Source of the DNA: Pedobacter agri PB92
GTDB lineage: Bacteria > Bacteroidota > Bacteroidia > Sphingobacteriales > Sphingobacteriaceae
Assembly (NCBI RefSeq): GCF_000258495.1
Contig: NZ_AJLG01000006.1
Coordinates: 1 to 60,454, forward strand
Reading direction: 5' to 3'
Length of the DNA stretch: 60,454 bases
This document shows positions 1 through 60,454 of this stretch, one piece after another. Both the position numbers and the translations under genes were made by a program. Below the pieces are notes generated by a model that saw only the letters and a list, made by a program, of their open reading frames with translations, was not told where the DNA came from and did no database searches. How positions within the stretch are numbered: the stretch's first letter is position 1; each line of letters begins with the position of its first letter.

Positions 1-130
1 ACGTACACACTATTGAACAGCTTTTTACTATAACACCTCAACCTTTCATAGGGAGAAGTGTTGTAACATTTCCATTTCCTTATAGATTTAGCACCTGCAT
101 TATCTAACTTGCAGCATCCAAACTAAATTC

Positions 131-2518
131 ATGAAGAAATATTTACTTTTCCTACTGTTGTGTACAGGAGAATATACTTTTGCGCAACAAATAGCCCCAT
201 TAACAGTCGAAAAAATAATGCGAGACCCAAAATGGATGGGAACCTCCCCTACTAACTTCCGCTGGACAGGAGATAGCAAAACATTATACTTCAATTGGAA
301 TCCAGATAATAGGGCTAAAGAAGAGTTGTTTAAAATTTCAAACTCATCAACAAAACCTGTAAAAGCTGCTGAGAAAGAAGATGAGAAATTGTTAGGTTTA
401 AATTACATCTACAATAAGGATAAATCGTTAGGTTTAGTAGAAAAAAGTGGCGATATCTATCTTCAGAACTTCAAAACGAAGAAAGAAACTCGTTTAACCA
501 ATACGATGGACAGGGAAAGCAACCCTGTTTTTTTAACCAATGGTGATGTTGCTTATCAATTGGGCGACAATATTTTCCAGTTGAATATGAAAACTGCCGA
601 AACCAAACAAATAACCAATTTTGTTAAGGGAAAAGCAGCGGGAAGAACACCAGCAAAACCTACTACTGAACAAGATAGCTGGCTAAAGGCTCAGCAAACT
701 GAATTATTTGATATCATTAAGAAAAGAAATGCTGAAACGCGTAATGGCGGTGCTCGTGGAGGAAGAGGTCGTTTTGGTTCATCATCTAGTGAAACCAAAT
801 CTTTAAAATCACTTTATACAGATGACAAGTTTCTTAATGGAGTAGTGATTAGCCCTGATGGTAGATTTGTAACTTACAAATTGACTGCGCCGGCTCAAAA
901 CAATCGCAGCACCATCGTGCCAAACTATGTTACAGCTTCTGGTTATACGGAAGATATTCCTGGCAGAACAAAGGTTGGCGAAAATGAGAATATCTCTCAG
1001 GGATTTATTTTTGACACACAAAGAGATACTGTTTATGCCATACAAACGGCAACTATTTCCGGCATTAAAGACATTCCGGATTTCTACAAAGACTATCCTA
1101 AGCAATTAGATTCTCTGAAAAAGAAAAACGCTGACAGGCCTGTTAATTTCTTTGGGCCGATTTGGAACGAAAGCGGCAGTACCGGAATTATGGTTGCTAC
1201 ATCAGCTGATAATAAAGACCGCTGGATTTTAAAATTAGATGAATTAACAGGAAAATTCGATTTAATCGACCGCCAGCATGATGAGGCCTGGATTGGAGGC
1301 CCCGGTATTAGTGGATTCTATCAGGGAAGCACAGGGTGGATTGACAACAATCGTTTTTATTACCAGAGTGAGGCTACTGGCTATTCGCATTTATATGTTG
1401 CAAATGTTTCAACCGGAAATAAAAAACAGCTGACTTCCGGTAAATGGGAAGTTCAATCTGTTCAACTATCAAAAGATAACAGTACCTTTTACTTAAAAGC
1501 AAATAAAGAGCATCCTGGAATTACCAATCTCTTCAAAATTAGCGTAAACGGGGGAGAACTTGTTCAAATTACAACCATGAAAGGTTTAAATGACCTTACA
1601 CTTTCTCCAGATGAAAAATACGTAGCCATAAATTATTCCTACCTGAATAAACCCGGTGAATTGTATCTGCAACCCAATAAAGCTGGTGCAAAAGCAATAA
1701 AGATTACCGAATCTACAACTGCAGAATTCAATTCTTACAAATGGCGTGAGCCCGATATGGTTTCATTTAAAAACCGTTACGGTGCTGATGTTTATGCAAG
1801 GGTTTACAAATCTGATAAGCCTCATCCTAATCATCCTGCTGTAGTTTTCGTTCACGGTGCGGGCTATCTTCAAAATGTACATTTTGGCTGGAGCACTTAT
1901 TTCCGTGAGTTTATGTTTAATAATTTACTGGCTGATAATGGTTACACGGTAATTGATATTGACTATACCGCAAGTTCAGGTTATGGCAGAGACCACAGAA
2001 CCGGGATTTATCGGCACATGGGTGGAAAAGATTTAACGGACCAGGTTGACGGAGTTAAATTTTTGGTGGACAAGTATGGCGTTAATCCTAAACATGTTGG
2101 CTTGTATGGTGGGTCGTACGGAGGTTTTATCACCTTAATGGCCATGTTTAATGAATCAGATGTTTTTGCCAGTGGTGCCGCCTTGCGTTCTGTTACAGAT
2201 TGGGCACATTACAACCATGGTTATACTTCGAATATTTTAAACGACCCTTTCAACGACCCGATTGCCTACAAGAAAAGCTCTCCTATTTATTTCGCTGATA
2301 AGCTGAAAGGAAACTTATTAATGGCGCACGGAATGGTTGATGTGAATGTTCATTTTCAGGATATCGTTCGCATTACCCAACGTTTTATCGAGCTCGGAAA
2401 AAATAATTGGGAGCTGGCTGTTTACCCTGTAGAAGACCATGGTTTTATCGAACCTAGCAGCTGGACGGATGAATACAAAAGGATATTTAAATTGTATGAA
2501 AATACATTGAAGAAATAG
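131..2518 (+). CDS. S9 family prolyl oligopeptidase / DPP-IV-like exported peptidase
   Basis: A 795-residue protein with an N-terminal signal peptide ending near TFAQQ, so probably periplasmic or surface exposed. The N-terminal two thirds look like a WD40-like beta-propeller, with repeated segments of the type SPDGRFVTYK and SPDEKYVAIN. The C-terminal alpha/beta hydrolase domain carries the nucleophile motif GGSYGG (Ser about 662), Asp about 737 in MVDVN and His about 770 in EDHGF, a complete S9 triad. The family cleaves short peptides, often after proline or alanine; the substrate here is unknown. Residues 190-230 hold a Gly/Arg-rich, low-complexity insert. The gene stands alone and ends in a strong terminator. 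Confidence 0.93.
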   Translation: MKKYLLFLLLCTGEYTFAQQIAPLTVEKIMRDPKWMGTSPTNFRWTGDSKTLYFNWNPDNRAKEELFKISNSSTKPVKAAEKEDEKLLGLNYIYNKDKSLGLVEKSGDIYLQNFKTKKETRLTNTMDRESNPVFLTNGDVAYQLGDNIFQLNMKTAETKQITNFVKGKAAGRTPAKPTTEQDSWLKAQQTELFDIIKKRNAETRNGGARGGRGRFGSSSSETKSLKSLYTDDKFLNGVVISPDGRFVTYKLTAPAQNNRSTIVPNYVTASGYTEDIPGRTKVGENENISQGFIFDTQRDTVYAIQTATISGIKDIPDFYKDYPKQLDSLKKKNADRPVNFFGPIWNESGSTGIMVATSADNKDRWILKLDELTGKFDLIDRQHDEAWIGGPGISGFYQGSTGWIDNNRFYYQSEATGYSHLYVANVSTGNKKQLTSGKWEVQSVQLSKDNSTFYLKANKEHPGITNLFKISVNGGELVQITTMKGLNDLTLSPDEKYVAINYSYLNKPGELYLQPNKAGAKAIKITESTTAEFNSYKWREPDMVSFKNRYGADVYARVYKSDKPHPNHPAVVFVHGAGYLQNVHFGWSTYFREFMFNNLLADNGYTVIDIDYTASSGYGRDHRTGIYRHMGGKDLTDQVDGVKFLVDKYGVNPKHVGLYGGSYGGFITLMAMFNESDVFASGAALRSVTDWAHYNHGYTSNILNDPFNDPIAYKKSSPIYFADKLKGNLLMAHGMVDVNVHFQDIVRITQRFIELGKNNWELAVYPVEDHGFIEPSSWTDEYKRIFKLYENTLKK

Positions 2519-2526
2519 AACTTCGA

Positions 2527-2559
2527 AACCCTCTTAATCTTAATTAAGAGGGTTTTTTT
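2527..2559 (+). terminator. Rho-independent terminator after the S9 peptidase
   Basis: Perfect 12-bp arms AACCCTCTTAAT / ATTAAGAGGGTT around a CTTA loop, followed by a run of T. It lies 9 bases after the stop codon. Confidence 0.9.
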
Positions 2560-2565
2560 GTTTTC

Positions 2566-2865
2566 CGTCGGCTGAAGCCAGACGGCAATGAAATAAAACC
2601 ATGTACCTTATAAGCTTTTGGGATTCCATTCCGTTGGTTTCAACCAACGGAATGAATGATAATAATAGTGCTGGCTTTAGCCGAAAGTGCAAATGCATTT
2701 AAATCCAACCCAAGAATTACCATAATTTATTAATAAACCCGATAGAAGTGAAAATACTTTTTGTAGTACAAATAAAATAGATTGCCACGTCGTTCCTCCT
2801 CGCAATGACGACCATAGTGTACAACAGAAGCCAAAAAGATTGTAACGAATAGCGGGACTGCAAAC
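2566..2865. repeat. Composite dispersed repeat (family B, copy 1), interrupted; fills the gap before the peroxiredoxin
   Basis: This gap of about 530 bases has no credible gene. It contains GGCTGAAGCC (2569) with a matching GGCTTTAGCC (2671), a hairpin with 13-bp arms CATTCCGTTGGTT / AACCAACGGAATG (about 2627-2655), and the family B core from TTAATAAACCCGAT (2730) to AGCGGGACT (2859). Inside the core lies a segment resembling the right end of family A (CTCGCAATGACGAC, about 2799-2812). The same order of modules is found at 19554-19733. It is probably a MITE- or REP-like element. Confidence 0.65.
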
Positions 2866-2989
2866 TGCCAAAAGCATCATCCGTTCATTTTCAAATAATT
2901 AAATAGCGACAAATTATAAATTTCAAAATGAATATAGTTTTTGACTATATCGTTATCAATAAATACGATGAATAATTAATAAATCCGGG

Positions 2990-3020
2990 TTGATTAGGAG
3001 TTCTTTTCGCCGTACCTTTG
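2990..3020 (+). promoter_or_regulatory. Promoter of the peroxiredoxin operon
   Basis: An exact Bacteroidota -7 element TACCTTTG (TAnnTTTG) lies at 3013-3020, with TTG at 2990-2992 and a 20-base spacer. It is 26 bases before the start codon. Confidence 0.7.
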
Positions 3021-3046
3021 TGGCACAAAATTAAAGACAAAAAATT

Positions 3047-3679
3047 ATGGCAATAGTAGGTAAAAAATTCCCGAGTGTTAGTATTGATGCAATGTCAGAC
3101 ATGGGTGATGACTTGAAAATCAACGTATTTGAAGAAGCTGTTAGTAAAAACAAAAAAGTTATTTTATTCTGGTATCCAAAAGATTTCACTTTCGTTTGCC
3201 CTACAGAATTACATGCTTTCCAAGCTGCTTTACCTGAATTTGAACAAAGAAATACAATTGTAATTGGTGCATCTTGCGATACTAACGAAGTTCACTTTGC
3301 TTGGTTAAATACACCAAAAGATAACGGCGGAATTGAAGGTGTTACTTACCCAATTTTAGCTGATACGCACAGACAGTTATCTGGAATTTTAGATATTTTA
3401 GATCAAGAAGTTAATTATGATGAAGAAGGAAACGAATCATTCTCAGGTTCAAATGTTTCTTTCAGAGCAACTTATTTAATCGACGAAACTGGTAAAGTTT
3501 TCCACGAAAGTGTAAACGATATGCCTGTTGGCAGAAACGTTAAAGAATATTTACGTTTAATTGATGCTTATGCTCACGTTCAAAAACATGGCGAAGTTTG
3601 CCCTGCAAACTGGGAAGAAGGAAAAGAAGCAATGAACGCAAACAGAACTGGCGTTGCTGAATATTTAGCTGCTAACTAA
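3047..3679 (+). CDS. 2-Cys peroxiredoxin (AhpC/Prx1 type)
   Basis: A 210-residue cytosolic thiol peroxidase that reduces hydrogen peroxide and organic hydroperoxides. The peroxidatic cysteine is in TFVCPTEL (Cys51) and the resolving cysteine is in GEVCPANW (Cys185), so both catalytic cysteines of a typical 2-Cys enzyme are present. It is somewhat longer than E. coli AhpC. No ahpF lies nearby; instead a thioredoxin-like gene starts 14 bases downstream and is the likely reductant. An exact TAnnTTTG promoter precedes it. The overall family is certain, the subgroup name less so. Confidence 0.95.
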   Translation: MAIVGKKFPSVSIDAMSDMGDDLKINVFEEAVSKNKKVILFWYPKDFTFVCPTELHAFQAALPEFEQRNTIVIGASCDTNEVHFAWLNTPKDNGGIEGVTYPILADTHRQLSGILDILDQEVNYDEEGNESFSGSNVSFRATYLIDETGKVFHESVNDMPVGRNVKEYLRLIDAYAHVQKHGEVCPANWEEGKEAMNANRTGVAEYLAAN

Positions 3680-3693
3680 TTAAATAAAACATT

Positions 3694-4002
3694 ATGTTTT
3701 TAGAATTAACAGAAGATAATCTTCAACAGTATTTAGCCGATAACTCGAAAGTTATGGTTCAGTACGCTGCATCATGGTGCGGTAACTGCAGAATCATGAA
3801 ACCCAAGTTTAAAAAGCTGGCTGCTGAAAATGAAGATGTAGCTTTCTTAATTGTTGATGCCGAGAAACTTCCAAACTCACGCAAATTTGCTAACGTTGAT
3901 AATTTACCAACTTTCGCAGCTTTTGAAGGTGGTAATTTGGTAGACCAGGTTCAAACCAACAAAGCGGAAGGTTTAATTGAACTTTTTAACAAGATAAAGT
4001 AA
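3694..4002 (+). CDS. Thioredoxin family protein
   Basis: A 102-residue thioredoxin fold without a signal peptide, so cytosolic. The active site is WCGNC (Cys29, Cys32) rather than the classical WCGPC, and the cis-proline loop is NLPTF. Second gene of the peroxiredoxin operon, 14 bases after it; its stop overlaps the next start (TAATG). Context suggests that it recycles the upstream peroxiredoxin, which is an inference. The Asn in place of Pro in the CxxC motif should alter the redox potential compared with classical thioredoxin. Confidence 0.92.
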   Translation: MFLELTEDNLQQYLADNSKVMVQYAASWCGNCRIMKPKFKKLAAENEDVAFLIVDAEKLPNSRKFANVDNLPTFAAFEGGNLVDQVQTNKAEGLIELFNKIK

Positions 4003-4250
4003 TGAAGATTCCGGTTATAAGACAATTATTTCAAAACACGACTCCTGCTCAATTGGAGACAACTTTAGAAGTGTTAGAGGCTTTCTGCGAATTCAGAGGC
4101 GTTAGCGAACATGAAGTTGATGTTGCTGGCGAAATGATTACCAATATTTGCGGTGCGCTTGAGGTGCATCAAATGGTAAGCGAAGGTGCTGCTGAAAAAG
4201 ATGCACTTAACGCTTTCGGCCAAAAAGTAATGGGTTCGATTGATAGATAA
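4002..4250 (+). CDS. Small conserved Bacteroidota protein (DUF6952-like) in the peroxiredoxin operon
   Basis: An 82-residue acidic, mostly helical protein without signal peptide or membrane segment. Its start shares a base with the stop of the thioredoxin gene (TAATG), which implies translational coupling. It has two cysteines (in EAFCEF and NICGAL) about 26 residues apart but no CxxC. I recall the family only as a Bacteroidota protein found beside peroxiredoxin and thioredoxin; the DUF number is from memory. A role in peroxide defence is inferred from the operon alone. Confidence 0.8.
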   Translation: MKIPVIRQLFQNTTPAQLETTLEVLEAFCEFRGVSEHEVDVAGEMITNICGALEVHQMVSEGAAEKDALNAFGQKVMGSIDR

Positions 4251-4276
4251 TTTCTTTAATCAGGCTCTTTAAAAAT

Positions 4277-4314
4277 AACCCCTTTGCATTCCTGCAAAGG
4301 GGTTTTGTTTTTTT
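4277..4314 (+). terminator. Terminator of the peroxiredoxin operon
   Basis: 12-bp arms AACCCCTTTGCA / TGCAAAGGGGTT with loop TTCC, followed by a T-rich tail. Confidence 0.9.
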
Positions 4315-4348
4315 AGGCATCTCATATCGGGAACGGATATAGCCACCA

Positions 4349-4422
4349 CGTCATTGTTGCGAAGCACGAAGCAATCTTAGTGCAGCAAACGTTTTAATAT
4401 TGCTTCGTGCCTCGCAATGACT
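4349..4422. repeat. Family A palindromic repeat, copy 1
   Basis: A long imperfect inverted repeat with the arm GAAGCACGAAGCAATCTTA and the complementary arm ATTGCTTCGTGCCTCGCAATGA. Near-identical copies lie at 37467-37550 and 54216-54299. This copy sits between the terminators of two convergent units. Confidence 0.8.
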
Positions 4423-4441
4423 ACCGTTAATGGTTAGAAAC

Positions 4442-4469
4442 AAAAAAAGGTCTGTGAAAACACAGACCT
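4442..4469 (-). terminator. Terminator of ppc
   Basis: Read on the minus strand: arms AGGTCTGTG / CACAGACCT around TTTT, followed by a run of T. It lies about 60 bases beyond the ppc stop. Confidence 0.85.
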
Positions 4470-4531
4470 ATAAACGCTTTAAACTTATATTTTCTTAAAT
4501 GTTATATGGTAAATTAAACCGTGACTAAACC

Positions 4532-7118
4532 TTAAGCTAAATTCCTGCCTGCATTTACAATACCAAAAACCGTTCTAACAGCTAATTTTTCTAAAGCTGC
4601 TTGATCTTTCTCGTTCTGGTCGTGCTGTAGTTTTTCTAAAGCGAAATGCTGAATTAAAACTAATGGCAAAATAATCTTTTCACGGGTAGCGATAGATTTT
4701 TTATCAACCGGATAATTAGCCATTAAAACTTCCTGTCCTGATAGTTTTAGAAGCATTGTTTTAGTTAATTCAAACTCATCGTGTAACTGGGTCCAAAAGG
4801 CACCAAACTCTTTGTCGTTGGCTAAATGAGCTGTAATCACAAAGTCTGATTTGCTCATGCTCATCATACAATTATCTACAATGGTTTTTAGATAATCAGA
4901 ATCTTCATAAGCCTTTACAACCTTATCCCAATTACCGGCTTTTTCCTGATTCCTCATAGCAGTTCCCATGCCGTAAAACCCTGGAACATTTTGCTTCAGC
5001 ATGCTCCAGGCTGTAACGAAACTAATCGCCCGCAAATCTTCCAGCTTCATTTCTCCGCCGCCATTTCGTTTTACCGGTCGACTGCTGATATTTGCCTGAG
5101 AAAGTAATTTCAATGGAGAAAGCTTTTCCAAATAACTTACAAAAAAGCGGGTGTTCGCGTAAATCAACAAAAGCTTTGTAACCATCTTCTGCCATTTCAT
5201 CAAGGAGCGCTTTATTTTCAGCGTCTAGAAGCACATTATGTTTTTCTTTTAATCCTGATGAAATACCGGCATTAATTAATTGTTCAATATTAAATTCAGC
5301 ACTTTCCACTGAACCATATTGAGAACTAATGGTTTGGCCCTGAACCGTTAATTGAATATTTTTATTTGCAATTTCTTTACCCATTGAGGCATAAAAACGA
5401 TGGGTTTTACCTCCACCGCGAGCTGGCGGACCACCTCTGCCATCAAAAAATGCCAGTTGAATATTATGCTTTTTAGAAATTTCTGAGAGTGATGTTTTAC
5501 CATTAAAAATAGACCAGTTGGCCATTAAATAACCTCCATCTTTTGTACTATCGGAGTAACCAAGCATAATATCTTGTTTATTACCACGAGTGGCCAAATG
5601 TGCTTTATAAAACGGATTGCTATAAAGCGTATCCATAATCGCCCCAGCTCCTTTTAAGTCGTTAACGGTTTCGAAAAGCGGCACAAAATCAATGGTTAAA
5701 GCATCTTTACTCCAGCCATTCCAAAGGAAAAGTTCTATCAGTTGCAGGATATCGCTAGCCTGCTGGCAATTACTGATGATGAAACGATGGCATGCTTTCT
5801 CGCCGTTTCGTTGTTGAATACCTTTAATTTCTTTAATCGTTTGAATGGTATCCTCAATCAAAGCATCAGCTTCTGTAACATAAACAGGTGTCGCCTCTTT
5901 AAATGAAATCAGTTTCAGTTTCTCCGCTTCAGAAAGCTTATCATAATTTTCTGGATATAAAGATGAAATCGGTTTATTCTGGCGACAATAAGCATGCACA
6001 CTTCTCAATACGCGGCTATCCTGACGGATATCTAAAGAAGCAAAATAATTGCCGTACAAATCAATTTTACGGATTAAATCGTTCACTAAATCAACAAACA
6101 GACCCTCATGTTCCTTTAAAAGTGTTTCCTTAATCTGATTGAGGTTTTCTCTCAATTCATCAGAAATATCATGAATTTCACAAGATTGGTCGAAGGCATT
6201 TTTGTAAAGCACATCTTGAAGTTTGGAGATGTTTTCTTCCACACCTCTAAAAGTTATGCGGCGTTTAATTACCCTAAAATCACGATAGTAACAACGGAAG
6301 AGAATTTGGCGCAACATTTTAGAAACCTCCAAAGTGGTATCGGCATGGATATTCGGATTTCCATCTCTATCGCCACCCGGCCAGAAACCCAGTTCCAAAA
6401 TCTTTTTGGTTTCCAAATTATACTCATCCAGATTCTGGTCAATTTCTTCCTGAATATTTGCCGCAGCGAAGTAAAATGTATTTTCTAAAAACCAGGCCAG
6501 GTTCAATGCTTCATCGACAGGCGTCGGCGATTTTTTGTTGAAAAATGGCGTTTTACCCAACTGCTGCAACAGGGCGTTCATAGAAGTGATATCATTATCT
6601 CTAATGGCTTTTGTTAAATCTGTAATAATCGCCAAAACACTTCCTGGATAAAACTGAGTAGGGTGTGCTGTTAAAACCAAACGTAGAGAAAGTTCATCAA
6701 TTAACTTTTCTATCTTAGCCAGCATAGGCTTATTATCAGCATTCTTTTTTAAGATAAAAGCTAACGTACTTTGCTCATCTGTAGTGTTTAACTTAGTGAA
6801 TGAAGCATCCTCAACCGCATCAAAAAGCACAACCTGACGCTCTATGTATTGAATGAAACGAAAGAGCAAATCGGTAATATCTTTCCTATCGGTATAGCTT
6901 GTAAACTTTGCAAAAAACTCTTCTATTATTTGAGCAGGTTTTTGTCCGTTAGCTATTCCATCTTCACAACTTTTAAAGAATAGTGGCAGCAGTGTTCCGG
7001 TATCTTTAATTTTATAAAAAGGAAGGGTTAAAAAAAGACTGTTAAAGAGCTCGAATTTTGAGATTACCTCATTGTTAAAAATAGATTCCCGTTGTGTTGT
7101 TAAACGAAGTTTAGGCAT
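4532..7118 (-). pseudogene. ppc: Phosphoenolpyruvate carboxylase, single-base frameshift
   Basis: Encodes PEP carboxylase, which forms oxaloacetate from PEP and bicarbonate. The first frame (7118 to 5022) contains TAHPTQFYPG (His152), FWPGGDRDGNPN, GYSDSTKDGG and GRGGPPARGGG. After REHPLF the family continues in another frame: VSYLEKLSPLKLL, SSRPVKRNGG, LEDLRAISF, ending in GIVNAGRNLA. The break lies at the A6 run at 5141-5146; removing one base gives an exact frame of 862 codons (861 residues, the usual size). All catalytic motifs are intact, so this is either a sequencing indel or a very recent mutation. The motif TAHPTQ replaces the more common TAHPTE. The gene is monocistronic with its own terminator. 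Confidence 0.93.
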
Positions 7119-7261
7119 AGCTTAAGCAATAGTTTTGTATATCGTAATACTACAAAAAATGCGTAAGGTATTAAAATTCTAGGGCTTACAATTTGGAAAA
7201 TTATAGAATAATTTTTAATTTTAGAATCTTATTTGGCTACTAGCTAGCTTAGTAAGAACAT

Positions 7262-7345
7262 TTGCAATGTTTAAGGGCATTGCATTGATTGTTAATTTTT
7301 TGGGTTAAAACAGCCGATGTAATAAAATACACCGGCTGTTTTTAT
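7262..7345. terminator. Hairpins between ppc and the efflux operon, likely operon terminator
   Basis: The main hairpin has arms AACAGCCG (7309-7316) and CGGCTGTT (7333-7340). It lies 41 bases beyond the stop of the minus-strand emrB-like gene and probably terminates that operon. The stronger T tail is on the plus strand, so it may act both ways. A second hairpin, TGCAATG / CATTGCA, lies at about 7263-7284. Confidence 0.6.
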
Positions 7346-7380
7346 TTTATGATATTTTTCAGGCTAATTTCTTGCCAATT

Positions 7381-8928
7381 TTAATGCGCATCGGTTACAA
7401 TGTTTGCATTTTTCTTAAATTTCTGAAGATATAGTAGTGGAATAGAGAATAACATAGTTAACCCTGCCACCCAATATGCATCGTTGTAAGTTAATAACAT
7501 GGTTTGTTTAATTACGCTTCCTTCTATGGCTTTCATCGCCATCAGCTTAGCATCAATAAACGATGAACCTTTGGCCATAAACCCGCTTGTTAGTGCATTT
7601 AATTTTTGAATAAATGCAGGGTTATATTCGTTAATATTGGCAAGCAAACTACTTCTATGAAAGCCCGAACGAACATGGATTAAGGTGGTTAAAGCTGCGA
7701 TACCAAAAGAACCACCCAGCTGTCTGCTCATGTTATTTAAACCAGAACCCTGGCCAATCTCTGCTCCAGATAAATCCTGCATCGCCAGAGTTGTTAACGG
7801 CACAAATAATAAAGCCATACCAAAACCTCTAATTACCAACGGCCAGAAAAAATCTCCAGTTCCGGAAGCCAGAGTAGAGTTACTTAACATCCAACAGAAA
7901 ACGAAGAACAAAAACATGCCGCCGGTAGCCATAAATTGGGCAGGAACACCCTTTTTAAGCATAATACCAATGAATGGCATCATGGCAATGGTACAAATTC
8001 CGCCTGCGATAAATAATTTTCCGGTTTGTAATGGTGTAAAACCTAGCAAGTTTTGTGCAAAAACCGGGAAAACAAATACCGAACCGTATAACCCAAATCC
8101 TAAGATAAAGGAAGTAAACATTCCGATAGAGAAACTTCTCTTCTTCATAATGCGAAGATTCACAATGGGGTGGTCTGTTGCGGTCTCTCTCCAAATAAAT
8201 AACAATAATCCAAAAACAGAAACCACTGCTAATGCGGTAATGTATGGTGTAGAAAACCAGTCTTCGCTCTCGCCTTTTTCCAACACAGTTTGTAAACTAC
8301 CTACAGCGATCGCCAAAAGTGCAATTCCCCACCAATCTACAGGTTTACCCTGTCCATCCTTGGGCGTTTCTCGAATAAAGGTGTATGTACAGTAGGCGGC
8401 GAGGATTCCGACGGGAATATTCACGTAAAAAATCCATGGCCAATCGGCAATTTCTAGGATATAGCCACCAATAGTTGGACCAACTGTTGGACCAACAACG
8501 GCACCCAAACCAAATAAAGCGGTTGCAATACCTACATCTTCACGTGGCCAGGTTTCAATTAAGATTGCCTGTGCCGTTGAAATTAAACCACCACCAGCAA
8601 CGCCCTGCAAAATCCTGAACAAAATCAGCTCATTTAAGGATGTTGCGTTACCACATAAAAAGGAAACCAGGGTGAAAACGATAATGGAGGTTAAGAAATA
8701 ATTTTTACGCCCGAAACGACTACCCAACCAACCTGACATGGGTAGGATGATAACGTTCGCAACGGCGTATCCAGTAGATAACCAGGCAATATCCTCGAGG
8801 GTAGCGCCCAGGTTTCCCTGTATTTGAGGGATTGCTACGTTTACGATGGTCGTATCAATCAACTCCAGTAAAGAAGCTGTGATTACCGTAAAAGTAATAA
8901 TCCACTTTTTTAAACCTACTTCGGCCAT
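7381..8928 (-). CDS. emrB: MFS drug efflux permease, DHA2 family (EmrB/QacA type)
   Basis: A 515-residue inner-membrane protein with about 14 hydrophobic segments, the DHA2 topology. It carries motif A (GSRFGRKNYF) after the second segment and motif C in the fifth (GAVVGPTVGPTIGGY). The family exports hydrophobic drugs by proton antiport. It is the last gene of tetR-tolC-hlyD-emrB, 7 bases after the membrane fusion gene, so it should work as the inner pump of a tripartite EmrAB-TolC-like system. The substrate cannot be read from the sequence. The symbol is by family resemblance. Confidence 0.93.
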   Translation of the reverse strand: MAEVGLKKWIITFTVITASLLELIDTTIVNVAIPQIQGNLGATLEDIAWLSTGYAVANVIILPMSGWLGSRFGRKNYFLTSIIVFTLVSFLCGNATSLNELILFRILQGVAGGGLISTAQAILIETWPREDVGIATALFGLGAVVGPTVGPTIGGYILEIADWPWIFYVNIPVGILAAYCTYTFIRETPKDGQGKPVDWWGIALLAIAVGSLQTVLEKGESEDWFSTPYITALAVVSVFGLLLFIWRETATDHPIVNLRIMKKRSFSIGMFTSFILGFGLYGSVFVFPVFAQNLLGFTPLQTGKLFIAGGICTIAMMPFIGIMLKKGVPAQFMATGGMFLFFVFCWMLSNSTLASGTGDFFWPLVIRGFGMALLFVPLTTLAMQDLSGAEIGQGSGLNNMSRQLGGSFGIAALTTLIHVRSGFHRSSLLANINEYNPAFIQKLNALTSGFMAKGSSFIDAKLMAMKAIEGSVIKQTMLLTYNDAYWVAGLTMLFSIPLLYLQKFKKNANIVTDAH

Positions 8929-8935
8929 TTGACTA

Positions 8936-10015
8936 TTAGTTTGTAGAAACTGAAGCTTTTACGCTCATTCCAGGGCGTAATTTTGCTAACAATTCTTTTG
9001 ATGGATGAATTTTAATTTTTACAGGAATACGTTGTACAACTTTAACAAAGTTACCTGTAGCATTATCTGGAGGTAGCAAAGAACCTTTTGCACCAGTAAT
9101 TGGAGAGAAATTGTAAACTTCACCCTGAATTTTTTCTTCAGGATAAGCATCAACCTCGATTTCTACTTTCGAACCCGTTTTGATTTTTTCCAATTGAGTT
9201 TCTTTGAAGTTAGCGGTTACGTAAATGCTACCATCATTCACTACAGAAAATAAAGATTGACCGGCTTGCACCAATTGCCCTTTTTGCACATTCTTTTTAG
9301 AAACAATACCTGTTGCCGGCGATTTAATATCAGTATAAGATAATTGAAGTTTCGCAAAATCGATATCGCTTTGGCGTTGGCTAATCACATTACTGCTTAC
9401 TGCCAGTTGCGATTGTGTTGTTCCAACCTGTTTAACGGCGGCGTTGTATTGGTCTTGCGCTGCCTGAAATGCGGCCTGTGCAGACTGCCTTGCTGCTTCC
9501 GCAGATTCTTTATTTGCTTTTGCCTGGTCAAAAGCCTGTTGTGTAATCGAACCGTCTTTTACAAGGTTTGCATAACGAGCGTAATCCTTTTGTGCTAAAT
9601 TAACTTTAACGTTTGCTGCCTGTACATTTGCTCTGGCCGATTCTACATTTGCTTTAGCCGTGCTTGTATTGGCTTGTGTGGCCACAATTTGCGATTGCGC
9701 AACACCTACACCTGCATTAGCACCTTTTTGACCAGCTTGAGTTTGCTCTAGTTTAATTTTGAAATCAGCATCATCCAGTTTAACTAAAATTTCACCTTCA
9801 GTTACGCGGGTATTCTCTTCGAAATTAATGTCTTTAACATAACCACTAACACGAGCAACAACCGGACTGATGTCACCATCAATCTGAGCATCATCCGTAT
9901 CTACGTGTTTGCTAAAATAATTCCACTCGGTGATACCGAAAACGATACCAATGATTAGTAAAACACCTAAAATGATGGGTACTACTTTGCTCTTCTTTTT
10001 ATTTTCAGTTGTCAT
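8936..10015 (-). CDS. emrA: HlyD/EmrA family membrane fusion protein
   Basis: A 359-residue periplasmic adaptor. A basic N-terminus (KKKSK) is followed by one membrane anchor at residues 11-30. A lipoyl-like half-motif (ISPVVARVSGYVKDINFEEN) comes next, then a long Ala/Gln-rich coiled-coil hairpin (about 85-215), the second lipoyl half (SPATGIVSKKNVQKGQLVQAG) and a beta-barrel domain. It links the MFS pump to the TolC-like channel encoded 8 bases upstream. The hairpin is rich in repeated AQAA/ANV units, normal for the family. Confidence 0.93.
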   Translation of the reverse strand: MTTENKKKSKVVPIILGVLLIIGIVFGITEWNYFSKHVDTDDAQIDGDISPVVARVSGYVKDINFEENTRVTEGEILVKLDDADFKIKLEQTQAGQKGANAGVGVAQSQIVATQANTSTAKANVESARANVQAANVKVNLAQKDYARYANLVKDGSITQQAFDQAKANKESAEAARQSAQAAFQAAQDQYNAAVKQVGTTQSQLAVSSNVISQRQSDIDFAKLQLSYTDIKSPATGIVSKKNVQKGQLVQAGQSLFSVVNDGSIYVTANFKETQLEKIKTGSKVEIEVDAYPEEKIQGEVYNFSPITGAKGSLLPPDNATGNFVKVVQRIPVKIKIHPSKELLAKLRPGMSVKASVSTN

Positions 10016-10023
10016 TGTTGTAT

Positions 10024-11343
10024 TTATTGCGTTATTTTTCCTGTTGATTTTAGTAATGTGTAGTAAGCCAAACCTGCATCAGCTTTAGCTATTTCTAAAT
10101 TTATTTTTGCCTGATACAATAAGGTTTCAGCATCAATTCTATCCGTAACAGATGCTACGTTGTTTTTATATTTTGATGCCAGTAACTTATCATTCTCGGT
10201 AGCCTGGGCGATGGAAGTTTCCAAAACCTGAATCTTATTCATTGCTACCTGGTAATTTTGAAAGTTTTTGTTGATATCCGTTTTTACATTATCAGATAAA
10301 ATATCTTTTTGGATGCTAATTTCGCTTTGCTGAATTTTAGCTTCCTGTACTTTATTTCTATTGTTCCAAATACTACCAATATTCCAGCTTACTGTTGCGC
10401 CTAGAGTTATAGGCATTAAGTATTGGTTTACTGGCGGAATAAAATTACCGCTTGGGTTAATGTAGTATAAGTTTGCACCCACGCCAACCGTTGGCAACGT
10501 ATTCGCTCTGATGGTTTTGATATTGTAATCAGCAACTTTATTCTGCGCATCAAGTTGTTTCAGTTCCTGGCGGTTTGCCATTGCCAGGCCAATATATTCG
10601 TTTAATGAACTGGTTGCTTTTAAACCTGCGTTCGGATCGCTGATTTTAACTTCGGTATCTTCTGGCAAACCTAAAAGAATGTCAAGATTGTAATTGATAA
10701 TCTTGCGGTTGCTCTCAATGTCTAGCTGCGTAAGCGTAACATTTGCCTGTTGCAATTGAAAGCGCAACACATCGTTTTTAGTTACAATGCCTTGCTCAAA
10801 GAAACGTTGCGCTTGCTTAATTTGAGCCGCAATTGATTCTAAATTCTGGCCAACTACTTTTTTACTTTGCTCTACCTTATACAAAGCATAATACGTACTA
10901 ATTACCGCGTAAGTAATTTCTTCTTTGTTTTTATCTGCATCTAAACGGGCAACATCGGCTAATAACTTGGTCGACTCTTTTGCATATTTTAATTTTCCAC
11001 CGCCATAAACCAATTCCTGCACTGCTGCTGTACCTACAAAAGCATCAGCTCTGCGTGGTAAATGTAAAGAAGAACCACCGCCCGGCAACGTAAATGTACT
11101 GGTTGGAATTTCTGCGTGGTTATACATAAAGCTTGCGTTTGCCGTTGGCAGTACATTATCTTTTACCACTGCTAACTGCGCCTCGGCTTGCTGTATTTTA
11201 TTCTGAGATAGTTTTAAGTTTTTACTATTGGCTATACCAAGTTCTATTGCCTGATTGATATTTAGTTCTTTAGTGCTTTGCGCAAATAAAGCCGCTGGAA
11301 CTAATGATGCCACAAGCATTAATCTAATCGATTTGGGTATCAT
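10024..11343 (-). CDS. TolC family outer membrane efflux protein
   Basis: A 439-residue protein with a signal peptide ending near ALFAQS. It has the two-fold repeated TolC architecture of long alternating helices (for example LNINQAIELGIANSKNLKLSQNK-type and LNEYIGLAMANRQELKQLDAQ-type segments). It forms the outer membrane channel for the efflux pump. The start codon overlaps the stop of the regulator gene by 4 bases (ATGA), so regulator and pump are translationally coupled. Confidence 0.93.
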   Translation of the reverse strand: MIPKSIRLMLVASLVPAALFAQSTKELNINQAIELGIANSKNLKLSQNKIQQAEAQLAVVKDNVLPTANASFMYNHAEIPTSTFTLPGGGSSLHLPRRADAFVGTAAVQELVYGGGKLKYAKESTKLLADVARLDADKNKEEITYAVISTYYALYKVEQSKKVVGQNLESIAAQIKQAQRFFEQGIVTKNDVLRFQLQQANVTLTQLDIESNRKIINYNLDILLGLPEDTEVKISDPNAGLKATSSLNEYIGLAMANRQELKQLDAQNKVADYNIKTIRANTLPTVGVGANLYYINPSGNFIPPVNQYLMPITLGATVSWNIGSIWNNRNKVQEAKIQQSEISIQKDILSDNVKTDINKNFQNYQVAMNKIQVLETSIAQATENDKLLASKYKNNVASVTDRIDAETLLYQAKINLEIAKADAGLAYYTLLKSTGKITQ

Positions 11344-11966
11344 TTTTTTGATGTTAAATAAACGGTTACAAGGTTTTGTAAATGAGCAATGGCTCGCTCT
11401 TTAATAAGTTTGTTATCCTTCGGGTTGCTTAAATCGATAACCTCTCCCTGAGAAATTTTATGTGGCGCAATTACAACATTGGTTAGTGTACCCATAATGG
11501 TAGAAATTACCATTCTAACATCCACATTGCTGAAACTACCGTCTTCAATTCCATCTATGATAATTCTATCCAGGATTGCCATGTTGTGGCTCATCGCATT
11601 TTTGATTTTATCATACATTTCGGGCCTTTGTGTAAGGGAAAGCTCACGATGCATCATTTTATGAAAAGCGATGTTGGAGAAAATTCTGTTTGCATAGCCT
11701 TCAATAACCTTGTGTAATTTCTCAAGTGAAGAGATTTTATCTTCATTAATAATTTTTAACTGAGATGCGAATCCCGCGATGCGATTATTCATAATCTCAA
11801 TAAATACGCCCTCTTTCGAGCCGAAGTAATAATTAATCATGGCCATGTTGGCACCCGATTCTTTCGAAATCTGTCGGGTTGAAGTTCCCTCATAACCCGT
11901 TTCACAAAACAACTTCTCAGCAGCTTCTAAAATGGCTTGTTTTTTATCTACTTTTTCTGTCTTCAT
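11340..11966 (-). CDS. TetR/AcrR family regulator of the efflux operon
   Basis: A 208-residue regulator with an N-terminal helix-turn-helix: AILEAAEKLFCETGYEGTS, then the recognition region ANMAMINYYFGSKEGVF. The C-terminal domain should bind the inducing ligand. I chose the ATG at 11966. A longer reading to a TTG at 11996 would start inside the operator and upstream of the likely transcription start. First gene of the efflux operon. A perfect 11-bp inverted repeat fills the spacer of its own promoter, so autorepression that also controls the pump is likely. Divergent from the GH9 gene, which the same operator could affect. Confidence 0.93.
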   Translation of the reverse strand: MKTEKVDKKQAILEAAEKLFCETGYEGTSTRQISKESGANMAMINYYFGSKEGVFIEIMNNRIAGFASQLKIINEDKISSLEKLHKVIEGYANRIFSNIAFHKMMHRELSLTQRPEMYDKIKNAMSHNMAILDRIIIDGIEDGSFSNVDVRMVISTIMGTLTNVVIAPHKISQGEVIDLSNPKDNKLIKERAIAHLQNLVTVYLTSKK

Positions 11967-11983
11967 TTCTTTATTAGGTGGGA

Positions 11984-12016
11984 CAAAATTAATCAAACGA
12001 TTGATTAATTTCCAAA
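11984..12016 (-). promoter_or_regulatory. Efflux operon promoter with TetR operator palindrome
   Basis: Minus-strand -33 TTTG (12013-12016) and -7 TAATTTTG (11984-11991) are separated by 21 bases. A perfect inverted repeat, AAATTAATCAA-ACGA-TTGATTAATTT, covers 11986-12011, that is the whole spacer and most of the -7 element. Binding there should block RNA polymerase. Confidence 0.8.
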
Positions 12017-12082
12017 TGTTTATATATATCTTTTACATTATCTTGATAAAAGCCTAATTTTAAGAGAATAAATCTTTCTAAA

Positions 12083-14590
12083 ATGAAAAACCGCTCAATT
12101 TTCTGTGTTGCAATATTCCTTTTAGCGGCATATTTTATTTCTTTTAAAAGCGCTAATAAACTAGAGCAGCAAAGCTGGATAAGAATAAATTTACTGGGTT
12201 ATTCTCCTTCAGGAATAAAAGTTGCAATATGGGCAAGCAAGTCTGATAGGGTTCCTGTGTTGTTTGAATTGGTAGATGAGCAAACCAATAAAGTTGTTTA
12301 TACTTCTTTAAATATTAAAACATTCGGTAAATATGGTCCCTTCAAGCAAACAGCAAGGATAAATTTTTCTGGCTTTCGAGGTTCTGGAAGGTTTTACATT
12401 AAAGCAGATGGCATTAAATCACCTTTGGTTATTATAAATGACGATGTTTATAAAGGTGCGGCTGACTTTTGCCTGCGTTACATGAGGCAGCAAAGAAGTG
12501 GATTTAATCCTTATTTGAAAGATAGCTGCCACACTCATGATGGTTTTGCATTGTATGGTGCTAAAGCCGGCATTAAAGACAGCACCCATTTCGATGCTTC
12601 GGGCGGCTGGCATGATGCAAGCGATTATTTACAATATTCCACAACTTCTGCAAATGCAACCTATCATTTACTAATGGCTTATCGAGATTTTCCTCAGGTT
12701 TTTAGCGATGAGAAACAAGCAAACGGACTTGATGGGCAAAATAATATTGCCGATGTTTTGGATGAAGCCAGATGGGGATTGGATTGGTTGCTGAAAATGC
12801 ATCCTAAAAGAAATATTATGTTCAATCAACTTGCTGATGACCGGGATCATATTACTATGCGCATCCCTAAAGAAGATAATCAGTACGGTAAAAATTTTGA
12901 AAGGCCATTATACTACATATCTGGAGAGCCGCAGCAACGTGGAAAATTTTTAAATCACACCACTGGTACAAGTTCTACGGCGGCAAAATTTAGCAGTGCG
13001 TTTAACCTTGGCGCATTTTTATTTAATAAAATTGATGTTAAGTATTCAAAACGACTTAGTGCCAAGGCTGGTACAGCCATGCGATTTGCAATGAAAAAGC
13101 CGGGGGTTACACAAACTGCCTCCGTAAAATCGCCTTATATCTATGCAGAAGACAATTGGGTTGATGATATTGAACTTGCCGCTGTAGCATCAAACTTCAA
13201 TAAACCCAAACCAGTTAAAAATAATTTGTTAGCCGCTATAAACTTTGCAGAAAGAGAAAAAATTACGCCCTGGATGGCAAGAGATACCGCAGCACATTAT
13301 CAATATTACCCATTTATCAATATTGGACATTATGAACTTGCAAAACAGTTAGATGGTGAGGAAAAACTCAAAATAACAGATTATTATAAAGCCGGAATAA
13401 ATGAAGTATGGAACCGGGCAAAACAAAATGCTTTCTATCGTGGTATTCCATTTATTTGGTGCAGCAACAATTTAACGGTTTCTTTCGCAATTCAGTGTTC
13501 GTGGTATGCAGATTTAACTGGCGATAAAAGTTTCATGGAACTTGAGCAGGCTAATTTCGATTGGCTTTTCGGCTGTAACCCATGGGGAACAAGCATGGTT
13601 TACGGTTTACCAAGCTGGGGCGATACCCCTATCGATCCGCATTCGGCCTTCACGCATTTAAAAAATTACCCAATTGATGGTGGGTTGGTTGATGGTCCTG
13701 TTTATACGAATATCTACAACAGCTTGATTGGAATCAAACTATCTGATGCAGATGAATATGCTGAATTTCAAAGTGACTTGGCGGTTTACCACGACGATTA
13801 TGGTGATTACAGCACCAACGAGCCTACCATGGATGGAACGGCATCACTCATTTATCTCCTGGCGGCAAAAGAACATCAGGGCAAAGCAATCCAGCATAAA
13901 ACCTACAGCTTAGGTGCGAATACCAGGGGCGATTCTACCGTAAAAAAGATTTCATTAATTTTTACTGGCGATGAATTTGCGGATGGCGGAGAGAAAATAT
14001 TAAAAACACTGCAGGAAGAAAATGTAAAAGCAGCCTTTTTCTTAACAGGTAACTTTTATCGAAACGCCAATTTCAAATCCTTAATAAAAAAAATAAAAGC
14101 AGCCGGGCATTATCTTGGTGCCCATTCTGATAAACACTTGCTTTATTGCGATTGGAAAAATCGCGACAGCCTGTTACTTACCCAAAAACAATTTAGCGAT
14201 GATTTAAATGCTAATTATGCGGCGATGTTGAATTTTGGTGTTGAAAAGAAGGACGCGAAATATTTTTTGCCGCCATACGAATGGTATAATGAAACCATAG
14301 CTAATTGGACAGCCAAGCAAGGATTAACGCTAATCAATTTTACACCAGGAACCCGTTCAAATGCAGATTATACCTTTCCTGAAATGGGCAAAAGTTATCG
14401 CTCCAGCGAGGAGATTTTTAAATCAATAACCAATTTTAATATACAGAAAAATAATGGCCTGAATGGATTTTACTTGTTATTGCACATAGGCACTGATCCA
14501 AAACGAAAGGATAAGTTTTATGATCGGCTACCAGAGTTGATCCGTTATCTCAAAAAAGATGGATATAAATTAGAAAGAATTGATAATTAA
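12083..14590 (+). CDS. GH9 family glycoside hydrolase fused to a polysaccharide deacetylase-like (CE4/NodB) domain
   Basis: An 835-residue exported protein with a hydrophobic signal segment at residues 5-22. Residues about 30-125 form the cellulase N-terminal Ig-like domain (RINLLGYSPSGIKVA). Residues about 130-600 are a GH9 (alpha/alpha)6 catalytic domain with GGWHDASDY (nucleophile-activating Asp region, about 174-182) and the acid in STNEPTMDG (Glu about 580). From about 615 a NodB-like domain follows, with an altered first motif (FTGDEFADGG instead of TFDDG), the metal-binding HSDKH, LPPYEWYN and LLLHIG. GH9 enzymes cut beta-1,4-glucans; CE4 enzymes deacetylate polysaccharides. The combined substrate is not evident. 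Divergent from the tetR operon. Confidence 0.88.
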   Translation: MKNRSIFCVAIFLLAAYFISFKSANKLEQQSWIRINLLGYSPSGIKVAIWASKSDRVPVLFELVDEQTNKVVYTSLNIKTFGKYGPFKQTARINFSGFRGSGRFYIKADGIKSPLVIINDDVYKGAADFCLRYMRQQRSGFNPYLKDSCHTHDGFALYGAKAGIKDSTHFDASGGWHDASDYLQYSTTSANATYHLLMAYRDFPQVFSDEKQANGLDGQNNIADVLDEARWGLDWLLKMHPKRNIMFNQLADDRDHITMRIPKEDNQYGKNFERPLYYISGEPQQRGKFLNHTTGTSSTAAKFSSAFNLGAFLFNKIDVKYSKRLSAKAGTAMRFAMKKPGVTQTASVKSPYIYAEDNWVDDIELAAVASNFNKPKPVKNNLLAAINFAEREKITPWMARDTAAHYQYYPFINIGHYELAKQLDGEEKLKITDYYKAGINEVWNRAKQNAFYRGIPFIWCSNNLTVSFAIQCSWYADLTGDKSFMELEQANFDWLFGCNPWGTSMVYGLPSWGDTPIDPHSAFTHLKNYPIDGGLVDGPVYTNIYNSLIGIKLSDADEYAEFQSDLAVYHDDYGDYSTNEPTMDGTASLIYLLAAKEHQGKAIQHKTYSLGANTRGDSTVKKISLIFTGDEFADGGEKILKTLQEENVKAAFFLTGNFYRNANFKSLIKKIKAAGHYLGAHSDKHLLYCDWKNRDSLLLTQKQFSDDLNANYAAMLNFGVEKKDAKYFLPPYEWYNETIANWTAKQGLTLINFTPGTRSNADYTFPEMGKSYRSSEEIFKSITNFNIQKNNGLNGFYLLLHIGTDPKRKDKFYDRLPELIRYLKKDGYKLERIDN

Positions 14591-14636
14591 TTAGAATATT
14601 GAGAGGCATTCACAAATTAAAATTTAAAATAAATAC

Positions 14637-14644
14637 TAACTTTG
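14637..14644 (+). promoter_or_regulatory. -7 element before the small membrane protein gene
   Basis: An exact TAACTTTG (TAnnTTTG), 18 bases before the ATG at 14663. No convincing -33 element at the usual distance. Confidence 0.5.
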
Positions 14645-14662
14645 CCTCCAAATAACAAAAAC

Positions 14663-14848
14663 ATGAGTGTACAAGAAAACAGCAACAATAATTTTAACTG
14701 GTTATATTATGCCTTAGGTTTATTCTTCGGAGTTTTAACTGGAGCAATCATTACACAAAATTACATATTTGCACTTTTAGGTGGCGTTTTAGGTTTGTTA
14801 ACTGCAGGCTTATTTTTAAATGCTATCGTTAAAGGAAGAAAATACTAA
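14663..14848 (+). CDS. Small two-helix membrane protein
   Basis: A 61-residue protein starting at ATG 14663. The in-frame upstream start at 14642 lies within the promoter region and is less likely. A short Asn/Gln-rich N-terminus (SVQENSNNNFN) precedes two hydrophobic helices (about 14-32 and 36-54) joined by a tight turn, with a basic tail KGRKY. I do not recognise the family. Its own -7 element and its codon use, which resembles that of its neighbours, support it as real. Confidence 0.7.
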   Translation: MSVQENSNNNFNWLYYALGLFFGVLTGAIITQNYIFALLGGVLGLLTAGLFLNAIVKGRKY

Positions 14849-14904
14849 TCTATCCCCATAGTAAGACATCCCTTTTTAAGGACATTTTAATTATACCACA
14901 GCAA

Positions 14905-15468
14905 ATGAAAAATATCTTCATTGTTGTTTTCGCTCTTTTGTGTTTTAGCGTAAAGGCTCAGGAAATGTCATCCAGTGAGGTTAAGTTCCCTGTTGCAGAT
15001 CCAAGTCCGGCAGATATTGTTTATTTTCCGTTAAATGCACCTAAGGCTAAAGATGCAACTAAACCTGTCATCAAAATTGTTTATTCTCGCCCACAGCGCA
15101 AAGGCCGTGAAATTTTCGGCGTTTTAGAGCAATATGGAAAAGTTTGGCGTTTTGGCGCTAACGAAAATACAGAAGTTCGTTTCTTTAAAAAGGTAAGCAT
15201 TGGCGGCAAGAAAATCAAAGCCGGAACTTATAGTTTGTTTGCCATTCCAAATAAGGATGTGTGGACAATTATTGTAAATAAGCAGACCGATAAATGGGGA
15301 GCCTTTAGTTACGATCAGACGATGGATGTTGCCCGGGTTAATGTTCCTGTTAAAGCATTATTAAAACCGCTAGAGTACTTCTCCTTAACCTTTACCGCAA
15401 AAGAGGGTGGCGCAAACCTGATTATTGGGTGGGATAAAACCCAGATAGAATTACCGATTTCTTTCTAA
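14905..15468 (+). CDS. DUF2911 domain-containing exported protein
   Basis: A 187-residue protein with a clear signal peptide (cleavage near VKAQE). The body matches the DUF2911 pattern known from Bacteroidota: VYSRPQRKGREIFG, YGKVWRFGANENTE, IKAGTYSLFAIP and the C-terminal region FTAKEGGANLIIGW. It is predicted to be a beta-rich periplasmic protein. The biochemical function is unknown. A bidirectional terminator follows. Confidence 0.9.
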   Translation: MKNIFIVVFALLCFSVKAQEMSSSEVKFPVADPSPADIVYFPLNAPKAKDATKPVIKIVYSRPQRKGREIFGVLEQYGKVWRFGANENTEVRFFKKVSIGGKKIKAGTYSLFAIPNKDVWTIIVNKQTDKWGAFSYDQTMDVARVNVPVKALLKPLEYFSLTFTAKEGGANLIIGWDKTQIELPISF

Positions 15469-15481
15469 ATATAAAAAAATT

Positions 15482-15515
15482 GGAGGCTTCAGAACTAAAT
15501 CTGAAGTCTTTTTAT
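15482..15515. terminator. Bidirectional terminator between DUF2911 and phospholipase C genes
   Basis: Inverted repeat GGCTTCAGA / TCTGAAGTC followed on the plus strand by CTTTTTATTT. It sits between convergent 3' ends, which supports use by both. Confidence 0.75.
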
Positions 15516-17886
15516 TTAAACAACATTTCCCATAAACGGATCTGAAGTCGTAACCTCTCCGGTTTCTACCTTTCCGGCATAGCGGTGTTTGAAAATTGAA
15601 TTTCCGGCTTCGGTGATGCTGAAATCATACCAGTTTGCATTTTTTTGAAAGTTTCACTGCTACTTTGGTTAGTTGTTTTGGTTTGAGGCTTAAACGCTGA
15701 ACGGCTGCTTTAAACTTGTTGTCTACGATCTGAATTTTTATTGGCGAGGAACTTCTATTCTCTATTGAGAAAATTAAATTCCCGGTTGACTTTTTGGTAA
15801 GCAGCCCACTTTGTTCTGCCTTTGCTTTTATATTGATGTGATTTTTGTTACTTCCAACAAATTGTCTGTAAAATCCGTTCGGACCAGCAATCCTAAAATC
15901 GTAAATCTCATCATCAAAATCTTCAATATTAACTTTATCAACAAGAGTTTCACCAGCTTTAACACCATAAGCCCAAACTTTGCCTTTAACACCTTTAAAA
16001 CTAGCAATGGTATTCATGGTAAAAGGTGCACCAACGGTTTCAGTTTCACTTCCAAAAAGCGTTTTCACAGAAGTGAAAGAGAGTTCAATTTCATTACCAA
16101 CAACAGCTGCATCTACCTCAAGTTGATACGGCAAGGCGCAAGCAGGTTTAGTTCCTTTCTCCTGCTTTGGTGCATGCACTGATGTTTCTGGTGAGAAAGC
16201 CTCGAATCTATTAATTTTTGCAACTTCTGTTTTATTTAAGGCTGTTGGATTTACCTGAGCGGGTTTGTTCTTTGCATTTCCAATATTGGTTACAACTGTT
16301 TCGCGTTTCAAAAATTCGGGAGATTTTATTTCTTCGCCATTATATGGTCTGAATGCGGATGTTAAATCGCCGCAAAAATTTCTTCTCCAATCGCTGATAT
16401 TATTGCTCTTAATGATTTTTCCAGTTTTCTTACTCAACCATTTTTCCATAAACATCAATGAAGAAGTGTGGTCGAAAACCTGTGAATTAACAAAGCCCCC
16501 TTTACTCCATGGTGAGGCAATAACCATTGGCACACGGTAACCTAAGCCGATCGGACTACCTTTCCTGCTTTCAAAATCAGTAGTATAGTTTATTCCTTCC
16601 GAAACCTTTCCACTTGAAGGATCTTCGGGATTTGGTACCACAAATGGAGGTTGATGATCAAAATACCCATCATTTTCATCGTAGGTTAATACGAATATTG
16701 TTTTTTTCCAAACTTCCGGGTTTTGAGTTAAAATATCCAAAGCCTCACTTACATACCATGTTCCGTACAATGGAGAGCTGGTATGATCTGAAAATCGTTG
16801 TGGTGCCACCAACCATGAAACAGTGGGAAGTTTACCTTCATCTACATCCTTTCGGAACTGATGAAAAATATCACCTTTAGGAATATTGATGGTCTCTGAT
16901 TTTCCCTGATCGTTGGTGAATGTATATGGAGCCAGTTCTAAATAGTCCTTTTGACTAATATTCGTTTGAAAAGCTTTATCAATGAGGTTTTTTTCCCGTT
17001 GGGATAACTGATTATATTTCGCCTGAACTTCGGAAGGAGTTAAAACCGGTTTTACAGTATGATCACCATTCTTCCTAAAGTAAGCAGAAAGTTTAACATT
17101 GTGCCTGGTTACATATTCAACAGGATTGTCGCCATAGTTGCCTAACCAGTCATCAATTTCCCCTTCAGGAAGTTTTGATGTCCACAGTTCATTCTGATAA
17201 ATGCGCCAGTCAATTCCATTATCTTCTAGCGTTTCCTGAAAAGTTGGCCAATCTACAAAAACATTATTTTGAGATTCTGCCTGGTCGTTATTTACCACGG
17301 CAACTTTGTTCAGGCTTTTTTCACCCCTTACTGTTCCGGTAAAAAAGAATAATCGATTTGGTGTAGTTCCGGTTAATGAAGAGCAGAAATGTTGGTCGCA
17401 AACAGTAAATGCATCGGCTAAGGCGTAATAGAAAGGTACATCGTTCCGATCATAATAAGATAAAGTCATTGGTGCTTTAGCAGGCAACCATTTATCATAT
17501 TTGCCTCCATTTCTGGCTGCAACCTGATCATTCCAGGAGTGTGGCAAACCACCTTGCCAAGTAATTTTAGTTTTGTTGATATCAACATGAAACGGTGCGT
17601 AGGTATACCCCTGACCATCTTTCTGCAACCAAACTTTATTTCCGTCGGGTTGAATGTGGGGATGGGGATCATTAAAGCCACGAACACCTTTCATTTTGCC
17701 GAACATGTGGTCAAACGATCGGTTTTCCTGCATTAGGAATACAATATGTTCTGCATCGTAAAAAGTAGTTCCGGGTTCGGCATTAATTGCCATCGCTTTT
17801 AAAACAGAACCCGGCAAGGTATTGGCCAGGCCTGTGGCGCCTGTAAACAAAGCTGCTTTTTTCAGAAATTCTCTGCGTGAATCCAT
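15516..17886 (-). pseudogene. Phosphocholine-specific phospholipase C, C-terminal single-base frameshift
   Basis: An acid-phosphatase/phosphoesterase superfamily PLC with a Tat signal (SRREFLKKAALFTGA) for folded export. The catalytic domain shows FLMQENRSFDHMFG near the start and VLTYDENDGYFDHQPPF in the middle; two C-terminal beta-domains follow. The main frame stops after LSKKCKLV. In the adjacent frame the sequence continues NANWYDFSI, RYAGKVETGE, SDPFMGNVV, the normal family ending. The switch lies in the T7 run at 15640-15646; removing one base gives 790 codons (789 residues). Only about 40 C-terminal residues are affected, so a shortened product might still fold. It lies 18 bases downstream of the GDPD-GH16 gene, likely one operon. 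Confidence 0.9.
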
Positions 17887-17904
17887 GTTAAGCTTTAATG
17901 ATGA

Positions 17905-19407
17905 TTACTTTTGAAAAACCCTGACGTAATCTACCTTCATCGTTGCAGGAAAGATTGCATCGTCAACTCCATTTTTTCCACCCCAATGTCCACCAACTGC
18001 CAGGTTTAAAATGACATGAAAGTTTTGATCGAAAGGCCAGTCGGCGGCGCCTTTGCCGGTATTTTTAAAAGTCAGGTATTTTTGGTCATCTACAAAGAAA
18101 TCAATTCGATCTTTAAACCATTCCACAGCATAAATGTGGTAAGCATTATAAGGATTAATTTTAACACCCTTACCCACCTGTGTTTTCAATACGTGATTAA
18201 ACTTTTCGGTGTGAACAGTTCCGTAAACGCTATCGGGTTCGTAACCTACATGTTCCATAATATCAATTTCACCACTTTTTGGCCAATCTCCGTATTTCCA
18301 ATCGGTTGGAAGTGCCCAAATTGCTGGCCATAATCCCCTGCCTTTTGGCAACATAGCCCTCACTTCTACCCTTCCGTACTTAAAATCGAATTTATTCTTC
18401 GTTACTAACCGGGCTGAAGTGTATTTACTATTTTCTTTGTTTGCTTCAACTGCTGTGATATTCAAATTTCCTTTAACAATTTTCACATTTGTAGTATCTG
18501 CCTCGGTATAATATTGTAATTCATTATTGCCCCATCCTTTTCCACCAACATCGTAACCCCAGTTTTTGCTCAGTGGCAAACCTTTATCATCAAATTCGTC
18601 GGCCCATTTTAATTTCCATCCACTTTTAACGGGCGTTTTCTTTAACTCTTCGAAAGTAAGCTCTGGCTCATTGGTGGTGATGTAATCTACATTATGGGCC
18701 AAAAGCCACTGCATTTCCGGGGCGGTGTTTACCGTCCAGGCGTTAACTGTTAAACCTAACTGATGTGCATTTTCAATCCAACCATCTTTTTGATAAACGC
18801 TGTAATGATAATCTACACCCGTTAATTTATCAGCTTTCAATTGCGCTGCGCTAATTTCACCCCGTAAATAAGCAACTTTAGCTTTTGGTAAAACTTGTAA
18901 AATGCGTTTACAGTAATCATAATCAAAGCTGATATATTCTGTCCAATCTAAAACACCCACCTTTTTAACCATATCGATACAGGCATTGGTAAGTTCAATA
19001 CCGCGTTCTTTGCTAATGAGCGATGGTTTTATCTCTAAGATGAGTTTGGTTGTTTTTTGCTTTTTACCTGCTGTTAAATAGGCTTCTAACGTTGGTATCT
19101 TTTCACCATTGCTCATGGTTTTGGTAAGCAACTCTTCATACTTAACTTTCTCAATTGTTAAACCTTGAAACTCGGCATCATGGTTTACCACTAAAACTTT
19201 GTCTGCCGTCATCCAAACATCGAATTCAGAGCCGTAGCAACCTAAACGCACTGCTTCATTTAGTGATGCGATTGAATTTTCGGGGAATTTATTTTTTTTC
19301 CATGCACCGCGATGGGCAATGACCTGGTTTTTATTCCAGTTAAACTTTTGGGCAAATGAGCTGGTAAAAACGAATACCATACAGGTTAAAATAAGTGCTT
19401 GTTTCAT
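17905..19407 (-). CDS. Glycerophosphodiester phosphodiesterase fused to GH16 beta-glucanase
   Basis: A 500-residue exported protein starting at ATG 19407 with a signal peptide ending near SSFAQK; an upstream TTG frame start overlaps the -7 element and is rejected. Residues about 25-255 are a GDPD TIM barrel: AHRGAWKK, PENSIASL, FDVWMTAD and NHDAEF give the catalytic His pair and metal ligands. Residues about 265-500 are a GH16 jelly roll with the catalytic motif EIDIME (about 379-384), LPKGRGLWPAIWALP and a WPFDQNFHVILNLAVGG-type ending. GDPD hydrolyses glycerophosphodiesters; GH16 cleaves beta-1,3(4)-glucans. It heads an operon with phospholipase C, hinting at phosphocholine or glycerophosphate-decorated glycans or lipids. 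Confidence 0.9.
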   Translation of the reverse strand: MKQALILTCMVFVFTSSFAQKFNWNKNQVIAHRGAWKKNKFPENSIASLNEAVRLGCYGSEFDVWMTADKVLVVNHDAEFQGLTIEKVKYEELLTKTMSNGEKIPTLEAYLTAGKKQKTTKLILEIKPSLISKERGIELTNACIDMVKKVGVLDWTEYISFDYDYCKRILQVLPKAKVAYLRGEISAAQLKADKLTGVDYHYSVYQKDGWIENAHQLGLTVNAWTVNTAPEMQWLLAHNVDYITTNEPELTFEELKKTPVKSGWKLKWADEFDDKGLPLSKNWGYDVGGKGWGNNELQYYTEADTTNVKIVKGNLNITAVEANKENSKYTSARLVTKNKFDFKYGRVEVRAMLPKGRGLWPAIWALPTDWKYGDWPKSGEIDIMEHVGYEPDSVYGTVHTEKFNHVLKTQVGKGVKINPYNAYHIYAVEWFKDRIDFFVDDQKYLTFKNTGKGAADWPFDQNFHVILNLAVGGHWGGKNGVDDAIFPATMKVDYVRVFQK

Positions 19408-19431
19408 ATTTGGTATGATTGTACAAAAAGT

Positions 19432-19439
19432 CAAAAGTA
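19432..19439 (-). promoter_or_regulatory. -7 element of the GDPD-GH16 / PLC operon
   Basis: Minus-strand TACTTTTG, an exact TAnnTTTG, 25 bases before the ATG at 19407. Confidence 0.6.
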
Positions 19440-19552
19440 GATTTTTAGGAGAATACTCGCTTAAAATTTATGTAACCTTTGTATTAATAATAACAAGGTA
19501 AAGATTTTTAAATTAATATAGGTGTTATTGCCTGGAGCTATAAAAGAACTAG

Positions 19553-19750
19553 TTCACCGAAGCCAAACGGCAATGAATTAATGGCGAAGTTCATTCTTTC
19601 AAGGTTACTTTAGTTGCCTGTATTATGTTGGAAAATTCAGACTTTAGCCAAAAGCAACAATCTTAGTTTAATAAACCCGATTGTAGCGGAAACAAAAGCT
19701 TTTTCTGCTTTTGTTGTAGCAAAAAGCGGGACTGAAAACCACCATGGAAT
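19553..19750. repeat. Family B composite repeat, copy 2
   Basis: The gap of about 460 bases before the DUF4175 gene holds this repeat and no credible gene. Modules: GAAGCCAAACGGCAATGAA, then GACTTTAGCCAAAAGC, then the core from TTTAATAAACCCGATTG (19667) to AAAAAGCGGGACT (19733). The core contains a hairpin ACAAAAGC (19692-19699), loop TTTTTCT, GCTTTTGT (19707-19714). The order of modules matches copy 1, and the core matches copy 3 at 46484-46550. Confidence 0.7.
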
Positions 19751-19868
19751 ACCAAACATTGTTTTCCAGGTTATAATTTTCGCTTTTGAATAAACTATTT
19801 GAAATAAACACGTTACCTTAAGGAGGTTTCTTTAAATTGCTGAGAACAATTTTTACATTTACGTTGAT

Positions 19869-22800
19869 ATGGTGAGCAATAATTACAACGATTTGTTGAG
19901 GAAGATAGATGAGTTTATCCGTAAATTTTATTTAAATAAGATTTTGCGGGGTGCCATTTATGCTGCCGCGATACTGCTTGCGCTATATTTGCTTGTATTT
20001 TTAGGTTTGTACTATTTGAACCCAACAGCCGGATTTAAAACCTTCATCTTCTTTGCTTATTTGCTGCTGGGTTTATTGTTAATAGGTTTCTTGATTATCA
20101 AACCTTTACTTTCGATGTTGAAACTGGGCAAACATTTGTCTTTTGATGAGGCTTCGGTTATTATCGGCAACCACTTTACTGATATTAAGGATAAGCTTTT
20201 AAACACCCTTCAACTGCATCAGCTTTCTGAAAATTTGCCAGAAAATAACCGGCTGATTCTAGCCAGTATTGACCAAAAGATTCTGGAGCTGAAGCCCGTT
20301 CCCTTCTACACCGCCGTTCGAATAAACGACAACAGGAAGTACTTAAAATACCTATTTATTCCGCTTTCTATCATTGTGCTGATTGCCCTTATTGCGCCTG
20401 CCATTTTACGTGAGGGAACCAATAGTTTCTTTAAATATGATGAATATATCGCTCCAAAAGCACCTTTTAATTTTACAGTGCTGAATAAAAAGTTAGCGGT
20501 TACGCAAGGCGATGACTTAACCATTAACTTAAAATTAACTGGTGATGAGTTACCTGCCGAAATTTATGTAGAGGATGGAAAAAATACCTACAAACTGGAA
20601 AAAGAAAACATCAGCCATTTTCATTACAGCATTAAAAATATTCAAAGTGATAAAAAACTTATTTTTAAAGGTGGCGGATTTAATTCATCGGCTTTTACGG
20701 TAAGCGTTAAACCTCGTCCTGAATTATTGAGTGCCACTGCAACTTTAAATTATCCGTCTTACCTGGGCAAAAAATCGGAAGTGATTGCCAACGTTGGCGA
20801 TATTCTTTTACCCGAGGGCACGCGAGTGACTTGGAACTTTAAAACTGGCAAAAGCAATGCGCTCTTGTTTAATTTGAATGGAAAGGAAAATATGCTAAAA
20901 ATTGAAGATAATGAAGCGGCCTTTCATGCAACAATTCACAATCATTCTAAATACAGCATCACGCCTAAAAATGATTTTGTAACACTTAGCGATTCTCTTT
21001 CGCACCAAATTTCGGTAATTAAAGATCAGGCCCCTACTATCCATGTTGAAGAAAAACCGGATTCTATAAGTAACAAAGCACTATACTTCAGCGGACAGGT
21101 TTCAGATGATTATGGTTTCAACAGGTTGACTTTTAAGTACAACATCAAGGAAAACAATAAGATAGTCAATACGGTAAGTAAGAACATCAGCATTAAACCA
21201 AATTCAACAGAAAATACATTTTTCTATTTTTGGGATTTAAAAGCATCGGCAGCCAAACCAGGACAAGAAATTGAATATTATTTTGAAGTAGCTGATAATG
21301 ACGGTGTTAATGGTTCTAAAATTACCCGTTCTGAAATAAAAACATTTAAACAACCTACAAAAAAGGAAACTGCAGAACAGGTAAGTGCTAACAGCCAGGT
21401 GTTAAAACAAAAAGTACAGTCTGCTATACGCTTAGCCAACACCATAGAAAAGGAAAGTAAAAAAGTTGCAGAAAGCCTGATTGATAAAAAACAGATATCG
21501 TTTGAGGATAAAAAACAGATTGAGGCTTTGCTGGATAAGCAAAAGCAGTTGGACGAGGCCGTAAAAGAAATTAAGGCGCAAAACGATAAAAATATTCAGC
21601 AGCAGGAAGACCAAAAACAGACAGAGGAGCTTTTAGAGAAGCAAAAACAGATTAAGGATTTGTTTGATAACGTTTTGGATGAAAAGACCAAGGAGCTTTT
21701 GCAGAAGTTGCAAAACCTGATGAACGAGAAGAATAAAGACCAAACGCAAAACGAATTGTCGAAAATGCAACTGGATAATAAAACGCTCAAAAATGAATTA
21801 GACAGAATCTTAGAACTCTACAAACAGCTTGAATTTGAGCAGAACCTGCAAAATGATATCGATCGTTTAAATGAATTGGCTAAGGAACAAAAAGAGCTTA
21901 GCAAGGAAACCGCCGGTAAAAAGCAGGATAACGAATCACTAAAACAAAAGCAGGATGCCTTGAATAAGGAAATGAAAGATTTAAAGGATGATTTAAAGAA
22001 GCTCGAAGAGAAAAATCAGGCTTTGGAAAAACCTAATCCATTTGAAAATCCGGAAAAAGATGTGCAGGATATCCAAAAAGAACAACAAGAAAGTAAAGAT
22101 GCTTTAGATAAAAAAGACTCGAAAAGTGCTAGTCAGAAACAGCAAAAAGCTGGCGAGCAAATGGAAAAACTTTCTAAAAAGATGAGTGAAATGCAGCAGC
22201 AAGGCGAAGAAATGGAAAACAATCTGAATGCCAGAGAGTTGCGTAAACTATTAGAGAATCTTCTCAACACGTCTTTTGAACAGGAGAAGGTAATGCTGAC
22301 GTTGAAGAAAATGACCGCCGCAGATCCTTCATACGTGACCAATGTTCAAAAACAAAGAAGTATTAAAGATAATCTAAAAACCATTGCGGATAGTTTGTAT
22401 GCTTTGAGTAAACGTGTTCCTCAGATAGAATCTACCGTTAATGAGGAAATGAATAAAATAAACTTCAATCTTGACAAGAGCTTAGAAAGCCTTGGCGAAA
22501 GAAGAACGCCTGAAGCCAATCGTTATCAGCAGTTTACCATGACTTCAATTAATAATTTAAGTTTAATGCTGAGTGAGGCTTTAAATCAGTTGCAGAATAT
22601 GCAAAAAAATTCGAAACCTGGTAGTGGTAAAAAGCAAAAACAAGGAATGAAACAGCTTTCGCAAATGCAGGAACAGCTGAATAAAAGTATGCAAAAGGCT
22701 CGTGAGCAGATGCAAAAATCTGGCGGCAACCAGGGAACTGTTGGTAAAGGACAAATGAGTCAGGAGTTTGGAAAGATGGCACAACAGCAGCAAATGATTC

Positions 22801-23186
22801 GCCAGGCTTTAGAAAAAATAAACCGGGAAGAAAATAAAGATGGTTCTGGCAAAATGGGTAATCTTAACGAGGCCATTAAGGAGATGAAACAAACGGAAAG
22901 TGACCTGGTTAACAAGCGTTTGCAGCAGGAAACATTAAATCGCCAAAAAGAATTGTTAACCAAGCTATTAGAAGCCGAAAAAGCAGAACGTGATCAGGAA
23001 GAAGATTCCAAACGCGAAAGTAAAGCGGCAAAAGAGTTTCCGCCATCATACCGAAAAATGTTAGATGATTTTAAAAAGCAGCAGCAAAATGGAAATGATA
23101 TGCTACAAAAATTACCTCCTAGTTTAAATTATTACTACAAAAATAAAATTGCTGAGTATTTGAAATCATTGAATACTGTCAGGTAA
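19869..23186 (+). CDS. DUF4175-like large membrane-anchored coiled-coil protein
   Basis: A 1105-residue protein. The N-terminus has hydrophobic segments at about 27-49, 57-80 and 157-178. A beta-rich region follows (about 190-500, with repeats such as YPSYLGKKSEV and VSDDYGFNRLTFKYN). A very long Lys/Gln/Glu-rich coiled coil runs from about 505 to 1090, with many short repeats (KQKQ, QQQ, MQKS). The family is known in Bacteroidota and some Proteobacteria but has no established function; a structural or envelope role is only a guess. ybeY follows 87 bases downstream with its own -7 element. Confidence 0.82.
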   Translation: MVSNNYNDLLRKIDEFIRKFYLNKILRGAIYAAAILLALYLLVFLGLYYLNPTAGFKTFIFFAYLLLGLLLIGFLIIKPLLSMLKLGKHLSFDEASVIIGNHFTDIKDKLLNTLQLHQLSENLPENNRLILASIDQKILELKPVPFYTAVRINDNRKYLKYLFIPLSIIVLIALIAPAILREGTNSFFKYDEYIAPKAPFNFTVLNKKLAVTQGDDLTINLKLTGDELPAEIYVEDGKNTYKLEKENISHFHYSIKNIQSDKKLIFKGGGFNSSAFTVSVKPRPELLSATATLNYPSYLGKKSEVIANVGDILLPEGTRVTWNFKTGKSNALLFNLNGKENMLKIEDNEAAFHATIHNHSKYSITPKNDFVTLSDSLSHQISVIKDQAPTIHVEEKPDSISNKALYFSGQVSDDYGFNRLTFKYNIKENNKIVNTVSKNISIKPNSTENTFFYFWDLKASAAKPGQEIEYYFEVADNDGVNGSKITRSEIKTFKQPTKKETAEQVSANSQVLKQKVQSAIRLANTIEKESKKVAESLIDKKQISFEDKKQIEALLDKQKQLDEAVKEIKAQNDKNIQQQEDQKQTEELLEKQKQIKDLFDNVLDEKTKELLQKLQNLMNEKNKDQTQNELSKMQLDNKTLKNELDRILELYKQLEFEQNLQNDIDRLNELAKEQKELSKETAGKKQDNESLKQKQDALNKEMKDLKDDLKKLEEKNQALEKPNPFENPEKDVQDIQKEQQESKDALDKKDSKSASQKQQKAGEQMEKLSKKMSEMQQQGEEMENNLNARELRKLLENLLNTSFEQEKVMLTLKKMTAADPSYVTNVQKQRSIKDNLKTIADSLYALSKRVPQIESTVNEEMNKINFNLDKSLESLGERRTPEANRYQQFTMTSINNLSLMLSEALNQLQNMQKNSKPGSGKKQKQGMKQLSQMQEQLNKSMQKAREQMQKSGGNQGTVGKGQMSQEFGKMAQQQQMIRQALEKINREENKDGSGKMGNLNEAIKEMKQTESDLVNKRLQQETLNRQKELLTKLLEAEKAERDQEEDSKRESKAAKEFPPSYRKMLDDFKKQQQNGNDMLQKLPPSLNYYYKNKIAEYLKSLNTVR

Positions 23187-23245
23187 GTTCGATAGCTATA
23201 AAATTCTTCGCTGTCTATTGAATGACAAAGACGACGAATATTTCT

Positions 23246-23253
23246 TAAATTTG
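23246..23253 (+). promoter_or_regulatory. -7 element before ybeY
   Basis: An exact TAAATTTG, 20 bases before the ybeY ATG. A TTG at 23218-23220 is the nearest -33 candidate, but its 25-base spacing is long. Confidence 0.5.
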
Positions 23254-23273
23254 CGGCTTTAAACCTCATCAAT

Positions 23274-23711
23274 ATGCCTGCGATTTCATTTTTTACTGAA
23301 TCTGTTCGTTACAATCTTCCACAAAAGTTAAAGGTTAAAAAGTGGATTAAAGCGACCATCGAAAAAGAGGGTTTCGAATTGCAGGAACTAAATTTCATTT
23401 TCTGCAGCGATGAATATTTGCTGGGCATCAATCAACAGTATTTAAATCATGATACCTACACCGATATTATTACTTTCGATAATTCGGACGTAGAAAAACA
23501 GATTGTTAGCGACATTTTCATCAGCATTGAGCGTGTTAAAGAAAACGCAAAAACTTTCAAAATAAATGAGTTTGATGAAGTTTGCCGCATTATGATTCAT
23601 GGAACCTTGCACTTGCTTGGCTATAAGGATAAAGGCAAAGCAGCGAAAACCCTAATGACTCAAAAAGAAGATGAATATTTAAGTTATAGAAGTTTAGTTG
23701 AACTGATTTAA
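23274..23711 (+). CDS. ybeY: Endoribonuclease YbeY, rRNA maturation factor
   Basis: A 145-residue single-domain metalloprotein involved in 16S rRNA 3' end processing and ribosome quality control. The zinc-binding signature is present as HGTLHLLGYKD: the first two histidines are kept, but the third ligand, usually His in the form HGxLHLxGYDH, is Asp here. Preceding conserved elements include YTDIITFD and SDIFISIERVKENA. The length is normal for Bacteroidota. An intergenic stretch of 535 bases follows. Confidence 0.95.
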   Translation: MPAISFFTESVRYNLPQKLKVKKWIKATIEKEGFELQELNFIFCSDEYLLGINQQYLNHDTYTDIITFDNSDVEKQIVSDIFISIERVKENAKTFKINEFDEVCRIMIHGTLHLLGYKDKGKAAKTLMTQKEDEYLSYRSLVELI

Positions 23712-24093
23712 CCTTTCACTCCCCAAAAAGAATCGCGAAAGCAATATTGATTATTAAGTGATGTAAAGCCCGCTATTGCCATGCTTGTTCTACCATGGTC
23801 ATTTACTTAATATAGATCTTCTCTACATTTTCTTGTCATTCAAAAGTCCATTTTCAATGTATTAACTTCCTGTTCGTCTAACAGTTTAACACGTTGGTCG
23901 ATTAATTAGCTATGCTGGTATATTCTAACCATATCTTGTGCAACATTTATCGCTTATTGCAGTCATATAGAAAAGCAGCAAGATAATATGAGCGGTGTAC
24001 AAAACTAGTTGTTAGCCTCATGAAGATAAAGTTTAGTTTTAGTTAATGATTGAAGCAGCGGCGGAGCGATTCCAGCCGCTGTTTTCTTTTAAT
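23712..24093 (+). other. Gene-free stretch ending in an orphan hairpin terminator
   Basis: About 340 bases after ybeY without a credible coding frame end in a strong hairpin: CAGCGGC (24056-24062) pairs with GCCGCTG (24075-24081), with inner GGA/TCC pairing, followed by TTTTCTTTT. It could be a distant terminator of ybeY or the end of an unannotated small RNA. I did not recognise tmRNA, RNase P or SRP RNA signatures in it. Confidence 0.5.
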
Positions 24094-24201
24094 TTCTTCC
24101 TGGTTAACAAGTAGCTACCTTTAAAAAATCAGCACTCTGCCATTTTTACCCTCATAAAGCAGCTTTGCAATAACATTTTAGTCAACCAATTATTTTATCC
24201 G

Positions 24202-24209
24202 TACTTTTG
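24202..24209 (+). promoter_or_regulatory. -7 element of the ABC-F gene
   Basis: An exact TACTTTTG, 37 bases before the TTG start codon. Confidence 0.55.
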
Positions 24210-24246
24210 CACTAATTTTCTTTTATAAATCCGAAATACAAAAAAT

Positions 24247-26109
24247 TTGAGCACACTAATTGCGGCAGAAGGTCTGGGTCATGGTTATCATGACGAATGG
24301 CTATTTAAAAATTTAACTTTGGGTATTAACTCTGGTCAGCGTGTAGCGTTGGTCGGCATTAATGGCGCTGGTAAGAGTACACTTTTGAAATTACTGGCAG
24401 AGAGATTTCCTCCACTCGAAGGTAAGATTGTTAAAAATAAAGCTGTTAAGATTGGCTTCTTAGATCAGGAACCTCAGTTTACGGAGGGTTTTTCAATCAG
24501 CGATCATATTTTCTCTTTGGAGAATAAGCAACAACAGTTGATTAAAGAATATGAAGAACTAATTGAAAATCCTAACCCGGATGAAAAAACGCTCAATCGT
24601 TTATACGAAGAATTAAGTGAGCATAATGCCTGGGAATATGAGCATGAGATCAAAACCATTTTAAACAGAATGGGCATTACTCATTTGCAACAAAAAATTG
24701 CTACGCTCTCTGGTGGACAAAAGAAGAGGTTGGCTTTGGCTAAACTTTTAATTGAAGATCCTGAAATTTTAGTGTTGGATGAGCCAACGAATCATTTGGA
24801 CATTGATACCATTGAGTGGCTTGAAAAATTGTTGACTACCGGACAGAAAACCATCCTATTGGTTACACATGATCGATATTTTTTAGATAATGTTTGCAAT
24901 ACAATAGTGGAACTGGATCGGGGCAAGATTTTCAATTACAACGGAAATTATGCTTATTTTCTAGAAAAGAAATCCGAAAGAGAAGCTTTAGACGCGACTG
25001 TTCAACATAAGAATCAGCAGCTACTAAAGAAAGAATTAGAGTGGATGAGGCGTATGCCACAGGCTCGTGCAACTAAATCTAATGCCAGGATCAATGCTTT
25101 TTACGAATTAGAGGAAAAAACAAAGAAAAAGTCTGATAATCAGACTATTAACCTCCAAATGAAGATGTCTCGTCAGGGAGGCAAAATTATTGAACTTGAT
25201 CACATCGCGAAGTCGTTTGATGGACGTGCCATCATTAACGATTTTAGTTATACTTTTAAAAAGGGAGACCGCATTGGCTTAGCCGGTAAAAATGGTACAG
25301 GTAAATCAACATTACTAAATGTTATCACCAGTCAGCTAACGCCTGATTCTGGAACGGTTGATACCGGAGAAACTACAGTTTTTGGTTATTACAAACAAGG
25401 TGGCTTGACATTCGATCCTAAAGAAAGAGTGATTGATATTGTAAAGTCAGATGCGGAATATATCAAAATGGCCGACGGTTCCGTGATCACTGCTTCTGCC
25501 CTATTAACACTTTTTCTCTTCCCACCGAAGAAACAACATGGCATGGTAGAGAAGTTAAGTGGTGGAGAAAAGAAGCGTTTGAATCTGATGAAAGTTTTAA
25601 TGCAGAATCCAAACTTCCTGATATTAGATGAGCCAACAAACGATTTAGATATTGATACGCTAAATGTGCTTGAAGAATTTTTAGAAAATTTCCCAGGTAT
25701 ATTAATGTTGGTTTCACATGATCGATATCTTTTAGATAAGATGAGTGATCAACTTTTTATCATGGAAGGTGAAGGTGTAGTTAAGATTTACAACGGTAAT
25801 TATTCAGAATATCGCCTAAGTCTGGAACAACCAAAGACAAAGAATGAGACTAAAAAAGTAGCCGAAATTTCAGCAGAACAAGTATCAGTTAAAACTATAA
25901 AAAAATTAAGTTTTAAAGAACAAAAAGAACTTGATGATAGTGAAAAAGGAATGGCTGATACTGAAAATAAAATCGCTGAGTTGACTGAAAGCTTACTTAA
26001 AATTGATACTTCAGATTATATCAAAATTCAGGAAGTATCAAGTGAAATCGAAAAACTGAAACTAAAACTGGATGAATTTACAATGCGTTGGTTAGAACTT
26101 TCTGAGTAG
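24247..26109 (+). CDS. ABC-F family ATPase (Uup-like)
   Basis: A 620-residue soluble protein with two ABC domains and no membrane segment. Domain 1: Walker A GINGAGKST, signature LSGGQKKR, Walker B LVLDEPTNHLD. The linker is charged. Domain 2: GKNGTGKST, LSGGEKKR, LILDEPTNDLD. The last 80 residues form a helical hairpin (SFKEQKELDDSEKGM to LKLKLDEF), as in Uup. ABC-F proteins act on ribosomes or, for Uup, on branched DNA. The start is TTG at 24247: the protein lines up with the family from STLIAAEGLGH and no ATG or GTG fits. A transporter role is excluded by the lack of membrane domains. Confidence 0.93.
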   Translation: MSTLIAAEGLGHGYHDEWLFKNLTLGINSGQRVALVGINGAGKSTLLKLLAERFPPLEGKIVKNKAVKIGFLDQEPQFTEGFSISDHIFSLENKQQQLIKEYEELIENPNPDEKTLNRLYEELSEHNAWEYEHEIKTILNRMGITHLQQKIATLSGGQKKRLALAKLLIEDPEILVLDEPTNHLDIDTIEWLEKLLTTGQKTILLVTHDRYFLDNVCNTIVELDRGKIFNYNGNYAYFLEKKSEREALDATVQHKNQQLLKKELEWMRRMPQARATKSNARINAFYELEEKTKKKSDNQTINLQMKMSRQGGKIIELDHIAKSFDGRAIINDFSYTFKKGDRIGLAGKNGTGKSTLLNVITSQLTPDSGTVDTGETTVFGYYKQGGLTFDPKERVIDIVKSDAEYIKMADGSVITASALLTLFLFPPKKQHGMVEKLSGGEKKRLNLMKVLMQNPNFLILDEPTNDLDIDTLNVLEEFLENFPGILMLVSHDRYLLDKMSDQLFIMEGEGVVKIYNGNYSEYRLSLEQPKTKNETKKVAEISAEQVSVKTIKKLSFKEQKELDDSEKGMADTENKIAELTESLLKIDTSDYIKIQEVSSEIEKLKLKLDEFTMRWLELSE

Positions 26110-26142
26110 TTTTCTTTATAATTTCATTAAGATTTAACCGTA

Positions 26143-26158
26143 TGTTTCACGTGGAACG
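26143..26158. promoter_or_regulatory. parS: parS-like ParB binding site 1
   Basis: TGTTTCACGTGGAACG differs at two positions from the parS consensus TGTTTCACGTGAAACA. It lies in the ABC-F / mnmG gap, upstream of the -7 element of mnmG. Confidence 0.8.
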
Positions 26159-26174
26159 TTCAAGATCGTAGACC

Positions 26175-26182
26175 TAAATTTG
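26175..26182 (+). promoter_or_regulatory. -7 element of mnmG between the two parS-like sites
   Basis: An exact TAAATTTG, 86 bases before the mnmG start; the second parS-like site would lie in the 5' leader. Confidence 0.5.
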
Positions 26183-26233
26183 CATTGGGTATGAGCAATC
26201 TTGAAAACCACGAAGTATTACAAGTTACCAAAA

Positions 26234-26249
26234 TGTTCCACGTGGAACG
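26234..26249. promoter_or_regulatory. parS: parS-like ParB binding site 2
   Basis: TGTTCCACGTGGAACG contains the perfect 14-bp palindrome GTTCCACGTGGAAC, a known parS variant. It ends 18 bases before the mnmG start codon. Confidence 0.85.
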
Positions 26250-26267
26250 TTATTAGAAATAAATAAA

Positions 26268-28130
26268 ATGTTTTCAAAGTACGATTTGATTGTTGTTGGT
26301 GCAGGCCATGCGGGATGTGAAGCTGCTGCTGCTGCTGCCAATTTAGGATCATCTGTTTTATTAATTACAATGAACATGGGCACCATTGCCCAGATGAGTT
26401 GTAACCCTGCAATGGGTGGCGTAGCAAAAGGACAGATCGTTCGTGAAGTAGATGCGATGGGCGGTTATTCAGGCATCATATCTGATAAATCAACCATTCA
26501 GTTTAGAATGCTAAATAAATCTAAAGGCCCTGCGATGTGGAGCCCAAGAGCGCAAATAGATCGAATGCGTTTTGCAGAAGAGTGGCGTTTGGCTTTGGAG
26601 CGAACACCTAATTTAGATATCTGGCAAGATAGTGTGGTTGGATTATTAGTGAAAGATAATACAGTTTATGGCGTAAAAACTTCATTAGGTATTGAGATTG
26701 AAAGCACAGCCGTTGTATTAACAAACGGTACCTTCCTGAATGGCATCATTCACATTGGAGAAAAGAAATTTGGCGGAGGCAGAACAGCAGAGAGAGCATC
26801 AACGGGCATTACGGAGCAGTTGGTGGAACTCGGAATGGAAGCCGGCAGAATGAAGACCGGTACCCCACCACGGGTGGATGGTAGAAGTCTTGATTATACC
26901 AAAATGGAAGAACAGTGGGGAGATGAAGACCCAGGAAAATTTTCTTATACTGATACAGGAGTTTCGAAAGACCAGCGTTGTTGCTGGATCACCTATACAA
27001 ACGGTGATGTTCACGAAACCTTGAAGGAAGGCTTTGAAAAATCGCCAATGTTCACTGGCCGAATTAAAGGTTTAGGTCCTCGCTATTGTCCGTCTATCGA
27101 GGATAAAATCAATCGCTTTGCGGAGCGTGATCGTCACCAGATTTTCGTTGAACCTGAAGGATGGAATACTTGTGAAATCTATGTAAATGGATTTTCAACT
27201 TCTCTTCCGGAGGATGTACAATTTAAAGCCTTAAGATTAATACCTGGTTTTGAAAATGCGAAAATGTTTAGACCGGGATATGCCATTGAATATGATTTCT
27301 TCCCACCTACCCAGTTATCGTTAACATTAGAAACCAAACTGATCAGCAATTTATTTTTAGCCGGACAGATTAATGGTACCACAGGTTATGAGGAGGCAGC
27401 ATGCCAAGGCTTCATGGCTGGGATTAATGCTCACCAAAAAATCAATCAAAAACATGAGCTGATTATGAAACGATCAGACAGTTATATTGGTGTTTTGATT
27501 GATGATTTGGTAACCAAAGGAACAGAAGAACCTTATCGTATGTTTACTTCCAGGGCAGAACACCGTTTATTGTTAAGACAAGATAATGCAGATATCCGCC
27601 TATCTCCTATTGGTCATCAGTTAGGGTTGATATCTGATGAACGTTTAGCAAAAGTTAATCAAAAAGTTTCAGCTGCTGATGCATTAGTAAAATTTACCAA
27701 GTCTCAAGGTATAGAAATGGCAGATGCTAACCCAATGCTTGAAAGCTTGGGATCTAGTATATTAAATCAGAATGTTAAGATTCATAGTTTGGTGGGTAGA
27801 CCGCATGTAGGCTTGCAAGATATTATCAAAGTAAGTAAGCCGTTAGCTAATGCAACTGTTAGTTTAGATAGTGAAACGATAGAACAGGCCGAAATTAAGA
27901 TTAAGTACGAAAGCTATTTTGAAAAGGAAAATGAGATTGTAGCCAAAATGTTAAAAATGGAAGACAAAGAAATTAAGCCTGATTTTGACTATAATAAAAT
28001 TGTTTCTATATCAAAAGAAGCCCGTGAAAAATTATTTAAGATAAAACCTCGGACTTTAGGTCAGGCATCGAGAATTTCTGGTGTTTCTCCTTCTGATATT
28101 TCCGTTTTGATGGTTTATATATCTAAGTAA
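26268..28130 (+). CDS. mnmG: tRNA uridine-5-carboxymethylaminomethyl modification enzyme MnmG (GidA)
   Basis: A 620-residue FAD protein that with MnmE modifies the wobble uridine of several tRNAs. The N-terminal dinucleotide fold shows [12 protein letters not shown], then [12 protein letters not shown], the [10 protein letters not shown] region, and the [19 protein letters not shown] segment. The helical C-terminal domain ends in [13 protein letters not shown]. Length is standard. Genes of this family often lie near the chromosomal origin in bacteria, consistent with the two parS-like sites upstream. Confidence 0.97.
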
Positions 28131-28251
28131 TTGATAATCAATACCTTAAATAAAAAATTTATAGATTAAAATAAAGCGATATAAGCTGAAAAAAACATTT
28201 TTTAATATTATATCTCCAAAAACAGTAAAAATTCGTCAGAACGCTTAAAAT

Positions 28252-29895
28252 ATGCCAAATTTAAAAGCTCAGTATTTTCACCTTAGAAATTTATTGGTTG
28301 TCGTTACTTCACTCCTACTTTCTGGCTGTGCAAGTATGCAAACGCCACAAGGTGGACCAAAGGATACTACTCCACCAAAAATTTTGAGCATGACGCCAAA
28401 AAATCAAACACGTAATTTTAATGCAAAAAAGATCACGATAGAATTTGACGAATATTTTAAACTTGTAGATGAATCCAAAGAGTTTAGTATTTCTCCGGAA
28501 CAAGAGCGAGCACCTATTTTAAAGGTGAGGTCAAAACGCCTGGAAATTGAACTTCAGGATTCACTGGAGAAAAATACAACCTATACGTTAAATTTTGGTA
28601 AGGCTGTTGCAGACATCAATGAAAGCAATGTCGTTAAAAATCTTTCATACGTCTTTTCAACCGGTAACGAAATTGACTCTTTATCCATAAGTGGAAATGT
28701 TAAAAGCTCCCTTAATGATGAAGCGGAAAAGGACGTTACGGTACTTATTTTTCCTATTGAACGCGATACACTTTTTGGAAAGAAACGACCATCAATTTAT
28801 ACCTTAACAGATAGCTCCGGAAATTATAAATTAAATAATCTTCGTGCAGGCTCGTACAAAATTTATGCAATTAAAGAAAGTAGTGGTGGAGGTGATAAAA
28901 TCTATCAGCAGGTATCAGATGAGGTTGGTTTTCTAAAGGATCCTATTAAAGTAGATAAGAATCTTGAAAATATCAATCTGCAAGTTTTTAAGGAAGTTGC
29001 TTCAGATTTCAGGGTTCTTGATCGTAAATTGGCTAATGATGGTATCATCACTATAATATCCAATCAACAACTTAAAAATCCGAAAATTACAGTAACTGAT
29101 CCTGCCAAAGTTGATGTAGGCAAGTATGTACATTTCAGCAAGACGAATGACACGGCGAAAGTGTGGCTCACAGATTTTGGATTTGACTCTGTTAAGGTAG
29201 CGATCCAGTCGGACGGAAAGATTTTACAAACCCTAAATTTTAACCGAGGTAGAAAGGACACTTATGTACGCGATGTTACCATCACAGATAATGCAGGAAA
29301 CGGAAAGTTAAATCCTTTTCAAACATATACATTAACCTTCCCCTTTCCAATCACTTCAGCAGATGCGACAAAAATCACACTATTAGAAGATTCAGTAAAG
29401 AGAACGACATTCCAGCTGGTAAAAGACAGCACTGATTTTTTAAAGTATTATCTACGATATCCCTGGAAGCAGAAAAGAACATACGACATCATGTTTGCCG
29501 CTGGAACTTTTACCGCAATATTTAATGCTAAAAACAAAGAAATAAACAAAACTTTTAAACTTGAAACTACTGACAGTTACACCACACTGGTATATAATGT
29601 AAGTGTACCAGATTCCAGTAAAAATTACATTGTCCAATTTCTATCCGAGAAAAAAGATATCATAAAATCGTTCCCGATTAAAGGAAATACGAAATTACGT
29701 TTTGCTAACTATCCTGCCGGAAAATATATGATCCGTGTAATTTATGACGAGAATAGAAACGAAATTTGGGATACCGGAAATGTTAAACTGGGTACGCAAC
29801 CAGAAAAAGTGTGGTACCTGAAGGCATTACTAGATCTTAAACCAAACTGGGAACGGGAAGATCCTTTAGCGATACCTCCACCTCCCAACGAATAA
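28252..29895 (+). CDS. Ig-like domain (Big_5) lipoprotein
   Basis: A 547-residue probable lipoprotein; the signal segment ends in a lipobox LLLSGCAS (Cys about 26). The mature N-terminus, TPQGGPKDTTPPKILSMTP, and the following ITIEFDEYF to YTLNFGKAVAD segment match the bacterial Ig-like Big_5 family of Bacteroidota. A carboxypeptidase-regulatory-like beta-sandwich seems to follow (SGNYKLNNLRAGSYKIYAIKE). The final part repeats this kind of fold (YPAGKYMIRVIYDENRNEIWDTG). Function unknown, probably cell-surface. The stop codon directly abuts that of the convergent gene, with no bases between. Confidence 0.85.
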   Translation: MPNLKAQYFHLRNLLVVVTSLLLSGCASMQTPQGGPKDTTPPKILSMTPKNQTRNFNAKKITIEFDEYFKLVDESKEFSISPEQERAPILKVRSKRLEIELQDSLEKNTTYTLNFGKAVADINESNVVKNLSYVFSTGNEIDSLSISGNVKSSLNDEAEKDVTVLIFPIERDTLFGKKRPSIYTLTDSSGNYKLNNLRAGSYKIYAIKESSGGGDKIYQQVSDEVGFLKDPIKVDKNLENINLQVFKEVASDFRVLDRKLANDGIITIISNQQLKNPKITVTDPAKVDVGKYVHFSKTNDTAKVWLTDFGFDSVKVAIQSDGKILQTLNFNRGRKDTYVRDVTITDNAGNGKLNPFQTYTLTFPFPITSADATKITLLEDSVKRTTFQLVKDSTDFLKYYLRYPWKQKRTYDIMFAAGTFTAIFNAKNKEINKTFKLETTDSYTTLVYNVSVPDSSKNYIVQFLSEKKDIIKSFPIKGNTKLRFANYPAGKYMIRVIYDENRNEIWDTGNVKLGTQPEKVWYLKALLDLKPNWEREDPLAIPPPPNE

Positions 29896-30411
29896 CTATG
29901 GGTTAGTGAACCACCCTGAATACATGATATAATTATCCGGTAATTTATTTAATAAAGCCCTTTGCTCATCGGTAATGGGCTTTATCTTTTTTGCAGGAGT
30001 TCCGGCATAAAGAAATCCTGTTTCGCATACTGTATTTTCCAACACGACTGCACCAGCTGCGATGATACAGTATTCTTCTACAACAGCGTGATCCATTACA
30101 ATAGCGCCCATACCGATTAAAACGTTATCCTGGACTGTGCAACCATGTACAATAGCATTATGCCCAACTGAAACTCGATTACCAATATGTGTTGATGCTT
30201 TTAAATAGGTAGCATGAATTACGGCACCATCTTGTATATTAGATTCATTTCCAATCGTAATCGCGTTTACATCGCCTCTAATTACCGCATTAAACCAAAC
30301 GGAGCAATTGTTACCCAATACCACATCGCCTACAATAGTAGCATTTTCTGCAATAAAATTATCTGTACCTATTTGAGGAACTTTATCTTGAACTGGAAGT
30401 ATTAAAGGCAT
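29896..30411 (-). CDS. Gamma-class carbonic anhydrase family protein
   Basis: A 171-residue left-handed beta-helix protein made of hexapeptide repeats (for example NATIVGDVVLGNNCSVW, GAIVMDHAVVEEYCIIAAGAVVLE). Three histidines expected to bind the metal are present in AVIHATY, VGHNAIVHGC. Members act as trimers; some are true carbonic anhydrases, others (YrdA/PaaY type) have acyl or unknown substrates. No operon partner: nadB lies 59 bases upstream on the same strand and could be co-transcribed. Confidence 0.9.
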   Translation of the reverse strand: MPLILPVQDKVPQIGTDNFIAENATIVGDVVLGNNCSVWFNAVIRGDVNAITIGNESNIQDGAVIHATYLKASTHIGNRVSVGHNAIVHGCTVQDNVLIGMGAIVMDHAVVEEYCIIAAGAVVLENTVCETGFLYAGTPAKKIKPITDEQRALLNKLPDNYIMYSGWFTNP

Positions 30412-30470
30412 ATTATAATTATTTTTTGTTGTCCTATTAAGATTGATTAACTATTCTAAAAACTAACAAA

Positions 30471-32057
30471 CTAGAATACAGTATCAATCAATTCTTTTGC
30501 ATGATCAGGGTAATCAGTAGTGAAATGCAACCCTCTGCTCTCCTTACGTTGCATGGCAGATTTAATGACTAAATAGGCGGTTTGAATCACATTACGCAAC
30601 TCACAAAGTTTAACAGAGACCTTATTATTTTTATAGAATTCTTCCGTTTCCTGATAGATTAGAAATAATCTCCTGTGTGCTCTTTCTAACCTGAAATCAG
30701 AACGAACAATTCCAACATAATCACCCATAACTTTTTGTAACTCACGCAGATTATGTGTTACCAGAACATCTTCATTACTTTGTGTTACACCTTTAGCGTT
30801 CCATTCAGGAATATTATCAGGAATTACGTTGTTCTTAAAGTTTTCAATTGCATCCTGATAAATGCGATGAGCGAACACGGTAGCTTCTAATAAAGAGTTG
30901 GACGCCAAACGATTGGCACCATGTAAGCCTGTCGAAGAAACCTCACCACAGGCATACAAATTTTTAATTGATGAACGACCATATTCATCAACCATAATAC
31001 CTCCACACATGTAATGGGAAGCTGGCGTAACCGGTATATAATCTTTAGTCATATCAATACCGATAGATAAACATTTCGCATATATATTAGGAAAATGTTT
31101 CAAAATATCGGCTTTCTTACGCATGGTGATGTCCAGATAAACAAAATCATCACCAGATTTTTTCATCTCGTTATCTACGGCTCTGGCTACAATGTCACGA
31201 GGTGCTAACGACTTACGCTCATCATATTCATGCATAAACTCCTCACCATTCTTACGACGAAGAACACCACCAAAACCTCTAACTGCTTCAGAAATTAAGA
31301 ACGAGGGATACTCTCCAGGATGGTATAAAGCGGTTGGATGGAACTGAATAAACTCCATATTTCTAACTTTTCCCTTAGCACGATAAACCATTGCCATTCC
31401 ATCTCCTGTTGCAATTACAGGGTTTGTTGTAGCAGAATACACATGTCCGGCACCGCCAGAGGCCATAACCGTAACGTTTGCCACAATCTTTTCCACATCG
31501 TTAAGCTCTGTGTTAAAGGCATATATCCCATAACAGTTGATATCTTCAGTGCGTTTATCCACAAACTCACCCAGGTGATGTTGCGTAATTAACTCGAGTG
31601 CAAAGTAGTGTGTTAATATCTCTATGTTCGGATTCTCGTGAATTTCCTTCAATAATACACGCTCAATCTCATAACCTGTGATGTCTTTATAGTGCAAAAC
31701 ACGGTGTTCAGAATGGCCACCCTCTTTAGCTAAGTCGTAAAATCCAGAGTTGTCTTTATCGAAATTTATACCGTAGTCAATGATCTCCTGGATTCGCTGA
31801 GGTCCCTCTTTTACAACGATTTCCACAATTTTTTCATCGCATAATCCGTCACCGGCAATGAGCGTATCCTGAATATGTTTCTCAAAAGAATCATCTTTAT
31901 CCACCACAACGGCAACACCGCCTTGAGCATATTTTGTATTCGATTCATCTTCATTTGACTTCGTTACGATTAAAACCTTACCAAATTTGGCAGCCTTCAA
32001 TGCAAAACTCAAACCCGCTATACCTGAACCTATTACCAGAAAATCTACTTTTCTCAT
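30471..32057 (-). CDS. nadB: L-aspartate oxidase NadB
   Basis: A 528-residue flavoprotein that oxidises L-aspartate to iminoaspartate, the first step of de novo NAD synthesis. FAD-binding motif GSGIAGLSFALKAA at the N-terminus, then TKYAQGGVAVV, the active-site region EGGHSEHRVLH, FHPTALY, and CGEVSSTGLHGANRLASNSLLEA. The C-terminal helical domain has the usual arginine-rich SDFRLERAHRRL. It is divergent from nadA, whose enzyme uses its product, across an AT-rich control region. No nadC in the window. Confidence 0.97.
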   Translation of the reverse strand: MRKVDFLVIGSGIAGLSFALKAAKFGKVLIVTKSNEDESNTKYAQGGVAVVVDKDDSFEKHIQDTLIAGDGLCDEKIVEIVVKEGPQRIQEIIDYGINFDKDNSGFYDLAKEGGHSEHRVLHYKDITGYEIERVLLKEIHENPNIEILTHYFALELITQHHLGEFVDKRTEDINCYGIYAFNTELNDVEKIVANVTVMASGGAGHVYSATTNPVIATGDGMAMVYRAKGKVRNMEFIQFHPTALYHPGEYPSFLISEAVRGFGGVLRRKNGEEFMHEYDERKSLAPRDIVARAVDNEMKKSGDDFVYLDITMRKKADILKHFPNIYAKCLSIGIDMTKDYIPVTPASHYMCGGIMVDEYGRSSIKNLYACGEVSSTGLHGANRLASNSLLEATVFAHRIYQDAIENFKNNVIPDNIPEWNAKGVTQSNEDVLVTHNLRELQKVMGDYVGIVRSDFRLERAHRRLFLIYQETEEFYKNNKVSVKLCELRNVIQTAYLVIKSAMQRKESRGLHFTTDYPDHAKELIDTVF

Positions 32058-32506
32058 CTAAAAAACATTTACTTTATCAACGCTGTTGATAACTATAGAA
32101 CAACTGTTAGCTTTATGTAGAAATAAGACTAACAAATAAATTTGAATGTTTAAAGCTACTCTAAAAAGACAATTTGCCACAATCTTTTACCCAATTTTTA
32201 AGCACATTTGTACAAGTAATTAACTTTTCACACACTTATAAACAATTAACATTCCAATATTGATAAAATTTAAGTCACTTTTCGATAGTGCTGAAAATCA
32301 ATCTTATCATATTACAAAAATGTAATTCAAATGTTAGTAAACGATTAACAACTTAGATTAAAGAACTTTTTTTCGAAACTTGCCAACAATACTAACACAC
32401 TAATAAACAAACAAGATTTATTTATTTAAAATAACTTATTAATTATTGAGACGTGGAAAGCTTTATCTTTGGCCAACGTCAAAATTCAAAAAAGGAAAAT
32501 TTAAAA
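32058..32506. promoter_or_regulatory. AT-rich divergent nadB/nadA control region with palindrome
   Basis: About 450 gene-free, very AT-rich bases. A palindrome TTATCAAC-GCT-GTTGATAA lies at 32074-32092, 17 bases before the nadB start. Its halves differ by one or two bases from a DnaA box, but it may equally be an operator for NAD control. Other weak direct and inverted repeats (TATTGATAAAAT, ATCTTATCATATT) are present. The nadA -7 element TATCTTTG lies at 32464-32471. Confidence 0.55.
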
Positions 32507-33505
32507 ATGAACATAGATGTATTAGAAGAAATCAATAAAAAAGGTTTCGTAGATGAGGAGATAGATCCCACATTGGATCTGTTTGATGAAATTGAAAAAT
32601 TAAAAAAAGAAAAAAATGCGATCATATTGGCGCATTATTATCAAGAACCTGATATTCAAGATATTGCAGACTATATTGGTGACAGTTTAGGTTTATCTCA
32701 AGAGGCTGCAAAAACTGATGCTGATGTAATTGTATTTGCAGGTGTGCATTTTATGGCTGAAACGGCAAAGATTTTATCGCCTTCAAAAAAGGTTTTATTA
32801 CCAGATGTAAAGGCAGGTTGTTCTTTAGCTGATAGTTGTCCGCCTCATTTGTTCAAAAAGTTTAAAGAAAAATATCCAGATCATTTGGTGATCACTTATG
32901 TGAATTGCACAGCCGAATTGAAGGCTTTAAGTGATATCGTTTGTACCTCAACAAATGCCGTACAAATTGTGGAGAGTTTACCAAAGGACCAGAAAATAAT
33001 TTTCGGTCCGGATAGAAACCTGGGAGCCTGGGTGGCAAAAAAAACAGGTAGAGATTTGGTGCTGTGGAATGGTGCCTGTATGGTTCATGAGATTTTTTCG
33101 AAAGAGAAAATTACCAAATTAAAAGAACGCCATCCTAATGCGAAGTTTATCGCTCACCCTGAATGTGAAGAGGCAGTACTTCAAATGGCTGATTATATTG
33201 GGTCTACAACTGGTTTATTGAAATATTCTATCTCGAATCCTGCTACAGAATTTATTGTAGCCACTGAAAGTGGAATTATTCACCAAATGGAGAAAGCCTG
33301 TCCGGATAAAACTTTTATTCCGGCACCTCCAAATAACAGTTGCGCTTGTAACGATTGTCCGTACATGAAGCGAAATACTTTAGAAAAACTATATTTATGT
33401 CTTAAAAATGGATTGCCGGAAGTAACTGTTCCTGAACATATTATTGAACAGGCTCGTAAACCAATTCAAAGAATGCTTGATATTTCAGCAGAACTAGGAC
33501 TGTAA
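32507..33505 (+). CDS. nadA: Quinolinate synthase NadA
   Basis: A 332-residue enzyme that condenses iminoaspartate with dihydroxyacetone phosphate to quinolinate, with a 4Fe-4S cluster. Cluster cysteines are expected in VNCTAE, GACMVHE or PECEEAV, and [12 protein letters not shown]. Other motifs: [19 protein letters not shown] and FGPDRNLG. I use ATG 32507: the in-frame GTG at 32453 would place an exact -7 element (TATCTTTG, 32464) inside the coding sequence. It is divergent from nadB and followed after 14 bases by an S41 peptidase gene. Confidence 0.96.
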
Positions 33506-33519
33506 ACAACAAAATTAAC

Positions 33520-35034
33520 GTGCTTAAAAAAATATTTTTTCTCTCCATTATTACTTTTTGTTTTGCCTGTAAGTCAGTCGATAAAATAAGTAAGTATAAT
33601 GCTTCAATCACAACGGATAAACATGCTGTTGCTGATTTAAAAAAGGATGTTGACTTTACTCATACACTGCTTAAAGATGGCCATCCAGGTTTGTATTGGT
33701 ATATCTCTAAACAAAAATTAGATTACAAGTTCGACAGTTTAAAAAATTCGATTGTTGAGCCTTTAACCAGTGCAGAATTTTATAAAAAATTAACGCCGGT
33801 TGTAGCTGCAATAAAATGTGGGCATACGTCTGTAAAGTTTCCCGCTATTCAATACAAGAAAGAGGAATTGAAGGATTTGAGTAAAAAAACATTTCCTATA
33901 AATCAATTCACCTATAGCATTAACAACGATAAACTTTATGTATTGGAGAGCAAAAGTGAGAATAAATCCATCAGGCCAGGTACTGAAATTGTAGCAATAG
34001 AAGGCATTAACACACAGTCAATCTTGAATGATTTCTATAAATTAATCAGTTCTGACGGGTATAATACCACCCATAATAGCAGATCTCTAGAAAGAAATTT
34101 TGCTCAATATTTTAAAATTTATTATCAAATAAAAGACAGCGTAAATTTTCAGTTCAGAACTGTAAAAGACAGTATAGGAGAAACTTACATTACTACATTA
34201 AAGAAGAGTAAAGCAGATACCTCAAAAAATCAGATTAAGTCTAAGCAAGCAAGATATCCAAAATATGTAGGCCAATATAAAGACGGAAAAGCACAAATGG
34301 ATTTTAGGTTTTTGGATGAAAAACGTAACTATGGTTATCTAAAAATTCAAAGTTTCTCCATTGTTGGTGCTGATTATAGTCGTTTTTATAAACAAGTATT
34401 TGATAGTATTGCAAAAGTAGGCACTGATCATTTAGTTATCGATTTGCGGGGCAACGGTGGAGGATCACTGGAACATAGCAGAAACCTGTTCTCCTATTTA
34501 ACAGATAAAGATTTTGTTTATTTACAAAAATCGTTAACCAATGGTCAATACGATTACCGTAAATATGGGAATAAATGGCAGAGGTTTATGTATTTCATCA
34601 ACGGACATGATGATAGAGATTATGTAAGGCAGGATAAAAACGGCAATCTTTATTCTTTTATGAAAGGAATTTATCCGCTTTCGGCAAACCCTAAAAATTT
34701 TAAAGGTAAACTTTATGTTTTAATTGATGGATATACCTTTTCTGCAGCTTCTTTACTAAGTGCAAATTTAAAAGGAATTAATAGGGCAACGTTTATTGGA
34801 GAAGAAACAGGTGGTGGTTTTAACCAATGTGTAGCTGGTAATTTACCTGTGGTAAAGCTTAAAAATTCAAAATTGGCCATACGATTTGGTTTATACAAAA
34901 TGTCGCCTAATGCTAAAAGCGATGTTGTAGGTAGAGGAATTTTTCCTGATGTGGAAATCACGTCATCTTTAAACGATAAAATTACGGGTTGTGATAGAGA
35001 AATTGATTGGATTTTGAATAATGGAAATGGCTAA
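33520..35034 (+). CDS. S41 family C-terminal-processing-type peptidase, probable lipoprotein
   Basis: A 504-residue protein, GTG start, with a short signal and likely lipobox (FCFAC, Cys17). A degenerate PDZ-like region is followed by the tail-specific protease core: NYGYLKIQSFS, HLVIDLRGNGGGS, the catalytic-serine region GYTFSAAS, and FIGEETGGG. Members cleave peptide C-termini in the periplasm. It starts 14 bases after nadA and ends 11 bases before the symporter gene, so the three look like one operon, although the functional link is unclear. Confidence 0.88.
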   Translation: MLKKIFFLSIITFCFACKSVDKISKYNASITTDKHAVADLKKDVDFTHTLLKDGHPGLYWYISKQKLDYKFDSLKNSIVEPLTSAEFYKKLTPVVAAIKCGHTSVKFPAIQYKKEELKDLSKKTFPINQFTYSINNDKLYVLESKSENKSIRPGTEIVAIEGINTQSILNDFYKLISSDGYNTTHNSRSLERNFAQYFKIYYQIKDSVNFQFRTVKDSIGETYITTLKKSKADTSKNQIKSKQARYPKYVGQYKDGKAQMDFRFLDEKRNYGYLKIQSFSIVGADYSRFYKQVFDSIAKVGTDHLVIDLRGNGGGSLEHSRNLFSYLTDKDFVYLQKSLTNGQYDYRKYGNKWQRFMYFINGHDDRDYVRQDKNGNLYSFMKGIYPLSANPKNFKGKLYVLIDGYTFSAASLLSANLKGINRATFIGEETGGGFNQCVAGNLPVVKLKNSKLAIRFGLYKMSPNAKSDVVGRGIFPDVEITSSLNDKITGCDREIDWILNNGNG

Positions 35035-35045
35035 AATTTAAGACA

Positions 35046-36281
35046 ATGAAAAACAGCATTCTTAAAAATTATTCGGGTTTACTTTGGCTATTGGCAGGTA
35101 TTACGGCAGGTAGCATTGTAGGTTTAATTTTTGGAAAGCGTGTGGAAAGTATTAAGCCTCTAGGCGATATTTTTCTAAATTTATTGTTTACAGCAGTAAT
35201 TCCATTGGTATTCTTTGCAGTTTCTTCTGCTATTGCAAATATCGATCGAACGAAAAAACTAGGAAGACTATTGACAATAATGGTTTTGGTTTTTCTTTCT
35301 ACTGTATTAATTTCTGCGGTATTAACCTTGGTTGCTACTTGGCTTTTCCCAATTCATCAGGCGCTTGGCAATAATCCTATCCCTACAGAAACTGAAAAAA
35401 TTCAATCGTTTGGAGAACAAATGACGCAACTTTTGACAGTTGGGGAATTCTTTGAAATTGGGAGCAGAAAAAATATGCTTGCGCTAATTATTTTCTCTGT
35501 GCTGGTCGGATTTTCTACTTTATATTCAAATAAAGAAGGAGATGGATTTAAGAATTTTTTGGTTTCGGGTAATGAAGTGATGAAAAAGCTCATCATCTTA
35601 ATTATGAAACTTGGTCCGATTGGTTTAGGTGCTTATTTCGCTTACCAGGTTGGTGTTTTTGGCCCGCAGTTATTTGGAACTTATGCGAAAGCATTAGGCT
35701 TATATTACGGAGTTGGAGCCTTCTACTTCATTGTATTTTTTACCTTATATGCCTTTATAGCAGGTGGCTTTAAAGCCATCAAAGTATTCTGGAAAAATAA
35801 TATTGTTCCATCTTTAACATCAATAGGAACCTGTAGTAGCATTGCTACTATTCCTGCAAATTTAGAGGGAACATTGAAAATGGGCGTTCCGGCCTATATT
35901 ACCAACGTAACCATTCCATTAGGATCAACATTACATAAAGATGGTTCAAGTATCAGTTCAATTATTAAGATAGCGGTTGTATTTGCTATTTTTGGAAAAG
36001 ATTTGGTGCATGTTGATACGATTATTCTGGCTTTAGGGATAACCGTTTTAGTGAGCATTGTGGAAGGTGGAATACCGAATGGAGGATATATCGGAGAATT
36101 ATTAATGATATCTGCATACCAGTTACCACCAGAAGCATTACCACCAGCGATGATCATTGGTACCTTGGTTGACCCAATGGCGACGCTTTTAAATGCTACT
36201 GGCGATAATGTTGCGGCGATGTTGATTGCCCGTTTTACTGAAGGTAAAAATTGGATGGAAAGTAAGATTTTGTCATCCTGA
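35046..36281 (+). CDS. Dicarboxylate/amino acid:cation symporter (DAACS family)
   Basis: A 411-residue membrane protein with about eight transmembrane helices and two re-entrant loops, like glutamate/aspartate transporters. Hallmarks: serine-rich hairpin GTCSSIATIPAN, the NVTIPLGSTLHKDGSSI helix, and the substrate-binding end MATLLNATGDNVAAML. The family takes up aspartate, glutamate or C4-dicarboxylates with Na+ or H+. Sitting behind nadA, it could supply aspartate, the NadB substrate; this is inference. Confidence 0.93.
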   Translation: MKNSILKNYSGLLWLLAGITAGSIVGLIFGKRVESIKPLGDIFLNLLFTAVIPLVFFAVSSAIANIDRTKKLGRLLTIMVLVFLSTVLISAVLTLVATWLFPIHQALGNNPIPTETEKIQSFGEQMTQLLTVGEFFEIGSRKNMLALIIFSVLVGFSTLYSNKEGDGFKNFLVSGNEVMKKLIILIMKLGPIGLGAYFAYQVGVFGPQLFGTYAKALGLYYGVGAFYFIVFFTLYAFIAGGFKAIKVFWKNNIVPSLTSIGTCSSIATIPANLEGTLKMGVPAYITNVTIPLGSTLHKDGSSISSIIKIAVVFAIFGKDLVHVDTIILALGITVLVSIVEGGIPNGGYIGELLMISAYQLPPEALPPAMIIGTLVDPMATLLNATGDNVAAMLIARFTEGKNWMESKILSS

Positions 36282-36356
36282 TGAAATAGGAATCTGCAAA
36301 AAATGAATGGCTAGTGCTTTTTAAAGGGCAGATTCTTTAGTCCTCAGAATGAGAAG
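36274..36356. repeat. Palindromic repeat (family C) after the symporter gene
   Basis: An imperfect inverted repeat: GTCATCCTGATGAAATAGGAATCTGC at the left and GCAGATTCTTTAGTCCTCAGAATGA at the right. Its left end overlaps the last codons of the symporter gene. Only one copy in the window; it resembles dispersed repeats I recall from other Bacteroidota genomes. Confidence 0.55.
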
Positions 36357-36375
36357 ATTAATTTAAAAAAAAATC

Positions 36376-36394
36376 GGGGCTTCGCCCCTTTATT
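36376..36394 (+). terminator. Short GC-rich hairpin before thiL
   Basis: GGGGC-TTC-GCCCC followed by TTTATT, 19 bases upstream of the thiL start. Probably ends the nadA-S41-symporter transcript. Confidence 0.6.
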
Positions 36395-36412
36395 GCAAAA
36401 AGAAATAAGCAT

Positions 36413-37453
36413 ATGTTTGAAAATAAAGAGCGTACAGATATTAATGAATTAGGTGAATTTGGTTTAATCAAGCACCTGACGTCTAATTTTAAAATCAGGA
36501 ATGATTACTCGGTAAAAGGCGTTGGCGACGATGCGGCTGTTCTGGATGCAAAAGGTAAACAAACCCTCATTTCAACTGATTTACTTTTAGAAGGTATCCA
36601 TTTTGATTTGGCGTATGTACCTCTAATGCATTTAGGTTATAAGGCGGTTCAGGTTAATCTGAGCGATATTTATGCCATGAACGGAAAAGCGAGCCAGATT
36701 ACGGTTTCATTGGGTTTATCCAGCAAATTTCCGTTAGAAGCTGTTGAAGAGATTTATAAAGGAATTGAGTTGGCCTGTAATAAATTTAATATCGATTTAA
36801 TTGGCGGCGATACTTCATCCAGCAAACAAGGTTTAGTAATTAGCATCACCAGTATTGGTTACGCTGATGCTGATAAAGTAACTTACAGGAATGGTGCGCA
36901 AGAACATGATTTACTCTGCGTATCCGGCGATTTAGGTGGTGCCTATGTTGGTCTACAGATTCTGGAAAGAGAAAAGTTGATCTATCTTGAAAATCCACAA
37001 ATCCAGCCAGATTTAGAAGGTAAAGATTACATCATCGAAAGGCAATTAAAGCCGGAAGCACGCATGGACATTGTGGCACTTCTCGAAGAAATGGACATCA
37101 AACCGACTTCAATGATTGATGTTTCTGATGGTTTAGCTTCTGAAATTTTGCATTTGGCCGAACAATCTGATAAAGGAATTACCATTTATGAAGAGAAGAT
37201 TCCTTTAGATCCGATGACGTATGAAACCGCCCGTGAATTAGGAATAGATCCAACGGTTTGTGCCTTAAGTGGTGGCGAGGATTATGAATTATTGTTTACC
37301 ATCAGCCAGGATGATTACAAGAAGCTAAAGCACGATGTGGATATTACCGTCATTGGCCATGTAACAGATAAAAATTCCGGCTGTAAAATGGTTTCCAAAT
37401 CTAATAATGTTCATGAATTGAAAGCACAAGGATGGAACGCTTTTAATAAGTAG
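36413..37453 (+). CDS. thiL: Thiamine-monophosphate kinase
   Basis: A 346-residue enzyme that phosphorylates thiamine monophosphate to the active pyrophosphate. Typical PurM/ThiL fold motifs: GVGDDAAVLD (ATP and metal binding), ISTDLLLEGIHF, LIGGDTSSSKQGLVISI, IDVSDGLASEI, and ALSGGEDYELLFT. Standard length. No other thiamine gene in the window. It is followed by a family A repeat before the convergent rmuC. Confidence 0.95.
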   Translation: MFENKERTDINELGEFGLIKHLTSNFKIRNDYSVKGVGDDAAVLDAKGKQTLISTDLLLEGIHFDLAYVPLMHLGYKAVQVNLSDIYAMNGKASQITVSLGLSSKFPLEAVEEIYKGIELACNKFNIDLIGGDTSSSKQGLVISITSIGYADADKVTYRNGAQEHDLLCVSGDLGGAYVGLQILEREKLIYLENPQIQPDLEGKDYIIERQLKPEARMDIVALLEEMDIKPTSMIDVSDGLASEILHLAEQSDKGITIYEEKIPLDPMTYETARELGIDPTVCALSGGEDYELLFTISQDDYKKLKHDVDITVIGHVTDKNSGCKMVSKSNNVHELKAQGWNAFNK

Positions 37454-37466
37454 ATATGAGAGTATG

Positions 37467-37550
37467 CGTTATTGCGAGGCACGAAGCAATCTTAATGCTT
37501 GGGTATTATAATCCATCGTTGTAGGATTGTTTCGTGCCTCGAAATGACGA
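37467..37550. repeat. Family A palindromic repeat, copy 2
   Basis: CGTTATTGCGAGGCACGAAGCAATCTTAATGCTT at the left pairs with TAGGATTGTTTCGTGCCTCGAAATGACG at the right. It sits between the convergent 3' ends of thiL and rmuC, where no other terminator is seen. Confidence 0.85.
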
Positions 37551-37598
37551 AATTTCTCCTTTCGCTATCGATGGGTTTCCTAACTAACCGATAATAAT

Positions 37599-38969
37599 CT
37601 ATTCTCCATCCAAATATTTCATATCGATTTGCTTGGTAGCTTTGGCACCTAACCTTTTAATTCTCTCTGAAGTATTGGTCAAATTGCCAGAACCAACAGA
37701 CAACTTATTTAGGGCTTTATCATAAGCATCCTGACCATTTTTAATGTGTTTACCGATGTTTTCCATATCGGCCACAAAACCCACAAATTTATCGTACATC
37801 GCACCGCTTAAACGGGCAATTTCCATAACGTTCCTATTTTGCCTTTCTTGTTTCCACATACTGGCAATGGTACGTAAAGTAGCCAATAAAGTCGAAGGAC
37901 TCACAATCACTACCCGCCTATCCCATGCAAAATTAAATAGTTCTGCATCTTTCTGCACCGCAATACTAAAAGAAGACTCGATTGGAACGAACAACAAAAC
38001 AAAGTCTGGAGAATTGATTTTATATAAATCCTGGTAATTTTTTGAAGACAGCTCCTGAATATGATTTTTAATAGAAGCCAGATGCGCTTTTACGTAGCCC
38101 TCACGCTCTTCTTCTGTCTCTGCAGATACAGAACGTTCATAGGCAACCAAACTCACCTTAGCATCAACCACAAGATGTTTATCATCTGGTAAATCGATGA
38201 CTACATCCGGCTGGTATCGTCCGCCTTCGGCGGATGTATGCGAAGCCTGAATGCGATACTCCTGATCCTTAACCAGGCCAGATCGTTCTAAAACCTTTTC
38301 TAAAATCACCTCGCCCCAGTTTCCCTGACGTTTATTGTCGCCTTTCAACGCTTTGGTTAAGTTATTAGCATCTTCCTGAATCATTTTACTTTGGATCTGT
38401 AATTCAGAGATTACCCCTTTCAATATGTTGCGCTCATCAGATTCTGCCTTGTAGACCTTTTCTACCTTATCTTCAAAAGCTTTAATGTTTTCTTTTAAGG
38501 GATTCAAAATAATATCGAGGTTAGTTCTATTCTGTTCGATAAATTTCGATGATTTTTCTTCGAGTATTTTATTGGCAATCAGTTCGAAATCTTTATTAAG
38601 TTTCTCTTGAGATTGTTCGTAGCTCAGTTTTTGTTCCGCGAGTTTTTCCTTTTCGGCCAGGTAAAAAGACCGCGTACTTTCCAACTCGCGGTTAGCATCA
38701 GCCAAACGATCGCGTTCAGCCTGCAACTCATCAATTAAACGTTGCTGTTCTTGTTTTAATAGGATGGTGATATGATCTTTTTCTGTACCGAGATTGGAAA
38801 CGCGTTCATCAGCTTTGGCCAAAGCTATTTTCAACGCATCGTTATCTGCTTTAATTCTTTCAAATTCATCAATAGAAATAATATTTATGGCAGTCTGCGG
38901 TTTTTTGAAGAATAAAAGAACTAAAACCAGTAGTATGATAACGAGAAGCCCAATTGCGGCAATTTCCAT
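37599..38969 (-). CDS. rmuC: DNA recombination protein RmuC
   Basis: A 456-residue protein with an N-terminal membrane anchor (about 3-22), a long coiled coil (about 30-190), and the conserved RmuC nuclease-like domain: NWGEVILEKVLERSGL, DVVIDLPDDKHLVVDAKVSL, and VLLFVPIESSF. The family limits DNA inversion and rearrangement at short inverted repeats and has a predicted PD-(D/E)XK fold. It is divergent from purU across about 210 bases. Confidence 0.94.
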   Translation of the reverse strand: MEIAAIGLLVIILLVLVLLFFKKPQTAINIISIDEFERIKADNDALKIALAKADERVSNLGTEKDHITILLKQEQQRLIDELQAERDRLADANRELESTRSFYLAEKEKLAEQKLSYEQSQEKLNKDFELIANKILEEKSSKFIEQNRTNLDIILNPLKENIKAFEDKVEKVYKAESDERNILKGVISELQIQSKMIQEDANNLTKALKGDNKRQGNWGEVILEKVLERSGLVKDQEYRIQASHTSAEGGRYQPDVVIDLPDDKHLVVDAKVSLVAYERSVSAETEEEREGYVKAHLASIKNHIQELSSKNYQDLYKINSPDFVLLFVPIESSFSIAVQKDAELFNFAWDRRVVIVSPSTLLATLRTIASMWKQERQNRNVMEIARLSGAMYDKFVGFVADMENIGKHIKNGQDAYDKALNKLSVGSGNLTNTSERIKRLGAKATKQIDMKYLDGE

Positions 38970-39179
38970 AATGATAAAAATTTTAGTAAAAATCGAAATT
39001 TAAAACAGCTTTACCAAAATATTTTGCTATGATTAATTCTATCGTGACAACAGCTGTTTATAATTTTTGATTTTTATGATGAGTTTCAGAAGTAAAAATG
39101 GCTCATCAGTTAATAAATATTATACGCTGATAAAATTTCTGCCAATGAATTTCTTATCATTGGGTATAAATTATGATTA

Positions 39180-40019
39180 ATGAACGAATTAACCATCCTC
39201 ATTTCCTGTCCGGATCAAGTCGGACTTGTTACTAACATCACCAGCGTATTAGCGGCTCATCAACTGAATATCATAGCCATGCGAGAATTTGTTGATGAAG
39301 CAAACAAAGCATTTTTTACCCGCATAGCCTGTACCGGTAATTTAGAGAATAAAACCCGTCTGGAGCAGAAACTTCTAGAATCGTTACCACCCGAAGCGGA
39401 GGTGAATGTAATTGATCAGCAAGAAAAACAAATTGCCATTTTGGTTACTAAAGAATATCATTGCCTGGCAGAGATTCTAATTAAAAACCAATTTAAAACG
39501 CTTGGTGCAAATGTTAAATGCGTAATTGGCAACTATGAATCGCTTCGCGATTTTACTGAAAAACTGGGCATTCCTTATTTTTACGTCGATCATAACGGCA
39601 AGGATAAAACTCAATTTGAAAAAGAAATTAAAGCAATATTGAATCAGTTTGATTTAAATTACCTGGTGCTCGCCAAATTTATGCGCATTCTATCTGCAGA
39701 ATTTGTTAAAGATTACGATGGTAAGGTAATTAATATCCATCATTCATTCTTGCCCGCATTTATTGGTGCAAATCCTTACCGCCAGGCATTTGAAAGAGGC
39801 GTGAAAATCATCGGCGCAACGGCCCATTTTGTTACAGATCATTTAGATGAAGGGCCTATTATTACCCAGCATACTACACACATTGATCATAATTTTGGCG
39901 TGAAAGAAATGGTTAGAGCAGGAAAAGAAATTGAAAAAAAGGTGCTTTTAGAAGCATTGGAGTTAATTTTTGAAGATCGGGTTTTTGTTAGTGGAAATAA
40001 AACTGTTATCTTTAAGTAA
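39180..40019 (+). CDS. purU: Formyltetrahydrofolate deformylase
   Basis: A 279-residue enzyme that hydrolyses 10-formyl-THF to formate and THF. An N-terminal ACT domain (LTILISCPDQVGLVTNIT to about 75) is followed by a formyltransferase-fold domain with the catalytic segment INIHHSFLPAFIGANPY and TAHFVTDHLDEGPII. The 17-base gap to the next gene suggests co-transcription. Confidence 0.96.
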   Translation: MNELTILISCPDQVGLVTNITSVLAAHQLNIIAMREFVDEANKAFFTRIACTGNLENKTRLEQKLLESLPPEAEVNVIDQQEKQIAILVTKEYHCLAEILIKNQFKTLGANVKCVIGNYESLRDFTEKLGIPYFYVDHNGKDKTQFEKEIKAILNQFDLNYLVLAKFMRILSAEFVKDYDGKVINIHHSFLPAFIGANPYRQAFERGVKIIGATAHFVTDHLDEGPIITQHTTHIDHNFGVKEMVRAGKEIEKKVLLEALELIFEDRVFVSGNKTVIFK

Positions 40020-40036
40020 CACACAAATTTCCTTTT

Positions 40037-40879
40037 ATGAAACTGCTATTTTGCCTTCTTGTGCTCTGCTCAATTGGAGTAAAAGCCCAAACTGACCTAA
40101 AATTTGATAAACTTTTAATCGATTGTGAAGATAAATGGGTTGCGGTAAAGGCTGAAGATTCAATACATTACTACTTTGGTTTCATTTACCTTGATAATTC
40201 TGCAGGCTTGACATTTAACCTGGAGGGTACTTTTCGAATTGATAGTCTATCCAGGTACATAGCTAGAAAGAATAAGAATATGAAGTTAAGGTTGGCGCCT
40301 AATAAAGTTGTGGTGGCAGAAATTCCCGCTAGCCGGCTAGCGGAATTAAAAGTACAGGCCAAACCAGACTGGCTTAGCCGATTCCGGACAGATGATCAAA
40401 ATGCAGATCGCTTATTTAGGTGGGGCAGCACTTACAATAGGTGGGGCGATGCTAAAAAAGCGCTAAAGTTTTTGAAACAAGCTCGAAGCAAAGACCGTAA
40501 CTATCCGGGCTTAGATCGGGAGTTCTTCTGGGCCTATAATGGCCAAAAACAAGAAGTATTGGCCAACTTATATTTAGGAGAAGCATTGGCTGATGTTTCT
40601 GAAGGAAGACAAACTAATTGTGAATTATATAAGTCGCTTGTATTTAAGCAAACCAATTCAAACGAGTTAAAACAAGCAGAAGAAATGTATTATTATGCCA
40701 TTAAAGAATGCATTGATGAAACTGCAAAAGCAGATATGGCTTTTAATATTGCCTTTCAGTATTATAAACTAATGAACAAGGAAAAACTGAAACAATGGGA
40801 AAATGAGGTTACCCGCTGGATCGTACCAAATGAAAGTTATTCCGAGAAAGTTAAAAAGATGAGCACTGCACTTAATTAA
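40037..40879 (+). CDS. Exported TPR-like protein of unknown function
   Basis: A 280-residue protein with a signal peptide ending near GVKAQT. The first half is beta-rich, the second helical, with TPR-like segments (GDAKKALKFLKQARSKDRNYPGLDREF, LKQAEEMYYYAIKECIDETAKADMAF). I do not recognise a named family. It follows purU closely, but a functional link is not evident. Its stop overlaps the stop of the convergent FAD oxidoreductase gene by 4 bases. Confidence 0.75.
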   Translation: MKLLFCLLVLCSIGVKAQTDLKFDKLLIDCEDKWVAVKAEDSIHYYFGFIYLDNSAGLTFNLEGTFRIDSLSRYIARKNKNMKLRLAPNKVVVAEIPASRLAELKVQAKPDWLSRFRTDDQNADRLFRWGSTYNRWGDAKKALKFLKQARSKDRNYPGLDREFFWAYNGQKQEVLANLYLGEALADVSEGRQTNCELYKSLVFKQTNSNELKQAEEMYYYAIKECIDETAKADMAFNIAFQYYKLMNKEKLKQWENEVTRWIVPNESYSEKVKKMSTALN

Positions 40880-42041
40880 AGGCCGGATTTAATAACGAGT
40901 TCTGCAACATCTTCTCCACTTTGCGAACCTATTGCTATTCCCATGCCATTGCACCTGGTAGCGCAGAAAATATCATGCTCCACTTCAGCAATTAATGGTT
41001 CTAGTGTATTGCCAAAGGCCATAATTCCGCTCCATCTCAAATCGATCTCGAATTTTTGGTTTGGCAAAATCACGGTTTTAAGTAAATTTTCTAAAGCCAA
41101 CTGAACAGATGGTGTCTGTCCGAATGTGGTAGTTTTCTCTGCCTCAAAATCGATATTTCTTCCTCCGCCTAATAAAATTCGGTTATTGATGTTTCTAAAG
41201 TAATAGTAGCCCTTATCGTAATGGAAAGTACCTGCGGCTTTTAGGTTCTTAATAGGTTTCGTGATGATAACCTGCCCTCTTCCCGGTTCGATATTAATAG
41301 ATGGAATTAATTTTTGATGTAAGCATTTGTTGCTAAAATTAACTTTTTGCAGGTAAACTGACCTTGATTGGTGGATACAGTAATTTGTTTCGACCGGTTT
41401 ATCTGATTTATCGAGCAGTTGTTCAGAATAGTAATCCCTATCGATTGCGCATATCGAATTAAGGCAAACATCATCTTTCCGGTATCAATCTGTGCTTCGT
41501 ATTGGTTGGAGATTATATGGTTAATCCTTCCAAAACCAAACAAATTAATTTTATCATTACTTAAAGAAAAGGCATCTTCACCTACAATATTTTTAATCAG
41601 ATAATTGAAATGTTCAATTTTCGATACACAAAGATTAAGTAGATCAACATCCTCATTCTTAAATAATTCATATCCTCCTAAAGGCTGATAATCTATAGTC
41701 TTATCGCCTAGCAGTTTCCGGAGTTTAAGTAGGCCTCGCCAGCGCCTTTCAATGATGCGATATAGGCCATCTGGATTGGTGTTTTTTTCCTGTTCGATCA
41801 GTTCAGAAACGCTGCCAAAACATGCAAAACCTGCATTTTTAGTGCTGGCGCCCGAAGGTAAAAATCCACTTTCCAAAATGGCAACATTCAAATTTGGAAA
41901 AGACTTTCTTAGGTGAATAGCAGCATTTAGACCAACAATGCCGCTGCCCACCACAATAACATCATAATTGAAAAAACTGCTTTTCTCCCAATAAGAAATA
42001 TTATTATCCATGGTATAAATGTAAGATAAAATGAACACCAA
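40876..42041 (-). pseudogene. FAD-dependent oxidoreductase (DAO family), single-base frameshift
   Basis: The N-terminal 244-residue frame has the FAD-binding motif VVGSGIVGLNAAIHL and GASTKNAGFACFG, like glycine/D-amino-acid oxidases. It stops after ATNAYIKN. In another frame the sequence continues without a start: IPSINIEPGRGQVI, FHYDKGYYYFRN, LLGGGRN, ending RWSGIMAFG and CNGMGIAIGSQSGEDVAELV, the normal DAO C-terminus. The break is at the T5 run about 41311-41315; adding one base gives 389 codons (388 residues). Substrate unknown. Either a sequencing deletion or a recent mutation. Confidence 0.88.
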
Positions 42042-42096
42042 ATATTATGGGAACGCTTTTTGATATAAGTCAAATTGAAAAACATACAGAAAAGAA

Positions 42097-42792
42097 ATGG
42101 GAGTTTATTTAGTCATAATCATCCCGGTATTATTGCTGAGCATGTTTGTGCAGTGGCGTTTTAGAAACAAGTTTTCTAGATATGCAGAAATGCAACTCAG
42201 CTCAGGTTTATCGGGCAAAGAGGTAGCAGAAAGAATGCTACATGATAACGGAATATACGATGTGAAAGTGATGAGCACCGAAGGACAATTAACCGATCAC
42301 TACAATCCATCAGATAGAACCGTAAATTTAAGTACAGACGTTTATTACAGCCGTAGTGTAGCCGCTGCCGCAGTTGCCGCACATGAATGTGGGCATGCCG
42401 TACAACATGCGAAATCTTATTCGTGGCTCAACCTGCGCAGTACAATGGTACCTGTAGTAAGCATATCATCAAACCTGTTGCAATGGGTATTGCTGTTAGG
42501 GGTAATGTTATTGGTTTTCTCTGTAACGCCAATCGTTTTGGCTATCGGTGTTGTAGGATTAGCCTTGGTTACCATATTTAGCATCATTACCTTACCAGTT
42601 GAGTTCGATGCGAGTAACAGAGCACTGGCTTGGTTAAAGAACAATCCAGGTGTGATGCAAACGCAAGAGGAGAATTCTCAAGCAAAAGACGCCCTATGGT
42701 GGGCTGCGATGACTTATGTAGTTGCTGCTGTTGGTGCTTTGGCAAACTTACTTTATTATGCTTCGATGCTTTTTGGAAGAGGCAGAGATTAA
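42097..42792 (+). CDS. Zinc metallopeptidase (YugP-like)
   Basis: A 231-residue membrane protein with an N-terminal anchor (about 3-18), the zinc motif AAHECGHAVQHAKSY (HExxH), and three further hydrophobic segments in the C-terminal half. Matches the YugP-type zinc-dependent protease family of unknown substrate. Standard size. A clear terminator follows. Confidence 0.92.
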   Translation: MGVYLVIIIPVLLLSMFVQWRFRNKFSRYAEMQLSSGLSGKEVAERMLHDNGIYDVKVMSTEGQLTDHYNPSDRTVNLSTDVYYSRSVAAAAVAAHECGHAVQHAKSYSWLNLRSTMVPVVSISSNLLQWVLLLGVMLLVFSVTPIVLAIGVVGLALVTIFSIITLPVEFDASNRALAWLKNNPGVMQTQEENSQAKDALWWAAMTYVVAAVGALANLLYYASMLFGRGRD

Positions 42793-42818
42793 ATTAAAAT
42801 ATTATCTATGAAAAACGA

Positions 42819-42850
42819 AAGCGGTTTAGGAAATTCCTAGCCGCTTTTTT
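42819..42850 (+). terminator. Terminator of the zinc metallopeptidase gene
   Basis: AAGCGG(42819)...CCGCTT(42841) with inner AGGAA/TTCCT pairing, then TTTTTT. Confidence 0.85.
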
Positions 42851-43002
42851 GTTGAACTATCTTTAATTTTCTGCTTGTATCAAAATGAGGATTCGAAGTT
42901 TTATTAATTCTTTTTCAAGATCGATTTTAAACGATAGAAATCATTTTAGATCTACGTGTCTTATCTGAGGCAATCAGTAAGAAATTATAAATGAAGAAGG
43001 AA

Positions 43003-43389
43003 TTAATTTAATTTATACGGCGCCACCAACTGAAACTCCGGAATATCTACATCAAACTCCGATTCATCCATTAAACGTTTCATTAAATACATTCCTCTCA
43101 TGCTACCCATATCTGTTTTTAGGTTACATCCTGAAACGTAAACATGTGTTTCTCCTGGCTGAATAATAGGTTGAAGACCAACAACGCCCTCTCCCTCTAC
43201 TTCTCTCCGACTACTGTTAGAATCGAAAATAAACCATTGGCGACGCATCAGCTGAACAGCATAGTCAGATAAATTTGAAATTTCTACACGATAAGCAAAC
43301 ATAAAATGTTCATTAACCGGATTGGAGTATTCTGGTTGGTAAACAGTTTCTACCGAAACTTTAACACCGTCTGTAATTGCTGTAACCAT
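43003..43389 (-). CDS. apaG: ApaG protein
   Basis: A 128-residue single beta-sandwich protein. Motifs: YRVEISNLSDYAVQLMRRQW, VEGEGVVGLQPIIQPGE and SMRGMYLM. ApaG is linked to Co2+/Mg2+ resistance and Ap4A metabolism in other bacteria, but its activity is unsettled. I prefer the ATG at 43389; a longer frame from a GTG at 43428 overlapping the dusB stop would add a hydrophobic non-family stretch. Downstream of dusB in one operon. Confidence 0.92.
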   Translation of the reverse strand: MVTAITDGVKVSVETVYQPEYSNPVNEHFMFAYRVEISNLSDYAVQLMRRQWFIFDSNSSRREVEGEGVVGLQPIIQPGETHVYVSGCNLKTDMGSMRGMYLMKRLMDESEFDVDIPEFQLVAPYKLN

Positions 43390-43424
43390 GGTTGTAACGA
43401 ATGTAAAAAAAATCAATTCAAAAA

Positions 43425-44432
43425 TCACGCCAGTACTTTTGTGGCGTCATAGTTGGCAAACTTCTCTGCCACTTCTTCTAAAATACTGTAAATGTTATTG
43501 ATATCTGGTTCTGCAACCAGGCGCATGCGATATGGTTTAAAATCAGGCAAACCCTTAAAATAGTTAGCATAATGCCTTCTCATTTCAAAAATTCCGGTTT
43601 TTGGACCTTTCCATTCCAGTGACTTATCCAAATGGGTACGGCAAACGTCAATTCGCTCTTCAATGGTTGGTCCAGGTAAATGTTCGCCGGTTTTGAAGAA
43701 GTGTTTTACTTCACGAAAAATCCAGGGGTAACCAATGGCGGCCCTGCCAATCATGATGCCATCAACTTCATATTCCATGCGCCAGTTCGCCGCCTTTTCC
43801 GGACTATCAACATCACCGTTTCCGAAAATTGGAATCTTAATACGGGGATTGCGTTTGATTTCGCGAATCAAACTCCAATCGGCCTCCCCTTTGTATAATT
43901 GTGCTCTTGTTCTGCCGTGGATGGTGAGCGCCTGAATGCCAACATCCTGCAAACGCTCGGCAACTTCATAAACGTTTTTGCTATCGTCATCCCAACCTAA
44001 ACGGGTTTTTACCGTGACAGGTAAATGCGAAGCTTTAACCACGGCTTCAGTCATCTTAACCATTTTATCGATATCGCGAAGTAAGCTGGAACCGGCACCC
44101 TTACAAACTACATTTTTAACGGGACAGCCATAATTAATGTCCACTAAATCTGGCCCTGCAGCTGATGCAATTTCAGAAGCTTCACGCATGTGCTCGATAT
44201 CGCCACCAAAAATCTGGATGCCAATTGGCCTTTCATATTCAAAAATATCTAGTTTCTGCAAGCTTTTTGCCGCATCACGAATCAAGCCCTCCGATGAAAT
44301 AAATTCCGTATACATCAAATCTGCCCCGTTTTGTTTACACACATAACGGAAAGGCGGATCACTTACATCCTCCATTGGCGCTAGCAATAATGGGAACTCG
44401 CCTAAATCTATATTTCCTATCTTTACAGACAT
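43425..44432 (-). CDS. dusB: tRNA-dihydrouridine synthase
   Basis: A 335-residue flavin enzyme that reduces uridine in tRNA. TIM-barrel motifs: LLAPMEDVSDPPFR, DINYGCPVKNVVCKGAGS with the catalytic cysteine, VTVKTRLGWDD, TIHGRTRAQLYKGEADW, and GIMIGRAAIGYPWIF. The C-terminal helical domain is present. The -7 element TACCTTTG lies 31 bases before the ATG. Precise Dus subgroup (DusB-like) is by resemblance. Confidence 0.94.
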   Translation of the reverse strand: MSVKIGNIDLGEFPLLLAPMEDVSDPPFRYVCKQNGADLMYTEFISSEGLIRDAAKSLQKLDIFEYERPIGIQIFGGDIEHMREASEIASAAGPDLVDINYGCPVKNVVCKGAGSSLLRDIDKMVKMTEAVVKASHLPVTVKTRLGWDDDSKNVYEVAERLQDVGIQALTIHGRTRAQLYKGEADWSLIREIKRNPRIKIPIFGNGDVDSPEKAANWRMEYEVDGIMIGRAAIGYPWIFREVKHFFKTGEHLPGPTIEERIDVCRTHLDKSLEWKGPKTGIFEMRRHYANYFKGLPDFKPYRMRLVAEPDINNIYSILEEVAEKFANYDATKVLA

Positions 44433-44462
44433 TCTCTATCTTCAACAATTAATAAAAACATA

Positions 44463-44470
44463 CAAAGGTA
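44463..44470 (-). promoter_or_regulatory. -7 element of dusB-apaG
   Basis: Minus-strand TACCTTTG, an exact TAnnTTTG, 31 bases before the dusB start and only 7 bases before the divergent CPBP gene start. Confidence 0.6.
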
Positions 44471-44476
44471 CAAATA

Positions 44477-45403
44477 ATGAATTTTGTAACACCTAACAAG
44501 GAGGAAATCAATCCTTTCTTACAATTACTTTTACTTTTATTTTACGCAGTAGCGGGAGCTTTTGTATTTGGTTTATTGGCAGTTGTAATCGTTTTAATGA
44601 TTTATGGCCTGGGCATGGTGAGTAATCTCGACCTGCTCATGTCTGGAGATCCAAAATATATTGATGGGTTAAAAATTATTCAAATACTCAGTTCAATAGG
44701 CACTTTTATACTACCGCCTTTAGCACTGGCGTGGACAGAACGCAGGAAAGTAAATGTATTTTATAGTTTTCGTAAACCTCAGTTTCTGCTGGTTGCTTTG
44801 GTTGTCATCATTATGATTGCAAGCATGCCATTTATGGAATGGACGGTGCTGATAAATCAGAAAATGGTTCTTCCTAATTTTTTAAAAGGTGTCGAACAAT
44901 GGATGAAGGAAAAAGAGGAAGCTGCAATGAAGCTTACTATAGCGCTGATCACTGTTCGGGGTAACCTTGATTTCGTGGTCAACCTGGTGATGATTGCTCT
45001 TCTGCCTGCTATCGGTGAAGAACTGATGTTTCGTGGAGGCGTTCAACGTTCGCTAACCAAAGCATTTAACAGTCCGCATTTAGCAATATGGTTAACGGCC
45101 ATTATTTTCAGCGCCATTCATGTTCAGTTTTATGGCTTTATTCCCCGCATGCTTTTGGGCGCTGGTTTTGGTTATTTGTATTTTTATAGCGGAAGCCTTT
45201 GGTACGCCATGATTGCACACTTTATTAACAACGCTTACGCAGTTTGTGCGGCCTTTTACATGCAAAAACATAACATGCCATTAGATAAAGCAGATGAACC
45301 GATTGGTTTTCCCTGGTATGGCTATTTAATTAGTGCAATAATTACCATAGCTTTGTTTAAATTTTTTAAAGATAACGCAGAACGTGAGCGAAAACTGGAT
45401 TAA
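44477..45403 (+). CDS. CPBP family intramembrane metalloprotease (CAAX protease-like)
   Basis: A 308-residue membrane protein with about eight hydrophobic segments. Catalytic motifs of the family: EELMFRGGVQRSL (EExxxR), then FSAIHVQFYGFIPRMLLG (second conserved His), and AHFINNAY. Members are related to eukaryotic Rce1. The 3' end overlaps the DUF2007 gene by 20 bases. Confidence 0.92.
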   Translation: MNFVTPNKEEINPFLQLLLLLFYAVAGAFVFGLLAVVIVLMIYGLGMVSNLDLLMSGDPKYIDGLKIIQILSSIGTFILPPLALAWTERRKVNVFYSFRKPQFLLVALVVIIMIASMPFMEWTVLINQKMVLPNFLKGVEQWMKEKEEAAMKLTIALITVRGNLDFVVNLVMIALLPAIGEELMFRGGVQRSLTKAFNSPHLAIWLTAIIFSAIHVQFYGFIPRMLLGAGFGYLYFYSGSLWYAMIAHFINNAYAVCAAFYMQKHNMPLDKADEPIGFPWYGYLISAIITIALFKFFKDNAERERKLD

Positions 45404-45590
45404 AGTATATACTACAAGCAACACCTTCGCTGCTGAGGTATTAAAGCAGGGATTAACGGAAGCGGGAATTCCTGCCGTGACGATTAATAAACAACTATCG
45501 GCTTACAATATTGGTGAGATAAATGTTTTAGTGAATAAGTCAGATTTCGATAAAGCCATAGAATACATCGTTGAAAACGAAATTGAGTAA
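45384..45590 (+). CDS. DUF2007 domain-containing small protein
   Basis: A 68-residue protein with a GTG start, overlapping the CPBP gene by 20 bases. Pattern WIKVYTTSNTFAAEVLKQGL to INVLVNKSDFDKAIEYI matches DUF2007, a putative signal-transducing (GlnB-like) fold. No membrane segment. Function unknown; tight overlap suggests coupling to the protease gene. Confidence 0.88.
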   Translation: MSENWIKVYTTSNTFAAEVLKQGLTEAGIPAVTINKQLSAYNIGEINVLVNKSDFDKAIEYIVENEIE

Positions 45591-45635
45591 GGAACATCGT
45601 CACCTTAAATCCTACACCTTTTACCTCAAGCCTTA

Positions 45636-46445
45636 ATGAAAACCAGAGCAATAACCGCTTTCTTTTTTACCATCGTGATGTTGGGTTCCATCTTTTTGGG
45701 GAGCTACACTTTTACCATATTTTACCTTATTTTAAGCGTATTATCGCTATTCGAATTTTATAAACTAATTAAAAACTCTGGCATTCGTCCGCATAGAAAC
45801 ATCGGTTTGGCAGCGGGAGCGTTAATATTTTTCATGGCAGCGGGTTTACATTATTTGCAATACGATGTTAAATACCTCTTGCTTTGTATTCCCTTAATCT
45901 TTTCGGTTTTTATCACTGAGTTATATAAAAAGAATAAAATTCCCTTTGCCAATATTTCATACACATTTGTTGGCTTTGTGTATGTAACCATTCCGTTTTG
46001 CTTTTTCCATGCACTGGGATTTTTAAAGAACTGGCACGAATATAACTTCCACTTTCCATTAGCATTTTTATTAATGCTTTGGGCAAATGATACAGGCGCC
46101 TATCTCTTCGGCGTAAAATATGGTAAACGCAAACTTTTCGAACGTCATTCGCCGAAGAAGAGCTGGGAAGGTTTTTTTGGTGGCGTATTCACTGCCGTTT
46201 TAGTGTCTTTCGGTTTATCATTTTTATTTATAGAAAACCAGGCGTGGGTTTGGGCAGGAATGGCGGTTTTAATTGCTTGCTTCGGTACCTTAGGCGATTT
46301 AGTAGAATCGATGTTAAAACGCAGTTTGGATACCAAAGACAGCGGAGGTTTACTTCCCGGACATGGTGGCCTGCTCGATCGTTTTGATGGATTATTGTTA
46401 GCCGCACCAGTAGTTTACGCCTATTTGTATTTGATTTTGTATTAA
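45636..46445 (+). CDS. cdsA: Phosphatidate cytidylyltransferase
   Basis: A 269-residue inner-membrane enzyme making CDP-diacylglycerol from phosphatidate and CTP, the central step of phospholipid synthesis. About seven transmembrane helices; the C-terminal signature SMLKRSLDTKDSGGLLPGHG and LLDRFDGLL is complete. Preceded by the CPBP and DUF2007 genes, with 45 bases between. Confidence 0.95.
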   Translation: MKTRAITAFFFTIVMLGSIFLGSYTFTIFYLILSVLSLFEFYKLIKNSGIRPHRNIGLAAGALIFFMAAGLHYLQYDVKYLLLCIPLIFSVFITELYKKNKIPFANISYTFVGFVYVTIPFCFFHALGFLKNWHEYNFHFPLAFLLMLWANDTGAYLFGVKYGKRKLFERHSPKKSWEGFFGGVFTAVLVSFGLSFLFIENQAWVWAGMAVLIACFGTLGDLVESMLKRSLDTKDSGGLLPGHGGLLDRFDGLLLAAPVVYAYLYLILY

Positions 46446-46483
46446 TTCTTTGGAATTAATGGTTGATGCTCCTGGCGGCCATT

Positions 46484-46550
46484 AGTCCCGCTTTTCGCTA
46501 TATCCCAAATAGAAAAAATTTGGGGATGCCGCTGCAATCGGGTTTAATAA
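46484..46550. repeat. Family B core repeat, copy 3 (reverse orientation)
   Basis: AGTCCCGCTTTTCGCTA, arm ATCCCAAAT (46502-46510), loop AGAAAAA, arm ATTTGGGGAT, GCCGCTGCAATCGGGTTTAATAA. It is the reverse complement of the core at 19667-19733 with a different stem but the same loop. Located between convergent cdsA and the methyltransferase gene. Confidence 0.75.
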
Positions 46551-46567
46551 CATAGGTAGATTACCTA

Positions 46568-47230
46568 TTAACAGCCAATCACTACATAATAATCTCTTTC
46601 AACCATCAATCCTACATTACTTTTTATATGTTCCGTTTTCTTTTCGAATTTACCGTTACTAAAGCCAACGTTTTTTAATAAATCAATCACAGCTTCTATC
46701 TCATATAGGGTGAAGCCATATTTTGTGAAAGGCAGATTTTCCATGAAGGTTTTATCAGCGAAACACAACACAAACTTACCACCTGGTTTTAATACCCTAA
46801 CAATTTCTTGAATGTAGTAATGAGGACGATCCCAAAAGTAAATGGTATTCACTGTAAAGATCTTTTCAAACTGATTATCGGCAAAAGGTAAATCTATTCC
46901 ATTGGTTAAGTGGAAATATACAGTTTCATTGGTTAAAAAGTCTTGATTTAATTTCTTTGCTTCAGCGATAATGGTCTCCGAAATATCTGCACCAGAATAT
47001 TTCAAATTTTCAGCCTTACTCAACAAATCTGCAATATGCCCGCCATTTCCATGTCCAATTTCAAGAATGTTATCTCCATCGTGGAGATTCAAAGCCTCAA
47101 TAGCGGCATTGGTCATTCCAATATTACTGGCATTCATGGTTTCGCCAGTTTTAATTCCATATTCGCCTTCCGGATGACTGAGTTGTTTTGCGATATTTTT
47201 TAAATCTTCTTCAGAATATTGATGCTGCAT
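46568..47230 (-). CDS. Class I SAM-dependent methyltransferase
   Basis: A 220-residue cytosolic enzyme with a Rossmann-type domain: motif I ILEIGHGNGGHIADLL, motif II KYSGADISETII, FEKIFTVNTIYFWD and the post-motif VLKPGGKFVLCF. The family pattern fits UbiE/menaquinone or small-molecule methyltransferases; the substrate is unknown. A family B repeat lies at its 3' end. Confidence 0.88.
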   Translation of the reverse strand: MQHQYSEEDLKNIAKQLSHPEGEYGIKTGETMNASNIGMTNAAIEALNLHDGDNILEIGHGNGGHIADLLSKAENLKYSGADISETIIAEAKKLNQDFLTNETVYFHLTNGIDLPFADNQFEKIFTVNTIYFWDRPHYYIQEIVRVLKPGGKFVLCFADKTFMENLPFTKYGFTLYEIEAVIDLLKNVGFSNGKFEKKTEHIKSNVGLMVERDYYVVIGC

Positions 47231-47292
47231 GAACCAAAACTAAAAAATAAACGGTATTAATTTTTATAACTTTTTAGCGAAACGTTACAACA

Positions 47293-47679
47293 TTATTTTA
47301 TCACCTGTACCGGTTTTTTGTTTTCATCAATGGCAACAAAAGTAAAATCGCCGTGTACCGCTAACTCTCTTCCTTCGGCATACATCTGTTCGATATAAAT
47401 CTCCACATTTACTTTTAAGCTTGTATTTCCAACATGGTTTACCTTACCTATGAGCTCAACAATGGTTCCGGCCGGGATGGGCTTTTTAAAATCGATCCGG
47501 TCGCTACTCACCGTTACCATAATCTGACGACTAAAACGGGTGGCAGTGATAAAAGCAACTTCATCCATCAAATGCATAGCGGTACCGCCAAAAAGCGTAT
47601 CATAATGATTGGTAGTGTTTGGAAACACAGCTTTAAAAATGCTGGTTTTAGAGTATTCAATTCTTTCTTCTAGGGTCAT
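47293..47679 (-). CDS. Acyl-CoA thioesterase (hotdog fold, YciA-like)
   Basis: A 128-residue protein starting at ATG 47679; a GTG at 47703 would add eight residues from a repeat and is not preferred. Hotdog-fold pattern: NTTNHYDTLFGGTAMHLMDEVAFITATRFSR, VTVSSDRIDFKKPIPAGTIVEL. Hydrolyses acyl-CoA; chain-length preference not visible. An inverted repeat lies between it and metE. Confidence 0.9.
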   Translation of the reverse strand: MTLEERIEYSKTSIFKAVFPNTTNHYDTLFGGTAMHLMDEVAFITATRFSRQIMVTVSSDRIDFKKPIPAGTIVELIGKVNHVGNTSLKVNVEIYIEQMYAEGRELAVHGDFTFVAIDENKKPVQVIK

Positions 47680-47696
47680 GATTGGTTTTATAAATA

Positions 47697-47771
47697 TTGC
47701 CACGGAAACAGGAATACAAAATGAAAATGATTACATCTTCTTTTTCCATCATTTCCGTGCTTCCGTGGCAA
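47697..47771. repeat. Inverted repeat (family D) between thioesterase and metE
   Basis: TTGCCACGGAA (47698) pairs with TTCCGTGGCAA (about 47761-47771), with a further TTTCCGTGC in the right arm and about 50 bases between. Single copy here; it may act as metE terminator. Confidence 0.6.
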
Positions 47772-47776
47772 AAGTA

Positions 47777-50110
47777 TTAATTTATCTCAGGCTCGGTAAC
47801 TAAAACTTCTTCTGTTTTGCGCATTTCTTTCGCCGCTTCAACCATTTCGATTAAAGCTTTTTTGGTTTCGTCCCAGCCACGAGTTTTTAGTCCACAGTCT
47901 GGATTAACCCAAAGCTGATCTGACGGAATAACCGCTTTCGCTTTCTTTAACAAATGGACCATTTCTTCCCTTTTTGGTACACGGGGAGAGTGGATATCAT
48001 AAACACCCGGACCAATTTCATTAGGATATTGGAAATTGGCAAAGGCATCCAGCAGCTCCATTTGCGAACGCGAAGTCTCAATCGTAATCACATCGGCGTC
48101 CATATCAGCAATGTTCTGAATGATATCATTAAACTCTGAATAACACATATGGGTGTGGATTTGCGTTTCGTCTTTCACGCTGCTGGCCGAGATTCTGAAG
48201 GCTTTTACTGCCCAGTTTAAATAGTGCTGCCATTCTGCTTTGCGCAAAGGCAAACCTTCTCTGATGGCAGGCTCATCGATTTGAATGATTTTGATTCCTG
48301 CTTTTTCTAAATCTGAAACTTCATCACGGATGGCTAAAGCGATTTGTGTACAGGTTAATGAGCGAGGCTGATCGTTACGTACAAAAGACCATTGTAAAAT
48401 GGTAACCGGGCCTGTTAACATGCCTTTCATATATTTCGAAGTTAGCGATTGCGCATAGGCAGTCCATTTTACGGTCATAGGGTGCGGGCGGGAAACATCT
48501 CCATAAATAATTGGAGGTTTCACACAACGTGATCCATAACTCTGCACCCAGCCGTTTTTGGAGAAAGCAAAGCCATCCAATTGCTCACCGAAGTATTCAA
48601 CCATATCATTTCGCTCAAATTCACCATGAACCAATACATCCAGGTCAATGTCTTCCTGCCACTTTACCGCTTTTGCGGTTTCTTCGGCAATTAAGGTATC
48701 ATATTCCTTTTGTGAGTATGTGCCATTTTTAAATTTTGCCCGCCAGCTTCTCACTTCTGTGGTTTGCGGAAAAGATCCAATGGTCGTGGTCGCAAAGCGA
48801 GGCAAATTCAGCGATTGTTGCTTTACTTTCCTCAAAGAAAATGGGCTCAACCTTTCTGCATCGCTATCATCTAAGTTTGCAACACGTTCTTTAACAATGG
48901 GGTTATGAATTAAGTTTGATGTTTTTCTGTTGCTTAAAGCTTTTTTATTCTCTTCAAGTTTTTGCGTGGTAGATGCAGGGCTTTCGTTCGTAATCAGCTT
49001 TTTTAATGTAACCACTTCAGCAACTTTTTGCCTGGCGTAGGCTAGCCATTGTTTAATTTCTGGAGATAAATGTTTATCATCGGTTTCATTTTCGAGATCA
49101 ACCGGACAATGAATTAGAGAGCAGGACGGTGCAATCCAAACGCGATCTTCTCCCAACTTTTGTAGGGCATGGTTAATAAGTGATAGCGAATGGTCGTAAT
49201 CGTTTTTCCAGATATTCCGGCCATCAACTAAACCTAGCGATAGGATAGTTTTTTCATTTAATCTGCGCAAAACTTCCGCCAGTTGTACCTCAGCACGAAC
49301 CAAATCGATATGTAGTACCTTCATGGGAAGCGATGTCACCAAATCCAAGTTGTTATCTAGCCCTTCAAAATAAGTTGCCAGAACAATTTTTAGCTTTGGA
49401 AATGCTTTTTTGATTTCTTTATAGGCATATTCATAGGCTTTTTGCTCTTTTTCAGACAAATCTAAAGTCAAAAATGGCTCATCAAACTGCACATATTCCA
49501 CGTCGAGTGAGACTAATCTTGTCAGAATATCCAGGTAAACCGGAAGAAGATTTTTAATCAGATCAATTTTTTCAAAACCTGCTTCTTTTTCTTTGCCTAA
49601 TAAAAGATATGAAATTGGGCCGATTAGAACAGGTTTGGTGATGATGCCAAGTTGCTTGGCCTCATAAAACTCATCAATTATTTTAGTTGAAAATAACTTA
49701 AATGGCTGATCTTTGTAGAATTCCGGAACGATGTAGTGATAATTGGTATCAAACCATTTTGTCATTTCCATGGCTACTACATCCAGGCCATCTTTTTGGT
49801 AGCCTCTGGCCATTGCGAAGTACAAATCGAGTTCAGAGTTTCCTTTTTTGAGGATAACCTCATTGTACCTCTTCGGAATTGCGCCAAAAGTTAATGAATG
49901 GTCTAAAACATGATCGTAAAATGAAAAATCATTGGATGGAATAATATCAACTCCTGCTTCCTGTTGAAGTTTCCAATTTTCGTGGCGGATGTTTTTCCCT
50001 ACCTGAAGTACATTTTTGTACCCCGTTTTACCTGCCCAATAGTTTTCGCAGATTTTCTTTAATTCGCGGTGGCTACCAATTCGCGGATAGCCTAGATTTT
50101 GCGTTAGCAT
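47777..50110 (-). CDS. metE: Cobalamin-independent methionine synthase
   Basis: A 777-residue zinc enzyme transferring the methyl group of 5-methyl-THF to homocysteine. Two homologous barrels: the N-terminal part has LGYPRIGSHRELKK; the C-terminal part has TTTIGSFPQT, HGEFERNDMVEYFGE, IQIDEPAIREGLP, and the zinc ligands in IHTHMCYSEF and NPDCGLKTRGWDE. Full length. The 5' leader holds a cobalamin riboswitch, so expression should fall when vitamin B12 is available and a B12-dependent MetH could replace it; metH is not in the window. Confidence 0.97.
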   Translation of the reverse strand: MLTQNLGYPRIGSHRELKKICENYWAGKTGYKNVLQVGKNIRHENWKLQQEAGVDIIPSNDFSFYDHVLDHSLTFGAIPKRYNEVILKKGNSELDLYFAMARGYQKDGLDVVAMEMTKWFDTNYHYIVPEFYKDQPFKLFSTKIIDEFYEAKQLGIITKPVLIGPISYLLLGKEKEAGFEKIDLIKNLLPVYLDILTRLVSLDVEYVQFDEPFLTLDLSEKEQKAYEYAYKEIKKAFPKLKIVLATYFEGLDNNLDLVTSLPMKVLHIDLVRAEVQLAEVLRRLNEKTILSLGLVDGRNIWKNDYDHSLSLINHALQKLGEDRVWIAPSCSLIHCPVDLENETDDKHLSPEIKQWLAYARQKVAEVVTLKKLITNESPASTTQKLEENKKALSNRKTSNLIHNPIVKERVANLDDSDAERLSPFSLRKVKQQSLNLPRFATTTIGSFPQTTEVRSWRAKFKNGTYSQKEYDTLIAEETAKAVKWQEDIDLDVLVHGEFERNDMVEYFGEQLDGFAFSKNGWVQSYGSRCVKPPIIYGDVSRPHPMTVKWTAYAQSLTSKYMKGMLTGPVTILQWSFVRNDQPRSLTCTQIALAIRDEVSDLEKAGIKIIQIDEPAIREGLPLRKAEWQHYLNWAVKAFRISASSVKDETQIHTHMCYSEFNDIIQNIADMDADVITIETSRSQMELLDAFANFQYPNEIGPGVYDIHSPRVPKREEMVHLLKKAKAVIPSDQLWVNPDCGLKTRGWDETKKALIEMVEAAKEMRKTEEVLVTEPEIN

Positions 50111-50178
50111 CTCTTTTAAAGATTAAGTGAATAAATCGTTAAAAGCCCTCAAAGCAATATTTTTAATGTTTTCTTGTC

Positions 50179-50278
50179 AAAATTAAAAGGAAAAGTCAGG
50201 GCACAGAAAATCCAGTCTGAGCAAAAGCTTAGAGAAATTAATAAAACGGTTAATTTTATTGTACCTATCAGACCTGAC
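50179..50278 (-). terminator. Possible expression-platform terminator of the metE riboswitch
   Basis: On the minus strand GTCAGGTCTGA (50268-50278) pairs with TCAGAC (50215-50220) and CCTGAC (50195-50200), with inner AAATTAA/TTAATTT pairing, followed by TTTTCCTTTTAATTTT. The sequence CCTGACTT is also perfectly complementary to AAGTCAGG in the B12 box. Confidence 0.5.
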
Positions 50279-50310
50279 CAGTTTCTTTTTACGCGAAAGC
50301 ACCGTCAATT

Positions 50311-50487
50311 CGATATTTGGCAGGTCTCCTGACTTACGCCCCGTTTTATCGCCTTCCCATACCCGAAAGTACAGTGGCATGAATGATAAAACAGTTGTTC
50401 GATGAACAGCGTTTACAGTTGCGCGACAGCTCGTGATTTGCACACGATTCCCTTTTAATTCCAACATTACATCGGAAACCTCTATCG
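50311..50487 (-). ncRNA. Cobalamin (AdoCbl-type) riboswitch controlling metE
   Basis: Read on the minus strand: P1 5' arm CGATA, AGGTTTCC...GGAAT, AAAAGGGAATCGTG, GCGCAACTGTAAACGC, CATGCCACTG, GGGTATGGGAAGGCG, GTAAGTCAGGAGACCTGCC (B12 box), then TATCG closing P1. These are the standard conserved segments in the right order. It lies 200 bases upstream of metE on the same strand. A minus-strand frame running through it is not a gene. Confidence 0.95.
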
Positions 50488-50523
50488 GTTGATGAAAAAT
50501 AAAGTTAAGAACTTACATCGAAA

Positions 50524-50531
50524 CAAATGTA
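50524..50531 (-). promoter_or_regulatory. -7 element of the metE transcript
   Basis: Minus-strand TACATTTG, an exact TAnnTTTG, 37 bases upstream of the riboswitch P1 arm, so the RNA would start just before the aptamer. Confidence 0.6.
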
Positions 50532-50672
50532 TCGAATAACAAGGAGGAATTTTAATGGTTGGCAAATATTATTCTGAATTTATCAAACCGAAGCCGCTAA
50601 ACATTGCTAATATTTGGAAAGTTAAAAACTGTAACAAATTTACATCAGCAATAATATAGATCGTTTTCTAAT

Positions 50673-50680
50673 TATATTTG
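50673..50680 (+). promoter_or_regulatory. -7 element of the M14 carboxypeptidase gene
   Basis: An exact TATATTTG, 24 bases before the ATG. Confidence 0.55.
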
Positions 50681-50704
50681 AATATCCAACAAACACCCTA
50701 AATT

Positions 50705-53395
50705 ATGATTAAAAGACACTTTAGAAAGCTATCCTTAGCTTTTCTAATCGTAAGTAGCAGCGCCATTGCACAGGAAGTGCCATCGCCTAAATCTCATTTT
50801 GGTTTTGCAATCGGCGATGATTATCAATTGGCAACTTACACCCAAACGGAAGCTTATTTTAAAAAGCTTGCTGAAACTTCAAAACGTGTTAAGTTAGTAG
50901 ACATAGGAAAAACTGAAGAGGGAAGAAGTCAATATATGCTGGTTGTTTCCTCTCCTGAAAATATTCAGAATTTAACCCGGTATAAAGAAATTTCTCAGCA
51001 ACTGGCTCATGCAGAAATTACGCCTGAGCAGGCAAAGGCACTAGCACAAGAGGGGAAAGCAGTGGTTTGGATAGATGGCGGCTTGCATGCGAATGAAACC
51101 GTTGGTGCACACCAATTGATTCAAACAGCTTATGAATTTGCTTCTAAAACAGATCCGGAAACCTTGAAAATACTGGATAATGTGATCATTTTGTTTACCC
51201 ATGCCAATCCAGATGGACAAGAGTTGGTAAGCAACTGGTACATGAGGGAAAAAGATCCAAAAAAACGAGTGCTTTCTGGCTGGCCAAGGCTGTATGAAAA
51301 ATACGCCGGACACGATAATAACCGTGATTTTTTCATGCTCAATTTAAAAGAAACTCAAAATATGGGGCGCCAGCTTTTTGTTGAATGGATTCCGCAGATT
51401 ATGTACAACCATCACCAGGCTGGTCCAGCAGGAACAGTTGTTGCGGGGCCACCTTATCGCGATCCTTTTAACTATGTTTTTGATGCGACACTTTTAACCA
51501 GTTTAGATGCTGTAGGAGCAGCGATGCATACCCGACTCAATGTGGAAAGCAAGCCTGGTTATACACAACGTGGAGGGTCGGTGTTTTCTACCTGGTATAA
51601 TGGTGGTTTGAGAACGACAACTTATTTCCACAATATGATCGGTTTGTTAACTGAAATTGTGGGCAGCCCTACCCCATCAGAAATTCCGCTGGTGCCATCG
51701 CGATTGTTGCCAAATAGTGATTCACCAAACCCGGTTACCCCGAGAAAATGGTATTTTAAAAACTCTATTGATTATTCTGTTTCATTGAATTACGCGGTGT
51801 TAAATTACGCCCAACGCCATGCTGATGAGTTGCTTTTCAACATCTATCAAATGGGTAAAAATTCGATTGATAGAGGTAAAAAAGATACCTGGTCATTCTC
51901 ACCAAAGAAAATAGAAGCCATTAACGCTGCGGCTAAAAAAGGCGGTTCTGGTTCAGCAGATGCTGGTGATTCGGAATTTGGATCAAGAAGGGCAATGAGC
52001 GTAAAATATTTCGATACCGTAATGAATGCGCCTGCAAACAGAGATCCGAGGGGTTATATTTTGTCTGCTGACCAGGCGGATTTTAATTCGGCGATTAAAT
52101 TTCTAAATGCGTTAATTAGAACTGGTATTGTCGTGCAAAAGGCAATGGCTCCATTTACCGTTGAAGGCAAAAATTATCCGGCAGGGAGTTATGTCGTTAA
52201 AACCGATCAGGCTTTCCGTCCACATGTTTTGGATATGTTTGAACCGCAAGATCACCCCAATGATTTTAAATACGAAGGTGGCGCACCTATTCCGCCTTAC
52301 GACGCTGCAGGATGGACCCTAGCCTATTTAATGGATGTGAAGTTCGACCGGATTCAGAACGATTTCAATGGACCGTTTGAGCGCAATCCGTACGGAAAAT
52401 TACTGGTTCCGGAAAATAAAGTAGCGGGATCGAGCTTCGTTTTAAGTGCAGCTCAGAATGACTCTTACACAGCGGTTAACGACTTATTAAAAAACAAAGT
52501 AGAAGTTTATCGTTCAAATGAGAATGGCGATTTTTATGTATCATCTGCTGGAAAATCAATACTGGAGAAAGCCAATGTAAAATTAAAATCTGCTTCAGCA
52601 CCGAAAGATAAAATGAAGATTACGGCTTCCAGAATAGCCTTATGGGATAATTACGGTGGTTCAATGGCTTCAGGCTGGATGCGTCTCATTATGGAACAGT
52701 ACCATTATAACGCAACAGTGATTTACCCTCAGGATATTGACGCAGGAAATTTGAAATCGAAATACGATGTGATCATTTTTGTTGGCGGAGCAATTCCTTC
52801 TGTTCAGGCTGGTGGTTTTGGTTCGAGAAACTTTGGTCCGAAGGCGGAGGAAATCCCCGAGGAATTTAGAAATCGTTTAGGCAGAATTACTGCAGAAAAA
52901 TCTATCCCTGAGTTGAAAAAGTTTTTAGAAGCCGGCGGAAATGTGGTGACTATTGGAAGTAGTACCAGTTTAGCCTATCATTTAAATCTTCCTGTTCGCA
53001 ATGCAGTTGTTGAGATTGTGAATGGCGAAGAAAAAAGGCTTCCGGCAGAGAAATATTATGTTCCGGGAAGTGTATTAAACGTTGCTGTTGACACGAAGCA
53101 ACCAGCCGTATGGGGAATGGAAAAAGAGGCAGATGTTTATTTTGACAACAGTCCGGTATTTAAATTAACCGGCGATGCAATATCCGCAGGGAAAATTAAA
53201 CCTTTAATGTGGTTTGCATCTGGAAAACCTTTACGCAGCGGCTGGGCATGGGGACAGGCTTATCTGCAAGATGGTGTAACCGCTTTTGAAGCTCAAGTGG
53301 GTAAGGGAAAATTACTGGCTTTCGGTCCGGAGATTGCTTTCAGGGCGCAAACACATGGTACATTTAAATTGATTTTCAATCAGTTATATAAATAA
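50705..53395 (+). CDS. M14 family zinc carboxypeptidase, exported
   Basis: An 896-residue protein with a signal peptide (cleavage near SAIAQEV). The M14 domain occupies about residues 40-400: zinc ligands in GGLHANETVGAHQL (HxxE), the NPDGQE segment, GHDNNRDFFM and the later His in MYNHHQAGP. A long C-terminal region (about 600-896) resembles a class I glutamine amidotransferase-like fold (YDVIIFVGGAIP, GGNVVTIGSS, GKLLAFGPEIAFRAQ), common in large Bacteroidota M14 proteins. Substrate unknown, probably peptides in the periplasm. Confidence 0.92.
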   Translation: MIKRHFRKLSLAFLIVSSSAIAQEVPSPKSHFGFAIGDDYQLATYTQTEAYFKKLAETSKRVKLVDIGKTEEGRSQYMLVVSSPENIQNLTRYKEISQQLAHAEITPEQAKALAQEGKAVVWIDGGLHANETVGAHQLIQTAYEFASKTDPETLKILDNVIILFTHANPDGQELVSNWYMREKDPKKRVLSGWPRLYEKYAGHDNNRDFFMLNLKETQNMGRQLFVEWIPQIMYNHHQAGPAGTVVAGPPYRDPFNYVFDATLLTSLDAVGAAMHTRLNVESKPGYTQRGGSVFSTWYNGGLRTTTYFHNMIGLLTEIVGSPTPSEIPLVPSRLLPNSDSPNPVTPRKWYFKNSIDYSVSLNYAVLNYAQRHADELLFNIYQMGKNSIDRGKKDTWSFSPKKIEAINAAAKKGGSGSADAGDSEFGSRRAMSVKYFDTVMNAPANRDPRGYILSADQADFNSAIKFLNALIRTGIVVQKAMAPFTVEGKNYPAGSYVVKTDQAFRPHVLDMFEPQDHPNDFKYEGGAPIPPYDAAGWTLAYLMDVKFDRIQNDFNGPFERNPYGKLLVPENKVAGSSFVLSAAQNDSYTAVNDLLKNKVEVYRSNENGDFYVSSAGKSILEKANVKLKSASAPKDKMKITASRIALWDNYGGSMASGWMRLIMEQYHYNATVIYPQDIDAGNLKSKYDVIIFVGGAIPSVQAGGFGSRNFGPKAEEIPEEFRNRLGRITAEKSIPELKKFLEAGGNVVTIGSSTSLAYHLNLPVRNAVVEIVNGEEKRLPAEKYYVPGSVLNVAVDTKQPAVWGMEKEADVYFDNSPVFKLTGDAISAGKIKPLMWFASGKPLRSGWAWGQAYLQDGVTAFEAQVGKGKLLAFGPEIAFRAQTHGTFKLIFNQLYK

Positions 53396-53415
53396 ATTTA
53401 GAAAAACTAACTCTG

Positions 53416-53446
53416 GGGCGCTATCCATTTAGATAGCGCCCTTTTT
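53416..53446 (+). terminator. Terminator of the M14 carboxypeptidase gene
   Basis: Perfect 10-bp arms GGGCGCTATC / GATAGCGCCC around CATTTA, then TTTTTA. Confidence 0.95.
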
Positions 53447-53493
53447 ACTTTATGCTTACCAAGCTTTATGCTTAAAGTACCTACTTTTATGTC

Positions 53494-54210
53494 ATGAAAG
53501 TAGAAATCTGGTCGGATGTCATGTGTCCGTTTTGCTATATCGGTAAGCGTCATTTCGAGCAAGCCATTGAAAACTTACCTTTTAAGGATGAAATTGTTGT
53601 GGATTGGAAAAGTTATCAGCTTAATCCTGAATACCACAACACCGATAATGAAACCATATACGACTACTTGTTTAGAAGCAAAGGAATGCCAATTGAACAG
53701 GCCAAACAAATGACCAGGCAAGTGGTAGACATGGCTGAAAATGCTGGCCTAACAATCAATTTTGATACAAATATTCCTGCCAATACGTTTGATGCCCACC
53801 GGTTAATTCATTTAGCTTCAAAGCATGGCTTACAGGATTTAGCGGAAGAAAAACTATTTGAAGCGCATTTTGTGAATAGCAGAAATATAGGTGAAAAAGA
53901 AGTATTGATTGATATTGCTGGTGAAATGGGTTTAGATAAAAATGAAGCTGAACAGGTTTTAAATGGTGATCAATTTGCTGAAGCTGTTCGTTATGATATT
54001 TATGAAAGTCAGAATTTGGGTATTCGTGGTGTACCTTATTTCGTAATGGACAGGAAATATGGTGTTTCTGGCGCACAACCTGTAGAAGCTTTTACTGAGG
54101 CATTGACGCAAAGTTTCACGGAATGGAAATCGGCACAACCAAAAACACAGATCACTTCGCTAAATACAAACAATGATGCCGTTTGTGATGAAAATGGCTG
54201 TGAGATATAG
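53494..54210 (+). CDS. DsbA family (FrnE-like) oxidoreductase
   Basis: A 238-residue thioredoxin-fold protein without signal peptide, so cytosolic. The redox motif is CPFC in SDVMCPFCYIGKRHFE; cis-Pro loop in GIRGVPYFVMD. The helical insert is typical of the FrnE / 2-hydroxychromene isomerase-like branch of DsbA proteins. The extreme C-terminus has a second cysteine pair, AVCDENGCEI. Role probably in thiol redox or detoxification; not defined. Confidence 0.92.
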   Translation: MKVEIWSDVMCPFCYIGKRHFEQAIENLPFKDEIVVDWKSYQLNPEYHNTDNETIYDYLFRSKGMPIEQAKQMTRQVVDMAENAGLTINFDTNIPANTFDAHRLIHLASKHGLQDLAEEKLFEAHFVNSRNIGEKEVLIDIAGEMGLDKNEAEQVLNGDQFAEAVRYDIYESQNLGIRGVPYFVMDRKYGVSGAQPVEAFTEALTQSFTEWKSAQPKTQITSLNTNNDAVCDENGCEI

Positions 54211-54215
54211 GCTTC

Positions 54216-54299
54216 CGTTATTGCGAGCCACGAAGCAATCTTAATGCTTTTGGTATTGTAGTGATCGTTGTAGGATTGCTTCGTGCCTCGCAATGACGA
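54216..54299. repeat. Family A palindromic repeat, copy 3
   Basis: CGTTATTGCGAGCCACGAAGCAATCTTAATGCTT pairs with TAGGATTGCTTCGTGCCTCGCAATGACG. Located between the convergent DsbA-like and DUF3820 genes, with no other terminator visible. Confidence 0.85.
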
Positions 54300-54312
54300 T
54301 TTCAGAAAGGAG

Positions 54313-54531
54313 TTACCTATTCCCATTCTTCAATGGTGTTAACAGATACTCCAATCCGTTAACTCTGATCTCGAACATTGTGGCCATTAAATCGCCCAGT
54401 TTACCCTTGGGGAAACCTTTATCCTTGTACCAAAGCAAATAACTTTCCGGGATATTACAAATCAAATAACCCTTATATTTTCCATAGGGCATTTGCATTT
54501 TTACCAAATCAAGCAATAAAGTTGGATCCAT
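54313..54531 (-). CDS. DUF3820 family protein
   Basis: A 72-residue protein with the family pattern MPYGKYKGYLICNIPESYLLWY and KGKLGDLM. DUF3820 members are small; the related Pseudomonas protein is called a quorum-sensing-regulated virulence factor, but function here is unknown. It starts one base after the mfd stop codon and is surely in the mfd transcript. Confidence 0.9.
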   Translation of the reverse strand: MDPTLLLDLVKMQMPYGKYKGYLICNIPESYLLWYKDKGFPKGKLGDLMATMFEIRVNGLEYLLTPLKNGNR

Positions 54532-54532
54532 T

Positions 54533-57500
54533 TTAATCGATTAACGCCAAAGTTTGAATAGCCTCTTCAACCGTGCTTACATTATCAAAAGCGATACGTA
54601 AAGTATTCTTAACCTCCTTTAAGTTACACATCCGTGGATGATTTTGAGCAAAGGTTAAAATCTTGGTAAAAGTAGTGGAATCAAAATAAGCCGATTGCTT
54701 ATCACTTAAGAAATAACCGCGTAAACTATTTTTCTTGAAACTGATTTTCTCGAAGCCTAATTTTTTGCCCAGCCATTGCAAACGGACCACACTCAACATG
54801 GTTTTTACCTGAGGTGGAACCGGACCAAATCGATCGGTTAAATGTTTTTCAAACACCGCTAACTCCGTTTCATTATCAAGCTTAGAAAGCTCGGTATATA
54901 AATTATAACGCTCTGTAATATTGGTAATGTAGGCATCAGGTATGTAAAGCTCCAAATCGGTATCAACTTGTGTAAACCCAACAAACGGACGAGCAGGTTC
55001 ATTTTCAAACAAACCTTTGAATTCAGCTTCTTTCAGTTCCTGAATAGCCTCATCTAAAATTTTATGGTACATTTCAAAACCAATTTCAGCAATGAAACCA
55101 CTTTGCTCTGCACCCAATAAGTTTCCGCTGCCGCGGATATCTAAATCCCGCATCGCTACGTTGAAACCGCTACCCAAATCAGAAAACTCTTCAATGGCGC
55201 TCAAACGTTTTCTGGCTTCAGAAGTTAAAGTTGAAAGCGGTGGTGATAACAAATAACAGAAAGCTTTTTTATTGCTCCGCCCTACCCGACCACGCATTTG
55301 GTGCAAATCGCTCAAGCCGAACATATGCGCATGATTGATAATAATCGTGTTGGCATTCGGAATATCCAAACCCGCTTCGATAATAGTGGTTGCAACTAAA
55401 ACATCTTTTTCGCCGTTGATAAAATCAAGCATCACATCTTCCAGGGCGTCGCCATCTAACTGACCGTGAGCAATACCAATCCTGGCTTTTGGCACTAATT
55501 TTTGAATCATTCCGCCCAGTTGCATCAAATCATTTACCCGGTTATGGATGAAGAAAACCTGTCCGCCACGATCCAGTTCAAATTGAACCGCTTCCTGGAT
55601 CAGTTTGTCATTGAAAACATGTAGCTCGGTGCTAACCGGCTGACGATTCGGTGGTGGCGTACTGATGATGGATAAATCTCGGGCGCCCATCAACGAAAAG
55701 TGTAATGTTCTCGGAATTGGCGTTGCGGTAAGCGTTAACGTATCTACATTTACACGAACAGCTTTTAATCTCTCTTTGGCAGTTACGCCAAATTTTTGCT
55801 CTTCATCAATAATCATAATACCCAGATCTTTGAACTTCACATCCTTGCTCAGCAAACGGTGGGTGCCGATCAAAATATCAACCTTGCCAGCTGCGGCCTC
55901 GGCCAAAGTATCTTTAATTTGTTTATTGGTTTTAAAGCGGTTGATATAATCTACCGTAACCGGAAAATCTTTTAACCTTGAAGAGAATGTTTTGAAATGT
56001 TGTAAAGCCAGGATAGTGGTGGGGACTAAAACAGCGGCTTGTTTGCCTTCTGCAACAGCTTTAAAAGCTGCACGAACGGCAATTTCTGTCTTCCCGAACC
56101 CCACATCACCACAAACCAATCGATCCATCGGATGTGGCGATTCCATATCTTTTTTTACTATCCTGAGTGGCTTTTAACTGATCCGGAGTATCCTCATAAA
56201 TAAAAGAAGCCTCCAATTCAGCTTGTAAATATCCGTCAGGAGAAAAGGCAGTACCAGCCTGGGTTTTACGTATCGCATAAAGCTTAATCAAATCCCGGGC
56301 AATGTCTTTAACTTTTTTTTTTGTTGTTTTCTTGAGTTTATCCCAGGCGTCGGTACCTAATTTATTCATTTTAGGTACGCCACTTTCCTTACCACTATAT
56401 TTCGCAATGCGATTTAAGGAGTTAATGTTCACATAAAGCAAATCATTATCAGCATAAATCAAGCGAATCATTTCCTGGGTTTTGCCATTCACTTCAACTT
56501 TTTCCAATCCGGCATATTTTCCGATACCGTGATCAATATGGGTTACATAATCACCCGATTTTAGCTCACGAAGATCTTTAAGGGTAATGGCCTGACTTTT
56601 CTGATAACCCTTTTTAAGCTTGTATTTATAGTAACGATCGAAAATTTGATGGTCAGTGTAGAAAGCAGTTTGAATTTTTGGGTCGACAAAACCCTCACGC
56701 AACATGCTATTGATCGGGGTAAACTTTGCAGTTTTATCGATATCCTCTAAAATGGCATACAAACGCTCAATTTGTTTTGGCGAATCTGTAAAAATGAAAT
56801 TTACAATCCCCTCCTTTTCGTTCTCTTTTAAATTGTGGATTAAAAGGTTGAAATCTTTATTGAACGATGGCTGCGGTTTTGTTTCGAACTCAAAGCGATG
56901 ATCTGTTTTGTAGAAAAACTGCTTGCCAAATTCCACCAAAGGGAAATCATGCAAATGATCGCCTAATAATTTCTCATCACTAAAAGCAAATTTAGGGTCA
57001 ATCCACTCTGGATTTTTGTTTTTATCATCCAGCGATAATGCTTTCCACAGTTCAACTGCCTTTTTGTAGCCAGCCTTTACAATATCTAAAGTAAACTCTA
57101 CATCTTTGAACCAGAGTTGTGTATCCTGATCAATATAATCAAGAATGCTGATGTTGCTTTCCGTTAAAAACTTTGCCTGTACATTTGGCACAATGGTTAG
57201 CGATTTCACATCGGTTACTGAAAGCTGACTTTCGATTTCAAAACTTCGAATACTCTCTACTTCATCTCCAAAAAACTCGATGCGGTAAGGTAAATCAGAA
57301 GAAAAAGAAAAAATATCTACAATACCACCACGAATTGAAAATTGCCCGGGTTCGTAAACAAAATCTCGTCTGTCAAAATCGTAATCGATTAAAAACTCAT
57401 TAATAAAATCTATGCCCAGCTTAGCGCCTAAAGAAATCTCCAAGGTATTTTTTTCTAAAGCAGAACGATCGATCACTTTTTCAGCAATGGCTTCCGGGTA

Positions 57501-57872
57501 AGAAACTACAATTTTGCCATATTCCGAATCATGATTCAATTCATTTAAAACCTCGGCACGAGCCAAAACGTTAGCGGTATCAACCTGGGTAAAATCAAAG
57601 GACTTCCGGTAAGAAGACGGGAAAAGTAAAACCTGTTTATCCAGCACACTTTCCAGGTCAGATTGAAAATAAGCTGCCTCTTCCCGGTCAGGAAGTACAA
57701 AAAGCAAAGGTTTGTGCAGTAAAAAATAAGAGGAAAGAGCAACAATGGCATCGGCAGAACCCACCAATCCCTTTAATTGTATCTTCGGGTTTTTGGTACT
57801 GTTCAACGCCTTGGTAAATTCGGTTACCCTATCGTCGGTTTTGTATCTGTTTATTAAATCGCGAATGTTCAA
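54533..57872 (-). pseudogene. mfd: Transcription-repair coupling factor Mfd, single-base frameshift
   Basis: Encodes the ATP-dependent translocase that removes stalled RNA polymerase and recruits UvrA. The first frame (from 57872) has the UvrB-like N-terminal part, the RNA-polymerase interaction domain (LKSGDYVTHIDHGIGKYAGL) and reaches TPDQLKATQDSKK, then runs into RYGIATSDGSIGLW and stops. The second frame continues DMESPHPMDRLVCGDVGFGKTE (Walker A), IIDEEQKFGV, LTATPIPRTL, QMRGRVGRSNKKAFCYLL and the C-terminal TRCF domain. The break is the T7 run at 56150-56156; removing one base gives 1113 codons (1112 residues). All domains are intact, favouring a sequencing indel or a very recent mutation. 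Confidence 0.94.
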
Positions 57873-58055
57873 GGCACAAAAATAAGCTTATCTTTTATAT
57901 TTAACCGCAAACTTTGTTAAAGGTTTTTTAAGTTTGTGCGTAGTTTCTCGTGTTCCAATCCTCATTCGTCGGTTTAAATTTATGGTTCGTCGAATAAACG
58001 TCTATCCTTGTAACAAAGCTTGGCTCAAATCCTCTAAAATATATAAATTGAAAGC

Positions 58056-58358
58056 ATGAAACACTTAAAAAACTTTCCAATAGAACTTGTGTTCTGGGTG
58101 ACAGCTTTAGTGTTACTGGCAACAGCAAACAGTCATGAGCATCACTTTACACTTTGCCCGCTGGCCAATTTAGGTTACGAGGGTTGGTGTCCGGGATGCG
58201 GGTTGGGCAGGTCGATCAGTCATATTTTTCATGGCGAGTTTACCGAAAGCTTTTCTCAACATTGGTTTGGTTTGCCGGCACTTTTAATTATAATTTATAG
58301 AATTTATACGTTGATAAAACATAAGAATACATTTAAAATTCAAACTAAAAACACATAG
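58056..58358 (+). CDS. DUF2752 domain-containing membrane protein
   Basis: A 100-residue protein with two hydrophobic helices (about 10-26 and 70-88). The conserved core LCPLANLGYEGWCPGCGLGRSI, with its CPGCGxxR motif, marks DUF2752. Function unknown. It precedes a TM2 gene by 5 bases; the pairing of these two families is common in my memory of Bacteroidota, which suggests linked roles. Confidence 0.9.
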   Translation: MKHLKNFPIELVFWVTALVLLATANSHEHHFTLCPLANLGYEGWCPGCGLGRSISHIFHGEFTESFSQHWFGLPALLIIIYRIYTLIKHKNTFKIQTKNT

Positions 58359-58363
58359 AAACC

Positions 58364-58735
58364 ATGGATATATTTCAATCGCCTTTAATGTCGTTACCAG
58401 GTATAACGCCAGAAGAATATGCATATTTACAACAAGCTACAACAGGTTTAAATGAACAACAGTTGCGTAATTTCTTAATGATTTACGGTAGCCGCAGAAA
58501 ACAACCATCAGAAATTTTATTGTTAGCCTTAATCGGATTTTTAGGGTTCGCCGGAATCCACCGCTTTGTAATCGGACAAATTGGAATGGGTATTTTATAT
58601 TTCTTTACCGGTGGTTTATGTATGATTGGTACCATCGTAGATGTAATTAACCACAAAAACCTGGCTTTTGAATATAACCAGAAAATGGTTTTCGAGAGCT
58701 TGCAAATGGTAAGAATGGGCGGCGGATTTCAATAA
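58364..58735 (+). CDS. TM2 domain-containing protein
   Basis: A 123-residue protein. After a soluble N-terminal 45 residues, a TM2 domain follows: LLALIGFLGFAGIHRFVIGQIGMG and YFFTGGLCMIGTIVDVI, two helices joined by a short turn. The role of the domain is unknown in bacteria. In an operon with the DUF2752 gene; a terminator lies 66 bases downstream. Confidence 0.93.
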   Translation: MDIFQSPLMSLPGITPEEYAYLQQATTGLNEQQLRNFLMIYGSRRKQPSEILLLALIGFLGFAGIHRFVIGQIGMGILYFFTGGLCMIGTIVDVINHKNLAFEYNQKMVFESLQMVRMGGGFQ

Positions 58736-58800
58736 AACATTTGATTATCTGGAAAGCAAAAACAAAAGCCTTTTTTAAGGTTGGTCCCGCCATACACTTC

Positions 58801-58842
58801 AAGTCCGCACCCAATGAAAAATTGGGTTTGCGGGCTTTTTGT
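58801..58842 (+). terminator. Terminator of the DUF2752-TM2 operon within a gene-free stretch
   Basis: Arms AAG-CCGC-CCCAAT and ATTGGG-GCGGG-CTT around GAAAA, followed by TTTTT. The gap 58736-59095 shows nothing else beyond a possible repeat (GGTCCCGCCATACACTTCAAG, 58784). Confidence 0.8.
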
Positions 58843-59095
58843 TTCTGTCGGGTTTAGATTGCAACACCTGCCTTGCTTGGTTTGGGTAGCCCATTGCCCA
58901 CCTGACTGGTAACCTCGATGCAATAGATTTTCATCTAGATTGAAGCATAGTAAAGCAACGAGATCTATAAACCTTGCAATTCAATTCAAATAATTTCTTG
59001 GATTCGTTCGAAATGACGGTTAATCTGCCATTAACGAAAAATATTAGATTAAAAATCCACTCTCACAAAAACATCAAATTATATATCTTTATGCC

Positions 59096-60193
59096 ATGAG
59101 ATTATCAGAACTAACGAATTATCTGGAAAGCATTGCCCCACTAAATTATCAGGAAGATTACGACAACTCTGGTTTGATCGTTGGCGATCCTAAGATGGAA
59201 ATTCGTGCGGCGCTTGTCGCTTTAGATTGTATCGAATCGGTTGTGGATGAAGCCATTTCAACAGGTTGCAATCTAATAATCACCCATCATCCAATCGTTT
59301 TTAAAGGACTAAAAAAGCTCAACGGAAAAAACTACGTGGAGCGTGTAGTGTTAAAGGCCATCAAAAATAATATTGCCTTGTATGCCATTCATACCAATTT
59401 AGATGCCATCCACACTGGTGTAAATGCCCGGATATGCGAACGATTGGGTTTAACCGGAACCAAAGTACTTTCACCAAAACCAGGTTTACTTAAAAAATTG
59501 GTTACTTATTGTCCGCAAGCCCAGTCAGAACAATTACGCTCTGCTTTATTTTATGCTGGCGCTGGCAATATTGGCAACTATAGCGAATGTAGCTTCAATG
59601 CTGATGGTTTTGGAACATTTAAGGGTAATGAAGATGCTGATCCTTTTGTTGGAGAAAAGGGCATTCGTCACAGAGAATCAGAAGTGCGCATTGAGGTGGT
59701 TTACCCCACCCAGGCAGAAAGAAAAATTTTGGTAGCACTTTTCGAAAATCATCCTTACGAAGAAGTAGCTTATGACATTTATAAATTGGAAAATAAGCAC
59801 CAGCTTGTGGGCTCTGGTATGGTAGGCTGGTTAGAATATGACATGGACGGCTATGATTTCCTTCATTTGGTAAAAGATAGGATGCAGGCTAAAGTGGTTA
59901 GGCACACAGATGTTATCGCTAAAAGAATAAAAAAAGTTGCCGTTTGTGGCGGATCAGGGAGTTTTCTTTTAAAGGATGCAATTGCAGCAGGAGCAGATGC
60001 ATTTATCACTGCTGATTTTAAATATCATGAGTTTTTCGATGCAGAGGAAAAAATCATCATTGCAGACATCGGACACTTTGAAACTGAACAATTTACATCA
60101 AATTTATTGCTTGAAATTATTCAGAAAAAATTTACTAACTTTGCAATCCGTTTAACGGAGCAAAATACAAACCCCATAAATTACTTGTTTTAA
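59096..60193 (+). CDS. Nif3-like dinuclear metal center protein with YqfO-type insert
   Basis: A 365-residue protein of the Nif3/YbgI/YqfO family (formerly GTP cyclohydrolase 1 type 2). Metal ligands are in NLIITHHPIVFKG and AIHTNLDA at the N-terminal half, and in DIGHFETEQF at the C-terminal half. Between them (about 135-235) lies the extra PII/CutA-like domain seen in YqfO. Function unclear; hexameric. The stop shares a base with the next start (TAATG), so it is coupled to the zinc-ribbon gene. Confidence 0.93.
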   Translation: MRLSELTNYLESIAPLNYQEDYDNSGLIVGDPKMEIRAALVALDCIESVVDEAISTGCNLIITHHPIVFKGLKKLNGKNYVERVVLKAIKNNIALYAIHTNLDAIHTGVNARICERLGLTGTKVLSPKPGLLKKLVTYCPQAQSEQLRSALFYAGAGNIGNYSECSFNADGFGTFKGNEDADPFVGEKGIRHRESEVRIEVVYPTQAERKILVALFENHPYEEVAYDIYKLENKHQLVGSGMVGWLEYDMDGYDFLHLVKDRMQAKVVRHTDVIAKRIKKVAVCGGSGSFLLKDAIAAGADAFITADFKYHEFFDAEEKIIIADIGHFETEQFTSNLLLEIIQKKFTNFAIRLTEQNTNPINYLF

Positions 60194-60454
60194 TGGAACA
60201 AACCGTAGAACAAAAGCTAAAAGCTTTATACGAATTACAAAATATCCACACTAAAATTGATAAAATTCGCCAGGTACGTGGTGAATTACCAATGGAAGTT
60301 GCCGATTTAGAAGATGATGTTTTAGGATTAGAAACTAGAATTTCAAAAATCAAAGGCGAACTTGATGATCTTGAGGATTCAATCGTAACCCGTAAAAATA
60401 CGATCAAAGATGCTCAGGCAGCTATCAAAAAATACGATTCTCAATTAAAAGAAG
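60193..60454 (+). CDS. Zinc-ribbon coiled-coil protein, 5' part only (cut by the window end)
   Basis: The first 87 codons are visible from ATG 60193: MEQTVEQKLKALYELQNIH, then a highly charged coiled coil (ELPMEVADLEDDVLGLETRI). This matches the N-terminus of the C4-type zinc-ribbon (CT398-like) proteins that follow the Nif3 gene in many bacteria. The C-terminal zinc ribbon is outside the window. Confidence 0.85.
   Translation, partial: MEQTVEQKLKALYELQNIHTKIDKIRQVRGELPMEVADLEDDVLGLETRISKIKGELDDLEDSIVTRKNTIKDAQAAIKKYDSQLKE

What the first reader, a model, noticed from the sequence alone, without database searches (positions are those of the whole stretch)
26143..26249. Two parS-like sites flank the mnmG promoter
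TGTTTCACGTGGAACG and TGTTCCACGTGGAACG lie 91 bases apart (start to start) in the leader of mnmG. They match the ParB-binding consensus with at most a few changes; the second holds a perfect 14-bp palindrome. parS sites cluster near replication origins in most bacteria, and mnmG is often origin-proximal. A bound ParB could also affect mnmG transcription.
Basis: partly seen in the sequence, partly recalled or inferred. Interest (0 to 1): 0.7.

Follow-up and report, generated by a model that had tools for sequence, protein, structure and literature searches.

The report
Chromosome centromere sites beside mnmG
Two short DNA sites just before the mnmG gene of a Pedobacter-like bacterium are the only exact copies in its draft genome of the sequence known to be bound by the chromosome-segregation protein ParB; they likely serve as the chromosome's centromere, because in two finely sampled single-contig relatives the same pair lies within about 26 kb of the GC-skew switch that would mark the replication origin, roughly 0.9 million bases from the dnaA gene usually taken as its landmark.

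Summary
TGTTTCACGTGGAACG and TGTTCCACGTGGAACG lie at 26143 and 26234 and are the only two exact GTTYCACGTGRAAC sites in the 5.14 Mb draft genome (0.05 expected). All 80 related Pedobacter/Mucilaginibacter mnmG loci kept have an exact site within 400 bp upstream of mnmG, 78 have two or three, and none has a copy with 1-2 mismatches there. The genome has one ParB, beside a ParA-like gene, with parS-type rather than Noc-type discriminating residues. In two single-contig Pedobacter genomes sampled finely, the best GC-skew breakpoint falls within 26 kb of the sites while dnaA lies about 0.9 Mb away; two coarsely sampled genomes agree to within 0.21 Mb. These are most likely true parS sites marking the replication origin. 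A promoter between the sites is supported in Mucilaginibacter, only weakly in Pedobacter. ParB binding is untested.

The parts
26143..26158 (.). parS site 1 (core GTTTCACGTGGAAC, 26144-26157)
   Evidence: exact match to the parS core; one of only 2 in the draft genome
26234..26249 (.). parS site 2 (core GTTCCACGTGGAAC, 26235-26248, perfect palindrome), 18 bp before the mnmG ATG
   Evidence: exact match; a last site whose core starts 20-36 bp before the ATG recurs in 78 of 80 related loci
26175..26182 (+). TAAATTTG, matches the Bacteroidota -7 promoter consensus TAnnTTTG (consensus recalled), 31 nt from the start of the site-1 core
   Evidence: same geometry (28-31 nt) in 19 of 36 Mucilaginibacter-group loci but 1 of 43 Pedobacter-group loci, the window itself
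26268..28130 (+). mnmG (gidA)
   Evidence: TIGR00136, 829.8 bits against cut-off 524.85
24247..26109 (+). ABC-F ATPase gene upstream of the sites (start codon not verified)
   Evidence: NF000355, 402.4 bits against cut-off 380
32058..32452 (.). conserved AT-rich nadB/nadA intergenic block, tentative oriC candidate, 5.8 kb from the parS sites
   Evidence: 393-397 bp in 34 Pedobacter sequences including this one, 226 of 400 aligned columns invariant; no Rfam match at E up to 0.1; DnaA-box density in the window not above background

Best explanation
The two (near-)palindromes in the mnmG leader are exact matches to the ParB-binding parS core and are likely the chromosome's only centromere sites, where ParB would load to start segregation of the newly copied origin. 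Shown: sequence, uniqueness in the draft genome, extreme conservation, a single ParB (beside a ParA-like gene) with parS-type discriminating residues, and a GC-skew switch at the same place in closed relatives. Inferred from the known ParABS mechanism: CTP-bound ParB dimers load at the sites, close into clamps, slide onto neighbouring DNA, recruit SMC, and are moved apart by ParA, so that sister origins separate. Inferred: the origin lies within about 26 kb of the sites, whereas dnaA and parB lie roughly 0.7-1.4 Mb away in Pedobacter. The sites stay beside mnmG, upstream, downstream or both, in most Bacteroidota scored, which fits a positional (centromere) role rather than a gene switch.
For: Only 2 exact sites in the genome, 0.05 expected. 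80 of 80 related mnmG loci (the best 80 of 462) carry at least one exact site within 400 bp upstream: 68 have two, 10 have three, 2 have one, and one of those two (L018) holds only 68 bp of upstream DNA. With the window added, 170 exact sites and none with 1-2 mismatches in those stretches. 274 of 296 phylum genomes have exact sites; the reversed control gives 0 or 1 per genome. 57 of 60 scored genomes have one within 2.1 kb of mnmG. Of 22 genomes lacking exact sites, 19 have a 1-mismatch site, and 11 of the 12 with a listed mnmG place have it within 260 bp of mnmG. One ParB in G000, next to a ParA-like ATPase; residues equivalent to Caulobacter R173 and G201 are R and G, and the GERRxRA motif is present. 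Best skew breakpoint at the sites in G343 and G337, at mnmG in G206 and within 0.21 Mb in G333. Precedent: PMC10197239 (passages and section 19 read) set the origins of 12 gut bacteria from parS clusters plus GC skew, with support from read coverage, and notes that dnaA does not systematically mark them.
Against: ParB binding was not measured. The window's own genome is in 379 contigs, so its origin cannot be placed directly, and the skew inside the window is dominated by gene orientation. The coarse fit in G333 lies 0.21 Mb from mnmG, and only 70% of its bootstraps fall within 300 kb of mnmG. In G343 a corrected breakpoint at +221 to +251 kb fits almost as well as the best one (0.0155 against 0.0137), and the correction was fitted with mnmG as the divide, so it leans that way; the raw measure does not. 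No DnaA-box cluster above background was found near the sites in the window, G337 or G343. 3 of 60 scored genomes have no exact site within 2.2 kb of mnmG: G037 (different contig), G166 (26.6 kb) and G179 (12-18 kb).
Confidence: 0.92

Rival explanations
1. The sites are chiefly operators of mnmG: ParB or another protein bound at them controls mnmG transcription, and any segregation role is secondary.
For: In 19 of 36 Mucilaginibacter-group loci a TAnnTTTG box lies 28-31 nt from the start of the first core, against a mean of 0.12 when the letters are shuffled, while the distance to the ATG varies; the window has the same geometry at 31 nt. The -33 region would then overlap parS.
Against: Only 1 of 43 Pedobacter-group loci shows this box. 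Spacing between the sites ranges from 24 to 205 bp in loci with two sites, too close in some for a promoter between them. Downstream-only exact sites occur in f20, f21 and f23, and both-sided sites in f3, f4, f15, f17 and f27.
Confidence: 0.08
2. They are parS sites, but the replication origin is at dnaA, as many closed assemblies imply by starting there.
For: Small DnaA-box groups flank dnaA in 4 of the 6 Pedobacter dnaA loci fetched (G302, G328, G333, G343; in G303 and G337 the record starts just before dnaA); several single-contig assemblies begin at dnaA.
Against: Skew-fit scores at dnaA against mnmG: -0.03 and 0.32 in G333, 0.22 and 0.63 in G343, 0.22 and 0.78 in G206, 0.35 and 0.69 in G337. 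The fine breakpoints are at the sites in G343 and G337. The DnaA boxes may be dnaA autoregulation (inference).
Confidence: 0.03
3. Chance palindromes, or sites of another CACGTG-binding regulator.
For: CACGTG is a common core for DNA-binding proteins (recalled); about one 3-mismatch match per window is expected by chance.
Against: Exact 14-mer pair, 0.05 expected genome-wide; kept in 80 of 80 relatives with no 1-2 mismatch copy; the genome's single ParB has matching residues.
Confidence: 0.02

Closest known systems
Chromosomal parS of the ParABS system (B. subtilis Spo0J, Caulobacter ParB)
   Same: Same 14-bp core, few clustered copies, next to the skew-defined origin in relatives, one cognate ParB with the GERRxRA motif beside a ParA-like gene
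   Different: Only two sites, and in relatives the cluster is not near parB or, in most, dnaA; it sits beside mnmG
Origin-defining parS clusters in gut bacteria, including Bacteroides caecimuris (PMC10197239, passages and section 19 read)
   Same: parS cluster together with the GC-skew origin, dnaA not always at the origin
   Different: That work used Hi-C; its main text has 0 occurrences of mnmG or gidA
Noc-binding sites (NBS)
   Same: Palindromic relative bound by a ParB paralogue
   Different: NBS has A at core position 1 and C at position 6 (PMC7383237 passages); these sites have G and A
gidA-oriC neighbourhood (gidA listed among origin genes in PMC2099444, passages read)
   Same: mnmG close to the origin
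   Different: In Pedobacter relatives dnaA lies 0.7-1.2 Mb away from it

Membership tests
parS (ParABS centromere) | match to the 14-bp core GTTYCACGTGRAAC | tested here: met
   two exact matches
parS (ParABS centromere) | few copies, clustered in one region | tested here: met
   2 in the draft genome, 91 bp apart; 2 in each of 12 single-contig Pedobacter
parS (ParABS centromere) | close to the replication origin | tested here: met
   by GC skew in relatives G343 and G337; coarser in G206 and G333; not measurable in the window's own 379-contig assembly
parS (ParABS centromere) | cognate ParA and ParB in the genome | tested here: met
   ParB at C91:10212-10724 above the TIGR00180 cut-off; adjacent ParA-like ATPase, below every NCBIfam cut-off listed
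parS (ParABS centromere) | ParB has parS-contact and discriminating residues (R173, G201 type) | tested here: met
   Q, G, K, R, N, G, R match at equivalents of 162, 170, 171, 173, 178, 201, 204; 172 is N, not S; numbering by ungapped spacing
parS (ParABS centromere) | ParB binds the sites in the cell | not testable with these tools
   needs ChIP-seq or gel shift
parS (ParABS centromere) | proximity to parAB (common, not defining) | tested here: not met
   0 of 40 single-contig genomes have parB within 50 kb of mnmG
Noc/NBS | core A at position 1 and C at position 6; Noc with Q173/R201 | tested here: not met
   sites have G1 and A6; ParB has R and G; TIGR04285 noc score 237.5, below cut-off 315
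mnmG operator | site position relative to the mnmG promoter kept in relatives | tested here: inconclusive
   kept in 19 of 36 Mucilaginibacter-group loci, 1 of 43 Pedobacter-group loci; exact sites downstream only in 3 of 60 genomes

The most novel reading that the evidence does not exclude
In Bacteroidota the chromosomal centromere is bound to a single housekeeping gene, mnmG, rather than to parAB or dnaA: the parS pair has followed mnmG while dnaA and parAB drifted as far as about 2 Mb away. In part of the phylum the first parS is also built into the mnmG promoter, so that ParB loading at the origin throttles production of a tRNA-modifying enzyme and ties translation capacity to chromosome segregation.
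Probability: 0.15. Interest if true: 0.75.

Novelty: new member of a known kind. Interest (0 to 1): 0.5.

Why it matters
It places the likely replication origin of Pedobacter and relatives at mnmG, about 0.9 Mb from dnaA, the landmark at which several of the sampled assemblies start; replication-rate estimates and chromosome maps that start from dnaA would be off. It also shows that a centromere can stay attached to one gene (mnmG) over much of a phylum while separated from the genes of its own binding protein, and this raises a testable question: why mnmG?

Tried and rejected
oriC: DnaA-box clusters (TTATCCACA, up to 1 mismatch) were sought in the window, in 80 kb around mnmG of G337 and around mnmG of G343. 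The maxima (2-3 per 400 bp) equal the background of sampled loci, so oriC was not located. The nadB/nadA gap is a conserved candidate only. dnaA flanks show small box groups in some genomes. Of five mnmG loci of families f3/f4, four show no box cluster; L260 (G095, f3) has four boxes in 275 bp (two exact), about 2.9-3.2 kb past its downstream parS site, plus an exact box 36 bp past that site. That is above the 2-3 seen as background in other genomes; it was not followed further.

The inter-site spacer as a repeat element: a search of the own genome found only itself.

A fold of the two sites as one strand (z -2.76) follows from two near-palindromes in inverted repeat; not pursued.

Local skew inside the window is dominated by gene orientation and was not used.

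The 1-mismatch site on C32 lies in a coding frame and was set aside.

Literature: Livny 2007 is not held. Searches for parS with mnmG (0 papers), parS with Bacteroidetes and gidA, ParB/parS with Bacteroidetes, Flavobacterium, Bacteroides or Bacteroidota, parS distribution (20 of 146 listed), oriC/dnaA/gidA with Bacteroidetes and parS/gidA/promoter/oriC listed no paper whose title or shown abstract start reports the mnmG link. Passages only were read of PMC9864904, PMC2099444, PMC2768785, PMC7383237 and PMC7022226 (the last has 0 hits for gidA and Bacteroid); passages and one section of PMC10197239; the other listed papers were not opened.

Full report
What is there. The window is contig C6 of a 5.14 Mb draft genome in 379 contigs, 99.9% complete. 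Its MnmG is up to 96% identical to Pedobacter proteins, so I call it Pedobacter-like. Two 16-mers, TGTTTCACGTGGAACG (26143) and TGTTCCACGTGGAACG (26234), lie between an ABC-F gene and the mnmG ATG at 26268. Each differs from TGTTYCACGTGRAACA only in its last base.

More than chance. The core GTTYCACGTGRAAC occurs twice in the whole genome, both times here; the next best site has one mismatch and lies in a transporter-like reading frame on another contig. The window's composition predicts 0.05 exact matches in 5.14 Mb; the reversed control finds no exact match in this genome. Looser matches are at chance level: 43 places with up to 2 mismatches against 42 for the control, and 2 in the window with up to 3 mismatches against 0.96 expected.

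Conservation close by. The best 80 of 462 mnmG relatives in named genomes were kept. Within 400 bp upstream of the mnmG start, 68 of 80 have two exact sites, 10 have three and 2 have one; one of those two (L018) holds only 68 bp of upstream DNA. Counting the window, these stretches hold 170 exact sites, none with 1 or 2 mismatches, and 4 matches with 3 mismatches; the remaining 1.02 Mb of flanks hold no exact site and 6 one-mismatch matches. The two degenerate positions vary (T 58/C 112; G 149/A 21). Spacing between the sites is not conserved (24 to 205 bp in two-site loci), while the core nearest the gene starts 20-36 bp before the ATG in 78 of 80 loci.

Conservation across the phylum. 274 of 296 sampled Bacteroidota genomes have at least one exact site, most often two; the reversed control gives 0 or 1 per genome. 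Places were listed for only part of these, so linkage to mnmG was scored where both places were listed: 60 genomes including this one and 12 single-contig Pedobacter. Six genomes with listed sites but no listed mnmG place (G064, G158, G162, G178, G230, G238) were dropped. In 56 of 60 the nearest site is within 260 bp of the mnmG match, in 57 of 60 within 2.1 kb. Counting sites within 2.2 kb, they are upstream only in 34, on both sides in 19, downstream only in 3, upstream plus inside the gene in 1, and absent in 3 (G037 on another contig, G166 26.6 kb, G179 12-18 kb). Of the 22 genomes without an exact site, 19 have a one-mismatch site; genome-wide such sites are no commoner than the reversed control in several genomes (for example G033, G190), so position is the evidence. 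mnmG places were listed for 12 of the 22, and in 11 of these a one-mismatch site lies within 260 bp of mnmG, the exception being G091; the other 10 were not scored.

The protein side. G000 has one ParB (C91), beside a ParA-like ATPase whose NCBIfam matches are all below cut-off. PMC7383237 (passages read) shows that R173 and G201 of Caulobacter ParB go with parS binding, and Q173 and R201 with Noc sites. By ungapped spacing, this ParB has R and G there, and matches at 162, 170, 171, 178 and 204; position 172 is N instead of S, and 179/184 are Y and K. The GERRxRA motif is present. Its score against the Noc model is below that model's cut-off.

Where the origin is. In 12 single-contig Pedobacter genomes mnmG is 0.69-1.17 Mb from the nearest dnaA and 0.75-1.41 Mb from parB. 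Among 40 single-contig genomes of the phylum (the 35 plus G103, G118, G170, G206, G269), dnaA is within 50 kb of mnmG in 6 and beyond 0.3 Mb in 28, and parB is within 50 kb in none (most genome lengths rounded to 0.1 Mb; circularity not checked). GC skew was sampled in 20-kb pieces. With 20 pieces each and the terminus assumed opposite, the best origin was 2.50-2.61 Mb in G206 (mnmG 2.55), 4.88-4.89 in G343 (mnmG 4.97) and 3.05 in G333 (mnmG 3.26). Bootstraps fell within 300 kb of mnmG in 96%, 97% and 70%, and within 300 kb of dnaA in 0.2%, 7.6% and 0%. In G337 the coarse best was 5.54-5.83 (mnmG 5.43). With 40 pieces, the best breakpoint was between -24 and +1 kb of the sites (raw) or +1 and +26 kb (corrected for gene orientation) in G343, and between -18 and +2 kb in G337 by both measures. 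In G343 a corrected breakpoint at +221 to +251 kb was nearly as good, and the correction was fitted with mnmG as the divide; the raw measure is free of that. So the skew switch is at mnmG/parS, about 0.9 Mb from dnaA in these two. That the switch is the replication origin is an inference from established practice. PMC10197239 (passages and section 19 read) combined parS clusters, GC skew and coverage to set the origins of 12 gut bacteria and gives the same caution about dnaA.

Promoter question. A TAAATTTG box (Bacteroidota -7 consensus recalled) lies 31 nt from the start of the site-1 core. The same geometry, 28-31 nt, occurs in 19 of 36 Mucilaginibacter-group loci (mean 0.12 with shuffled letters) although the distance to the ATG varies; it occurs in 1 of 43 Pedobacter-group loci, the window itself (shuffle mean 0.08). 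Loci are related, so the counts are not independent events. In Mucilaginibacter the first parS would overlap the -33 region, so ParB and RNA polymerase could compete (inference). Because sites can be downstream only, this cannot be the general function.

Mechanism. Most likely (0.92) these are parS sites: ParB is predicted to load here and spread, condense the origin region with SMC, and let ParA separate sister origins. The steps after sequence recognition are taken from the known ParABS mechanism and were not tested here.

Open. oriC itself was not found: DnaA-box density near mnmG equals background in the window, G337 and G343. A 395-bp AT-rich gap between nadB and nadA, 5.8 kb from the sites, keeps its length (393-397 bp) in 34 Pedobacter sequences including the window, with 226 of 400 columns invariant, and is detectable in Mucilaginibacter; it is a candidate only. 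In G095 (family f3) four DnaA boxes lie in 275 bp about 3 kb past mnmG's downstream parS site, another lead not followed.

Noticed in passing
window 32058-32452: Non-coding nadB/nadA gap, 76% AT, of near-constant length and high conservation in Pedobacter; no Rfam match; possible oriC or regulatory element.
   Followed up: partly
L260 (G095), 10720-10994: Four DnaA-box-like sites (two exact) in 275 bp, about 3 kb past the downstream parS of mnmG.
   Followed up: no
single-contig Pedobacter genomes G312, G350, G360, G354: Two (G354) or three DnaA matches above the family cut-off in one genome.
   Followed up: no
window 50301-50498 (-): Cobalamin riboswitch.
   Followed up: no
window 2731-2863, 19669-19737, 46480-46549, 58779-58859: Four Flavo-1 RNAs in one 60-kb window.
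   Followed up: no
window 19869-23711: A DUF4175-matching gene (19869-23186) and ybeY (23274-23711) lie upstream of mnmG; a similar large-gene/short-gene/mnmG order by ORF size is seen in f4 loci L257-L259 and L261.
   Followed up: no
G017:C1:1086926: An exact parS site inside the mnmG coding match.
   Followed up: no
G072 and G166 (family f9): A parS site 25.5 kb (G072) and 26.6 kb (G166) from mnmG; in G166 it is the only exact one, in G072 a second lies just upstream of mnmG.
   Followed up: no
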